Source of the DNA: Diphasiastrum complanatum
Taxonomy: Eukaryota; Streptophyta; Lycopodiopsida; Lycopodiales; Lycopodiaceae
Direction of reading: 5' to 3'
Length of the DNA stretch: 64,000 nt
Assembly (NCBI GenBank): GCA_029204225.1
Contig: CM055092.1
Span: forward strand, 27,758,320-27,822,319
In this document: in pieces, positions 1-64,000 of the stretch
Layout of the letters: each line of letters begins with the position of its first letter
How positions within the stretch are numbered: the first letter of the stretch is position 1
Program-made: the position numbers and the translations under genes
Notes under the pieces: model-generated
Database searches by the model: none
What the model was told of the DNA's origin: nothing
The model's input: only the letters and a program-made list of their open reading frames with translations

Positions 1-240
1 TTGCTATTCGCGACGAATTATTCTTCTGGTGCTTCATCTATTAATGCTTGGCTGCGTAATCTAAAATGACCATGATTTCTATCATTAAAGTTCTGTTCAT
101 TCTGATAGGAGTAGTCATGCTTACGAAGAGAGTCGTATAATTCATTCCACTGTGCACAAACATTTTCTGTTCTCGTTCGTTTCTTGTTCGAGTTAGTGTC
201 TCGTTCGTGTTCGTCATACATCTCCCTCCTCTCTCCAACA
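1..240 (+). repeat. 5' LTR of Copia-1 (3' end only)
   Basis: This stretch aligns with 5271-5524, the end of the 3' LTR, and closes with CCAACA immediately before the primer-binding site. Most differences between the two are transitions. The last 60 bases differ by an indel inside a run of TTCGTTTCTTGTTCGAG-like words. The rest of the LTR lies to the left of the window. Confidence 0.92.
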
Positions 241-253
241 TGGTATCAGAGCT
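241..253 (+). other. Primer-binding site, tRNA initiator-Met type
   Basis: TGGTATCAGAGCT directly follows the LTR end CCAACA with no spacer. TGGTATCAGAGC is the standard plant Copia/TRIM minus-strand primer site, complementary to the 3' end of initiator-Met tRNA. Confidence 0.92.
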
Positions 254-397
254 ATTTTCATAGCTTGATAAACTTTCATAGTACAAGACTCTACTAGTCG
301 ATAGAGTAATTGTTTTCTTGTTCTGTATTTTTCAGTATCAGATTTTCATACTTAAGTCACTGATAGTTTCTCCTATCACTTAGACTAACTCTTTCAC

Positions 398-1190
398 ATG
401 GATTCCCAAGGGAAAGCCAGTCCTATTAGGACAAGCTTGATGGAGCCAATTACCATCTGTGAAAATTTAAGATGAAAACTGTGCTAATGGCAAAAAAATT
501 GTACGATGTTGTTACAGGTGCAGAAGGGAAACCCGAAGCAGACGACGTGGCAATCGCCAGATGGAAGCTGAAGGATGGAAAAGCTTTTGCGCTGATCATC
601 CTCAATGTCACAGATACCCAGATCGGCCATGTATCCGAGGCTCAGACATCAAAAGAAGTCTAGGACATCTTGAGCACACTATATGAAGTGCGAGATATAG
701 CTTCCAAGCTGCATCTTAGGAAGAAATTCTATTCCCTCAAGATGATGAATGGTGATTCTCTGCATAATCACATTAATCAATTCAAGAACCTACTAAGACA
801 TGGCCGCTATCAGATCTGTCATAGACGATCAAGACGCAGTGATGCAACTGCTTACAAGCTTGCCAAGTTCTTACGACAGTTGGGTGATGATCATCACGAC
901 TCATCCAGAATTGACTCTTTCGAGAGTCATTACTATGTTGTTGCAGGAAGACACGCAAAGGAACGAAGCCTCGAGTTCCTCAGCTGATTCTCACGCCTTG
1001 TACACCAACAAGAGCATGACAAAGCAGAAGAAGAAAAAAGGCCTGAAGCAATCAAAGCCAGACCAGAAACCAGCTCAGCAGAAGGAACAGTCGAATTCGC
1101 AGACAAAGAATAAGCTATTCTGCAGATACTGCAAATGAAACAACCACGAAATACAAGACTGCCGCATATTTCAAGCGAAGAAAAACAACA
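398..1190 (+). pseudogene. Copia-1 gag (DUF4219/UBN2 type with zinc knuckle), broken
   Basis: The probable start is the ATG at 398, about 145 bases after the primer site. The frame breaks near 470, before the segment beginning MKTVLMAKKLYDVV. It then runs through gag sequence with TGG-to-TAG at 661 (expected W in EVWDIL), a frameshift near 800, and a zinc knuckle around 1123-1165 reading CRYCK, stop, NNHEIQDC (CX2CX4HX4C). Gag would form the virus-like particle and bind RNA. The closest relative here is the gag fragment at 45.6-46.2 kb. Confidence 0.85.
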
Positions 1191-1289
1191 AAGGGTAGTC
1201 GAATCAAGTGACGAATGCAGCGGCAGAAGCTTCACAGCCTATTCAAGAAGCGGATCACAATGCCTTCATGACCAACCATCAAGGAGCAT

Positions 1290-1560
1290 CTTGCGACAGT
1301 TCTTGGTTTCTGGATTTTGGAGCCACTCAACACATGACTAGCTTCATCGGCTGTTTCGAGTCCTATACACCTTACAGTACTTAGAAATTCATTCACCTTG
1401 GCGACAATAGCACACAAGCTATTAAAGTTGAAGGCACTGTAAGATTATGCTTTGCAAATGATCAGTCTAAGCTACTCTCTAAAGTCCTGTATGTACCAAA
1501 GTTATTTACGAATATGCTCTCTGTAAGCAGAATCACAGATCTAGGACACAAAGTAGAATT
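1290..1560 (+). pseudogene. Copia-1 aspartic protease, broken
   Basis: The frame around 1300-1335 reads SSWFLDFGATQHMT, which is the Copia protease active site. The canonical DSGA has become DFGA (Ser to Phe), and a stop follows about 17 codons later. The C-terminal flap and the LYVPKL..NMLSVSRI segment (about 1485-1535) are recognisable and lead into integrase. In family terms the enzyme matures the Gag-Pol polyprotein. This copy is inactive. Confidence 0.82.
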
Positions 1561-2480
1561 TGAATGTGATCAGTGTAAAGTAGTTGATAGAACATGCAAG
1601 ATTCTAGCAATAAAAAAGAGGCATGGATACTTGTATAAATTGAGTCATTGCTTTTCTGCCACTAGTCAGGCTCTAAGTACTTCAATTCATTCAAATAAAG
1701 GTTTACTTTGGCATTATAGACTTGGTCATTTAAATCATGATGCTGTACAACGAATGTCTAGACAATCTATTGTTCTTGATCTCGACTATCCTCGCAAAAA
1801 GGTTGAGCTACTTGTCTGTCAAGACTGTCTAGTTGGTAAACAGACTAGGAAACCATTTAGGTCAAGCCATCAGCATGTTGCTAGAGGATTGCTAGATGTT
1901 GTACATTCAGATATTTGTGGCCCGATGAAAAATCCTTTGCTGAAGGATGCAAAGTATTTTATAACCTTTATTGATGAATTCTCCAGAAGGACTATGGTGT
2001 ACTTCATAAAGAAAAAATCAGAAGCCTTCAACTGCTTTAGAATCTTCAAGGAGCATGCAGAAAAGGAGACTAGAAGGAGAATCAAGGCCCTAAGGTCAGA
2101 CAATGGTGGAGAATATATCTCTGTCGAAGGAGTACTGCCAAATCCAAGGCATTGAGTAGCAATTCATCACTCCTTACAGTCCTCAGTCTAATGGCCTAGT
2201 TGAGAGGAAGAACCGTACTCTGGTCGAATCTGCTAAGTGTATGCTATCGCATGCATCGTTGCCCAAGAGATTCTGGGCTGAAGCTGTCTCCACTGTAGCT
2301 TACGTTCAGAACAGATGTTCGACCAAGGCCCTCTCAAACAAGACACCCCACGAGGTGTGGACAGGCTCTAAGCCTTCTTTGAATAACCTAAGAGTGTTTG
2401 GGTGCATTGCCTACGCGCAGGTCCCAAAAGACACAAGGAAGAAATTGGACTTCCAAGGTCTCAAGACCTGATAACACTTA
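1561..2480 (+). pseudogene. Copia-1 integrase, broken
   Basis: The zinc-binding HHCC region reads WHYRLGHLN...CQDCLVGKQ (about 1709-1845). The catalytic core keeps HSDICGPM and LRSDNGGEY, and the third acidic residue lies in NGLVERKNR (about 2190-2215). The frame shifts near 2145 between the second Asp and the Glu. The C-terminal SH3-like segment (RVFGCIAYAQVPKDTRKKLD) is visible to about 2460, then the frame is lost. Several frames must be joined to read the domain, so it is not functional. Confidence 0.9.
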
Positions 2481-2789
2481 CAAACTATACGATCCTGATG
2501 CCCAGCAAATCTTGTATAGTCGAGATACAACCTTTATCGAGGATTAGTTCATCGACCTCAAAGGCAAGGATATTGCTCAAAAAGAACCTTCATCACTTGC
2601 CATTGACACGACACTCCGAACTTCTGACTCAAGCATGTCTATTGTTGACCCACTTTGAGACAGCGAATCAAATGAAGATATTGCTGCTACCCAGCAACAA
2701 GTCCCAGGAGTGGTTCATCAGTCGAATCCTCCCAAAAGATCAAGCCGAGTGCGCACACAGCCCACAAGGTATACTCTTGAGTCTCACTG

Positions 2790-3830
2790 TCTCTTAATGC
2801 AGGAACCGACGACAGTCGAAGAGGCACTTAGCCAACCAGACTCTGATCTCTGGAGAGAAGCCATGGACAGAGAGTATTCCTCTATGATCAAGAATCAGAC
2901 ATGGTCATTAGTCAAAGCTCCTATTGGCTACAATATCATTGATTGCAAATGAATCTTTAAGATCAAATATAATGCCAACGGAGCAATTGATCGAAGGAAG
3001 GCCATACTGGTAGCATGAGGATTCACCCAGATCCGGAATGTTGACTACAGTGAGACTTTTAGTCTAGTCATCAAACATTCGTCAATCTGAATGCTCTTGT
3101 CTTATGCTGCAGCTGCTACCTCGAAGTACATCAACTTGAAGTACAAACAGCCTATCTGAATGGAGTTATACAAGAAGATATCTACATGATCCAGCCCAAA
3201 GGATACGTTTTGGAAGGCATGAAGAATCATGTCTGTAAACTCCCAAAGCACTATACGGTTTGAAACAGTCTACCAGAGCTTGATTTCAGTGGATCAACAC
3301 ATTCCTCATTGAACAAGGATTTAAACCAAGCACTGTTGATTGCAACGTTTATTCGAGGTTAGTGCAGCAATCCTTCATTATCATCACCTTGTACGTGGAT
3401 GATACGTTGCTCTTCAGCAATAATACCAATATGGTTAAGGATTTGAAACAGATGCTGTTCTCAAAATTCGACATGACTGATCTGGGCGAAGCTCACTTCT
3501 GTTTGGGAATTCAAATCCATAGAGACAGAGAAAATCGACTGATTTACATCACTCAACAAAGATATCTTCGTAATATTCTTAACAGATACAATTTGATGAA
3601 TTGTAAATTAGCTCACTCACCAATGGATCCATGCTTGCATTTGTCAAAGGACGAAAGTCTCCAGACCAAGCAAGAAGAGGAGCAAATGAGAGAGTATCTG
3701 TATCGATCGATACTAGGATCTCTCATGTACGTAATGGTCTGTACAAGACCAGATATCTCTTTTGTTGTTAGCTCACTCAACCAATACATGGCTAATCCCG
3801 GCATTACCCATTGAAAGGCTCTTATTTAAG
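2790..3830 (+). pseudogene. Copia-1 reverse transcriptase, broken
   Basis: The fragment begins with TVEEALSQPDSDLWREAMD, the N-terminal Copia RT signature, and NQTWSLVKAP. Stops include TGA for the W of CKWIFKIKY (2950) and TGA for the R of ARGF (about 3016), with frameshifts around 3060-3330. The catalytic box LYVDDTLLFSNN is intact in a 150-codon open stretch at 3362-3814. That stretch continues through FDMTDLGEAHFCLGIQIHR to CTRPDISF. Confidence 0.93.
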
Positions 3831-4389
3831 TCATGAGATATATTCGAGCCACCATGGACCAGTGCATCCACTATGGAGATGTCAACAACTACAATCTTCA
3901 TCAGCTCAGTGGTTATTCTGATGCAAGCTAGGGAGGAGATGCAGACAATCGTAAGTCCACATTTGGATTTACATTCTTCTTCAACGTTGGTCCTATTTCG
4001 TGGAACAGTTGTAAGCAAACCTCTATCGCAACTTCTTCTATTGAAGCAAAATACATTGCTGCTTCTCAATCTATTAAGGAAGCGTTTTGGTTGAGAAATT
4101 TGTTGTCATACATCAATCTGTATCAATACAGCCCTAAAATTTTGTTTTGTGACAACCAAAGTGCTATTGCCTTATCGGCCAACCCTAGATTTCATTCTAG
4201 GAGTAAGCACATTGAGATCAGATATCACTACATCAGGGGCAAGGTTCTCGACAGAGAGGCGAGCTTAAAGTATTGCAGAACGCAGGACATGGTTGCAAAC
4301 ATTTTCACGAAAGTACTCAGTGTTAATGCACACAACAAATTTTGCGCATTGCTCAGTCTGAAGATCAAGGCATTCACGGATCCAGATTA
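3831..4389 (+). pseudogene. Copia-1 RNase H, broken
   Basis: The segment contains SGYSDAS with TGG-to-TAG (W of SWGGD, about 3930), and the acidic box CDNQSAIALSANPRFHSR (about 4148-4200). It continues SKHIEIRYHYIRGKVLDRE and MVANIFTKVLS, the usual Copia C-terminus, and stops at 4388-4390 just before the polypurine tract. It would remove RNA from the RNA/DNA hybrid during reverse transcription. Confidence 0.92.
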
Positions 4390-4398
4390 AGAGGGGGG
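4389..4398 (+). other. Polypurine tract of Copia-1
   Basis: AAGAGGGGGG lies directly against the 3' LTR start TGTTGG, the expected place for the plus-strand primer. It overlaps the stop codon of the RNase H frame. Confidence 0.88.
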
Positions 4399-5524
4399 TG
4401 TTGGATTTATTCCTTCTATTCTCCTTAAATTCCATTTTAATCTGCCTCCATTCATGCTGCATATTTACTAACGTTGTCGCGCAGCCTGCATTTTTACACG
4501 CAAATTTGCACAGACGAATAAAAGACGAAAGAATTGCGACACTGTTTTTTTACACAAGTTATGGTGACAAACGAAAAGAGGACAATCCTACGGAATGCCG
4601 AAGGTGCCCTAAAAGCAAAGGCACCCTGTAAGTCTAACCCTAAGGCTACTCGTAAGAGTGATGCACATTTTGCATCATCATCACCAACGGTCACCTCAGC
4701 ACTGACTGACGTCGCACCCTTTTCACGCTTACCCCATGCGACTGTGCTAACAGATTGGACAACTACTGCAGCCACCCATGATCTCTTACAGACAACACAT
4801 CCACTGTACTTTCCACATCTGCCCACCTGTAATATAATATATATATACAGGATACCATTTGTGTATTCAGTTTAATGGGTGGATAAGTTGATGAGTGAAG
4901 AGATAGATATAGAAGGAGACGAAGTAGATGCCCTAAGCATTGATTCTTCGTTCTTGTCAGAATTAAGATTTCAACCTTTTACAAATTGAAATAAGTTTCG
5001 TAGGGCACGCGGTTTCGTCCACTATTATCTTGTGCTCTACCGCATCATTGACATGTATACATGATATACTTAATCTAATACAGCTCTTTGTTCTACATTC
5101 ATATCCGTGTTAAAATTGCTATGCTTATTCTTCATTCTGTTTGATCTTTCTAGTTGTTCTTTTTGGTAATAAATGACTAACATTTAGTCTTGTCTTTCGC
5201 GAATCATTCGCAACTAATTATCAGTCGAGCACAGTCTAGCTCTTTGCCAATCATTCGCGACATATAATTTGTCTTGTTATTCGTGACAAATTATTCTTCC
5301 GGCGCTTCATCTATTAATGCTTGGCTGCGTAATCTAGAATGACCATGATTTCTATCATTAAAATTCTGTTCATTCTGGTAGGCGTAGTCATGATTACGGA
5401 GAGAGTCGTATAACCCATTCCGTTGCGCACGAACATTTTCTGTTCGAGTTCGTTTCTCGTTCATTTCTTGTTCGAGTTCGTATCTCGTTCATGTTCATCA
5501 TACATCTCCCCTCTCTCTCCAACA
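4399..5524 (+). repeat. 3' LTR of Copia-1
   Basis: The repeat is 1126 bp with terminal TGTTGG and CCAACA. An AT run at 4838-4847 (TATATATATA) is a plausible TATA box, with the transcript start expected shortly after. The last quarter has repeated TCATTCGCGAC and TTCGTT words. There is no 5-bp duplication to test, because the left flank is outside the window. Confidence 0.9.
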
Positions 5525-5895
5525 GGTTTAAATCATCCTTATTATATCTATATCAGTTTGTTGGAACATACAAGCTGAATACTATATCCAATATTGTTGG
5601 AACATACAATTATCTTAATGATCACTCCAAGATGAGATTCTAACACCTATACTGCTTGAGTGTGGATTTTATGGATTAGTTTAGAAACTAATGGAATGAA
5701 TGCAAGGGCTAAGGACCATTTGTGATTGTGATAGCATGATTAACAAAACAATACAAGCATTCATCATCCACAAGAATCACACACAAGTGATAAAGGAGTA
5801 GCAAAGAGAATTCTTTGTTAATGTGAAAGAGACATTAATCCATGGATTGTTATATGAGAGACAATAGGCTTTACTAGTTTTATAGGGCTTTTTTA
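5525..5895. other. Spacer, no gene seen
   Basis: I see no coding sequence here. The only structure is a 15-base word, TGTTGGAACATACAA, present twice (5559-5573 and 5595-5609). This may be an LTR edge of another element, but no partner was found. Confidence 0.5.
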
Positions 5896-6275
5896 TTTAG
5901 ATTGGGTAGGCTGTATTAATGATAGAAGATGCACCACAGGGTATGTTGTTCATGTTGGTAATGGTGTATTGTCTTGGTCTAATAAGAAACAAGACACAAT
6001 TGCTCTTTCTACCATGAAGCAGAATACAAAGCACTATGTTCAACCACATAGGAAGTAGTCTGGCTATAAAGAATATTAGAACACATTGGAATTTCATAGA
6101 GTAAGCCTACTATAATTAGATTTAATAGCCAGAGCGCTATACAGTTAGCTAAAAATCCTAGATTTCGTGCACGCACGAAGCACATAAAAATAAAATATCA
6201 TTTCATTAAAGAGAAATTGTTGTCTAATGAAGTAGATGTAGTGCATTGTAAGAAAGAGGATCAGTTAGCTGACAT
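5896..6275 (+). pseudogene. Copia RNase H fragment
   Basis: The translation begins DWVGCINDRRCTTGY and continues VLSWSNKKQDTIALST. After a one-base shift it runs AEYKALCSTT, then SQSAIQLAKNPRFRARTKH and EKLLSNEVDVVHCKKEDQ. This is the complete C-terminal Copia RNase H signature set, with at least one frameshift and three stops. It is a different lineage from Copia-1, and no LTR or polypurine tract is evident after it. Confidence 0.85.
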
Positions 6276-6752
6276 ATATGACAACTCAACATCAACTGCT
6301 AGTCTAAGCTTCACCCTTGGATTGTCCCTCACTCTCGGTAGTACAAGCCTCTGACTTTTACTCTGACACTGGCTCTGACTGTAACGGATCCTCCTCTCTA
6401 GTAGAGAAATAGCCATTTGTGGCTCAACTATGGGCCTACCTCTACCTCTGATGGTGGATCTAGGTCTACGAGAACCTGAACCTTTGTAAGATTTGACAGC
6501 CTCTAACTCTCTATCTCTACACCTGAACCTCTAACAATCCCTAAATCCTTGGCAAGGGGCTTGGCATTTTGCGAGTAAATGTTTTGCGAGTTTCTTTCTT
6601 GCCATGAGTTGTTAAAAAGATAGGATATGGTGTGTTTTTTTTTTTATGCCATTACTTGAATGTTTATTAATAAGAATTGTGGTTTGGCACATAGTTAAAA
6701 ATCCCATCATGAAATCCCAAAATAAGAAAATCTTAAAGTTACATTTTTTTTT
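6276..6752. other. Spacer, no gene recognised
   Basis: The first part (6290-6540) has a CT-rich plus strand whose reverse strand could encode Arg/Ser-rich peptide, possibly a worn gag region. No motif supports this. The remainder is AT-rich and unremarkable. Confidence 0.35.
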
Positions 6753-7014
6753 TAGCCTCCAAATATGACACATCGGCGTGCTAGGTGATTCAGCCTAATT
6801 TTTTTTTTAATCACCTAGCACGTCGGCATGCCATGTGATTTAGCCAAAAAAAAAAAATTCTTTTTTATGTAGCACTCTGGTGTGCTAAGTGAAAAAGAAA
6901 TAGCTATTTCACTTAGCACACCATAATGCTGAGTGAAATAATCATTCTGATTTTTTGAAGGTTGTAAAAAAAAAATCTAGCTATTTCACTTAGCACGTCG
7001 GTGTTTGGAGACTA
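6753..7014. repeat. Foldback repeat with two internal perfect hairpins
   Basis: The outer arms start TAGCCTCCAAA and end TTTGGAGACTA, roughly inverted. Inside are a perfect 14-bp inverted repeat (6777-6790 against 6809-6822, CGTGCTAGGTGATT) and a perfect 16-bp inverted repeat (6879-6894 against 6907-6922, GGTGTGCTAAGTGAAA). Variants of the same word recur at 6988-6998. No clear target duplication was seen. It may be a MITE or a degraded foldback transposon. Confidence 0.6.
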
Positions 7015-9289
7015 CAATTTGAAATAATGTTAAATTTGATTAGGGAGGTTCAAATGAAATAATTGATTATAAGAAAATAAACACCATATTAAAGTAAATG
7101 CATGCTATCAGGAGATTTAATTTCAAACATTGCTCCAATTAACATGACTAATAGTAAAAAAAAGAAAAAAAGCTTTGGTATGATCTTTTGCTTTTTTCAA
7201 AAAAAAGAAAATTTATTGATAAGCAACATACAACAAAACTTGAATCCCAAATAATCACATATATAGTAGACATATATTTGATGGCATCAATAAGTATATG
7301 ATAAATCATCACTAACCTAGCAATTTCCATTTGATTATAATGAAATGTTTTTGTTTTAACATCTAAAATAGGTCGAAGTGTTTCTACTCTACAATGTGAT
7401 AACCCATCTTTTTCATCACAACAAAAAAAAAAAAGTTCTTTTTTTTTCCCTCCTATACTTTCTCATTTGTGTGGCAACTTGGAGTTGAGTTCCTCACCTG
7501 AAAGAGAGGAAAGAAAGTCCTAAACAATACACCTCTCGATGAAGGACTTTGTTCTTGTTGTATCATTGACCATGAACTTGTGTTTCAAGTTTATGCCTAC
7601 TTTCATTAAGCTACTAATGGTCTTTGTAAATATGAAAACAAGTAAAATTCGATTTAATGGCTCTTGTGTAACACTCATTGCTAGCTAATCAAGAAATCAT
7701 ATTTTCAAGGCATTGGTTGCATGATTTTACATTACTTATAGCAAAAGCTAACATATATTGATGATATCAGAATTATTAAGTTTTTGTTTTTATAACTTTT
7801 TGAGATAGCTTGTGCCTTGAAGACTTAAATTTTCTATACTGAAAGATGATGTCAAATGGTAGAATGATAACCAACATTCACAAGTCATGTCATGCATTTG
7901 ATGATGTCTAAGTGCACTATGTGTAAGCAATGTTAACGCTCATTAATTTCTTACAATCATATAAAAGTATAGACAAATGTCTAGAATTATGAGAGATTCT
8001 AGTGATGTGTGGCCCATGTTTTAAGGAAAATGGAAGCTAGTGAGGTCAGGAGCCTTCCCTTCTACTCTCTCCCATGCATGCATATTATAAAAGTTCACAC
8101 TTACGGAAAAGCCTTGAAAATAATCAAATGTAGAAGATCTACTAGGGCTCACATTTCAAGCTTAAATGCTCGCAACCATCAATCTATTTTACATTATTTG
8201 GGTTTAACATAAAAATATACAATCTCAAAAATGTCTTAGAGGTGAATAGGTGAAATTGCCTAACATTATAAGACATTTCCTATTTTCAAATAATATTTCA
8301 CCCCACAACCTATGTTTGTGGTAATTTGATTATCTTTCTTATAATAATAATCGTTAACAATTAAAGCAAGCACATAACAATGCAAAAATAAAAAGAAATT
8401 CAAATACTAATGTTTCAGTTAAAAATCTTTTTCTTAGCATTAATTTATCATGCATGTATGATAAAGCAAGTGAAGGGAAATTGAATAAATTTGATAAACT
8501 TTTACACAAAGAAAAAGAGGACTTGGACTAATGAGTTTTAGTAAGCAGGATTATCTTTTGAATTTATTGGTTGAGTAATGGTTAGATTAATGTGTTGTCC
8601 AAGTCTTATTGGTGCTCCTTATGATCGGATAGTGTGTAGTGACATCAAGTACCTTGTGTTTGAACTTGTCTATCACAATCACAATGACAGTAGATCGTAA
8701 AAAACACCCAAATGTGTGCCAAACTTGATCATGATGTTGCAAAATTGAAGTTTTCAATTTTGTATACTAACTTACGTAGTTGTTGAAGGTGATATGAGGC
8801 ATGAGGCTTAACACTAGCATGAATAATATTTTAGCTAGCTCATTGCTTGTTCTTTCAAACTCAATTAAATTTTACTACCTTGATCTCTTTCTATTACATG
8901 AAACTCATAAGTTTCATGTAAAATATGTTAAGGTTATTAATGAGGGATCGATCATGTTGTTGTTTACTGAGTATTGACTATGATTGTTCATATTTGGTTG
9001 ATTAGAAAGAATTTTTTGATATCTTCAATATAGTATTTTTTTTAAAAATTGGTTGCACTATAGTTTTTGAACATTATTGTTGTCATTGTTGATGATGGAG
9101 CTAGTTTAGTAAAATTTGGTTGATCGTTAGAGCCAAAATTCCTAGAAGCTTATGTTGGTTACCGAATAGTTTCTTCATATATTATTCCTTGAGTTATCTA
9201 ATCAGGCCATTTAAAATTTTGTTTATCAAGCTTGGACATGGATTCTACTCAATAGTGTACTTCTAATATACAACATGAAATCATGCCTC
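7015..9289. other. AT-rich intergenic stretch, nothing recognised
   Basis: Both strands were read. There are only short open frames without family motifs, plus homopolymer runs. No LTR, tRNA or protein-domain signature was found over about 2.3 kb. Confidence 0.5.
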
Positions 9290-9395
9290 AAAAGGTTGGG
9301 TTTCATATGGAATGGCCCCTATGTAGTCAAAATTTGTATGAGAACAACATTGTTGCATTAGCAAAGTTGAATAGCGAGGTATTCAAACATCCAAA
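9290..9395 (+). pseudogene. Possible Gypsy integrase C-terminal scrap
   Basis: The translation around 9295-9335 reads LGFIWNGPYVVKI. After a frameshift it reads NNIVALAKLNSEVF. This resembles the FKWxGPYxVK..ALxLADLxG segment after the Ty3/Gypsy integrase core. The match is short and broken, so the call is tentative. Confidence 0.35.
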
Positions 9396-9605
9396 CCAAA
9401 ATTGATTGGAAATCCAATGTCAACATCGCACCGAGCATATCGCATTTATGATGTTGAAACATGCCAGATCTTAGTCAGCCGCGATGTAGTCTTCTTTGAA
9501 GACAATTTTCATGATTTCAAGCAGAAACAAGAAATGCAGGAGTTTGTTCCAACAACTCCATTTACCATCGATAGGCCCAAACTTGCGATTTTTGAAGGAT
9601 TTCAG
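9396..9605 (+). pseudogene. Copia integrase C-terminal (SH3-like) fragment
   Basis: The open stretch reads STSHRAYRIYDVETCQILV followed by SRDVVFFEDNF. This is the conserved Copia segment (KAYRIYDPxTxKIxxSRDVxFxE) between integrase and reverse transcriptase. Upstream integrase and downstream RT are absent. It abuts LTR-like sequence shared with 22.7 kb. Confidence 0.82.
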
Positions 9606-9800
9606 ATCATTATGATCCAATCCACTTGAAAGATCTTTGGTTAGAAAGAGAAATACACTACCAGTCTCACCATTGTAAAAAAATCAGCATCTACACATAA
9701 AATGAGATGCAAACACTAATAGAACTTGATCAAACTTGAATGAAATGATAAAGTACTATTTTGTCCATACAAAACTAGCAAGCTTCTGTATTTCATGGTA
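9602..9800 (-). repeat. LTR fragment, same family as 22710-23353
   Basis: About 200 bases align with 22716-22920, sharing words such as AAATCAGCATCTACACA and ATAGAACTTGATCAAAC in the same order. The better-defined copy at 22.7 kb is a 5' LTR on the minus strand, so this one is assigned the same orientation. It is truncated and has no primer site next to it. Confidence 0.72.
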
Positions 9801-9868
9801 GATAAGTAACCTAACCACCAAGTTGGCAAGTTTAAGACCATAAAGCGCTTTCTTCAGGCAACATACTT
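9800..9868 (-). pseudogene. Copia reverse transcriptase scrap
   Basis: Read on the minus strand, this encodes VCCLKKALYGLKLANL, matching the Copia RT block VCKLKKALYGLKQAPR. Nothing else of RT is visible on either side. Confidence 0.6.
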
Positions 9869-11030
9869 TATTTTCCTGTCCCTTCGCTACAGCTTGAATC
9901 TATTAGGCTTAGTTTTCCAACACCACAATGTTAGGAGCTTTTAGTAGCCAACTATAGGATAATATCTAAAATGTCACATGGGCACAAAATGCCCTCTTGA
10001 GCTTTCTTGGGACTTGAATTTTAATAGCATGACATAAAGTTTCAATGAGAAATTCACAATTGAAATAATAAAAAATGATTGATCAAACGAGATCCCTTTG
10101 CAAAATTTGTCCTCTAAGCATGATTCTTTTTTTAACCATTTGAACTTGTGTTTCAATAAAGTGGACATTTTGAGCAAAAATTTCACGCTTATTGTTGAGG
10201 TAACCTGAATGTAGCATATCATCAAAACAAAAAAGATCGGCTCCCATTCAAAAACAGTAGACTAGGAAACCATGGGAAATCTGACCATATACCCATTCCT
10301 CATCCAAGGAAATGCATATTGGCATGTTTCCTTTGTTCTTGTTCTCACAATTCATGCTTTGTTCACAATAGCCTCTCAAGGTCACATCTAGAGTGTTGAC
10401 ATCCAATCTCTTGACTTGTGGTGCCACAATAATGAACAATTTCCATTTTCACCCTTTTCTCATATATAAGCATAGACTACAGAAGAGTCATAAGCAAGAA
10501 GATCTTTTGCCAAGGAAAGTTTCTCATGGTCACAACCACTACGATGGTTATACTTCTAAACGCTGTCATTTGAGTTCATTGTAGTATTTTTGTACAAGCA
10601 ATGTGGTTTAATCAACATCTTGACTGGCAACTTTGTAAGTTCCCAAAATGTATAGAATGAACTTACTTCTAACGATGGAAAGAAGGAAAAATGTGGGACA
10701 ATTTCCACGTTCTGCAAGGGAGCAGAATGTGGCTTATTTTGTTAAAGGATCAATTTTTCTTTGAACTTATATTTTGATACCTTTTGGACAAGTTTCATAT
10801 CGTACAAGAACTAAGAAAATGATGAGAAAATGTTTTCAAGTAAAAATGGAATAGCAACATAAATTTACAGGTGCACTAAAGTTACGGATCCTTGACCAAT
10901 CATTTTCCTGAAGATGCAAATACAATAATACATCCCTTTTCAAGAAAATAACTAGCATATGTATGGCAACAACAGTATGCATTTCAGTAGAAAAGAATTC
11001 AACACGTGATTCCATTAAGATGAGAACAAG
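9869..11030. other. Spacer, no gene recognised
   Basis: Short open frames occur on both strands (for example 63 to 83 codons around 9974-10584), but none shows a domain motif. The sequence is mildly AT-rich. Confidence 0.45.
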
Positions 11031-11650
11031 CTATTAAGGATGGACAAATTGTCACTCAATCATAATGGTGATGGCAAAGTTCTATTTGCCAAGCACAAAG
11101 AGAGGAGCAAAAAGCAACACCAACACTTCTCTAAGGACAAAGCAAAAGACCAAGATGAAGAGGAGGAGGATTCCTCTCAACATACTACTTCAAAGAAGAA
11201 GAAAAAAGATGTTAAGTGCTTCTTGTGTGGCAAGAAAGGCCACTATGCCACCAATTGCTTCAAGAAGCAGAACCAATTCAAGCAAGCCAACATCTCTCAT
11301 GAGAAAGAAGACTTTATTGCAAGTGATGGAGAATGCTCACTTATGGCATCAAGCTTCTTCTCTTCTAGCTTCAAGATGGATGACTCTTGGTATATTGATA
11401 GTGGAGCATTTTCACACATGTGTAGCTCCAAGAATTCCTTTTCATCTATTATGCCTTATGAAGGAATCAAGAAGTCCATGTATATTGCAAGTGATCAAGA
11501 GTGCAAAATTGAAGGAGTAGGGACTATTCCCTTGAAGCTTGCATCATCAAAAGTTCTTCACAAGGTTCTTTTTGTTCCCAAGCTTACAAAAAATCTTATA
11601 AGTGTTGGCCAATTACTTGATGGTGGCCTTGATGTGTTTTTAGTAGGATA
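11031..11650 (+). pseudogene. Copia gag C-terminus and protease fragment
   Basis: An uninterrupted frame of about 200 codons begins MDKLSLNHNGDGKVLF. It has a Lys/Glu-rich linker, a zinc knuckle CFLCGKKGHYATNC (CX2CX4HX4C) near residue 61, and the protease core SWYIDSGAFSHMC near residue 116 with the catalytic DSG intact. It ends LFVPKLTKNLISVGQLL and stops soon after, before integrase. It is a truncated piece of an element, better preserved than most here. Confidence 0.88.
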
Positions 11651-11690
11651 GATATAGATGCTGGATTATCGTCTCATTGAGCTTGCTCAA
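11651..11690. repeat. 38-bp module shared with 42.5 kb
   Basis: Starting TAGATGCTGGATTA, this block recurs at 42516-42553 with about three differences. It ends in ATTGAGC-TT-GCTCAAT, a small perfect hairpin. In both places it abuts unrelated transposon sequence. Confidence 0.6.
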
Positions 11691-11699
11691 TTTGCTTGC

Positions 11700-12590
11700 C
11701 TTTTGGATCTTCAGCATCTCGATTCTTCCTGTGGGTAGCAGCAACCAGTTGGACGAATCGGGACCACAATGAGCTGCATGTTAAAAAATTTGAGCAAATT
11801 GGGCTAAATGTCAGGTGCATTTTGCGTAGGAAACTTGTCGTATACCATCATTCCATCCTCGCTATGGAATGGCAGGTCCAGTGTAGAGGGATATCCTCGA
11901 TGGCCCTCGATTTGAAGATTTTATCAGGATAGAAGCAATACTCTTTGAAGCAGGTCCCATCTAGTCTCTATCTTGGCAGCCATTAGCAGGGTCTCCACAT
12001 TGTAGTAGGCTTCCGAAACAATCGGATCTACAGAATTAGCCACGTCGATCATGAACTAGTGGAAGGCCCTTGTGAAGTCGATAATTGTGCTCCAACCCTG
12101 TTCACGGGGCCAGTTGTATGTCCCGATGCTTGGCGCCTTGAGTGTTGACCATGTTCTTCTTCTGGGCATTGGATGATATGTAGGATACACCCTTATTGAT
12201 GCCGGAGCCATGAGATATTCCTATACAAGCTTGGGTCTACGCATGAACATCACCTTCTAATATTCTGGTTGAGGATACATAAGGGCGATGAGATTGGCCG
12301 GTTTCAGCTTCAAAAGTCCTCGACCTTACCCGGTTAAGTGTAGCCACATCTAGTCTTGATTTCCGGATATTGTGTCGGCTATTCTGAGTTTGGCACTGTT
12401 TAAATTTTTTAGTACCAGCGTTGGTGCACAGTAGTAGGCCCACCGCGAGTGGGATTGTGGCATGGAAAATTGGTGGAAGTGGAAAGAATGTTGGCTTTTG
12501 GGGGAGATGAAGTGTTAGGTGATGAAGTGGTGCGAGGCAGAGAAGCAGTGCGTGGCGGTGATACGTATTCAAGTTTCGGCATGGTGGGAT
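11700..12590 (-). pseudogene. Unrecognised gag-like coding relic of a Gypsy element
   Basis: Reading leftward from about 12330 to 11940 there is a long frame interrupted only by a few TAG codons. It includes KPANLIALMYPQPEY, APSIGTYNWPREQGWSTI and VSEAYYNVETLLMAAKIET. A second 111-codon frame with a Pro-rich start lies at 12237-12572. I do not recognise either protein. The position about 400 bases downstream, on the same strand, of a tRNA-Asp primer site suggests the gag region of a Tat/Athila-like Gypsy element. That is inference from context. Confidence 0.45.
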
Positions 12591-12985
12591 CGCATTGGAG
12601 AGTGGTGGTGATGGCTTAGGCCTGTGGGTTTCTTATCTTGAAGTACTTGTTAAAATTTTGTGGTGATTGCATTGATTAGTTGTCAACTTGCTATCAAAGC
12701 TTGGTAATAGCAATCACCAAACAAGGACAAAGGTAAGATTTGGAATAATCTGAGTCGAATGGGTATTGATTTGAGCGGGGTTTAAGCGAAAAAAAATACC
12801 ATTTGAAAGCTATGGAGTGCCAAAATCGACAATTAGGAGTTCTTTCGATTGCTCTAAGACATAGGAAGGATCTCTATATTAACACCTATGACAGATAATT
12901 CTCGTCGAAATTGAAGTTTCTTATTGACAAAAATTTGTCTTTCCATACCATAAATTCTCAAGACAGCTACCACTGTGGGGGGCGA

Positions 12986-13013
12986 ACCATTTTGTCCCCC
13001 GGCGACGACGCCA
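12986..13013 (-). other. Primer-binding site, tRNA-Asp type
   Basis: On the minus strand the sequence reads TGGCGTCGTCGCCGGGG, two changes from the plant tRNA-Asp primer site TGGCGCCGTTGCCGGGG used by several Gypsy lineages. It lies one base from an LTR end TTAACA. Confidence 0.8.
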
Positions 13014-13014
13014 A

Positions 13015-13411
13015 TGTTAAGTCTTTTTCCTTTGAGAGGAAGTAGCGTGGGTGTCGGCAGTAGTACGTGGGCGAGTCCCCTCGATCCGATCCAACTAAGA
13101 GCTAGCAAGCTCTATTCCCAAGGCTCATATTCACAACGTTTTCTCATTTGCAAATGAGCCAAAAGATTCTTCAAAATGATGTCTCTTGCCTACTTATAAA
13201 CAAAACCCTTGACTTAACTAATAAACTCAATGCTTGAGGCCTAATAAATACTGAGTAAACAAAATACCCAAGATTTCTTGAACTTCTACTTTTCAGCGTG
13301 AGGGTGAAATTAAAGTGTGCGAGAAGATCTTGATTTCCAAAAAAAATAAATTAGCTCATCGAAATACCATCAAAGTGATCGTTGACATGCATGTCAAATC
13401 TCAACAATATT
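13015..13411 (-). repeat. LTR of a minus-strand Gypsy element (outer edge approximate)
   Basis: On the plus strand this begins TGTTAAG next to the primer site. A plausible outer edge is CTCAACA at 13411, giving TG...CA termini. About 85 bases (13117-13194) match the inverted sequence at 17150-17235, including TAGGCAAGAGACATCATTTT, so two elements share this LTR segment. Confidence 0.6.
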
Positions 13412-13559
13412 GTTGGGACCTTATATGTACGGAAGTGCCGCCATCATTATCAAGGTTGTGAAATATGAGTATTATAATTTCAAGAGTATTTAATGTTTTA
13501 CTAAATTAAATTAAATTGATCCACCCACATATTTTTCCTAGTTAAAAATTAGATTGATC

Positions 13560-14294
13560 CACATGGCTTCATTTCGCTTGCATAGCTCCACCTTTTGATG
13601 TCATTTGGAGCAGCGAGAGTTCTAAGATCCTGGGCTGCGCTAGCAAACAACAGCAGGTACCAGTTTTCTTCTTTTTGTCATACTTTTCAAGCTAATGGAG
13701 ATCATCACGCTTTTGATCCTTATTATCTTTGATTCACTTCAGCAGATCACGCTTCTATATATAATTGCCCCGTGGAATGAATGAGAGTACTTTAATCACC
13801 GGTACATGCATGCAAGCAGCTGCATGCTCACGCGGATGCAGCGCTAGCAATATTATTGATCGACTCTCTGAGTACTTTATCGACTCCACAGGCTGCTGCT
13901 GATCAGGTATATATAGCGTCTCATCTTCTGTCAGAGCTTCCGTTTCAGACAATTGTGAAACTTGAGCCATTTTATCAAAATTGTTGAAATTCAATATAAT
14001 CCTAATTATATAATGGGTCTTCAAACAATTTCGAGGTTTACCCATTGTCTGTGTTCTCATACGATGCGGATTGAGGGTTTTTTTATCATTTCTAGCTGTA
14101 TATTCTCGCCTCTTCCTTAATTACTTCCCCATGATATGAATCTACCAGCTTGATCAGGTCAGTCATAATTAGCAGAACCTGCATCTCAGTGTCACATTAT
14201 CCTTAACTTTAAGCTGTACCCAGACTTGAAATATTGATATCCCAATTGCTTTTGTTCTTATGCAGCGTCCCTAAGGCTTTGCTTACAGCTGACC
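13560..14294 (+). promoter_or_regulatory. Promoter/5' UTR region with probable UTR intron of the CID7-like gene
   Basis: A donor-like CAG/GTACCAG at 13656/13657 and a strong acceptor TTCTTATGCAG ending at 14265 would remove a 609-base intron in the 5' UTR, leaving 29 bases before the ATG. An open minus-strand frame at 13755-14060 shows no homology and is probably incidental. No TATA box was firmly identified. Confidence 0.5.
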
Positions 14295-15038
14295 ATGGCA
14301 GCGGCAGTCATCCATCGGCCAATGGCCGCTTTGAATCCCAATGCTAAAGAATTTATTCCTTTAGCTAAATATGTTTCATCTGATTATCAAACGATCATTA
14401 ATGATCTGCAACTAAGCCTGCTCGCTGCTGAATTTCCCAAGTTTGCAGTGAAAAGTATGGCTGAGCTGCTTTACGCCAATGATGGTGATCTCATGCTGAC
14501 AAGACACATGCTCAAAGAGGAAGAAGCCATCCCTTGGCTTCAAACGGGTGACGCTGTTGCAAGCTTATATGCGGACATGCGAAAAGAAGCCGAAGATCAT
14601 GCTCTTGCTCGCGATGCTTATTTTGAGCAGGCAAGGCAAGCCATGGCCAATGATGTAGGCAACAAAGTACTTGCACACCAACTAATTGCGAAAGGCAGTT
14701 GGCACAATGAGCAAATGAAAGATGCTCACACTAAAGCTGCAGAGGCCATCTTTCAACAAAGAAACCCGCCTGCATCTAGGCAAAGGCATCCAACACTACT
14801 GGATTTGCACGGCCTGCATGTGAATGAAGCCATTTTGATAGTGAAGCGTGAGCTTGCGGCACTAAAAACTAAATATTCAAAATCAAAACGGAAGCAAATT
14901 TTCCTTTGTGTTGGAACGGGACATCATTCTCGAAGCGGACATCCTAGATTGCCATCGGCAATTGCAAGATACTTACTTGAAGAAGAGCATCTCTACTTTA
15001 CGGAAGCTCGACCAGGTATGTTGCGGATTATTTTTTGA
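14295..15038 (+). CDS. CID7-like protein: PAM2 motif, CUE-like, DUF1771 and Smr domain
   Basis: The frame has 247 codons and no intron. Near the N-terminus (about residue 13) LNPNAKEFIP is a PAM2 motif, which in plant CID proteins binds the MLLE domain of poly(A)-binding protein. Residues 38-75 resemble a CUE-type helical bundle (LLAAEFPKFAVKSMAELL...GDLMLTRHML). Residues 91-155 (ASLYADMRKEAEDHALARDA onward) form DUF1771. Residues 166-247 are the Smr domain, with LDLHGLHVNEA, the TGHHSRSG loop and GMLRIIF at the end. Smr domains bind or nick nucleic acid, so a role in mRNA metabolism is likely but inferred. Angiosperm CID7 proteins are about twice as long; this one lacks their long linkers. 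The ATG at 14295 is the first in frame and precedes the PAM2 motif, which supports it. The gene appears intact. Confidence 0.88.
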   Translation: MAAAVIHRPMAALNPNAKEFIPLAKYVSSDYQTIINDLQLSLLAAEFPKFAVKSMAELLYANDGDLMLTRHMLKEEEAIPWLQTGDAVASLYADMRKEAEDHALARDAYFEQARQAMANDVGNKVLAHQLIAKGSWHNEQMKDAHTKAAEAIFQQRNPPASRQRHPTLLDLHGLHVNEAILIVKRELAALKTKYSKSKRKQIFLCVGTGHHSRSGHPRLPSAIARYLLEEEHLYFTEARPGMLRIIF

Positions 15039-15193
15039 AACCCCGAAATCGAACTGGCTTTCTTTGAAAGCTCATCACCATTTGCACACTCACATTTGAA
15101 TACTTGGCAAATTTCCATCAGAGTTTAAAACACAATCCTCTCAAGAAATGAATTACATAACTACATAACTCGGCGACAAACAAGGAATGCTTG

Positions 15194-15199
15194 AATAAA
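15194..15199 (+). terminator. Possible poly(A) signal of the CID7-like gene
   Basis: AATAAA lies about 155 bases after the stop codon, a typical distance for a plant 3' UTR. Plant signals are loose, so this is only a candidate. Confidence 0.4.
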
Positions 15200-15352
15200 T
15201 ATTGAAGAGGCTCACTTACAATAACTTTACCAGTACTTCATTGGGGATCATACTAATTGTTGACAAACTTATACATGCAATGGAAAAATGAAGCACTAGT
15301 TCCTCTTCATCACAAATTACTTGCTATATGTCACTCAAACAAAGAAAATTTG

Positions 15353-15358
<6 letters not shown>

Positions 15359-15407
<49 letters not shown>
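15359..15407. repeat. (GA)n microsatellite
   Basis: About 24 uninterrupted GA units lie 320 bases after the CID7-like stop codon. Other long GA/CT tracts in this window also sit close to host genes or inside their introns. Confidence 0.95.
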
Positions 15408-15411
<4 letters not shown>

Positions 15412-16875
15412 ATCTTTCGACATATCAATCATGCTTCTATCCCTAGATGTAGAATGGATCATCGTTATGGTGGTGACTAGAACATACAAATATGGTAATT
15501 TAAAATTAAATAACTATCAATACTAGTTAATAATCTATCAGCTTCAGCAAATTGACTACAATATTCTCGAGTGATTCTTTTTTTTTTGAGATAATATAGT
15601 CGTTCCCAAAATTGCTTTTTAATATCGAAGAAACCCATCACAAAAGTGATCATGTACTGAAAGGTCAATATGAGAGCTTATTTATATATTGTTCAATATA
15701 AGGTCAAAACGAAAAATGGATTTACCAATTGCTTCTCAGTGATATCCAATATGCTTTATATTCAATGTCATAAAGCTCACACTTAAAGTATGAAGCTTGT
15801 TTATGATGTAGAGAGCTTTAATTATATTCATCATTGCATATAGTTGCTTCAATATATGTCAGACTTCTAATCATGTTTTTTGTTTTCCAATGATGGTCTC
15901 TTACTTCTATGTCTCCTATACATTGCGACTCCATACAATCACTTACAACCACCCACTTGTCCTTATCTAAATGAACATTTAGCATCTCAAAATTTCATCT
16001 AGTCTAAATTTGATCTCATTGAAAACATATTCAATTAACTTTCCATCATATTCTACCCATGCTACCTACTATAACTTTAAGAAATTAAAATTTGTTTTTT
16101 CATAATTTTGTTAATAATAGAATAGATTTTTTTTTACCATCCACTTGCAAAAAAAAAAACTTTCAAAACTATGCTACTATATACAAACCTCAATATTGGC
16201 ACTGTATGATCTTGCCTCCAATTATAGTGTACTGGACTCAAAAATTGATAACATCATGCAAAAATGAAAACTTGCATTACATACAAAACAAATTAGTCAT
16301 CTTAAAATGCCTTTAAAAAATTTGTTCTTTAGCTTTTCATCACAGGAGGATCATAAATAAAAATCCCCTTAGAGACTAACCATTGGGATATTATGCCACC
16401 AATTCCAAACTCACTCACAGTTGGCTCATCTACGATCAAGGCCTTAAACATATGAATATTCACATTGATGAAACTTCAAGGCCCCTCTTCAATTGTTATA
16501 ATACATGACCTGTTTTCAAGAGGGCATGATGGGACTAGCAACTCTCCATGCATATCCAATTTTGTAGATCTGTGAGTAGTTTTAAGTCACAGATGTAAAT
16601 TCATAGTCCTACCACTAAGGGTAATGATTATTCTAGCTCCAATACCAATCAATACATGTGCTTTCTAGGGCTGAGAATGAAGTTGGATCTCTCTTTAGTC
16701 CTCTACATATGCTAATTAATTAGGTAGTAGTTGATAATAATTATAAGAAGGCTATGTTTGAATAACAGTTGTTGTTGAATATAAATTAGCTTTGAGACTA
16801 AAAAAAACTATATTGCTTGTCGAGCTCACTACAAGAAGCTATATTAAAGATCAATTTCACTAGGAAGATCAGACT
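15408..16875. other. AT-rich spacer, no gene recognised
   Basis: No domain motif is visible on either strand. Homopolymer A and T runs are frequent. A CACTACAAGAAG word at 16827 resembles a CACTA transposon end, but no partner end was found. Confidence 0.45.
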
Positions 16876-16980
16876 TGTTATATTGATTTGGGAGCCAGTA
16901 GACACATGATAGGTAACAAGGAACGGTTCATGTACTTTTAGTACATCAGTGCTTTTCAAGGCAATATAATATCTATTGTA
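16876..16980 (+). pseudogene. Copia protease fragment
   Basis: The frame reads CYIDLGASRHMIGNKERF and corresponds to Copia WYIDSGASRHMTGNKERF. The catalytic DSG is DLG, and a stop follows after F-M-Y-F. Only this part of the protease is left, directly upstream of LTR-like sequence. Confidence 0.75.
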
Positions 16981-17039
16981 GGCATTGTAGGCCCAAAAGG
17001 AGCTATTAGCCTTAATAACAAGGCGGTTCCCTCTTTAGG

Positions 17040-17456
17040 CCCTCCAAAGTAATTATAAGAATAATAGGCCAACAAGGGCCCAATGTAGTTTAAATAATAC
17101 TTAACAAGAGCTAACTATCCCTCAAGATAGTTAAGTAAGAGCACTGTTTATAACTAGGCAAGAGACATCATTTTATGAATCTTTTGGCTCATTTGCAAGT
17201 GAGAGTTTCTAGCTTCCTTGTGAATGTGAGCCATAGGGATCTTCATTGCTAGGTCTCATGTTCCCTATCCACATGAATCAATGCTCCATTTACATTGCTT
17301 TGTACTCTTCCTTTCATTGATAATGTGATTCTATTGAGATCTCCATGTTTCTAGCTTTCTATTGATATGCTATCATGATTGTCTTGTACTTTTCTTACTT
17401 CTAGATTTACTTCATTGTTATTGCTATTTGCTTGGGATTTGGCACATGACATTTCT
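17040..17456 (+). repeat. LTR end of a plus-strand element (left edge approximate)
   Basis: The segment 17100-17235 matches the inverse of 13117-13220 and so belongs to a related LTR. It leads to a primer-site-like sequence at 17457. The left edge is uncertain; TGTAGGCCC at 16988 is one possible start. Confidence 0.5.
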
Positions 17457-17468
17457 TGGTAACAGAGC
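17457..17468 (+). other. Primer-binding site variant (initiator-Met type)
   Basis: TGGTAACAGAGC differs at one base from TGGTATCAGAGC. It marks the start of an internal region on the plus strand. The following 1.2 kb has no recognisable gag. Confidence 0.6.
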
Positions 17469-18689
17469 ATAGATCCATGATCCATGATGATTCTATGAGA
17501 ATTCCATTAGATTTGATGATTTTATTGTTTTTGTAGCTTTTTTTTTGCTAATTTTTGACTTTGAATTTTTCAGTTCTGTTCAGACGAATTTTTAGCATTT
17601 AATTTCAATTTTTCATTTCTAATTTGATTCCATAGTTTTGTAGAGCTCTATTTCAGCTTTAATTTGCACCAATTTTCAAGTCAATTGGATAAGAGATGCA
17701 AAAGTTATTGCACTTTTTCCCAGAGCTATCAAAATAGGTGACTAGGATTTTGCTTTCATTTGATTTGAATTTTTCAGATTTGATTTGAGTTTTTTATTTC
17801 AATTTTTCTATCCATATGATCTTATAGCATTGTCTTAGCATTGATCTGATCTATGTGGCAGGTCATTTGGATTAGTATCCAAAAAGTTGTGACAATTCTT
17901 GATTCCTAACTCTAGTTTTGTTAATTTTCTTTCTTCAAAATTTTCAGCCCTGCTCTATTTCAATTTGAACTACCAAATCACATTTAATCATTGATTTGAT
18001 ATATACTCTGATAGAGCTTGTTGTTAGCTTTTCAGAGGTATTGAGTTTGTGTGATTTGGATCAATATTGAGTAAATTATGATCAAATTACTAGAGATGGG
18101 TCAGATTAGCTAGGCATCTTGGAAATCTTTTTTACAAGAAAAGAGAAGCACTTCAAATTTTCAGATCTGAAGTTTCATTTTCTTTGTAATTTTTTTTTCA
18201 CATTTTTCATTTTGAAGTTCAATTTAAAAAAAAAACCTAAGCTACCTTTCCAACCTTAACCTAGACATGACCTAAACCTAACCTAGCCTACCCTAACCCT
18301 AACCCTATCACTCGGCTCCTTCACGCCAATTCTGTATCTCTCTCTTCGTGATTCAATTCGCTCATCTTCACGATCATTGGCAATTGCACGATAGGGGGTG
18401 TAGCTATCAAAGATGGTTTCAGCTCGCAGCCACTGAAAACAAGTACCCATGTTCTATCAAAATCTCCATCAGCTAGTCTGTGAGATCACGCCCATATCCA
18501 ACCTCAAAATAGCAAACATGAGATTCAACCTCTGTTATTGTTTGCACAAACCTTGACCAGCTTCATTCTGGATTGATCTCTTCAACCTGTGGTTTGTAAA
18601 TACTAGCTTCAAAACGTTAGTGGTGAAATCAATAATCTAGACATCATAATCAGCCAACGAAGTTTCTATAATCATGTTCTTGATATAAT
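17469..18689. other. T-rich leader-like stretch, no gene recognised
   Basis: The sequence repeats words such as GATTTGATTTGAATTTTTCAG without strict periodicity. CCCTAACCCTAACCCT near 18292 looks telomere-like, but it is short and lacks the plant CCCTAAA phase. No coding motif is seen. Confidence 0.45.
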
Positions 18690-19082
18690 CGTGATGCCCT
18701 GTAGCATCAATGATGGTGTTGCAAGTCCAAACCTTATGTATCTAGATTCACTTGCAAAACATGGATACTCTTTGTCAATGTGTTTTCATGTAGGAGAATC
18801 TGAGGGTACTCTCATAACCCCATCTAAAGAATGGTGGCTAGCATGCCAATTCATCAGTTATGTAAGGGATTTGCAACGAAAAAATCATTGCAATCGTGGA
18901 ATTACTGGAAAATGTCTCAAGATGCAATCTTTTGGACAAGCATGATGATGTGTATAGTCCATTCCCATTGCATTCAACATCTTGCGTGCCTTGGCTCTCG
19001 TCTCTAGCATGCTATTTCCTTCTGGGAGTAGTTTGCGCAATACCCTGCATATAACCAAATGAATTTTCATAACATGAAACAT
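18690..19082 (-). pseudogene. CACTA (En/Spm) transposase fragment, second copy
   Basis: Read leftward, the frame has LLPEGNSMLETRAKARKML, then HHACPKDCILRHFPVIPRLQ, then a continuation into the Tnp2 block that contains the MNWHASH and PSDSP motifs. These are conserved Tnp2 segments. DCIL runs straight into RHFPVIPRLQ, so the CxxC-containing linker usually between them is missing. The stretch 18713-18890 is nearly identical to 45150-45330, so both derive from one family. It is a fragment only. Confidence 0.82.
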
Positions 19083-20130
19083 TGCTTATTCAACTAAAAC
19101 TTTTAACTTACACAAGTACACACTTAGTTAAATAAAAAATAATTCAATCTTCTTTACCCAAACTATTGGATTCCACCAATCACTCTACCTTTTAAGACTT
19201 GGAATGAAATTCAAAATCAAACGTTGTGATTTTTCTCACTAAGATATTGTGCTTCAAAGAGCCAATGCCACTTAGAAAGATTTGATCACCTAGGAGAATA
19301 CAAATTCTCCACCAATAACAACACAAAATGAGCTTCTAGATCTTGCCTTCTATAAAGGAAGGAACTCTTAGAAAATTGGATCTCTCTCTACACATTTGCC
19401 ATAGACACCTTAATGACTCTTTTCAAACATCACAAACACTCAAACAAATTGAGTAGGATTGAATAATGTGACTTGGATCTCAATCTCTTTTCTAGAACTC
19501 TCAATTTAAGCCAATCTATGTCAAATTCTACAAAAGATTTGCATAGATGCTCTATATGCACTAGTAACTCTCAAAGGTTTCACTTGGAGGACAGATCCAA
19601 GGATGTTTTCTAGCAGATGTATGCTTCTAAACTTGACCCTATCACTCTTGAACAAATCTAGAGTGATGGTACAATGGATTTCATCCTCTCACCTTGCATA
19701 TCACTCCTTAATCTATGATTTTTAGCAAAATCTCTCTAAACTTCAACATACACTCAAAAAATCAGAGAAGATTAATTAATGCACCTGTTTCAAGCTTCAA
19801 TTTTAATTTTTTGGCTGATCTAATCCGCGAACTAATCAAGGGATTAGATTCATTATAGAAAATGCTTGATTTTGCACCAAAAATCACTCAAATTGGGTAT
19901 GTGAGTCAAATTCTACAAATTTTTGAAATTTCTCAGTAAAAAATGGAGCTGTACGGCCTCACACGTGTGAAAAGGGTTCCTACAGCCCACAACAAGATCT
20001 GGACCAAAAATTTTAGGGATAGCTATCAAATCCAACTCGCTACACAAAATTTGACCAGTTTCTAAAAAATTGCTAATTTTGGCTTTGATTTGGATTAACC
20101 CTATCAATTTCAACAAAACCTCTTGTACTA
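19083..20130. other. Probable internal leader of a minus-strand LTR element; no gene recognised
   Basis: The stretch lies downstream, on the minus strand, of the primer site at 20131-20143, so it should be the internal region of that element. No gag motif can be read. CTCACACGTGTGAA near 19959 repeats the palindrome found in the neighbouring LTR. Confidence 0.4.
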
Positions 20131-20143
20131 GGCTCTGATACCA
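20131..20143 (-). other. Primer-binding site, minus strand
   Basis: The minus strand reads TGGTATCAGAGCC, a perfect initiator-Met primer site. It directly abuts an LTR ending TTTTTCCACA, the same arrangement as at 55090. Confidence 0.85.
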
Positions 20144-20760
20144 TGTGGAAAAAGTACAAAAAGGACCAAGAGTGGATCCTAATCTGATCCTCAAGAGGGA
20201 TTGGTTGTCAGATTACTTGATCTTTCAATCTACTTGAGATTAAGATCAATCTAGATCAATTCTAGACACAAAATCCTAACAAGAACAATCATTAATTGAA
20301 GTTAGGTGTACTTTCTGATTTCACACGTGTGAAAAACTGTCTGAGTACGGACTCCAACCTGAAAATCAAGTACACATTGATAGAACCTCAAAACAATCAA
20401 AACAAATGTAGACAAATGGAGAGAATCACTCAAAATTGCTTCCAAAACCAAGATTGGTGTCTCACACTGATTATGGCCAAATGTGGATCTATATATACAA
20501 TAGGTGGGATCTCGTGGTACTGATCATCCCTCTGATCCCACATGTGTGAAGGTGCTTTGTCATATGATGATTCATCATACAAAACTGACACTTGGACAAA
20601 ACCTTCTATTTTGAGCACTTTTGGTCTATTTTCCTTCTATATGGAGATCTACTTGGAAATCTTCTAGAACTCAAAATTCACCTACTTCAGCTTATTCCAT
20701 ATGTGTGAGCTGTCCTTTACACATGGGATATGACACCTAACCAAAGGATGTGGCTCATGC
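20144..20760 (-). repeat. LTR with G-box palindrome, minus strand (outer edge approximate)
   Basis: The LTR begins at 20144 on the plus strand as TGTGGAAAAAG. It contains TTCACACGTGTGAA at 20320-20333 and, on the minus strand, a TATA-like GTATATATAG at 20489-20498. Both features recur in the LTR at 54547-55089, so I treat them as one family. The outer edge is not clear. Confidence 0.6.
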
Positions 20761-20924
20761 AATCAATAGATTGATGCCATGTGTCATATGTCTAGAAAAC
20801 TAGTTTTTGGCCTTTTTAGCCACTAGAACTTGAATTAAATCATATGTACATCCTATATGATTATGGTATATGACAAGTACACTAGTTTCACACGTGGGAA
20901 CAGGCTCCACACATGTTTGTTTAT

Positions 20925-22109
20925 CTATATGCAAGATTTTTGGCCTCTACCAAGCTTATTTTTGCATTTTTCACATTTACTTAGCATTTGACTCACACTA
21001 AGCAAATTCTTGGTAATAGATGAAATAAACAAGACATCCTCCATATGAACATTCCTATTTGTAGAGAGAGAAATAGGAATTGTTCCAATCCCTTTGATTG
21101 CACACTCACCATCATTGGCCGTGTTGATCACCCTCTTGTCATCTTCATAGCCAACAAAGAAGTGAAGTACTATTTGTGAAAAGTCATGTGTGAACTTGCT
21201 CCACTATCAATCCACCAAGGACGTAGATCTCCATCATTAGCAAGCATACATGAAGACATCTCAAAAGTATCATCATTTGCATCTTGAATGATCCAAACCA
21301 TCCTCATCAAGAGTAAGATTACCTTGCTTGTCTACTTGATCTCTGTTCTTTATGTAGCACTCACTTGCAGAGTGTCCTTTGATGCCACAATCGAAGCACT
21401 TGAGCTTTGATCTATCCTTCTTTTTGCCACTTGAAGAAGCATCCAATTGATCTTGCTTTTTAGACCACTTGCGTTTGCTTTTGCCCTTTGTGAACATAGC
21501 CTACTCTTGAAGTGTCGATGTAGGTCCACCTCTTGCTTGAAGCCTATATTCTTCATTGATCAAGATCTCTTGAAGATCCATCAAACTTAGCAAAGTCTTT
21601 TGAATAGCAATACTTTGAACAATGTTAGCATGAGCATCCAACAATCCATTAAGAATAACTTGAACACGCTCTCCTTCCTTAATGCTCTCATCAATGCAAG
21701 CCAACTCATCATTCAATGCTTTCATCCTCAAAATAAAAGTACTTGCACTTTCTTCATTCTTTTGCAAACAAGAAAAGATTTGCCTTCACAGAGTTAACAC
21801 TCTAGAACTAGACTTGGATTCATAGATCTTTTTCAATGAATCCCAAGCATCCTTAGATAAAGTACTCTTACCAACCTCCTTGAGAAGCTCATTGGTAACA
21901 TTCATCTTGATCATGTGTAGAGACTTTTTGGCCCTCTTATCATACCTCATTTGATTTTTTTGTGTTGTTGGTCTCTCCCTCAAACCTACAACAATATCCC
22001 AAACATCATTCATCTCAAGAAGTGATTCCATTCTCACTTTTCACAATGAATAGTTACTGGAGGTAAGCCTATCATTGGCTTCCAACATGACTCCACTTGA
22101 TGCTGCCAT
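20925..22109 (-). pseudogene. Copia gag-protease, minus strand, broken
   Basis: The start is the ATG at 22109 (MAASSGVMLEANDRL). TGG-to-TGA then removes the W of NYSLWKV. Gag follows as VRMESLLEMNDVWDIVVG and AWDSLKKIYESKSSSRVL, then VILNGLLDAHANIVQSIA and a zinc knuckle CFDCGIKGHSASEC near 21380. The protease has an intact WWIDSGASSHMTF near 21210, followed by a stop and a frameshift. It ends after NLLSVSQML at about 20930 with no integrase. The primer site and LTR at 22.7-23.35 kb are its own 5' end. Confidence 0.88.
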
Positions 22110-22695
22110 GTAGCAATGACCTGATCTTCTCTTTAAATCTATTAATGAACAAAGCACTCCTTTGAACAATAACAAATGTTTTCAAAAGATATCACAAAGA
22201 TTTGAAACTACTCCAAAATTCTCTTCTAGCACTTATACCAAGCAAATCAACACATAGAATCATGAAATCTTGATCAACCTACGATCTATCCTCAATCTAA
22301 TGACTCTTCCCACTTCATAAGATTGAAACACACTCAAATGAAGTACAAAAACCTCACTATTTAGAGATCCAACTAAAATTAGGGTTTTGACAAAATCACA
22401 AAAAAATGAGTATTCCAAATCTATATGCAAATGCTGAAAATTTGATATGCAATCTATTAGCCACCACTTAGGTTGATCCAATGATCCAAAAATAGGCCAA
22501 ATGCAACATGTGAATTCAAAAATCAGAATTGATCAAGCTCATAAACCTATATAGGGTTTTGATCTACAAAAGATCCAATCTACAAATGCAAGAAACTAGA
22601 TTTTGGTGTAGAATCCTCTCTAGCATGCTCTATTCTTGATATCTTTACCAAATCATTGATAGATCTGATTTTCTCCTTCATAACTTGAAACACAA

Positions 22696-22707
22696 GCTCT
22701 AATACCA
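22696..22707 (-). other. Primer-binding site variant, minus strand
   Basis: The minus strand reads TGGTATTAGAGC, one base from the initiator-Met site. It lies two bases from the LTR and about 590 bases before the gag ATG. Confidence 0.75.
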
Positions 22708-22709
22708 TT

Positions 22710-23353
22710 TGAAATAATTTAGATCATAAATGATCCAAATCCATAAAGGATCTTTGGTTACAAAAGAAGCTACTCTACCAATCTTGCCAATGTAGAAAAA
22801 TCAGCATCTACACACAAGATTAGATGCTAACTCTAATAGAACTTGATCAAACATGAATCAAAACATAAAGTATTGTTGATGTCCATAGAAAACCAGGAAG
22901 CTACTGTATTTCACATGTGTGGATCCAAAAATAGCAAATATAGAACATTCTACACATTGAATTGCAAGCAATCACAAGTATAGTGCACCAATGGATAGTA
23001 GAACCCAAGAGGACCATGTATAAGCATGAAATGAGATAGAGAAGAGAGAAGATGTTTCTCTCCATGAGTTAAATCCTTTTATAGCAGTTCCAAATCCTAT
23101 TTGGCCACTTGGCTTTTCCACCAAAATGTAAACCCTACTATTTTTGGGTCTAGATTCAATGTACCCAACATTTAAATTTGAATCTACTCAAACTCGACTT
23201 CTAACTTTCCCACGCTTTTAAAAGGTGTTTATGCAAATGAAATTTAGACTAATAAACTTTGAAAAGTCAAATTCTAAGTCTAAAATAAAGTTAGCCTCAA
23301 TTTGTCAAATATAGAAATGTAGCAAATATGATCAAACTAGTTGAATCTTTCAC
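22710..23353 (-). repeat. 5' LTR of the minus-strand gag-protease element (outer edge approximate)
   Basis: The LTR begins TGAAAT on the plus strand beside the primer site. A matching CTTTCA near 23353 gives inverted termini and a length of about 640 bp. The first 200 bases are repeated at 9602-9800. The outer edge joins Copia-2 directly. Confidence 0.6.
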
Positions 23354-24239
23354 ATGTCCCATTGTGAATGCTTTTTGATATTTTCTCTCTCATTGATATT
23401 TGCTCCATTCGGAATGTCTAATCTCTATCACTATGTTGTTGTAGGAAGACAATCTAAAGAAATCAAGACACCTCTTTGACTTCATCATCTCACGCTCTAT
23501 ATGTCAACAAAGGCTCGAAATGACAGAAGAAGAAAAGCTCCAAGCAAATTGCATTGAATCAGAAGCCGACACAATAACCAAATCCACAATCGAAGAAGAA
23601 GATGTTTTGTAAGTACTCACTAATCATGAGATCCATGATTGCGGGATATTAAAAGCAGAGAATGGAAACAAGCAACTAGATCAACAAGCAAATGCAATCG
23701 TACTATCATCTCAATCTCTTCTTCTCAACATGGAAGAATGAGCATTTATGGTAAGAAACCAAAAGGTGCAAGTCGATGATTCTTGATTTCTGGATTCCGG
23801 AGCTACTCAACATATAACCAGTCATTGTAAGCATTTGTCACTCCTATACACCTTACGATACAAATAAATTTGTTCATCTTGGTGATGATAGTACACACTA
23901 TCGAAGGTGAAGGCATTGTAGGATTGAAGTTCCAACATGATCAACTCAAACTACTATCAAATGTTTTGTATGTACCTAAACTCTCTACAAATCTAATGCT
24001 AGTAAGTAGAATCACTAATAAATTAGGTCATAGGGTAAAGTTCGAGTCTGATCATTGTTGAATTATTGATAGGACAAATAAGATCCTTGCATTCAACAAG
24101 AGGCATAGATACTTATATATAGACTGATTCATTGTTATTATGACACAAGTCAAGCCTTGAATACCTTTGTTCTAGTCAATAAGGCATTGCTTTGGCATTA
24201 TAGATTAGGACGTATGAATTATAAGCGTAGACCACCTAT

Positions 24240-25380
24240 AAGGTATATCGAAGAATTTGTTGCTTATCTTGTTCAAGAGCTAACTATTGTCGAAGAAGCA
24301 CTTAGTCAGCTCGATTCTGATCTATGGAAAGAAGCTATGGATAGAGAGTATTCATTTATCATCAAAAACCAAACTTGGACTATTGTCGATTGCTTGCTAG
24401 CATAAATGTAGTTGATTGCAAATGGATATTCAAAATCAAATATAAGGCGGATGGAAGCATTGATCGAAGGAAAGCTCAACTTTTCGTGAGAGGATTTTTG
24501 CAGATACATAACATCAACTATATTGAGACTTTTAGTCCGGTAGTTAAGCATTCTTCAATCAGACTTCTACTGTCATATGCTGTTGTAGCCGAATCTGGAG
24601 ATACATAGTATGGATGTACATACAACTTATTTGAATGGAGTTATTGAAGAAGATATCTACATGATACAACCCGAAGTATTTTGCATCCTTGTGACTTATT
24701 TATATATGTACAATTTAAATACAAGGCATAATGAAAAGAATGGCTTAGCTTCTAATGTCAACTGTGACCTTTATTGCGGTTGCATGTCAACATCTACCAT
24801 ATTGTCTATAGAATTTTTGAAGGCAAAAATAATTTTGTATGTAAGCTCACAGAGCACTTTATGGCTTGAAGCAATATGCTAGAGCATGGATTAACATTTT
24901 TTTTATTGATCACAGTTATGAATCAAGCACTTCAAACTCTAATGTCTACTTCAAGTTAGTGTTATCATTTTGTATGTGGATGACACACTTCTCTTTAGCA
25001 ACAATGTCAAACTAATAAAAGATGAGAAACGAATGTTGTCTTCAGAATTCGACATGAGATCTAGGCGAAGCTCATTACTGTCTAGGTATTCAAATCCAAA
25101 GACACAAGAAATAGAATTTGATCTATATTACACAACAAAGATACATCTACAATATGTTGATCATATATAATTTGATGAATTGCAAGATAGCTCACTCACC
25201 AATGGAGCCAGGACTCAAATTGTCGAAAGACCAGTGTCCTCAGATGATAGAAGAGAAAGAGTAGATGTATCATTGTCATTCAATAATAGGTTTTCTTATG
25301 TATGCAATGATCTGTACCAGACCAGACATAGCTTTTGTAGTCAGTTCCTTAAGTTAGTTTATGGCTAATCTTGGTATTAC
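24240..25380 (+). pseudogene. Copia-2 reverse transcriptase, broken
   Basis: Segments read [20 protein letters not shown], then [20 protein letters not shown], then MDVHTTYLNGVIEEDIYMIQ. About 150 bases of unrelated sequence (24680-24830) follow before VCKLTEHFMA. The catalytic box MYVDDTLLFSNN lies near 24970. A frameshift breaks the DLGEAHYCLGIQ block. The similarity to Copia-1 RT is close throughout. Confidence 0.88.
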
Positions 25381-25399
25381 TCATTGAAATGCTCTCATC

Positions 25400-25790
25400 A
25401 GGGTCATGAGATATATTCAAGCTACTATGGACCTATGCATTCGTTATGGAGTAGTCGACAATGACAAAATCAATATTCTTAGTGGTTATTCAGATGTAAG
25501 TTGGGCAGGAAATCTAGACACTCATAAATCCACATCTGGATTTGCATTCTTCCTCAACAATGGTCCTATTTTTGGGAACAGTTGCAAGCAAACTTTGATA
25601 TATCTACCATCTACTAAATTAGATTATATCGTAGCCTCTCAAGCTACTACGGAAGCAATGTGGTTGAGAAACTTACTTTCAAATGTTTGTATGAAACAAT
25701 ATACTTTCTATTCTGTGATAATCAAAATGCTATTGCTTTATTTACCAACCCTAGGTTTCATTTTAGGAGTAAGCACATGTCAAGAATCAG
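25400..25790 (+). pseudogene. Copia-2 RNase H, broken
   Basis: The frame reads MRYIQATMDLCIRYGVVDND, SGYSDVSWAGNLDTHKSTSG and ASQATTEAMWLRNLLSN. A frameshift around 25700 then breaks the DNQNAIAL block, and the piece ends in RSKH. Here the W of SWAG is retained, unlike in Copia-1. Confidence 0.85.
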
Positions 25791-25984
25791 ATAAGCAACA
25801 TCAAGCATTCACCATAAGCAATTACCAAAGAAGGCGGAAGAAGAACACACACTCTCACATAACACTCTATCACTCTCTATTGATAACTGAATGTAAAATG
25901 CACAAATAGACCCTGAACCCTGATAGAGAGAAAAACCCTAGGAGTAGACTACTAGTCTAGCCTACGACTAGTTACAACTGGTAA
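25791..25984. other. Junction between Copia-2 and Copia-3
   Basis: The sequence separates the RNase H end of Copia-2 from the RNase H end of Copia-3, which points the other way. It could hold the 3' LTR edge of Copia-3 (plus strand ...GTTACA near 25976), but no matching 5' LTR was found. Confidence 0.35.
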
Positions 25985-26627
25985 TAGTTGTCAATAATAA
26001 AGTACATCGTGAATAGTAACTAAGAAGTGTAACAATGAAGTTTATCATTGACTTAGTAAAAATATCTGCCAGTTGATCTCCAGATTTATAAAAAACAAGA
26101 TCAATGGCTCTATCAAGAATTTTCTCTCGAACAAAATGATAATGTATTTCGATGTGCTTGGTTCGAGCATGTAAAACTGGAGTTTTGGCAAGGTGAATGT
26201 AGCTTTGATTGTTGCAGGATATAGTATTCGCATCCACTTGTGGTTGACCTAAATACACAAGCAATTTTTGTAACCATACCACTTCTTGTTGCTGAGTGCT
26301 CGATATCCAACTTCCGTTGAGGATAAGGCTAGGTTGCTTTTTGTTGCTCCATGAAACTGCAGCTATACCATAACTGAATGTATGACCACTAATAAATCTT
26401 CTGTTATCAATATTAACTGACCAATTCGCATTTGTATAACCTACCAACATTGGCGCTTCAGGTTGATCATACTTCAAACCAAAATTCAATGTCCCTCGAA
26501 TGTATCTAAGAATACGTTTAGCAGACTTCCAGTGTGCTTGACTAGGATCTTGCATAAATTGACTAACAACACCAACAACATAAGAAATATCACGTCGTGT
26601 GTGTGTCAAATAAATCAAACTACCCAC
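25985..26627 (-). pseudogene. Copia-3 RNase H, broken late
   Basis: One open frame of 219 codons covers GSLIYLTHTRRDISYVVGVV, SGHTFSYGIAAVSWSNKKQP, CNNQSYIHLAKTPVLHARTK and KSGDQLADIFTKSM. This is nearly the entire Copia RNase H domain. The acidic residue before NNQS is Cys here (CNNQS rather than CDNQS), so activity is doubtful. Confidence 0.9.
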
Positions 26628-26639
26628 AAGCTATCTCTT

Positions 26640-27720
26640 CAAATAAGCATCCACTGTCTCAGACTCATCATATGCAGTAAGCTTTGTGTTGACATCCATA
26701 GGTGTATTCAAAGGCTTACAATCCTGCATATTGAGCTTATAAAACAAATCTCATGCATATTTGCTTTGTGTAAGAAAGACCGTGTCTTCCTTTTGCCATA
26801 CTTCAATGCCAAGACAATAGTGCATCAGTCCTAGATCGCTCATGTCAAAATCATTGAAAAAATTTGATTTGATTTCATCAACTAAGCTCTCATTACGTCT
26901 TGTAATAATCAAATCATCCACGTACAACACAATGAACACTATATCTGAATCTTGTCTTAGAATGTAAAGATTAGGATCAGCATCATTCTTTACCATTCCC
27001 CTTCGCTTGAAGTGTTCATCAATGCAAGAGTACCACACCTATGGTGCGTGCTTCAATCCATAAATATCTTTGTTGAGCTTACAAACAAGATGCTCTCTCC
27101 CTGGCTCAACAAATCCTTGAGGTTGTACTAAGTACACCTCTTCATCCAGCACTCCAACAAGAAAAGCAGATTTAACATCCATTTGCTGGATCTTCCAACC
27201 ATAGAAAGCAAAAATAACAATGATAGAACATATAGTTACCATCTTAGCTACAAGTGTGAAGGTTTTCTCAAAATCAGTACCTTCCTACTGCTCAAATACT
27301 CTCGCAACCAATCGTGCTTTGTCTTGTTGAGTTGCCCATCAGCTCCATATTTGATCTTGTATATCCATTTGCAAGTGATAGGCGTCTTCCCATCAGGAAG
27401 CTCAACCAAGTTCCACATCTTATTTTTTGATATAACTTCCATTTCTGTTTCCATAGCTTCACACCACTCTTCATGCTCCTTTGCTTTATCAAAAGTTTTT
27501 GGTTCTTGATCCATGAGCACATAACCCATTAGGGATAGATTCATCTTTAATCTTGCAGGAGATTTTTGATTTCTATTTGATCTTCCAAACTCTCCCTGCT
27601 CGCTAGATTCAGGAGTATCTCCCTTCTTTGCATCATCTGTGACTGATAAGTACCATTTAGGTACTCTCTTGGGGATTTCACCATCAGAGTCCATTGGATT
27701 TTCCGTATCAACATTCATTC
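26640..27720 (-). pseudogene. Copia-3 reverse transcriptase, broken
   Basis: It starts with the linker and HEEWCEAMETEMEVISKNKM, then TPITCKWIYKIKYGADGQ. After frameshifts it continues QMDVKSAFLVGVLDEEVYLV and CKLNKDIYGLKHAP, then the catalytic LYVDDLIITRRN near 26920 and DMSDLGLMHYCLGIEVWQ. Most of the polymerase can be read across four frames. Confidence 0.9.
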
Positions 27721-27818
27721 CTTCTTGACCTGTACTTTCGCTCCCTCATCAAAAAATTGAGTGATTACTTCAGATTGTTCACCTCGGTCCATCTCGTCAA
27801 ATGTAGCATCTCTAGAAA

Positions 27819-28497
27819 TCACAAGCTTATGTGCATTTGTGTCATACATCTTGTATGCCTTGACCTTCTTATCATATCCAAGGAAAATACAGCATTTGCA
27901 TCCAATTTCCTTCGTTTCTCATCAGGAATATGAGCATAAGCATCACAAACAAATACTCTCAACTGAGAAATATTAGGTTTCTTTCCAGTAAAAGCTTCAT
28001 GAGGTGTCTTACCTTCCATGGATTTTGTAGGACACCGATTCAGGATGTGCGTAGCCGTTGCAGAAATCAATAAATTATGTCAAAAAATACTCACCACCTC
28101 CATCAAATCTCAAAGTCTTGATGCAACATCCTATTTGCTTTTCAGCTAATGCCTTGAATTCCCTGAACTTAGCAAAAGCATCCAATTTCTTGCTTATGAA
28201 ATAACTCCAAATGCATATGCTATAATCATCAATGAAGTTAATAAAGTAATAGTAGCCACTAAGAGATCTAGTCTGCATAGGTCCACATAGATCACTGTTG
28301 ACAAGATCTAGGCTTCCACTGGCTCTCCTTGCTCCACTTTTGGGAAACATCTCTCTGTGCTGTTTTTCCAAAATGCAACCTTTACAGATTTTTCCTTCAA
28401 AAGAAATATTAGGTAATCCAATAACTAGATTATCTCTTTCGAGAATCTGTAAACTTTGGGCACTAATATGACCAAATCGTTTCACTTCGACTATCAA
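27819..28497 (-). pseudogene. Copia-3 integrase, broken
   Basis: The frame has a zinc-binding remnant (RFGHISAQSLQ...CKGCILEKQ), the core NSDLCGPMQT...FIDDYS, and LRFDGGGEY with the second Asp. After a gap it has ATHILNRCPTKSMEGKTPHE and QLRVFVCDAYAHIPDEKRRK. The region with the catalytic Glu is missing around 28075. The first zinc-binding His is also missing. Confidence 0.88.
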
Positions 28498-28499
28498 TA

Positions 28500-29104
28500 G
28501 TACTTACCATAGCTTGAGCACAAATCCCTTGTTGTGATGACTCAAGTTCTCTTGACGTTGTTCTTCTTGCAAAAGCAATCCACATATTTTTTCATGGATG
28601 GAAGATTTTCCCGTGTGGCTATACTTGTCACAAACATTTGATGTGACTCACTCAATGTCAATTGCACGATTTCACAATCTTGAACTCACTCTCCAACGGT
28701 GACTAATTGATCACGGATCTGCTTTACCTTCAATAGGTGACCGGCAATGGTTGCACCATCATCCATTTGTAATGTATGTAGTTTCGCCTTCAGAAATAGC
28801 ACTCGAGATGTGCTTGTGGTCTCAAACAATGCCTTCAATGTATCTCATGCTTCTTTTGGTCCTTCTGAATCTGAAATGTAGGGAATAATTGCATCTCTGA
28901 TTGATAAGTTGATGACATTTTGTGCTTTCTGTTTTCTCCCGTCAAATGCCCCCTGATCTTCTTCAATCACTGGCCTTGTCTCTTCACATGTCACGATCTC
29001 TTTTCCATCAAAATGTCTTTCAGTTTGAATTTCCAAATTGCGTAGTTGCTGACTCCTTCCAATTTGCTTGACTCATTGAGGACACTCTCACGTAGAGTTG
29101 CCAT
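28500..29104 (-). pseudogene. Copia-3 gag, broken
   Basis: The ATG at 29104 opens MATLRESVLNESSKLEGVSN, followed by YAIWKFKLKDILMEKR and a premature stop. Another frame supplies NVINLSIRDAIIPYISDSEG. Later pieces include LFETTSTSRVLFLKAKLHTL. It ends near 28500 without a clear zinc knuckle. Confidence 0.8.
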
Positions 29105-29210
29105 TACTGGATAGATGAGTTTGGATCATAGAAAAATGGCTCAGTCTGAGCACACAACTTGTCTACAAATTTATCACACCACAGAACTGTATATTCTTGG
29201 TTGTACACCT

Positions 29211-29509
29211 GATATCGGTCTAGCGCGCGGGTGTACTACCGCTCGGGACCTTCTTGGGGTCGCGCGTGTTGATTCGATATTGTTACGAATATGCGATATC
29301 GGTTCGGCGTGTGAGTGTAAGGCTGCTCGGGAATTTCTTTAGCTCACGCGCGTTGATCCGATATCAATACGGATCAAGATAACAAGTAGAGGGAATATAA
29401 GAATTTTTAAAGGGAATATTCTAAATTCCTCCAACATTTGATATCAATACGGATCAGGATAACAAGTAGAGGGAATATAAGAATTTTTAGAGGAAATATT
29501 CTAGATTCC
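29211..29509. repeat. Compound tandem repeat: two pairs of ~65-84 bp units
   Basis: The first pair (29211-29294 and 29295-29359) starts GATATCGGT and shares GCTCGGGA and CGCGCGTTGAT words. The second pair (29360-29439 and 29440-29509) starts GATATCAATACGGATCA and is about 90% identical. The GATATC start is common to all four units. Confidence 0.8.
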
Positions 29510-30378
29510 CCACTTCGACGCAGCGCTACGTCGCCTTCTCTTTGCAACGATTTCGAAGTGTGTGATCGTTCAAAAGACAAAAATCAGTAATGTGAAATGC
29601 ATGAAGCCTCATAAACTCTGAATGGCAATACTAGACACTGTGTAGTGTGATCAAACAGACAAATGAGAGATTTCTTGGCAAACCTCTCTCACAAATGGCA
29701 CTTTTCACAAAAGCTAGGAAGAACTGTAAAAATCTTCCCACTCAACAGATTTTCAATCTGTCTGATGCTGCCTTGGCCTTTCTGATGCCTTGGCCTTTCT
29801 GATGCTGCCTTGGCCTTTCTGATGCCTTTCTGAATTTTGCAGAGCTTAATTTAACACACAAATTAAATAAGAATGTGAACACTTGTGCGATATTAGATGA
29901 TGCAGTGGAAGTAGAGGGCATAAAGACTAAACTACACCATTACATCGAGAGATGTTGTCAATGGTCAACCCCTTTGATTCATTATCAAATGCCAATTGTT
30001 GTGCCCTAGTCTTTTTGTATCATGCTTCTTGGTTTCCAAGGGGAGGCTCGAACTTGACACCAAAGAAACTTTGGATGTCAAGATGGAACTTGCCAAGCTA
30101 AATTAAAGAACAAGTGTACCTCACCCAGTAGATTGGACCCTACCTCACATGTTCCATAGTTAGTAAAGGGCAAATGCCCAACAAGTTCCATAGTGTTTAA
30201 AGGCTAGGCCACAACAATTGGGTTGCAATAATAATTCAAAGGGTTGTCATTTGACCATTGACATGACAAAGCTCATTTTTTCCACCCTCCACCATTGCAC
30301 AACTCTTCACATTATTTATTTTATTAACAACGACAACGACAACGACGTACCAAACTCAAACTGAATCGTAGTCTTTGC
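29510..30378. other. Intergenic stretch before the pyruvate carrier gene
   Basis: No gene is seen. A short imperfect tandem array of TTGGCCTTTCTGATGC-like units occupies 29762-29832. ACAACG is repeated near 30329-30347. The rest probably contains the promoter of the carrier gene, but no TATA box stands out. Confidence 0.5.
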
Positions 30379-30379
30379 A

Positions 30380-30402
30380 TCTCTCTCTCTCTCTCTCTCT
30401 TT
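30380..30402. repeat. (CT)n tract in the probable 5' UTR or promoter
   Basis: CT repeats lie about 100 bases before the ATG of the pyruvate carrier gene, and a GAGAGAGAG tract lies at 30474-30485. Pyrimidine-rich tracts near the transcription start are common in plant housekeeping genes. A regulatory role is inferred only. Confidence 0.6.
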
Positions 30403-30504
30403 TCTTTCTTCCCTTTTTCCTTCGCGTTCTCTGTCTGGACTAGCGGAAAGTAAAGCAAGCAAAGCACAGACGAGAGAGAGAGAGGAGAGCGAGCGACGAG
30501 GGAG

Positions 30505-33500
30505 ATGGCGTCAGCTGCTTTGAAGGCATTCTGGAATCACCCAGCAGGCCCAAAAACCAGTTAAGATCTATGGTCTCTTCCTTGCACTTTTCGAATCAAT
30601 GATTGCTCTGTCAAATCTATTTCTGCGCACAAAATTTGATCCACTGCAGTAAGTGCTCGTGTCTGCTATGGGTACATGCCAGGAAGGACATGAAATCTGT
30701 AGGTTTTAGTGCTGAAAGTTGGAAGATCTGCAACTGGAAACCGCCTAACGACAGTGGTCGATGCAATTAGTGTACATGGTTAGAATGATTTTGCATTTGT
30801 TTTTTTGATTTGGGCCAGCATAACTGGACCTATTATGGCCGAGGATCAGAATTGCAGACTCTTTTTCCAAATATTCTTAGTGCCTTTGGTTTGACATTGT
30901 CTCTAAATAGGACGATGGAGTTTTAAGCCCTACTCTTTTGGATTTCAGAATCAACTCATTGATCTTCACTACTCTTAGTTGAAGATTGTTATTTGATTCT
31001 TCGATTTTCTCTATCCAACACTGGCATTTGCGAAGCTGTACTTAAGATTGCCTACGTCACTTGGTGTTCGAGAACTTTCAAGTGCCAGGATTAGTATATT
31101 TTTCTGCCATGAGTATACTAATAGCTAAAAGGTTGGTTAGAACAACTTATTTCAGCTCTATTAATGGCTTACGAATTTCAGGCTCATCGTGGAAAGACAC
31201 GACCTCCTATTGCATCATTCACATTTGTTGGTCCATTGCTGGGGGGGACAACACATGTGCACTTATTGTGCTTCCTCGTTGGTCTTTTATCCATCGTTGG
31301 TCGATTACTGGTCCTTTGCAGCAGTAACATCCTTCTTATGGTAGCTTTATACTCATCACTGCTCATCAATAGTTCATCACTGGTTAATGTCATCCCATCG
31401 ACCTTCTACATCACCTTTTAGTAGAGGGAAGTCACTTGTCACCTTGATTTATCTAGCGGTGTTCCTGTTTAATTTCATCGTTTGAGTATATCATCTCGTC
31501 ATGGATTGTCACATTGTTTTTGACAGCTGGAGAATAATTTATGGTTCTGTATCACTCATTGTTGGTCGTGTTGAATGTTTCTCATCTCTAAAGTTCAGCT
31601 CATTTTTGGTCCACTGCATATTTTGAGTCATTGCAAGAGAGGCAGCCACTATAAATATATCATCATCAACATGGATAAAAGCTAATGTGGATGTGTGTGA
31701 CTGTGCATGTGACCTAATATACTCGTGGGCATCGACAAATTGACTAGGCATGTCACAGCATTTACTTCACACAATATGCATGATGGAACATGATTGTGCA
31801 TGCGTCCTAGCCTACACTTGGGCATTGGAAATGATCTTGATAGTAAAGCAGTCCTATCACTCCATGGATATTTCATCTTCTCCAACTTTCCAAAATTGGA
31901 TTTTCAAGAGGAATGTCCTAGCAATTCTTTTGTGTCAATCAGAGATAATATTTTGGAAAGCTAACCAAACAGAATGCATCTTCCAATGCATCAATTACTT
32001 CAATTGTGCAAATATTGTTCAATGTAGAAATTCATGTTCGGAGATCATATGGAATATCTTTGTCATCATGGTGATCTTCAAAAGAAACTACATTGAGAAA
32101 CTTGTTTTATTGCATAGCAGATTCAATATTGGCCTAATTCCTTGTGCGCAAATGACCAAACGGATTTGCTAATCTTAAACTTTCTCTTATGAGATCTGGG
32201 AGCTTCTCTTCTTGAGAGTGATGGCTTTTGCCTCTTGGTGGTTCATGTGCCAATTCCTTCACATGAGAGCTTGATTATGCTCTAGCTTTTTGAACATTTT
32301 GTGGAATTTTGCGTACGCATTTTTTTTTTCCATACTTGTCATCGTAGTTGTCCGTTCTGCAATTTGATAAAATCCCCCTCCCCTCGACTTTTCTCTAAGT
32401 TGTTGTAGGTTCATTCATTTTTACCAAATTTTGAACTAATATAACTTCTCCGTTTGAGCTCGGATTTCAATGCAGTAAAAAACAAAATTCACTTACCAAA
32501 TTCGGACATAGTATCCGTACCTTGAAGTTCAGCTATCAAGGATTATCACTTTCCTCGCAAGACTCTTTCCCTTAAGTACAAGGCTTACCACTCTTCAACA
32601 AGTACGTGTTTCGAAGGGTACAGTTCTCCAATACTTTGTAATCATGCAAGAAGTAGCATCGGTCTAAAACATGCACTATATACATAGATAGAACTATTTA
32701 TTATAGGTTGAGCTTCATGAAAAGTAACAAATGTAGCATATGCTATGCTTTCATTTGACAAGTATGGCCTGAGTTTTTCTTGGATGATGCAATGACTAAA
32801 GTGGAACAAGTTTAGGAAATTTTCAAATTTCAAGTTTATTCATACAATTTTCAGTAGCTAAAAATGAAAGAAGAAACTTAGGGGCTTTTTTTATTTTAAT
32901 CTTTACTACAATGTCATTCCTATCGTTGATTTTCATAAGTATGCCCAATAGCCATTAAGTCTTTTCTTATGGTGATTGTTACGTCCCTAGTTAACTCTAG
33001 TTGACCAAGTCTTGAACATGGGTGTTGGGTATACCCTATTTAACGGTTAAGGGTCTCTTGAGGTCCTAATTCTTGAAATAGATGATAAAATTAGTTGTAA
33101 TGTGTATTAAGGATCTTAGAGGCTAGTGTTAGGGTGGCTACTTATACTTGGGCATAGGAAGTGAAAATTGCTATATTTACCAAGGGTAGAAGGACATTGT
33201 GAGAGTGTATATAAAGGTCAAAAACCTTACATTTCCATTTATTTTATCTCGTCCTAATTTATTGTGGAATAGTTGCTGGCTGGTTCTAATCCTTTTGCTA
33301 CTCATAGTTAGGATTACTCTCCTGAGTGGTAAGGTAGTATGGGAGGCCATAGCTAGGAGCCTAACAATAGTTGATATTGTGATTCCCATAGCTTAGGGGT
33401 GGGTGAGCTTTATTGAACGTGTCTATATCTCTAACAAATTGTCTTTTGTGTGAGTTATATCGTGTTTTTTGATATCTAGTTTATCCTTGGGAGCGTTTAT

Positions 33501-34488
33501 AGTGGTACCAGAGTCAAAATTGGATCATGTTATCAATAATGAGCTAAAAAGATTATTCAATAACGTGGAAGGATTCTACATCAAATAGAAGCTTGAATTG
33601 GCATTATCTTCTTTGAATGGAAGAGAAATCATTGGTGTTTGTTGTATCATGGCTAGCTAAAAGTTTTCTACTATTTTTTACGCTGAACGATGGATATATA
33701 TAGTGGTCTATGGCTGGTGCATTCCAATTTAGCTAGGATATCTTAGTTTCATAGTTGCAGCGCGATTCCCGAATCGCGATTCAGAATCGCGATCAGAGAT
33801 TCTGATTCGCGATTCGGGATTTTCCCAGAATCGTGTAGAATCGATTTTTTTTTTTTTTTTTGAAATTTTTTAAGGCAATATGGGTATCAGATGAAAGCTC
33901 TGATCGAGGGGATTATGATTGTGTAGTTTGCCGACTGTTTCGGGTGCGAAACACCAAAAAGTGTGTTTTCACTCGGGGAGTTGGAAGGCCAAATCATGAA
34001 GAGGCCTTACCGTCGGGGCCGGGGTCTATCGGCAACCCCCGGACCCCGCCGTTGGGGGGCGTTGCCCCCCAAACCCCCCGTTTCTCGGGGGGTTACTGCC
34101 CCCCGAACCCCCCGTTTCCAGGGGGACTACTGTCCCCCGAACCCCCTAGAGCTTCTTGCTAGATAGACACTGTAGATAAAAATGCCACCGCCCCCCTGTA
34201 GATAAAAATGAGGTCCAAATGCGCGCCGAGAAGGGCCCAATATTTATGCCCCCAACTGTATGTACATTGCACTCACATCTCCAGTGAACCAATTGCAAAA
34301 GTGATCATCATCCATACAGTTGATAGTCCAAACTGTAACATTAACATTTACTGAAAACCAGAGCAAATGACAACCGAATAGCTACTGAAAATAAGATCTG
34401 TTTGTGCCTCATCTACTGCACTTCTGAGAGGCAAAACGCTGGTTTGACCATTGATCCCCTAAAAAAAAGTTAAGCAATAAGCTATTTT

Positions 34489-34519
<31 letters not shown>

Positions 34520-37500
34520 GCGATTCTGGTTCGCGAATCGCGACCAGCGAATCGCGATTCGCTGCAACTATGCTTAGTTTATATCATTTCAAAAGCATAA
34601 AAGCAAGGAAATGAAGGATTTGCCACCGTTAAAAAAAAATTTTAAAAAAAATGTGCGCCCACCCCGGATGCGCCCACCCCCGGACGCACCCGGGTGCGCC
34701 CGGGCGAGGACGTGCGCGCCCAGATGCGCGTCCGCGCCCGAGGTCCCCTACCTTAGGTTTACTGTACCTTTGAACCATAGTTGCAGCGAATTGCGATTTG
34801 CGAACCGCGATTCTGCGAATCGTGATTCGAACCCAGAATCGTTAAAAAAAAAAAATTATTAGTTTTGTTTTTTTGGAAAAATAGCTTATGGCTGAAATTG
34901 TTTTAGGGGAGCAATGGTCAAACCAGTGTTTTGCCTCCCAGTAGTGCAGTAGATAGGGCACAAACATATCTTATTTTCAGTAGCTATTTGGTTGTTATTT
35001 GCTTTGGTTCTTAGTAAATGTTAATGCTACAGTTTGGGCTAAATATTGGGCCCTTGGGTTCTCTGCCTCTGTCCCACTGGAACCATCTGTGATGGTAACG
35101 AACATGCTAGAGGTTAGTTTTGAGTTTTTATCCTTGACAGAACCCAACATGGATTAATGCACCTAAATTGGACCATCTTGCACCCGAACAGTCGGCAAAC
35201 TACACAGTAATATTGCTCTTGATCAGAGCTTTCATCTAATACCCATATTGCCCAAAAGAAAATAAAAAAAAAAAAAAAAACGATACTGTACGATTCCGGT
35301 ATTTTTCTGAATCGCGATTCGGACCGCGATTCAGAATCGCATTGCATCTATGCTTTGAACTTTTGTAAGATTAGAATATTTCAATATTGATAGGATGATT
35401 GCATGGCTTGTTACGACTCGTGTTTAGCAAAAGATTAGATCTTGCAAGATTAAAATTGCAATTTTTTTCTATTTTTGTGCATAGTCTATGTCAAACATAG
35501 ACACAACTGTGTCATGCACTGTCATAGGGACGCTCTAGCCTCTGATTGGTGTAGAATGTGGGCTACAAACATCTAGTTGGGAGAATCTACATGACTTTTG
35601 TCATATTTTGACAAAAATTGTCATGAAATTGCGGTTTTAAAAAAATTCCTTGTATGGCAACAGCAACTCATCTGCGAATCCAATAGGGCTTTTTGCATCT
35701 CCTACATTGACAAAGTGAAGTTTTAAAAATATTTGAGCCCTATTTATCTACCATTGCATGACCTGCAATGAACTAATGAGTGACAGATAAAAATATTTGA
35801 TATTGATAGAAAAAAACCAACAATTTCTAGTTATAATGGTGAAAATACAGTTATTTTTAGCAATTTCACTTTACACAATTATTAACATTGCAATCTTTGA
35901 TAAATTGGTAATCAGGAAATCCATATTTTAGGTAGAAAACAAAATAGTGCTGAATTTCAGAAACATTGTGGCCAATTTTAGCTAAATTGGCTATTGTACC
36001 GTTTTCGGCTATGTTTTTCAAAAAACAATTGCTAGGGAAAAGCAAGAGAAACTACTTTTTATCACCATTTACTCAATATAGGTTGACTGACGGTTTGGGT
36101 GCTGCAGTTCATTTCTGGGCACCTACTTTCAAATGGGGAATAACCATTGCCAATATAGCTGACTTTGCTAAACCTCCAGAAAAGCTTTCATATCCTCAGC
36201 AAATTGGTAAGTAGTGATTTGCAATTTGGATGACTTAAGGTTTATTATATTATTCATCTTCATTGCACTCCCCTGAAAAAGGAGATATACGGGCTCAACG
36301 TTGACATCTACAACATACAGATATTCTGGAAGAATGAGAAGAAAGTGGTGTGCTGCTGTATGCCTTTTCGTTTCCTCTTTTGATCTGACGCTTGTTTGTC
36401 TTCTATATTAGTTATTGGGTTTTTGACGTGACATTTTGAAAACAGCTGTAACTGCAACAGGCATCATCTGGTCACGTTACAGCACTGTCATTAGACCGGT
36501 ACATTCCAGTATCCATTCTGTCCATATAAAGTCTTTGGATTTGTTCCATAATTTGTGCTCAAAGTATGCTAAGTAGGTTTTTGCCAATTATATAACTTGC
36601 TAATCGCACCTGTGTTGAGCATCTTCTTTGGATGTTTTTTTACAATCATTCTGTTCACATTGCTTCATTTGTTTAAAGAAAATTGAGATTGCGGTTTGCA
36701 ATGAGTTCTCCAATAGAATGAGTGATGCAGATTATTTGATAAGTCGTTCAAGAGATTGTGATAAACTCCTTTAAGAATAAAGACAAGATGTTCATACTAT
36801 TTATTCATGGTCAGTGGCGAATCAGCAAAGTTTGAACTCAACCATATAAAAGAGCACAAATGCCAAGTATGCACGCGAAGTAGTGAAAATCATAAAGCCA
36901 CTTTGGGGAATGAAACAGAGCATGCAAGCTCCTGGCTATGATATATTTGAAGAGTACAAGGACTCAAAATTTAAGGAATATAAGGCTACATCCAGAGTTA
37001 TTTATGCTGCAACTTCTTGTTCGCTGAACATATTAACAGGACAGTGCAAAAGCTTCCTTGTTATACTTCGTATATATGGACGATTGTGAAGTTTGTACCT
37101 GACAAGTTTGAAACTAGACGAGCACCATTAAAGATAGTTGTTAGTGCCAATGGTTCAATATCGAACTTACCTCCTTGACCTTTCCTTTTTCCTTAGAATG
37201 GTATTCGAGATTATTAGTTTATTCTTGGGGTAATTTGGATAAAGAAACTTCTTCAAATATTATTGTTTGATCATTTTTGCAGTGCTCACAGGCTGATTGC
37301 ATAAGATTGAAGACTCCTTCTCATTGACTGGCTTTTAATTGACCAAGGAGGAAGTTCTGAAAAGGGCTTATATTCAGGGCATTATTTTGGAAAGCTAGCG
37401 TCTTGTTAAAGTTGAATTGATAAGCTAAGGATCCATGCTAAGACATTTCCTCATATTTGTCTAAACTTCGCTTGATCTGAATTATAGAAACTCTTTTTTG

Positions 37501-40500
37501 AATCTTTGAACCTCGACTCGAAGCCCTTAGATCTGAATATTCTGGAGTCCTATGTAATCAACTGATTGTAACTTTTCAGCGCTACTGTTTGGATGAAGAT
37601 GTGAGCAACTTCTTCTGGAGGGGTAGCAAACATTATTATAAGCAAAAAACTGGACAGACCTAAATCTTAAAATATCCACATAATTTGGCTCCCATGATGG
37701 TAGAAAATGTTATGGCCTTGTAACGGACCAAACATCACCCTGTAAGGACTGGTTGCTCAGAGAGTCATAGGACTAATGGGAATGGTTATGACCTCTAACC
37801 AAACAAGGCACTCCACATTAGCATAGGTTGGGTGTGTTGTTAATTAACCCGGTGTACGCTTGATATTTTAGCGAGTTGGGACTATAACTACTGTCAAGCA
37901 ACTAACCATCATGTTCATAGTTTGGACTAGACCAAGGCTAGTCAGCACCAAGTGCAGGTGATCCAATGATCACCGAGGCACGTTGGGGCACGCGGGTGGT
38001 TTTCAGGAGTCACTACACCTTGCAATCAAGCCGAGACACGACATGTTGGTTGATGATGATTTGGCCAACCATTGATGTACTGTGGCCTAGGATTGGAAGG
38101 GTAGGTAGATGGCTTAAAAGGGTAACCTATGAATGGGAGGAGGTTGACTTTACACATCGGCTAGTTTGGAGATAAAAGCTTAGAGCTCAAGGTTTGTAAC
38201 ATTTGGTACTAGAGCCTAGGCTTTAAAGAGAAATTTCTCCCTTACTAGAGAGAGAATGCTATGAAGGGTTGGAGAGGGTGCCACATGTCCCTTTAAGTGC
38301 AAAAGTGGAATATGTGTATGAGGGTGCACTTTTGGTCAAAAAAGAGAATCCCAGGTTGTGGAATCACACCTTTTCAGGTAATTTTCTAGCAGGTAGATGG
38401 AGATTCCACCATTGAGGTTGGAGATCACAGGGTAATCGCTACATACAGGCGAGCATCTTTTGCAAAAGGAGGTCTTGGAGTGTGAATGTAGGAGTTGGTT
38501 GCCACTATTGAGTGGAGTGCAGCATGCAATCATAAGGATAGGAAGAGGGGAGATGCCATTGTGTTTTGGATGCAGTCCATCTTAGTTCGTTGTGGAGAAG
38601 AAAGGGGTTCAGCAAGACAGCAAAATTGGCTACCATCTTTGGTGGTGCACTTTTGCAGCAGCAAACACCCTTTCGTTTTAGGCTGAGGTGTTCCTCTATA
38701 TCTCTTTGTTGGAGGGTTAGTAAAGTTTCTTGCAAAAGCTCTCTCTTCGGGCAATAATTTTTTAGAACAACCAGCTCCATTTGAGAAATCCAGCTAAGAG
38801 TTTTTTAGTTGTTTAGGCCAAAGAAAGGTATCTAAACATCCATAGGGGTGATGATTTGGACCCTTGTGCACAGCATCTGCATATGGATAAGACAATTGAG
38901 CTAGTAAGTAGACATTTCTTCTGGCCACATATGCGACAAGTTGTAAGAGAGTATGTCCAATGTGGCAGCGCTTGTCAAGTTAATAGGGCTGAGTGGGTGA
39001 GGCCACTGGGTTTACCTTGTTCACTTGAAATACCCTATGGCAGATGGAAGAGCAGCTGAATGGGCTCGAAATACCCTATGGCAGATGGAAGAGCAGCTGA
39101 ATGGGCTTTACTACAGGACTGCCAAGAGCAGAAACTTAGTTGGATTCAATACTGCTAGTTTAAGATGATTGATTGACTATGATGACTCATTTTAGTGGGA
39201 CCAAGAAAATGATGATAACTCTGCAACTTGTTGAATTGTTCATTGAACATATAGCGAGTTTGCATGGAGTTTCAGAAACAATTTTACCAGGTTAGGAACA
39301 AAATTGTGGATGAGCCGTAGTGAGCACCCACAGACTGTCGAGCAGGCAGAGAGTGAAGCAAATCCTAGAATCATGTAGATATGCTGCAGGCATATGTTAA
39401 TTAAATGTAGTAACTAGGTTAAGTATCTACACCTAGTAGAGTCTGCGTTTAATGATAAGAAGCATATGTCCATCAGAATGCGCTTGCTTGAGCTTGATTA
39501 TGGTTCTTGGCTAGTGAGCCCAGCTACCATTGATATTCCCCAAAAAGTACCTTGCGCTGTAGAGTTCTTGACTCGGATGTTGGATATGGTAGAATTAGCA
39601 CGACAAAATCTTCTCAAGGTCTAGCAGAATGGGAAGTTATGCTCATGATATCCGTGCTTATGAGAATTTTAAGGAAGTTGATATGGTTTCCAGAAGGGAT
39701 TGTTGAGCACATAGTCATCACTACTTGCATGAGCAGTTTGGACCAAAACCAGGGTGAGTTGACACCATGTCAAGGTGGCCTAATGATCACCGAGGCATGA
39801 TGGGGCAAGGGGGTTGTTGTCAGTTGTTATTACACCTTTTGGTTAGGTTGAATGGTATTATGCATAGTGGGAGTGATGACAAGAGTCGTTTCCTCAAATT
39901 ACAAGCCATCAGATAATCTTAGTTCTGTTAATATGAGAGTCAAAATGGATGCTGGTATGCAGGGAAAAATGGCTCTACATGTGCTTTGTAATTTAGCCCC
40001 CAAAAACAGCAATTTATGGGGGCTTCTCTCTAAAGCCTAAAAGAGCATTTACTGATTGAAAAAAACACGTCTTTGGACCCCAACTTGGGGCCAGATGGAC
40101 CGCTGGGACCCCAAGCCAAGGCCAACATACATTGTAGTACCCATATTTCTCTCACTACAAAAATAATTTGCCTCCATTGCTGCTAAAGCCTCCTTTGTCC
40201 TCTTCCCTTTTGGTTTTTGGTTGGACCTTGTCGGTGCACCAAGGATTGAACAGGATTGCACGTGAAATGTTTTGGGCCATTCCAAAGCCAATGAAGCATC
40301 AGAGTGAAAATAAGTCGCTCCTTTGCAAGTTACTTGTGTTGTTCAGATCTGATCCTGTTTTTACTAGTTAGAATCACATGCTTAGTACTCTATAGTATAT
40401 CCAGTGCAAGGTGGAAGCAACGGTCATAGTACTAGCTACTCATTTAATAATCCTGAAGCACCTCATGTCTAATGTCCTCATAAAGTTTGAAGCGTTTGGC

Positions 40501-41117
40501 CATTGAACTTAGAAACAATTCATATAGGTAGAGGGAGGCTTCTTGTTTCCTTATCCAATTTCCAAAACATGAAAGGTCACTTTCTGGAAAGGATGAGCAA
40601 CATAAAGCTTGGTTTGACTGGCAGGTTTTATCTGATGCACCATGTGGGATCCCATTTGATGATACTTAGATCAAAAGCATCAATTGTAGTAAGTTTCAGC
40701 TCTTTAACGAGAGCTTAAATTTCCAGTTCACACTAATAGCTTGCTTTGTATTGTGTTGCAGCGAAATTGGAATTTATTCACTGTCAACGTTTTTATGGGT
40801 GGAACAGGCATCTATCAACTTTCTCGAAAGATTAAGTATGTGGGTCTTGTGCATTTCTGCTACTTTCCTAGTTGTAGGGGCTCACCAGTTTGAGCTTTGA
40901 GCCGGCTAAGAGATCTGTATAGTTTTTACAATGGGTTTATAGAATGAACCCAAAGTAACGAATTCTCAGCTGAATTTGATAGCTTCTATATAGTCAGAAG
41001 CTGATGATGTGTTTTACTGGAGAGAGGATATGGCTTTCCGTTGTGACATGAATATTTGTTTCTTGCAGGCACGATTATTTTGAAGATAAAGCTGTTGAGA
41101 CTGCCAAAGAAGTTTGA
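30505..41117 (+). CDS. Mitochondrial pyruvate carrier subunit (MPC2-like), five exons
   Basis: The exons are 30505-30559, 36108-36206, 36446-36498, 40762-40835 and 41069-41117, all with GT-AG borders and consistent phase, giving 109 residues. The first ATG is followed by MASAALKAFWNHPAGPKT. Exon 2 gives the family core HFWAPTFKWGITIANIADF and PPEKLSYPQQI. Exon 3 gives AVTATGIIWSRYSTVIRP, exon 4 NWNLFTVNVFMGGTGIYQLS and exon 5 HDYFEDKAVETAKEV. The length matches plant MPC proteins (about 110). In the family this small inner-membrane protein pairs with a second MPC subunit to import pyruvate into mitochondria. It has short hydrophobic helices and an amphipathic N-terminus. Introns 1 and 3 are 5.5 and 4.3 kb and full of transposon relics. 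All splice sites and codons look intact, so the gene is probably functional. The donor of intron 1 (A/GTTAAG) is somewhat weak. Confidence 0.95.
31539..31751 (-). pseudogene. Possible Copia RT scrap in intron 1
   Basis: The minus-strand frame contains STLAFIHVDDDIFIVAASLA, which resembles the YVDD catalytic block of Copia RT with Tyr replaced by His. No other RT block is visible, so this may be chance. Confidence 0.3.
32977..33502 (+). repeat. Probable solo or truncated LTR in intron 1
   Basis: It begins TGTTACGTCCCTAG, a Gypsy-like LTR start. It is followed at 33503-33515 by TGGTACCAGAGTC, two or three bases from an initiator-Met primer site. The right end does not finish in CA, perhaps through mutation. 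No internal region follows beyond about 200 bases. Confidence 0.5.
33743..33750. repeat. 8-bp target duplication, left of MITE-1
   Basis: CTTAGTTT is repeated exactly at 34573-34580, right after MITE-1. Eight-base duplications are typical of hAT transposition. Confidence 0.85.
33751..34572 (+). mobile_element. MITE-1, hAT-like nonautonomous DNA transposon (822 bp)
   Basis: The ends are CATAGTTGCAGCG and CGCTGCAACTATG, perfect 13-bp inverted repeats, flanked by the duplication CTTAGTTT. Inside each end are several copies of GAATCGCGATTC-like palindromes, then long T runs. The middle matches MITE-2 in inverted orientation. A GC-rich array (34046-34147) is present here but not in MITE-2. There is no transposase, so mobility would depend on a partner elsewhere. 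Confidence 0.9.
34046..34147. repeat. GC-rich tandem hairpin array inside MITE-1
   Basis: Two 34-bp units (34080-34113 and 34114-34147), each starting GTTTC and ending CGAACCCCC, follow a more diverged unit. Each contains a G5-6...C5-6 palindrome, for example GGGGGGCGTTGCCCCCC at 34054-34070. The composition contrasts with the AT-rich surroundings. Confidence 0.85.
34581..34767. other. GC-rich patch between the two MITEs
   Basis: Positions 34650-34745 are dominated by GTGCGCCC/GGGCGCAC words preceded by A/T runs. It may be the end of another broken element. No gene is seen. Confidence 0.4.
34776..35352 (-). mobile_element. MITE-2, inverted relative of MITE-1 (577 bp)
   Basis: It starts CATAGTTGCAGCG and ends GCATCTATG, with exact 8-bp duplications CTTTGAAC at 34768-34775 and 35353-35360. 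Its interior aligns with the reverse of MITE-1, including GGCAATATGGGTAT near one end and the CAGTAGCTATT region near the other. The termini again carry several GAATCGCGATTC-type palindromes. The right inverted repeat has several mismatches. Confidence 0.88.
36207..36445 (+). other. Intron 2 of the pyruvate carrier gene
   Basis: This short 239-base intron (GTAAG...AACAG) separates exons 2 and 3. No repeat is visible. Confidence 0.85.
37719..38201 (+). repeat. 5' LTR of a Gypsy element in intron 3
   Basis: TGTAACGGACC at the left and TTTGTAACA at the right give TG...CA ends. Two bases later lies TGGTACTAGAGCC (38204-38216), a worn initiator-Met primer site. About 100 bases (37922-38015) recur at 39735-39840, sharing AATGATCACCGAGGCA, as expected for paired LTRs. 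Confidence 0.65.
38850..39640 (+). pseudogene. Ty3/Gypsy integrase, broken
   Basis: The zinc-binding H2C2 region reads HLHMDKTIELVSRHFFWPHM and YVQCGSACQVNRAEWVRP. Core-like sequence follows: FSGTKKMMITLQLVELFIEH and IASLHGVSETILPG. Later come AFNDKKHMSIRMRLLELDYG and VPCAVEFLTRMLDMVELARQ. Stops and frameshifts separate them. A 41-bp tandem duplication sits at 39027-39108. Confidence 0.82.
39027..39108. repeat. 41-bp tandem duplication in Gypsy integrase relic
   Basis: Units 39027-39067 and 39068-39108 both start GAAATACCCTATGGCAG and differ only at the last base. The near identity points to a recent replication-slippage duplication within old sequence. Confidence 0.95.
39700..39840 (+). repeat. 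3' LTR fragment of the intron-3 Gypsy element
   Basis: It aligns with about 100 bases of the LTR at 37.9 kb (GTTTGGAC..., TAATGATCACCGAGGCA, TTACACCTT) and is then lost. This repeat bounds the integrase relic on the right. Confidence 0.6.
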
Positions 41118-42396
41118 CTCCATAAAAAAGAAAGGTTCAACAGCATCTTGGACTTCCCTCTTGTATCGCACACAAATAACTCAAGGCACTGAGGTGTGAT
41201 CAATCCAGAGCACATCAAAATCACAAAAATTTCAATCTACTGCAATGGATTCTTGCATGACTCTGCTATCTGCACCAGAGCATGCCTATTCAACGTAAAG
41301 TGCTTCTTAGTACTTTCCATGGACTGAAGCTAAAGCTCAAGATGGTTGAGCATGGAGCTAGACAGTCCACCTGTGGCCCATTTAATATTTCTTCTGTAGG
41401 GAAGACTTATGTTTGGAGAATATATTAAAATTGGAACTAACCTGCAAACACGACAATCTTGGGTTTTCCTCGCACTTAATGTTTGTGCATTACTGATCGT
41501 GTCAAGCCTTTGAAGTATGGTCCAACTTTCACAAATTTTTGCATTTGGAATTTGAAAGTTTGTGTGCTTTGAAATTGCTTTCGACGTCTAGGTATCTGGA
41601 ACGCATACTGTTGATGCCATTCATGTTTATACATTAGGTTTTCACTTGAAAAAGAAGGTATTATTGATGCCATTCGTATTTATACATTAGATTTTCATTT
41701 AAAAAATAAGGTATTATTGAATTTTGTATATCGAATCTGACAGTTTATATGATTGGGTATTGCTTTGGACACGTAGAAAACTGATACACATGATGTTGTT
41801 TCCATTCTTATATGTACGCTAGGTTTTTTTTTGAGAAGGAATGTATTATTTGGTTCAAAAGCAGTCTGTATTTGCATTTTCATAAAAATGATTGGTCAAG
41901 CACCTGTAAACAATGTATGGTGTGCGTCAATTGGACTCAAATCTACCAAACATTGGAAAAGTGTGGATCGCTTGGTGGAATATACAGAAGACTTTGAAAG
42001 AAGTAAAAATCTTCTATAGGTATATGAATGTTTATCAAGCGAGCCACTGGTGAAGGAAGAACAACATGAGCAGGAGGGTGCCATTCTTGTTAGCTTGTGT
42101 ATTATGTGCGACCTTGGGCAAAGTAGACTTGGATTACATCATTGGCCAACGTGATGTTCCTTCGTTGATCTTGCTTGAAGATTTGCTCAAGCACTGGATT
42201 GCAATTGCTCTTAGGATGCCATGTGCAGCCTACACCAGAACAAGATATTATGGCATACACACATAAGCAAAGTGATTGTAATTTCTTCCCAGTAGTTTAT
42301 TACAATAAAAAACAACACTCACTTCACCCAACTTGTAACAAAAGAACTAGTAGTAGACAATCTATCACTAAGCATTCTCTCTATGTCTATTTTGCA

Positions 42397-42400
<4 letters not shown>
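41118..42400. other. 3' flank of the pyruvate carrier gene
   Basis: The 3' UTR probably occupies the first few hundred bases, but no canonical AATAAA is evident. A 53-bp tandem repeat lies at 41613-41718. Frames at 41812-42266 show no domain. Confidence 0.5.
41613..41718. repeat. 53-bp tandem repeat, two units
   Basis: Units 41613-41665 and 41666-41718 both begin GATGCCATTC and end AAGGTATTATT, with a handful of mismatches. A more diverged third copy may start near 41791. Confidence 0.88.

Positions 42401-42477
<77 letters not shown>
42401..42477. repeat. (TC)n microsatellite
   Basis: This is an uninterrupted TC tract of about 77 bases, the longest in the window. It lies just left of the CACTA relic. 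Confidence 0.97.
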
Positions 42478-42480
<3 letters not shown>

Positions 42481-42512
42481 AATCATGTGTGGCAATTTAT
42501 TTTTTGAATGGT

Positions 42513-42553
42513 AGGTATAGATGCTGGATTAATGCCTCATTGAGCTTGCTCAA
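42513..42553. repeat. 38-bp module shared with 11.65 kb
   Basis: It carries TAGATGCTGGATTA followed by ATTGAGCTTGCTCAAT, as at 11651-11690. It lies about 150 bases left of the CACTA reading frames. Confidence 0.6.
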
Positions 42554-42705
42554 TTATAGATTTGAGGGAAAGCATTTGATTTGAAATGAATCCAAAGTGA
42601 TTTCCATATAGAACTCAAGATAAACTTAGAAAATGCAAAAATTTATAAAGATGCAATAATTATCTAAACTATTATTTTATCACAAAAATGGTTGTAACAT
42701 ATAAT

Positions 42706-42933
42706 TTATTCATCATCACAAGATTCAAAGTCATCAGCCAATACATCTTGCAACTCATCTCCACTTAGATAAATTTCATCATCACTATAGGAATCAGACC
42801 CTCTCTCAATATTGTCGTTTGTGTTAGAATCAACAAATTCAATAATAGTATTTTCAACAATATTTAAGGAACTTGGAAATATTTCTATATCCTCATCAAC
42901 CATGTTTGTGTTGTCAACATTCAAGTCCTCCAT
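42706..42933 (-). pseudogene. Acidic C-terminal tail of the CACTA-encoded protein
   Basis: The 76-codon frame is rich in Asp, Glu and Ser (MEDLNVDNTNMVDEDIEIFP, then DSYSDDEIYLSGDELQDVLA). Acidic tails often follow DUF4216 in these elements. Alone it has no diagnostic motif. Confidence 0.55.
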
Positions 42934-42979
42934 TTCATTCTCAATGTAAGTATTTTCAAATACATGTCTTGCGTGTGGC

Positions 42980-43640
42980 TTAACTTGAACAACATACCAC
43001 CATTTGTTGTTTAGTCGATTAGAAATGAACGTAAAAACTCATGTGACACACCTCTTCACAATGACAAGGCCAATGTGTCTGAAAAATCCATGCTTAATGT
43101 CTTGGTTGAATCGATAGCAAAAAATCCACTACGATCTCTTTTCACGGTTGCATTTGACCCTTAATAATTGATTTTGAACCATTTCACATCAAACAAAAAA
43201 TATTTAACATTTTCACTGAAACACACTTCATATATATCTTGAATAGTTCATACATACTCAAGCTATCCAAAGATTGGACTTTGGTCTCGTGCACTACTCC
43301 GACTTTCTTGATTAAAAGATGCCATCACACCACAATCATAAGTTCGTCATTTCATATCAACTCATTCAACGCGGTAATTGACGACCATATGCCCACATTG
43401 TACTATACTTTTGATACTGCCACATATTGATTGTAGTGTGTCAACCATCCATTCTATGGTGCATTGCTTGGGAAATGGCTCAGCATCACATGAAGGTGCA
43501 GCTTGACCCCTACGCCTAATATGTCGATGTCCCAATGCTATTTTTTTCTTCTCTTGTTCGTATAATTCCAACCACTTATCCATCACTCCATAATTATAGA
43601 GCATGAAAGTAGAAATTTTTTCTCTAAGAGAAGGTGCCAT
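42980..43640 (-). pseudogene. CACTA DUF4216 region, broken
   Basis: Segments include TYDCGVMASFNQESRSSARD and YVWTIQDIYEVCFSENVKYF, followed by LFDVKWFKI. They match the DUF4216 pattern (DxGVxVxAS...YYGxLxDIIE...LFKCxWxD), with stops between. The region right of it (43362-43640) has a 92-codon frame rich in Lys and Arg. Confidence 0.75.
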
Positions 43641-43660
43641 TTTCTTAGGAGCACCTATAC

Positions 43661-44111
43661 CTAGGGTTTTTCGCCTTTTACCTCATTTATCTCCTCATCA
43701 TTCCATAGTCGTGGAGTAGACAGATGTATTTGAAGCAAAAATTCAGTGACATAAGTAAGAGATTCTTGCATTAACCACCCCTCGTCCATGCTTCCCTCTG
43801 GTCTTGCCTTTCGACGCACAAAATCTCTCAAAACTTTCATACATCTCTCCAAAAAAAGCATCCACCTATAAACATTTATTGCATGATGAGAGCAGTGTTC
43901 AATGACATAGAAAAAAATTGATGCTAAATCTATTGAAGCCATAAAAGCCAAAATCATATGTTTTGTACCTTGAGTGCAAAGGACCAGCAATACCAATTTC
44001 TTGGACCAAGTGCACATGTAGATGCACTTGTATGTCCAAGATGGAGGTTGGAAAATCTCTCTCAAGCATACACACAGCCTCCATTATATCTTCATGTTTT
44101 TTTTTCCACAT
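43661..44111 (-). pseudogene. CACTA DUF4218 region, broken
   Basis: The frame includes NVYRWMLFLERCMKVLRDFV and RRKARPEGSMDEGWLMQESL. These are the DUF4218 signature (YRWMYPFERxxxxLKxxVRNxARPEGSIAEGY). The upstream half is in another frame (KKHEDIMEAVCMLERDFPTS). A role in transposition is inferred from family context. Confidence 0.88.
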
Positions 44112-44266
44112 CTATCTCATGAATCTCCTTGTCACACATCCATCTACATCATATATGTAGTATATGATCATCATATGACTTTATCAAACTTGTATGTAAA
44201 AGAAATATGAAATAGCATAAAACGTGAATGAAAGAAATGTAAGTACCTGACAATGGATGCTAACTT

Positions 44267-45378
44267 TTAAATGGTATCGCGAAGTTGATCAGTTAGATAG
44301 CCACGAATACACATTGGAAATATATACTCAAGCATCTTCAGCCAATCATGAGATTTAAGACCATGAAGTTTTCCTTCTGCTGTGAATGAGCAAAACCCGT
44401 TGGTGTTCTCATCTCGCAAATGACTGACCGTACGTACTTGTGCTCTTCTTTGGTAATAATCCAAGGGGCTCTTTGAATGATATGAGTATTTCCATCTATA
44501 CCCAATTTTGGTCAATACTCTTCTTTTGTCTTTGATTCTTGCAGGTCTTGTCTTGTCTTGCATTAATACTATCGTTTTTGCCCACCAAGTGTTTCCATAT
44601 TGATTCACTCACATTTTTTAATATATGCATAGGATCAAACAAGCGATTGATCAAAAGTTTATTCCAATATGGTAGAAAATGAAAGATAGATAGTCTTTTC
44701 ATACCATTGATTCACTTGGTCTCAGATTCAATCCAGAGCTTGTGCCAATCTACCATGGACATTCTCTTTGGACACATCCTTGTTTCCGTCTTTCCTCCAA
44801 ATCCCCTTCTTTGTGTATTTCAAAATGAATGATCCTCATGCAAGTATTAGCAATGATTTTCATATGACGTGAGTGTCGAGCATCAATATTCAGTCCACAA
44901 ACGAGACACGCACGATATCCAGAAGTTGTAAAACCTCAAGAAATCAAATGCAATTTGTGTTACAACTTGTAGAACAAAAAATTAAACATAAATAACAAAT
45001 ACACAAAAAACAAATATATAGAATACATAGGTGATCTCATTTTCTAGTCACCTGAACAATCGCCCAATCCTGGATAGTCATGCATTGTCCACATTAGAAT
45101 TGCGCGCAACAAAAAGTTCTATCTTGTGTTGGACATGAGATGTCATATGTTGTTGCAAGTCCAAATATTATGTTTCTAGATTCACTTGCAAAACATGGAT
45201 ACTCTTTGTCAATGTGTTTCCATGCAGGAGAATCTGAGGGTAGTCTCATAACCCCATCTAAAGAACGGTGGCTAGCATGCCAATTCATGAGTTTTGCAAG
45301 AGATTTGCAACGAAACAATCTTTGCAATAGTGGAATTATTGGAAAATGTCACAACACCTTGGTCCATATGAGCCATTG
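44267..45378 (-). pseudogene. CACTA Tnp2 transposase, broken
   Basis: From the right, the fragments are HFPIIPLLQRLFRCKSLAKL, MNWHASHRSLDGVMRLPSDS and FASESRNIIFGLATT. After a degraded 350-base stretch comes RLFDPMHILKNVSESIWKHL, then FTAEGKLHGLKSHDWLKMLE and MCIRGYLTDQL. These match conserved Tnp2 blocks (RMFxS..., DPMHIxKNV, LKSHDxHxLLxxxLPVAIRG). The protein would bind and cut transposon ends. Confidence 0.88.
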
Positions 45379-45639
45379 AGATGTGGATTTGGATGCATAC
45401 TAGCAAAATTGAAATCCTTACAGTTCGTGGCAAGTTTCACCATCTCACTAGAACTCGAGTTGGAAGCCTTTTGACTTTTCAAAATCAGCATAAAAATATG
45501 TACAAGGTGGTGGTGGTGGTGGACATAAATCCAACCCCATGGTGACAACTAGCAAGCAAAATAACTAGTCTACTTTTATCAACATTCACCTTTTACTAAT
45601 CTTGAATATTCAAAGTTCATTGCTTGGTCAAGTAAGCAA

Positions 45640-46180
45640 ATCCCAAACTTTCAAAGAGGTATGAAATACTTTGGACACTTTCTTCGATGTTGGAGATGTT
45701 TTTGCTAAATTATTTCTACATAAAAAATTCTTCTCACTGCAAATGTCAAAAAATGAATCGATGATTGATCATCGAAACAACTTCAAAAATCTTCTTGAAC
45801 AAATGGTTGCAATGGGCTTTGTAGTTCAAGATTTAGATGTAGGAATGACCTTACTATCCACCTTACCTATTTCATATGAAAGCTAGTTAATGATTGTGTC
45901 TACACAAGTAGAAATAGCTCTTACAAGAGTTATAACAATGCTACTTCAAGAAGAAGCCAACAGAAAGAATCTCGCAATCAGTACCAATTTGGAAACTCAA
46001 TTCTTATTCTAAAAGAAAGACCTCCAAAAAACAACGAAAAAAAGGACTCAAAGGAAGAACCATCAGAATCAACAACGAATGAAAGAGCAGGTTACCCACA
46101 ATGACCAAGAAGCTCTACAAATATTGCAAGCGAACCAATCATGATATTCAAGATTGTAGAATTGTGACTAATCAAAGGTC
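45640..46180 (+). pseudogene. Copia gag fragment related to Copia-1
   Basis: The frame DTFFDVGDVFAKLFLHKKFF...LLEQMVAMGFVVQDLDVGMT parallels Copia-1 gag (TLYEVRDIASKLHLRKKFYS). It continues TRVITMLLQEEANRK and a zinc knuckle YKYCKRTNHDIQDC in which the first Cys has become Tyr. A stop replaces W in SYESW. Protease and later genes are absent. Confidence 0.85.
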
Positions 46181-48621
46181 AACATTTTTACTTTCCACGA
46201 AATGGGCTTTTTACACTTGAGTCGGCATTTGTCAACATTTACACATATCAACAGTCTTCGAAATTTATGTTGATCAGCATTCTGGGACTTGTATTTGGCG
46301 ATTTTCGTAAGTCGGAAAAAAAAAAAAAAAAACATCGATCAACATTTGTCCTACTTAGGCTTTTTGGCATTTGTTGGTCACTCAAATTTGATAGACATTT
46401 TAATTGTGCCACTCAAAATGGAGCTTTTTCTCTTGTGAGTCTAAATCTTTGAAGGACTACCCTCAATAACCAATGAGTTTACAAGAATTAAATACTTATA
46501 GATATGTAACTAAATTAGCCTAATCTTGAAAATTTTATTTACCTAATCTTTTTTATGCAGGACAACTTTGAACTTGGATTTTATGAAAATTTTAGACATA
46601 TATCTTCATTAGGATGATCAATGTTTTTATCAACGTTTCCCATCAATAACTTTGAAACTAAAAAAATTGGGTGGGCCTTTAAAACATAATTGCAAAGTAA
46701 TAGACTTTTGAAACATGTAATAGTTTATGTATTAGTAGAATGTATCTCCTAAGGATATTCTCATATTTTACTTTTTTTTCCCAAAGCCTATGAAATGAAG
46801 CCTCTAATGATTCATTTCAAACAAGAAAGCCCTATCAAAGAGGCAAGTATATGTATTGTAGTCAAGGTGCTACAAACATGCTTCTTGACAACAACCTAAA
46901 ATCATAAATCTATTGCATGCTTTTCAAATTAATCATGATATCTACATTGAAATATACATTATCCATATTGTCAAGATATTTTTTAATCATATCTCATATA
47001 TGTATTAACTTAGTTATATATAATACTTATTTTTCTATCATGGTATTTTTTATTAATCATTATTAAAGCATAAGGTGAAAAGATTAAACTATATGGATGA
47101 GTGCAAAATTGAGATATAAATTAATGATGTGTCTTCAACCACTACATAGTGTAATTTAGAAAATGCACTGTTCATCCCTTTATCTCTTTAAAATATGATT
47201 GTCAATTTCTTGGACATGGCCAAGATTCAAGTAAGAAAATTATAAGTAGCCATATGGTGATGCTTACAAATTGTATGATAGTTACATAGGGGTGATGTAT
47301 GCCTTGAGAGCTTTGTAAGTGCATAAAGCACATCATCTCTCAAAGTCCTTGAATGAGGCCCATGCTACCATGCCAAGTGTAGTTGGAAATAACTTAATTT
47401 AGAGCTCATTGTGCATATAAATTAATCTACCTATCACTTTTTAGGTATCGCAAACAAGGCATACTGATGGGCGACACTTTTAAGTAGTATTTTACAAGAA
47501 GCGACATATGTAAGATGTTAATTTTCAATACCAAAAATAAATAAAATTAAATAGCATTTTTCAAAGTTTAAGAATAACCCACCATGATAGCTATTATGTA
47601 TCCATAAGGGCACGTAACAAGTTACCTGAGGTGACGATCTCATTTATGGGACAAAACACTGGTCTGGAGCTATAGGTCTTTTGGATGCCATGTGTCAATG
47701 TCCTATTGGTGCAAGGCGATCCTTTGTTATGGACCTGTGGCAGTGTGCACAACTAACGTGTCAACTGACGTGTGTCGTTGGTCATGCATGACTCCTATGG
47801 TCAAAAATGACCCCACCTGGACTATGTATATAGAGGTGGATCTCCATGAGCTTGTCATTAATTCTCTCTTGGATAATGAAGAGCTCTTCCACTGGTGGTC
47901 AGGTCAAGACAATTATCTAGGCCTCAAGATCTAGGTAGAGGGTAAGGCATGGTGGTTGTCATGGAACGAGTATCAGTACATGAGAGAGATACTACCAGAA
48001 GGCATTCAACAGTGGAACATACATAAGAAAATAGAGAATCTATATTAAGTTGTTGTGAATACAACGATCAGATCACGATCATGTGCCCGAGAATGGTCCA
48101 TAGTAGTAGCGCACAATGTGTTGTGGTCTTACTATGCTAGTTATAGATTGAATACTATCTCTACTTCTTGAATTACTTTCACTCTCTCTAAATTTTTTGA
48201 TCCTATGGAATCAGATAGTCTGATACAAGGGAGTTCACAGAGGGACTCTGATCCACGCTACCACTAAAAATTGACTCTTCTTCTTTGATATATGAGTCTT
48301 CTCATGCATTCACTATTGATTTATTGTATGTATCATCAGTTGTAGTGGTCGTGAAGGTTACAATTGTTCGGGTTAACAATTGTGAAGTGATGAAGTTACT
48401 GCACAATGAACAGTGACGTAGTCTTCAATGTATAGAGCAGACGACGAGCTCCATTTTGACTAATGATAGTCGACAATTATCAAAGGTGTCGAATGAGTCG
48501 AGTCGACTTGTTTACCCTCAAGAAGTTGTTGATGGAGTCAAAGTCATCGATAGACTTCGGTTGAGTCGGTGAAGTCGATGTCGATGAAGTCGAGTCAGTC
48601 TTGATGGTGGTGTGGCTTTAT
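46181..48621. other. AT-rich region, no gene recognised
   Basis: From 46181 to about 47600 there are only short frames and homopolymer runs. From 47600 to 48621 the sequence should be the internal region of a minus-strand element primed at 48622-48635. An 80-codon plus frame at 47692 has no known domain. Confidence 0.4.
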
Positions 48622-48635
48622 CAGCTCTGATACCA
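48622..48635 (-). other. Primer-binding site, minus strand
   Basis: The minus strand reads TGGTATCAGAGCTG, a perfect 12-base initiator-Met primer site. It implies an LTR starting near 48638 (TGATGGAAAACG) and running rightward. Confidence 0.75.
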
Positions 48636-48637
48636 CC

Positions 48638-49250
48638 TGATGGAAAACGAAAGTAGGAGGGAGAGAGAATTGGAGTGTGGAATAACTCTCCCGGTATGAA
48701 TTGCTACTAACTTCCAACAAGAACGATCTCTTGGTATCAGGAGAGATTGTAAATGCCAAACAGAATCACAACTCATGTGTTCTCAGGATACGATCATTAA
48801 AATAATTGCATACTAAGATAAGTTGTGAGTACAATCCACCGAAGAACATCGAAATTATTGTCAATCAATTTGAATGTGAAGGTTCAATAAAAAATTAAAG
48901 TGATGGTACAGTATGATAGCGCTTGTTCCTCAGGCGTCAAAGACAGACGTCATCTAACCAAATTATGAGTCGGAGATGTCTGTGATTTGATCAGATTGAG
49001 TGAACGAGCTAAGACAAGTAAATAGAAGAGTGTAATCAAATCACAACATGTATATATCTACGTTAGACACAGATATGAAAAAGTGTCGCTTCTATATTAC
49101 ACAATGCGTGTCATGAAGCAAGAGCAACATAAATGGTTACAGCCTAAAAAAAGGGGGCATAACTCAAATGCAAATCTCTTGCTCTGTTGCACACGACTAA
49201 ATGAGAGTTGGAGATGTATTTATACAGATCGTTGTTTATTACAAGAATCA
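48638..49250 (-). repeat. Probable LTR of a minus-strand element (right edge uncertain)
   Basis: It follows the primer site by two bases and starts TGATGG. A TATA-like TATTTATAC (near 49219) is plausible for LTR transcription. No second copy of this LTR was found, so the right edge is a guess. Confidence 0.4.
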
Positions 49251-49379
49251 TTTAACTAATCTATAATTACAAGACTAGTCTAGTTTAAACTATGTACTTG
49301 GTCATGAAATAATGTACAACGACATCTGTACAAGTAGATGACAGTCCTATGTCTCGAAGGCATTGAGGTAGACGAGTTT

Positions 49380-49790
49380 GTCGCATTCTTCACATTTCTC
49401 GCATAATTCGGTCATGTATTTCAATGACTTCGCAACCTTCAGTTGCATACTTCGGGTTTTCCAGAAGTAGTTGGAATGATAAAACTTTGAAGTAGAACCA
49501 TTTGTGGGGTACTTTGCATACTTCGCATATTTTCGAAGTAGTTAAAATTGCCGATCGTTGAAGTAAAGTGGAGTTTTCACAAACTTCTCATTTTTCAAAA
49601 ATAGTTGGAACTGTTATTCGTTGAAGTAAACGGGCATTTCGCATTTTTCACCTTTTGGGAAAATGCGAACTGTGCGAAAAATAGTTCAATTTTGCAGACT
49701 CTTGCGAAGACAGTTTATTTTTGCAGATTATTTGAAAAGAGTGATTTGTTGAAGTTGTCGAAGATGGCCAGGTCTTCAATGTTCTTCAAA
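49380..49790. repeat. Degenerate tandem repeats of ~62-70 bp
   Basis: Three to four imperfect units share ACTTCGCAT, a TTTTC run, AAGTAGTTGGAA and CGTTGAAGTA in the same order (about 49440-49640). The last part (49640-49790) keeps only scattered words such as TTTTGCAGA. Confidence 0.65.
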
Positions 49791-49865
49791 TAACTTGACA
49801 TTCGAATGTAAATCAGAACTGGAACGATTACCCTTTAATCCTTAACTCAACTCTAGAGATGAAGA

Positions 49866-50171
49866 TTAGTTGGAAGGTCGATGTACTCGTCCTTCAAAAA
49901 ATTCGGCTGATTCAGTTGTGTAGAAAGTTGCAGGTGTCATACTGCTTTGCAGAAACCCATGTATTTTACCAGACACAAGTCTGCACACAAAATGCGAGTG
50001 GTTTTGTAGGATAGCAAAACAGAAAATTGTAATTCCTATAGGTATCAGATGAGCATACATAAAAGCAAAATAGGTTGCATCTGATCCTAGATCAATGATC
50101 ATAAAATGTGTAGGAGAATCTTGAATAAATTCTATTACCAAGGAGGAAACTGTGAGCTTAATTTCCAACAA
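49866..50171 (-). CDS. Unrecognised 101-codon frame
   Basis: The minus-strand frame starts MLEIKLTVSSLVIEFIQDSP and contains HFMIIDLGSDATYF, which faintly recalls a retroelement protease (IIDSGA). No other support exists, and it may be a chance frame. It lies between LTR debris on both sides. Confidence 0.2.
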   Translation of the reverse strand: MLEIKLTVSSLVIEFIQDSPTHFMIIDLGSDATYFAFMYAHLIPIGITIFCFAILQNHSHFVCRLVSGKIHGFLQSSMTPATFYTTESAEFFEGRVHRPSN

Positions 50172-50689
50172 ATCATGCTCTGTTTCAAGTAGTTATAGGT
50201 ACAGACTGTTCAACTTATGTGAGTAAGGCTGTTGTCATTGTAGAGAGAAAATATTGTAGTGCTCAGGAAATGAGTTAAGGTGAGTAGGAGTGAAGATTAA
50301 CTCCAAAAGCTTCTTCATTTAGTGGTACCCCTTAGAGTTATAGCTGCATATATGTAGATCTTATGGTTCATTACACTAATCAAACTTTTGGAGTTAAGTG
50401 TGTGTTTTCTCCTTCTGAATTTACAAATCTCTATGATTGATAGCCCAGTTGGATTTGAGTATACCTTTATGTTCGATCATACATAATGAAGTAGTGTAAT
50501 ATTTGACTAGAAATTTTTTCTAATAAAATGATGAGCAATATCTCCTTCATGGACCATATTGGAGATAATTTTTCTCTAACATTAATGAATCTTTTTTAAG
50601 ATAGAAAAGATGAGATATAAGCCAAAACATCATAAAAGCATACCTTGCTTGACATCTTGAGCTAAAACAAAATTGAACCAAGAGTCTAA
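50172..50689. other. Spacer, no gene recognised
   Basis: This is AT-rich sequence with no motif on either strand. Confidence 0.4.
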
Positions 50690-51185
50690 ATAGAGCCCTC
50701 CTTCACGATTCTTGACATACCTTGACCATCCTTGACACATGAAGATACAATACCTTGTTTGTGTTGCCATGTGTACTTGAAGTACACCCTCCAAAGTTTC
50801 ATTCGTTCTTGCTTGGTGCAAACAATACCATCTTTGATCCCTCCAATGGAACTCATCCAATTTTGATCAAAAGAATCAACATAAGACTCAAGGCTAGATA
50901 TGTTACTTCCTTGGCTACTAAGCATGTCCCCATCAAAGCAAAAAAGAAAAAGAAAAACTCCATTTTTGAAAGTGACATTCTTTTCTAAAGTGGCTCCCTT
51001 CAATTCCATAATGAGTTTATTTGGTACATTTATTGTGATTATGTGTAGGGCTACATTAGCTCTTTTGGCAAATCTCATATATTGTACTTGTTGAGGTCTT
51101 TCCTCACCGCCAATCACAATACAAATTGGATCATGTATCACAAGTAAATTTTCCATCCAAACCTTTGAGATTGAGTAATTGAAAG
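50690..51185 (-). pseudogene. Copia gag fragment, minus strand
   Basis: The frame reads VWMENLLVIHDPICIVIGGE, ERPQQVQYMRFAKRANVALH and LIMELKGATLEKNVTF. These are Copia gag N-terminal blocks (KMENLLxxxDxWDIVxGxExRP). The right end starts after a worn N-terminus near 51180, and the left end drifts into unrelated codons. Confidence 0.65.
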
Positions 51186-51499
51186 ATTTAATATGTCATG
51201 AGATTCAATGACTAAGTTGCCATGAAAAGCCATTTGACCAGCATGTGAATAAGCAGTTCAAACTTGATGAACAGAGAATGATATGCAAAAAACACCAATA
51301 TTGTGCTTCCAAAATCACTCTATGTGTATGCATGGGAATAGACATTGAAAACCTATAAAAAAATCATAAAAGATCAAGAAAAGTTGAAGTTGAAAATCTC
51401 ATACTAACCTGGCAATTCTATGAACATTGGCAAGAAGACCTTGCGAAGCGATGATATACTTTGCTTTTGTCGAAGAGAGAGCAGCAGAGGTTTGCTTAC

Positions 51500-51740
51500 T
51501 GTCAGAGTTTGTTGGCAGCGAAAAGCGACAACAATCTGGTCCAGTAAACGATGTAGCGCATTGTGCGCACCTGCGGGCCGCGCATGGGATCTCATCCCCA
51601 CCACCTAGGCCATCCATCTTTTTTCCACTATGAGCTTTTATGTGGGTGATGTTTTAGTCTCCACTTACTTATGGGACAAATGCACTCTTTTGGTGCCTTC
51701 GTGGAAGCAACCCACTATGTGTAGCTTGCATCCACCAACA
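51500..51740 (-). repeat. TRIM 3' LTR (241 bp)
   Basis: It is aligned with 51807-52088 over its full length; the partner has about 40 extra bases in its middle. The ends are TGTCAG and CCAACA. Confidence 0.9.
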
Positions 51741-51792
51741 CCGCCACTCAAGGGCGAATGACAGCCCCACTTGCTCATAGAGGACTCGTACT

Positions 51793-51806
51793 TGGCTCTG
51801 ATACCA
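51793..51806 (-). other. TRIM primer-binding site
   Basis: The minus strand reads TGGTATCAGAGCCA and is directly adjacent to the LTR start at 51807. This fixes the element on the minus strand. Confidence 0.9.
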
Positions 51807-52088
51807 TGTCAGAGTTTGTTGGCAGCGAAAAGCGGCAACAATCCGGTCTAGTAGATGTTGTCACGCATGTGCTGACCTGTGTGCCACACGTGGGATCCCA
51901 TCCCCACTACCTAGCCACCCTTCTATATTCCACTTGACCCCAAAAGGGCTGGTACCAGGAAACAAGGGTATTGTGTCTACTATGAGCTTATATGTGGGTG
52001 ATCTAGTCTCCACTTACTTATGGGACAAATGCACTCTTTGCTGCCTTTATGGAAGCAACCCACTGTGTGTAGCTTGCATCATCCAATA
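51807..52088 (-). repeat. TRIM 5' LTR (282 bp)
   Basis: It is the longer of the two direct repeats. It shares TGTCAGAGTTTGTTGG, GTCTCCACTTACTTATGG and GTGTAGCTTGCATC with the other. The extra 40 bases lie after CCACCCTTCTATATTCCAC. Confidence 0.9.
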
Positions 52089-52640
52089 CTTACGACCATT
52101 CCAAAAGATAGGATTGTCATTGAAGAATCCAGATTTGGATTTTCGAGTATCTACATCTCCTCTCCAGCTTGCATTTCTATATCCATTGAGCTGGTGGAGT
52201 TTGTCATTGTTGACGCCTTTATAGTAGATGCACATGTCCATTGTAAGTCAAATATATCTCATGACTTGAATTAGAGCCTTCCAATGGACGATGTCAGCAT
52301 TAGCCATGATTTGCCTTAGTGAGCTAACTGCAAAAGAAATATCAAGTCTTGTGCAGACCATTGCATACATGAGAGATCCAAGTATCAGATCTCTCTCATT
52401 TGCTCATTTTTCTACCGTTGGTCCTTCGACAAATTGCATGCTGGGGTCCATTGATGAGTGAGCTTCTTTACAATTAGTCAAATTATATCTGATAAGGGTA
52501 TTATGAAGATATCTTTGTTGAGTGATATAAATCAGCCTTCTCACTCTGTCCCTATGGATTTGAATTTCCAAACAATACTGAGTCTTGCCCAGATCGGTCA
52601 TGTCGAATTCGAAAGACAACATCTGTTTAGCATCCAAAAG

Positions 52641-53978
52641 GTAAAACTAAAAACGCTGAATGATCGTACTTGGATCAAAAACCAGTCCTAGGAACATCCT
52701 CATTCCTAAACCTTATCTAATGGTATCTTGATCTCCATTTAGATGATCCATTAGATCATCCATCCTAGATAAGGAATATCTATTATTGATGGATATAACT
52801 CCTAGAACTCTCCTAAGGTTCATCCTTAGGCTTGGGAGGAGGAGAAGATACAATTGTACGTTCATGAGGAGATGGAGAAGTTCAATTTTCCTCCCAAAAA
52901 GTGGTGAGAATGCTTCTATTGTAAATTCTTTTTGTGATTGTAGTTGACAAAGGAGAAAGAGAGTGGAAGAGGCCCAAGAGGAGGCCAAAGGAGGCGGAGA
53001 GCTACACATTACAAGCCTGTACTTGCTATAGGTATAGCATGCAAGTACAACCTATGTACCTCTTTCAATCCCTCCCCCTCTCTCTTTAATTAGAAGCTTG
53101 TATCTTTTTTACAAGTCTAGACCAAGCTATGGTTTAAAAGATATGGAAATTCTTTCAAACATAGCTTCTAAGTGTAAAAGGTTTTATGAAATATCATTTT
53201 TAAACGTAGCTTCTAAGTTTAAAAAGTTTATATTATGAAGTATCTTAAGTTTCATGAAATTTTAGTTTGTAAAACTTTTTGTTTAAAGCTTTGTGTTTTT
53301 GTAAACCTAGCTTTGTTTTAAAGTTTACGAAGTTTTCAAGGACTACACACAAAGTCTTATCAAGTACTCTTGATACAGAGTACTTTCATAAACAAGATAT
53401 TTAAGAGGGAAGGTACTAATTGTACCTTCCTTTTTCACACTCACCAAGCAAAAAGGTGAGGTTGAGCAGGGCGAGAGCCTGCCTCACCTCTCTCCCCTTT
53501 GCCATAGCACAGAATGCTAGGTGCCCATAGCCGCAAGAGTGTGTAGGTGCTTGGCGATTTTTTTTTTTTTTTTTGGTTTTTTGTCAAAAGAAGTTCAAAT
53601 AATTTCCAAAGATTGCCATTTTTTTTTGGTTTTGACTCCCAAAAAGGTCCAAAAGCAGTCTTTATGGGATGTTTTTTTAATCAGAAAACAGAAGTTTTTT
53701 GACGATTTTGTGTACTTTTTTTGGCAGTCAAATTTTTAGAACACGACTTAAAAAATTCTACAACCTTAATGGTTACCGATTACCCAAAAAACAAGCCTCT
53801 TAGCATGCATACAAGGCCCAAAACCTATCCGAACGACATCAGATTTCGACAAAACGAAAAGCAAAGTTGTTCATAGTGATCAAAACATGAATAACAAGCT
53901 AATCAAGCACATCAACAAGAAGTTTAAGCCAACCAGAACTTAAGGTGAAGAAACTGCACCTTATTCACAATGATCGGT
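52641..53978. other. Retroelement debris, no gene recognised
   Basis: A 98-codon minus frame at 52713-53009 has no domain. Positions 53100-53350 repeat words such as GTAGCTTCTAAG and AAAGTTTA loosely. T runs dominate 53550-53720. Confidence 0.4.
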
Positions 53979-53991
53979 GGCTATGATACCA
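53979..53991 (-). other. Primer-site-like sequence, minus strand
   Basis: The minus strand reads TGGTATCATAGCC, one base from the initiator-Met site. It could mark another minus-strand LTR start at 53994, but no LTR was matched. Confidence 0.45.
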
Positions 53992-54139
53992 AATGATAGA
54001 ATCCTCATCGTTGAATCCGATAATTGCTACGACACAATCAGGTGACGAACGCTATGTTACTGCCCATCCATAGAGGTAATGCCACCTCTCCCCCATGCAA
54101 TGGAGCTATAGACCCCCATCAAGCATGCTCGAATCTCCA

Positions 54140-54420
54140 ATAAGCCAAGCCGACTAAACTTGACATGCTGACCACTTGGGAAGCTAAGGATGGCAAAGCT
54201 CTTGCCATTGTATCTTTGAATCTTAAAGATTCACAAATAGCTCATATAGCAAATTGTTCCAGCTCCAAAGAAGCATGGGACATTCTCTCTAGTCTATATG
54301 AAACAAGAGATGTGTCGACTCATCTCTTCTTGAGAAAGAAGTTCTTGTCGCTAAAGATAAGTGAAGGAACCTCAGTCACTGATTATCTAAATGAATTCAA
54401 ACAGCTACTGTTAAAAATTC
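54140..54420 (+). pseudogene. Copia gag fragment
   Basis: The open frame reads TTWEAKDGKALAIVSLNLKD, AHIANCSSSKEAWDILSSLY, ETRDVSTHLFLRKKFLSLKI and SVTDYLNEFKQLL. This is the UBN2 gag core, in the same class as Copia-1 gag, and here the W of AWDIL is intact. It ends just before an LTR. Confidence 0.88.
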
Positions 54421-54546
54421 ACAATTCTAGCTTGACTAGTTTTGGTCATATGACTTGTAAATAGTTAGATGGTCATGATGTGGCTTGTCACACGTGCCAA
54501 ATAGCATAGGATTCCATTCATAAGGATGTTCTCAAGTAGACCTAAG

Positions 54547-55089
54547 TGTTAGAACCTTTGGAATGAGTCCAAATTATGCTTAGATACAAGAGAGAGAAGA
54601 TAGGAGCTATTTTTGGTAATTTTTGCATTGTTGAGGGATCTCCAAGATTCCAACCCTAACTTGATAAGGATGAAAGATCCACCAAAATTAGCATTAGGGA
54701 TAGGTTTAGGGCTACTCATACCTGCCCAAAACCGTGATGGATCATGTATATATAGGTGATGATATCTCACCAGATCAATCAAGCAATTTCATGATTTTTC
54801 TCTCATAATGGTGCAATTGCTCTCTATGTTCATAATTGTTTGAGTACTTGTGATTACTAATGATTATAGGATTGAATGTAGGTCTGGTGTACAGTACTCA
54901 GACTGTGGGAGACCGTACTTTCACACGTGTGAAGCCTTCTTCAAGGATTTGGGCCGTTTAGTGAGGTTCAAGCATAGATTTTTGATGGATTTTGATGGTT
55001 CAACTTGTGCTAATCTTATGAAATCATAATCTATTGTTTTCCTCATCATTTCAAGTGTTTTAGGATCCTTATTTGCTGTAATTTTCACA
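54547..55089 (+). repeat. LTR with G-box palindrome, plus strand (543 bp)
   Basis: The LTR starts TGTTAG and ends TTTTCACA directly before the primer site. A TATA-like GTATATATAG lies at 54746-54755 and TTCACACGTGTGAA at 54920-54933. Both words recur in the minus-strand LTR at 20144-20760. The start edge is inferred from the TG and the length. Confidence 0.75.
54746..54755 (+). promoter_or_regulatory. TATA-like box of the LTR at 54547
   Basis: GTATATATAG is identical to the word at 20489-20498 on the minus strand, at a comparable place in the related LTR. Conservation between copies supports a promoter role. Confidence 0.5.
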
Positions 55090-55102
55090 TGGTATCAGAG
55101 CC
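55090..55102 (+). other. Primer-binding site, plus strand
   Basis: TGGTATCAGAGCC, a perfect initiator-Met site, directly follows the LTR end. The next ATG is only seven bases on, at 55109. Confidence 0.9.
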
Positions 55103-55108
55103 TAAAGG

Positions 55109-55960
55109 ATGACAGAAGGTATCATATTACCAGATTCTACTGAACTGATTGAACTTGCACCTGGCAGATTTGTGCATGTTTCAAAGTCACTTGGAGAATC
55201 GGAGTTAGCAGAATTCACTGAATTATTGAAGGAGTATCAAGATGTTTTTGCCTGGTCGCTCGACGATTTGAAGGGTATATTTGCAGAATTCGGAGAGCAC
55301 CGTATTGATCTTAAGGAAGATGTTGTACCTGTTCGACAGAGACAACATCGTCTCAATCCTAAGTACTCTCTCATGGTTAAGGACAAACTCAACAAACACC
55401 TTAAGGCAGGTATAATCTATCTCGTCTTAAGCAGTGAATGGGTTTCACCCATTGTGGTCATCCCAAAGAAGAAGACTGGCAAAATACGAATATGCCAGGA
55501 TTTCCGAAAACTCAATGCTGCCACAAGGAAGGATCATCATCCTCTGCCCTTCACTGATTCCATCTTAGATCAGGTTGCTGGTCAGGAGCGTTACAGTTTC
55601 TGTGACGGTTTTTCTGGTTATAATCAAGGTGGAGTGCAGAAGGAGGATCGTTCAAAGACCACATTCACTACGGATTGGGGCACTTATGCCTACAACAAAA
55701 TGCCCTTTGGTCTTTGTAACGCTCCAATGACTTTTCAGCGAATCATGATGTTAATATTCGCTGCCTTCCTAAGAACTTTTCTCGAAATATTTATTGATGA
55801 TTTTTATGTATATAGTGATATAAAGACGCACCTGCAGAAGCTGAAAGTAACATTGCAACGGTGTCGAGATACTTGTTTATCTCTTCATCCAGAGAAATGT
55901 TTTTTTGGTATGAAAGAAGGGATATTACTCCTACCATCACTATTGGATGATGTTTGCATC
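55109..55960 (+). pseudogene. Ty3/Gypsy reverse transcriptase, truncated
   Basis: An uninterrupted frame of 376 codons runs to 56239, of which the first 280 or so are Gypsy RT. It has EYQDVFAWSLDDLKGIF, HRLNPKYSLMVKDKL and KAGIIYLVLSSEWVSPIVVI. It continues with GKIRICQDFRKLNAATRKD, SFCDGFSGYNQ, NKMPFGLCNAPMTFQR and the catalytic FIDDFYVYS. The N-terminal DVFAWS block and FIDDF box resemble the Tat/Athila branch. Gag and protease are missing, since the frame starts right after the primer site. After about 55960 the codons no longer look like RT, and the frame crosses a foldback repeat. Confidence 0.9.
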
Positions 55961-56016
55961 ATCACTGAGACTTCAAAAAAAATGTTGATCCTTTTTTTAG
56001 CCTTGTTTTGTATTAT

Positions 56017-56150
56017 GGAAGGAGCCGGGCAGAGGCCATTCTACATGGTAAGGATTTCCAGAATTTTTTTAGGCGAGGCCCGGAGGGGCCTCGCCCAAAT
56101 TTTTTTTGGAAATCCTTATCGGGCAAAATGGCCTCTGCCCGGCCCCTTCC
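56017..56150. repeat. 134-bp foldback (near-perfect inverted repeat)
   Basis: The arms 56017-56083 and 56084-56150 start GGAAGGAGCCGGGCAGAGGC and are inverted with about 85% identity. They meet at GGCGAGGCCC-GGAGGGGCCTCGCC. The element is GC-rich in AT-rich surroundings. No clear target duplication was found. It may be a foldback MITE. Confidence 0.85.
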
Positions 56151-56181
56151 ATTGTGTAATAGATTTTTGGACCCTTTTTAA

Positions 56182-56299
56182 ACCAATCCTTAGCTGCCAC
56201 GTGGCAGGTGCAAGCAAAATCAGCGCTAAAAAAATTTGAGACCAATCCGATGTTGCCACATGGCAGACGCAGGCAGAATCTGCACTAATTTTTTTTTTA
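56182..56299. repeat. 59-bp tandem repeat with a palindromic core
   Basis: Units 56182-56240 and 56241-56299 both start ACCAATCC and carry TGCCACGTGGCA (56195-56206) or TGCCACATGGCA (56254-56265). The first core is a perfect 12-bp palindrome with a central CACGTG. Confidence 0.8.
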
Positions 56300-56697
56300 A
56301 AAAACAGGTGACTATTCTGCTTTTTAATTTGTTCATAAATGGGCAGAATAGTCACCAAAAGTCCATTACGTAAAGGCAAGAGTCTCTCCTCACTTTGGTC
56401 CAAGGAGATTTGTGAAAACAAAATCATATTAAAAAGAAGGGCCCACTTTCTAATTTATGGGTGCTTTCAAATTTAATTGCTTAACTGTGCATGATCTCAA
56501 TGTTTAATTTTAGCTACATGCACCATATATGTGTGTGTGTGTGAGAGAGAGAGAGAATGTATACGGTTCACGGTGGGGCTCAATTTTTTCAATGTGATCT
56601 TCCGATTTTTTTTTTTGTCGAAGACAGTTTAAAAATCACTAATGATGATGGTTTTTCATTCGCGAGCTAGAAATTGATATGCATAGCCGTATCTTTG

Positions 56698-56745
<48 letters not shown>

Positions 56746-57271
56746 TTGAATGTGTGTGTGTTTTGTGATGCATGTCAAAATAAAAAATTAATTATTTCAA
56801 CTCTTGTGTATTTGGAGGGTCATTTGTATTCTTTTTGATGTTAGAATTGGGACGTTGAACAAAGTTCAGTTCAGAGTCCAGAATTATCCGAGTCTCCAAC
56901 GTTACCGTTGCCAGTTGCAACGTGTCACAGTCAAATCAATCCACGTGCACCCCAACCTCTGTAGGTCAGCTGCTTCGGTAAGGCCAATGTTATGACATTC
57001 TTTCATTCACTTATGGGAGGAGACAAAGGTGAGGACGTGGCAGATTTTAGTCAGTCCACGTGGCTATAGCGGGGTGACTTGGCATTGGATGACTTAGACT
57101 GCGCCACCGTTGGATCTAGCTGTGGGCTTCCAGATTCTGCCCTCACGGTTTTTCAATCAACGATTGAGAAGAGACGAGGTGACAAGATTGCCACCTGGCA
57201 TAAATCCAACGGATTCTGTGTAAAATATCCCGCTCTACTCAGGCCCCATCGGCCCCCCTTCTGTCCCTTTG

Positions 57272-57278
<7 letters not shown>
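56300..57278. other. Upstream region of the RING-CH gene
   Basis: No gene is seen. A (GT)n/(GA)n patch lies at 56529-56556 and (GA)n at 56701-56735. The promoter of the RING-CH gene is expected near the right end. CACGTGGC at 57057 is a possible G-box. Confidence 0.45.

Positions 57279-57310
<32 letters not shown>
57279..57310. repeat. (CT)n tract in the probable 5' UTR or promoter
   Basis: CT repeats lie about 355 bases before the ATG of the RING-CH gene, paralleling the CT tract before the pyruvate carrier gene. Confidence 0.7.
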
Positions 57311-57314
<4 letters not shown>

Positions 57315-57665
57315 GACAAACGCGTCTCTCCTGCTCGTCTGCGAGCGATCGTGGGTGTAAGCAAGATCGGGGGTGGGCGCCATAGCTGCCCAGAATTTCT
57401 ATGCAAAAGATCGTGCAGTTTTTAACGCATATATCATTTATTTTGCCTTGAAATATCTCTCCCTTTCGGTTATTTAGTCCTGCAGCTGCTGCAGCAGCAA
57501 ACTAGCAGGAACAGCCTGTCCCATCCTCTTCTTGCCACTCCCTATTCCCCCTCACAAAACCTAGCTGCCCAATAATGATCGAGCTGAGATTGTGAAGCTG
57601 GTCATTGGAAGCTGCTATCTCAGGTGCACAACAAAATCAGAAAATTGTATTCAGGAGTTTTGATC

Positions 57666-59469
57666 ATGGAAAACCATTATGTTTTGGATGTGGATCGGCT
57701 TTGTGACTGCCCTTCGGCTGTTGATTCTTCCCGGGATATTCAATCCAGCCTTGTTGAAGAACAAGGCATTCCAACTTCGACTGCTCACATTGTTTCCTTT
57801 GATCTGGGTGACGATCTGCAGAAAGAAGCCCTTTGTGAAAATGAACATTGTGACAATGAAATTTGTGAAAATGAATTGAAATCGAGTGAAATAGGCATTA
57901 GAGGTGTAAAGAGTGGGAAAGCAAATCTTCCTGCTGGCCTTCCAGAGTGTCGAATTTGTCAGGACGAAGACGAGGAGGAGAATCTGGAGAGTCCTTGTGC
58001 GTGTTCTGGCAGTCTGAAGGTGGGCAATTTCAAGTGATTGTGACTGTTAGAGGGGAGAGAGCGTCCGTAAATAAGGAAATCAGAGAGGGATAGCTTTCTT
58101 TATTGTACAAAGAATCAAGAGGATGTATGGGACCGTTAAAATTTAGGAAATATATTTCAATGCAGCTCTGGATAGATGATCTTTGTCCTTTTGTCTTTAC
58201 AGTACATGTCATCAAATGCATGAAAAACAAGTCACCCTTGAGTCTAGTTCAGCTAAAACGTTTTCTTTTGCGGTCAAGTATGCCTTTCATGAGGTATACC
58301 TCCGATCTTTTGGCCAACTGGTTCCATAAGTTATGCCATTTTTGGCTCTAGCTTTGGTATGGTGTGAAAACTCCTGATATGCTGGTATCTTTCACAGTGA
58401 AGTAAGTTGCGAGCTTCATCTTCCACTTTTTCCTTCCTGCACACTTGAAAGATCTTGTTATTCTCTTTGTTTTACATTCTTCCATCTAGTCATTTCTATC
58501 TCCAAATTATTGGAGCTTACTACTCTCGGGTCTCATAGCGAATGTTATTTAAGTGTTGATACATTATCTTCACAATGCATATGCTCTCGGTATGATCGTT
58601 TGATTGACTTCCAGCTTGTAGAAGGATTTCTTTGAGATTTTGCCATTGCCTTTCCATTATCTTCGACTGGATCAAGTCTTTGAAACTTTACTTATCCTCG
58701 GGCAAACATTTTCCATCTATTCTCCATTTTCGGAGACATGTTTGCTTTATGCCGACCCTGCTCCTTTTTGGTTATTGTAGCTCTGTGAGGGTTCCTAACG
58801 GCATTCATTTCCTTGGCCTTGTTGATATATACTTTGAATTGATTTAAGGCCTCCTCTTCGATAGCGAGCAATACCATCTGTGTCTGCTAGTGGAGCTTGA
58901 ACCTTCACCCAACCTACAAGAAAAACCTCTTCTGCGCAGACTCTGCGCTTTCATGGCCCCTTTACAAAAACCAGGAACAAAGTACTGGTTGCAACTGTGA
59001 TAAAGTAGTTCGCCTCATCTTCCAATTCCAAAAATACATATTCCAGTATCCATTTTGCATTGCAAACCCCCCTGATACCCTCTTTCTACTTATGTATCCC
59101 ATTCTGATTAGTTTTAAACCACATACAAAGCTATTTTGTAGAAAAATGCCACTTACTAATGTGTTAACTTTAAATGCGACATTTAGGTCGCTGTCTTTTT
59201 TGTCAATCACCATAACTTTAGATTTCTCCACACTTAGTATCGAGTTGGAGAATCTGCAGAGTTTTCTAGTGTGCATTGAAGTTCGAACTTTTTCCTGTTC
59301 TTAGCAGAGGGAGCAGCATCTTTTTCATAAAGGAGCAGTAAACGCCATCGCATGCTACTTCCACTCTTCCTTAATTTTCTTAATTCATTTTCTAACTTTT
59401 TTCTGTCCTTAATACTTATTATTTCTGTTATGTAGAGTTTGGGAGACGAGACAGCCCTCTTTTATTCCC

Positions 59470-59550
<81 letters not shown>

Positions 59551-62204
59551 AACTCACTGGTTTATTTTTTTACAGTATGCACATCGGAAATGTGTCCAGA
59601 GATGGTGCAATGAAAAAGGCAACACCATTTGCGAAATATGCAATCAGGTAGAACATTTGAATCCTGCCCGTTGAGTGTGTGGATATTGTTAGCGTCTCCA
59701 AATCATCCTCAATGTCGGGAGCCTGTGCTCTGCCAGAACTTTATACCACGACATTTGTCCGATTGACAAGGGATGCATGTTCAATGCTTTTTTGACATGA
59801 TTAGTTTGCTTTCATTTCGCTATCGTATATTCTGGTTGCATCTTACAAACTGGAAATAGTTTGTAGCAAAGCTTTTCCTCCTGATCGCATAGTTACAAAT
59901 CGAGTGTGTTTTAATCTATTTAAGTTTTCGTTTGACAGTTTGAATTGTCCTACTGCAGAATGTTTAAACAAAAACGTTTTCTTTTTGAAATTTTAGGAAG
60001 AATACAAAAAATTTAAACCCTTAACAGATTCATATATCTGATTTGGATCGAGATTCATTCAATTAGTTTTGAAAGGCTTTGAACCGCAATTTGTTGTTCC
60101 CATTTTGTAAAAGCTTTGACTATAACATCTGATAAACTTATGTATACGATTGCTGTATTTATGTCAGCTACTTGTGTTTTGCTCTATTTCTTCTCATTAC
60201 TCAACATAAATGTTGTTAGATATATTGTTCTCTTAAGCTACTCCGTTTTCAATCTGACAGCCATACCAGAACGGTTACGCTGCCCCTCCGCGGCCAGATG
60301 CTACCAATGAGCCCAGGTATACTCCAACTTGGATTTGTTGATTCTTTCAGTCCTGTTATGCCACTTCATGGTATTCAAATAGAAGTAATTATGTGAGGTG
60401 GCCCTTTTGTATTCTGCTGAAAGTTTGTTTGTTTTTTTTTTTTTTCATGATGATAGATCTCCTTGCCTTATTTCAGAGACTTATTAGAGGGGACACCTTT
60501 CTCTTGGGCACTGTTCAATTGTTTGTCTATTGTTTCTAATTATTTATCACATATCAGCTCGGTTTCTTTTTATGTATCAACTTTTGTCTGAGAAGCATTA
60601 ACCTTCACAGGTTACAAGAATTTGTGAAATTCTAAAGAGCTGCATAATTGTGTAGTCATGAAATTAGACATTCATGGGGGAGTGACCTTTCTTTCTATAA
60701 GTGTATTTTGAGTTCCAAGCTTTATCAACGATTTGTCATGAAGAGTTCTGTTATTTTGAATCCCCTAAAAAGTCTTTGGAGTAGACCAGATGTTATGTTA
60801 TTTCACCCTAACCTGTGCCTCTTCTTTATGTTGAGCTGTCACTGGGGTACATGCTTATTTAACCTAGACTTAGAGTAGAATCAACTTGAAATTTCAGCTT
60901 CCTGATTCATCTCCTTTTGTTGCTTTGAGCAAGCAGTGTTGCATGGGGACTTCCTGACATCCATCAGCTAAACCTTCGTGACCAGCAGATTCTTTCTATG
61001 GCTGCGGCAGAGCGGCATATGTTGGAAGCAGAGTACAACAATTTTTCAGCAACAAATGCGAGTGGTACTACCTGCTGCCGCTCAGCTGCACTTATTGTAA
61101 GTATATTTTTTTCTTTAACCTTTTTGCAGCCGTCAGCTGAATTCTTGTGTAGTTATTGTTAGTAGTTTAAAGCTTGCCTCGTGATTTTAGTTCGCCTATT
61201 TGTATAATGCTGGACGAGTTCTGATTCACTGTTTTCTGTTCCGTTTGATTCCCCCTTCCTCAATATCATGGTTTGGCTTGATATGAGATCAGGTAGACAT
61301 GAGATCCGGGTACAAGTGACTGTCTTTTGTTGTCTGACTCAGTTAATGGCACTGCTGCTACTTCGCCATGCTCTTTCTATGGCTGCTGTTGGATCTGACG
61401 AAGATGCTGCTACGTTTTTCACGGTATCTAGTTTCACAAATGTAGACTATGTATGGAATCTTCGTTTCATTGTATGGCTGTATAGAAGAATTTAATGAAG
61501 TGAAGGAATGGAGGGCAACTTTGAGTCTTTTGCCATTTCAAGATGGGTGCTGATATGTTGCAGGTCTTGTGAAATCTGGTAGATAATACTAATGTATCTA
61601 GTCTGTAACTTATCGTGCATGTGCTGCAGCTGTTCTTGCTTCGTGCAGCAGGTTTTCTTCTTCCATGCTATATCATGGCTCGAGCTTTGGACATTTTACA
61701 ACGTAGACGACAAAGACAGGTATCATACAACCCTTATCCATTGAATGATTGCGGACCAGATTAGGTTGCATACAAATGAAAATTTGTAAATGTATAAAGA
61801 TGTGTATATTCCTTGGTTCATTAGGATCTTATTACTTTTTATAGTTTTGAGATGAGAGGACTGATCAGAATGCATACAAATGAAAATTTGTAAATCTGTG
61901 TATATTCCTTGGTCCATTAGGATCTTATTACTCTTATATAGTTTTGAAATGAGAGGACTGATACAGAAAAAGAATCAAAGTCTGAATGGTACTTGTGTTT
62001 CTGCTATGGAATGAATTTCTTGATATTACAAAAATCTCAGCAGAAGGTTTTGTTGGTATTTAACAATAATTCTCTCATTAATATATATATATATATATAT
62101 AGGAAGCAGCTTTGGCAGCAGCTGAAGTTGCACTCATACTTCGAGCAGCACAAGCCAGAGGAGTACACTTTTCAGTAGCTCCTGGACCTGTGACAGCACT
62201 GTAG
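57666..62204 (+). CDS. RING-CH (RINGv) membrane E3 ubiquitin ligase, DUF3675 type, seven exons
   Basis: The exons are 57666-58019, 59576-59647, 60261-60316, 60937-61096, 61343-61423, 61630-61719 and 62103-62204, all GT-AG and in phase, giving 304 residues. The RING-CH finger is C95-X2-C98-X12-C111-X-C113-X7-H121-X2-C124-X12-C137-X2-C140, the MARCH-type C4HC3 pattern, with W128 in the usual place. It is split by intron 1 after SGSLK. Exon 4 holds the DUF3675 block ([19 protein letters not shown]). Exons 5 and 6 give two hydrophobic segments ([17 protein letters not shown], about 212-230, and [20 protein letters not shown], about 242-261). The protein would attach ubiquitin to membrane proteins. 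The ATG at 57666 is the first in frame. Residues 57-71 contain three CENE-like repeats. The gene appears intact. Confidence 0.93.
58020..59575 (+). other. Intron 1 of the RING-CH gene
   Basis: This 1556-base intron has GTGGGC and TTTTTACAG borders. It separates the first four zinc ligands from the last four. It ends with a long (GT)n/(GA)n tract at 59472-59548, only about 28 bases from the acceptor. Confidence 0.85.
59472..59548. repeat. (GT)n(GA)n compound microsatellite in intron 1
   Basis: About 23 GT units are followed by about 15 GA units, ending 28 bases before the exon 2 acceptor. Such tracts vary in length and could affect splicing of exon 2. Confidence 0.95.
59648..62102 (+). other. 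Introns 2-6 of the RING-CH gene
   Basis: The introns are 59648-60260, 60317-60936, 61097-61342, 61424-61629 and 61720-62102. All begin GT and end AG. Intron 6 contains a near-duplicated segment (GCATACAAATGAAAATTTGTAAAT at 61767 and again at 61870) and ends in a (TA)n tract at 62083-62100. No transposon was recognised in them. Confidence 0.8.
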
Positions 62205-62905
62205 ATGGCCCTAGCAAAGGGTTTTTGGCATGCGGTTATGGGATTTAGTTGAATGTCTTGGAGCTGGCTTCCAGAGCCTCGAAAGCCTCAAACTCATATG
62301 TTATACTGCAAGGACACTCATGCTCACACTTCACATAAGGAGGGGTGAAGGGCTGGGTGTTGGGCCTGCATGCCCCTCTGGCACTCAGCTCAGGATGGCA
62401 TTTAGATCCAACTGAGGTCATGTGACATTTTTAGATATTGTCAAGCTACTATAATACACATTGTCCATTATCATTGTAAGTCATGTAACAACCATCGACA
62501 AAGTTATCCTGAGAGAGGTTCTTGTATATTTGATGGGACTGACCCATCATCTACTCAGGATTTCACTTCTGCAATGATGCTATTATTCTGAAAAATTGTA
62601 ATGTGCTAACAAAAAAGAACACAACAGGACATCAGTCAGTGTGGTGCCCCCCTGAAAGCGAGATGAAAGCGAGATCTTTAGAGGTTTGGGGTTAGTTTTT
62701 GTTTCAATAAGTTCGTTCTTGGAAACGACAAAGCACGTTTATTTTGCTGTTTCAACTTGATATTTGAGCCATCTTCTGGTTAGGAGATCTAGTTGTTGTG
62801 GGTTTGATTGCTTAGAAATCCTCAATTTTGAGGCTTCAACTCTTACAGATTTAATTTTAAGCTCTAGATTTTGATGATGTAAATATTTTGTGTGATAGCT
62901 AAGTT
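62205..62905. other. 3' UTR and flank of the RING-CH gene
   Basis: No canonical AATAAA was found after the stop codon. Frames here have no motif. The sequence runs up to the target duplication of MITE-3. Confidence 0.45.
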
Positions 62906-62913
62906 AATTGCAC

Positions 62914-63134
62914 CATAGAATTAATGAACCATGGACGGTTCACCACGGTTCTGAGAATCGTACGGTTCTCAATTTTGTTTTTGCCAGAACCGTGGTGAAC
63001 CATGTAGTTAATAATTAATTAATTAATTTTTTATTTTTTATCAAACATAAATTAATTAATAATGATATACCGTACCACGGTTCATGAACCGTGGTACGGT
63101 TCACCCCACGGTTCTGAGAACCGTGGGTACTATG
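62914..63134. mobile_element. MITE-3, hAT-like nonautonomous DNA transposon (221 bp)
   Basis: The ends are CATAG and CTATG, flanked by the exact 8-bp duplication AATTGCAC (62906-62913 and 63135-63142). Subterminal regions repeat ACGGTTC and its inverse GAACCGT many times, including the near palindrome CCACGGTTCTGAGAACCGTGG-type word near 63107-63126. The centre is an AT-rich TTAATTAAT stretch. It shares only the CATAG ends, duplication length and palindromic design with MITE-1 and MITE-2, not their sequence. Confidence 0.85.
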
Positions 63135-63142
63135 AATTGCAC

Positions 63143-64000
63143 AAACCAATAAGATAATCATTTAGATGTTTGCAGGATTTTTTCTCTAGCACAACATAAA
63201 AGCATGATCATGTAGAAGTAGATTGGTGTACATTAATTACTTCATAGAATTTTCCAGTTAAAGTATCTCAACACTAGCGACCTAGAAATGTTCAACACTA
63301 GGCTTCAGCTGCTATGGATGTTTCTTTAATATTGTGCAATGGTGATCTGAGAGGTTATTGTGGAATTAGTTACAAGTAATATGTCACAAAAAGCTCCCAT
63401 GTAGTTGACAATCAATGCACAACAGATCATATATATAATCAATGAAGAACTAGAATCCAGCTGAGAACATTGTGAAAATAAGCTGAATACATATCAAAAA
63501 CTAAACTATGCTAGTTAACAAGCTGATCAACAATGCTCTAGGCAAAGGAGTGCAGACATTTTGCAAGCAAATGGACTATGAGTTCAATGAGTTATTGATG
63601 ATAATCAGTAATCACTTGCCCAAATTTGCAAAAATTGCAAAAGATACATCAACATCAACACAAAGGCAAGATTAGACAATATGAAATTCATGACAACTAT
63701 CTAGGGAGTCGTGCAAAAATTGGAAACTATAAAACATAGGAGTATATGGTTTGTTTCATGAATGTGATTTAAAGCTCTTTGGGGTTAAAATAGTCCAAAT
63801 GATACTTATGGTCTTTCTCCACCACTATTTAAGTAAGTGTATGCAAATTAAGGCATGTGGGAACATCTAAACAAATAGGAGGATTTCTATGGAAAACTAT
63901 TGGATTACTGTGTTTAGACCTCAAGCTATGTGGCATGAGATTGATTGCTTAGGCAATGACGCATTTGAAAGTATGGCTTGTCGTTTGCTCCATATAGTGA
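63143..64000. other. Intergenic sequence to window edge, nothing recognised
   Basis: No gene, LTR or repeat was recognised on either strand. Confidence 0.45.

Follow-up and report, generated by a model that had tools for sequence, protein, structure and literature searches.

Two related hAT-like MITEs inserted in opposite orientations within a single intron of a mitochondrial pyruvate carrier gene, and the intronic hairpin predicted from them

MITEs are short mobile elements without coding capacity that carry terminal inverted repeats and occur in many copies of similar length. Among the closest described counterparts of the locus reported here are inverted MITE pairs and intronic hairpins that act as small-RNA loci in other plants. 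Excerpted text of one report (PMC10004981) states that DCL3 is able to produce 24-nt siRNAs from folded MITE RNA, and proposes intron hairpins as a source of miRNAs. In rice, one of 39 MITE-related miRNA genes was tied to inverted MITE pairs (PMC3237417, in excerpt), and in sorghum, MITE insertions have been associated with altered expression of host genes (PMC9048912, in excerpt).

Here we describe a pair of such elements, MITE-1 and MITE-2, in a 64,000-nucleotide stretch of the Diphasiastrum complanatum genome (the window). As in the inverted pairs and intronic hairpins excerpted in PMC3237417 and PMC10004981, related elements lie in opposite orientation and their RNA is predicted to form a long imperfect hairpin; those are described as small-RNA loci, whereas the hairpin here is a folding prediction. 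The arrangement very probably reflects two independent insertions of non-autonomous hAT elements from related subfamilies into the first intron of a mitochondrial pyruvate carrier (MPC) gene, with an inverse orientation most likely decided by the toss of a coin and a predicted hairpin most likely removed with the intron. The value of the pair is mostly that of a cleanly dissected case, found on two contigs, in which two hAT insertions came by chance to form a long inverted repeat inside an intron of a conserved transporter gene.

Table 1. Positions in the window of the MPC gene, the two elements and the predicted hairpin arms
Feature	Position	Strand	Basis
MPC exon 1, coding part (MASAALKAFWNHPAGPKT plus first base of the next codon), donor GTTAAG	30505..30559	+	reading frame, match to a plant sequence
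MPC intron 1, 5,548 nt, contains both elements	30560..36107	+	exon joining
MPC exon 2	36108..36206	+	PF03650
MPC exon 3	36446..36498	+	PF03650
MPC exon 4	40762..40835	+	PF03650; computed end 40834, end 40835 set by eye so that a GT donor follows
MITE-1 left target site duplication CTTAGTTT	33742..33749	.	sequence, script check
MITE-1, non-coding hAT-like element, 823 bp	33750..34572	-	sequence, script check, genome relatives
MITE-1 right target site duplication CTTAGTTT	34573..34580	.	sequence, script check
Inter-element spacer, prospective hairpin loop	34581..34767	.	sequence
MITE-2 left target site duplication CTTTGAAC	34768..34775	.	sequence, script check
MITE-2, 577 bp, internally deleted, of a related, more diverged subfamily	34776..35352	+	alignments, genome search
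MITE-2 right target site duplication CTTTGAAC	35353..35360	.	sequence, script check
Hairpin arm I1	34324..34467	.	pairs with 34898-35041, 90% complementary
Hairpin arm I1 partner	34898..35041	.	pairs with 34324-34467
Hairpin arm I2	33846..33939	.	pairs with 35187-35280, 86% complementary
Hairpin arm I2 partner	35187..35280	.	pairs with 33846-33939

The four exons of the host gene join in frame as a mitochondrial pyruvate carrier protein, with a PF03650 match covering exons 2-4; the remaining segment, which we take to be exon 1, was assigned by its match to a plant sequence together with the reading frame (Table 1). An earlier reading of the window from its letters (the sequence-only reading) had placed both elements within one intron of this gene, and they do lie together in intron 1, 3,182 nt from the donor to the start of MITE-1 and 747 nt from the end of MITE-2 to the acceptor, duplications included.

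The duplications CTTAGTTT and CTTTGAAC are perfect, flush with the element ends, exactly 8 bp long and not extendable, and the computed chance of a perfect 8-bp duplication is about 2.4e-5 per site. Here the sequence-only reading was largely accurate: the 8-bp duplication at each element, the coordinates of MITE-2 and the separation of 203 bases (the spacer plus two 8-bp duplications) all agree with the sequence read directly. Its bounds for MITE-1 were correct at the right end, 34572, and one base too high at the left, 33751 for a true 33750, the start of the duplication being shifted likewise; the common ends that it described are present at three of the four element ends as CATAGTTGCAGCG and absent from the right end of MITE-2, which reads CATAGATGCAATG. 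At its right, MITE-1 carries the end in common with the left of MITE-2 (CATAGTTGCAGCGAATC). Each end of both elements has GAATCGC/GCGATTC motifs, then an A (or T) tract and then the body, and all 14 occurrences of GCGATTC on either strand of the window fall within MITE-1 or MITE-2. The longest ATG-to-stop frame wholly within either element encodes 77 aa, and a 107-aa frame without a stop overlaps MITE-1. A hAT domain was absent from the 19 reading frames of the window scanned with Pfam, Rfam gave zero matches in the 64-kb window, exact matches were absent from the viral contigs (two patterns) and prokaryote contigs (one pattern) searched, and the string CATAGTTGCAGCG did not occur in the literature searched. 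Short, devoid of coding capacity, bounded by terminal inverted repeats and present in many copies of similar length, both elements have the properties of MITEs.

Aligned in inverse orientation, as the sequence-only reading had proposed, MITE-1 and MITE-2 match in two blocks, one of 267 columns at 79.0% identity (E 1.8e-63) and one of 172 columns at 77.9% (E 8.8e-36). The interiors thus correspond outside the middles, and the middles do differ: about 280 bp in the middle of MITE-1, with 60% GC, have no clear counterpart in MITE-2, from which an additional 63 bp of MITE-1 are missing. Nesting of a further insertion in MITE-1 was considered as the origin of its GC-rich middle and rejected, because the genome copies on the list match MITE-1 over its whole or almost whole length, with no gap at the middle. 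MITE-1 also contains a GC-rich tandem repeat of 34 bp in 2.5 copies (34063-34146), the GC-rich part being longer in the copy on a second contig, C2540, and a G4-like run that occupies about 34036-34079 of the minus strand.

The assembly to which the window belongs (1.745 Gb) was searched with each element. With MITE-1 as the query, the element itself and 39 other places were recovered nearly full length at 90-96% identity, these being the 40 scored of 4,190 first-look candidates; these candidates, and the 4,198 obtained with MITE-2, are unconfirmed copies from queries that share sequence, and the match lists are incomplete, the C2540 copy of MITE-1 being missing from the MITE-1 list. Sixteen of the 39 other places were fetched, all with CATAGTTGCA at both ends and with lengths of 823-866 bp. 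Their duplications agree at 8/8 positions in 13 copies and at 7/8 in three, and flanks compared at length 7 or 9 gave at least three and at least five mismatches, respectively, in the 16 copies. Three pairs that have a common duplication are apparently the same insertion on two haplotypes, which reduces the set to 13 distinct sites (10 at 8/8 and three at 7/8). Compared pairwise (136 pairs, with haplotype pairs counted and gaps disregarded), MITE-1 and these 16 copies differ by 2.9% on average, and since copies differ by only about 3%, the subfamily is probably young and recently spread.

The MITE-2 query gave 80 listed matches, itself included (40 scored of 4,198 first-look candidates). Apart from the window and C2540 (94%), the listed matches are 74-96% identical, most of them in two pieces; one locus, L003, is the single nearly full-length match among those listed, at 81%. 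In eight of nine other MITE-2-type copies that were aligned, the pieces are split by a stretch missing from MITE-2, L003 being the exception, and MITE-2 is, judging from these alignments, an internally deleted copy from a subfamily more diverged than that of MITE-1. Ends of MITE-2-type copies, located blind to the duplication, were placed at 22 of 30 loci, giving 28 entries; eight loci (L004, L010, L011, L013, L020, L021, L022 and L024) yielded no pair of ends. Four entries represent the window locus and C2540, and the remaining 24 collapse to 14 sites. The duplication agrees at 8/8 positions in six of these (L009, L014 and its copies, L019, L023, L027 and L030, an AT-repeat site where the flanks match at length 10 as well as 8), at 7/8 in three (L003, L005/L006 and L018) and at 6/8 in one (L012). 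There is no clear 8-bp duplication at four sites (L007, L008, L017 and L028), L028 having instead a 10-bp flank match with one mismatch, and the 8/8 duplication of L010 appeared only in an analysis where the duplication was itself a selection criterion. The duplication length of the sequence-only reading thus recurs in genome copies, at 8/8 or 7/8 in 16 of 16 MITE-1-type copies and 9 of 14 MITE-2-type sites. Neither of the outcomes that would have contradicted that reading, genome copies with other duplication lengths or interiors that fail to match, came about, although a clear 8-bp duplication is missing from four of the 14 MITE-2-type sites. Both elements belong to high-copy families, an ordinary and very abundant kind of non-coding mobile DNA. 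One relative, present as L005 (C2:17.66 Mb) and L006 (C442), has three successive right ends, one behind another, followed by the motif CTACGTAG after all three in L005 and after two of three in L006, which suggests that the end was duplicated repeatedly or that insertions are nested.

The target pattern nTnnnnAn is generally associated with hAT elements. It is the target consensus reported, in excerpted text, for the hAT element Hermes (PMC2803484). Among the 13 distinct MITE-1-type target sites, T stands at position 2 in 12 and A at position 7 in 11; the corresponding counts are 8 and 12 among the 12 sites taken from MITE-2-type copies and the window, a set restricted to duplications of at least 7/8 and with one copy of each imperfect duplication used. 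A start in CAT and an 8-bp duplication are compatible with P elements too, and membership in another superfamily with 8-bp duplications, P for example, is a rival reading. P-element MITEs are on record for angiosperms (PMC10004981, in excerpt), and the element end departs at its third position from the plant hAT consensus given in an excerpt of PMC6027215, [T/C]AGNGNNG or [T/C]A[A/G]NG: the terminal CATAGTTG agrees with the other specified positions of [T/C]AGNGNNG, and its CATAG has T where A or G is published. The nTnnnnAn target sites, as in Hermes, and the presence in the same genome of a hAT-coding family with a similar end argue against this reading, which we regard as quite improbable. 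Like plant non-autonomous hAT elements and hAT-like MITEs, MITE-1 and MITE-2 combine an 8-bp duplication with nTnnnnAn sites, occur in high copy number, and have short terminal inverted repeats and no evident coding capacity; unlike them, they have the deviant third base and end arrays of GAATCGC/GCGATTC. Their placement in the hAT superfamily, already made in the sequence-only reading and now resting on duplications in genome copies and on target sites, is well supported, the driving enzyme being putative.

The hAT dimerisation domain has at least 150 matches above the cut-off in the genome (4,364 candidates). Fifty of the 150 listed places were inspected: the top 30, each together with 1.5 kb of flank to the left and right, and a further 20, for which longer open frames were the main criterion of choice, together with the 1.2 kb downstream. 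A search for elements with these ends and an encoded hAT transposase, suggested in the sequence-only reading, gave many copies of the elements, and none of these 50 places held a transposase bracketed by CATAGTTGCAGCG-like ends and GAATCGC arrays. A relative of about 300 bp (L035 940-1241, mirrored in L036) adjoins a hAT transposase domain; its ends read CATAGATGTAGTG and CATAATTGCACCG, and the duplication around it, ATTGAAAT, is perfect over 8 bp. The hAT-coding family referred to above (L083/L100, DUF659 plus Dimer_Tnp_hAT) has many relatives in the genome, and its right end (L083 687-713) is CAAGGTTGCATTCAAACG with TTTGAAACG-like arrays. Where relatives stop matching suggests its 3' boundary: 11 of the 18 downstream stretches compared with L083 could be aligned, eight of them stopping at 709-714 and the others at 695, 701 and 168. 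The family ends in CAAGGTTGCA, which has 8 of 10 positions as in CATAGTTGCA. It resembles the MITEs in having such an end followed by short-motif arrays and differs in that its arrays are TTTGAAACG-like; because they differ from GAATCGC, the family is, on this comparison, a relative in kind and not the direct parent of the MITEs. An end CATGGTTGCAGTGGATTGTG, 628 bp past the open frame of L100, was rejected as the end of that hAT element, the similarity of relatives stopping earlier, at about L083 713, in CAAGGTTGCATTC. A candidate left end of the family lies at L100 586. Beyond the element, at L083 920-947, a separate end CATGGTTGCAGTGGATTGTGATCC is like the MITE end at 21 of 28 positions, with C/T and G/A changes, a match that falls short of significance when taken alone; this end may come from a related family of greater age.

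Both elements, with the same duplications, are also present on C2540. In the three stretches of C2540 that were compared (29.8 of its 49.8 kb), the long matches to the window are 99.2-99.8% identical and fall within its positions from about 7 to 46.7 kb. The copies there are 875 and 611 bp long against 823 and 577 bp, with A tracts and repeated motifs accounting for most of the difference. Given these near-identical matches and shared duplications, C2540 probably represents the other haplotype, which would make both insertions older than the split of the haplotypes; that it is the product of a recent duplication is conceivable. The two contigs are not fully collinear, about 20.7-21.4 and 22.0-25.7 kb of the window being absent from the compared part of C2540, possibly through insertion or deletion differences between haplotypes.

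In the reading that we prefer, a hAT transposase supplied in trans would have cut and pasted each element, leaving the exact 8-bp target duplication, and MITE-1, from the young subfamily, and MITE-2, from the related and more diverged one, would have arrived 203 bp apart at different times or from different sources. Related arms lying close together in inverse orientation could also be the product of one event, an inverted duplication or a single composite element. We give this next to no credence and rejected it: each element has its own, distinct 8-bp duplication, the middles and subfamilies differ, and the outer flanks are unlike each other, which excludes one composite insertion. Chance alone would give about two neighbours at 203 bp or less in the whole genome, half of them inverted (4,198 x 4,198/1.745e9 x 203), an estimate that takes the 4,198 unconfirmed candidates as the copy number; with a few close pairs to be expected in this way, the inverted arrangement needs no special cause.

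The sequence-only reading had supposed that the intron RNA could fold into a hairpin several hundred bases long, and this is strongly predicted. The minimum free energy (MFE) of the 1,619-nt element stretch is -819.6 kcal/mol, compared with -433.0 (sd 9.7, lowest -459.1) for 40 dinucleotide shuffles, and the elements folded singly give -295.2 and -158.7. Among 50 tiles placed along the window, the lowest MFE, -716.0, is that of the tile with the greatest overlap with the element pair, and the next lowest is -565.6. Between the elements, 372 pairs are predicted, 21 of them G-U, and the same 372 recur in the MFE structure of the complete intron 1; the longest run comprises 42 pairs (three G-U) and the longest perfectly complementary stretch 21 nt. 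It is plausible from these models that intron 1 RNA can form a long imperfect hairpin, a statement of capacity and not of occurrence. Under the two-insertion account, the MPC primary transcript would bring the elements together in a single imperfect hairpin, predicted at about 370 pairs, which would most likely leave with the spliced intron. The next most stable 1,619-nt tiles (-521.5 at 54561 and the -565.6 tile at 55801) overlap a retroelement-like frame judged by eye (54561-57419), where there are possibly other inverted repeats.

Occasional cutting of the hairpin by a Dicer-like enzyme could yield siRNAs matching the family, and those from the MITE-1 arm, if cut, would match many genome copies. 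A stronger reading makes the inverted pair a functional siRNA source, in which the MPC promoter would drive the intronic hairpin, Dicer-like cutting would follow and the young MITE-1 family would be silenced. The strong predicted fold, with its long run of consecutive pairs, speaks for such a source, as do the 800 24-mers of MITE-1, of which 644 are found in one or more, and 452 in eight or more, of the 16 fetched copies; the excerpted precedents from other plants (PMC10004981, PMC3237417) point the same way. Yet the longest arms are only 86-90% complementary and the aligned parts 78-79% alike, perfect complementarity stops at 21 nt, and just 2 of 554 MITE-2 24-mers occur among the 16 MITE-1-type copies, so that we think a functional source unlikely. 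Slightly less likely still, in our judgement, is a gene-driven anti-transposon locus, at which each round of MPC transcription would release hairpin siRNAs helping to silence the recently amplified MITE-1 subfamily genome-wide. Should small RNAs arise here, the locus would be a direct case of a random pair of insertions turning the intron of a housekeeping gene into a source of transposon-silencing RNA.

The hairpin might instead alter the expression or splicing of MPC, for example by drawing the intron ends closer, by stalling or by the spreading of methylation. The elements do lie inside an intron of a gene with four recognised exons in frame, and the sorghum association (PMC9048912, in excerpt) is a precedent, but the hairpin is far from both splice sites and the pair is present on both contigs, which leaves no contrast between alleles; an effect on MPC is, on balance, doubtful, to about the same degree as the anti-transposon locus. 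Of the exact matches listed for the elements against the four MPC exons joined together, none is longer than 9 bases, and small RNAs from the elements are therefore not expected to match this part of the spliced message. Elsewhere in the window, two further apparent genes were noticed, one with a DUF1771 frame and weaker Smr and PAM2 matches (14238-15035) and one with a RING-variant frame (57588-58034).
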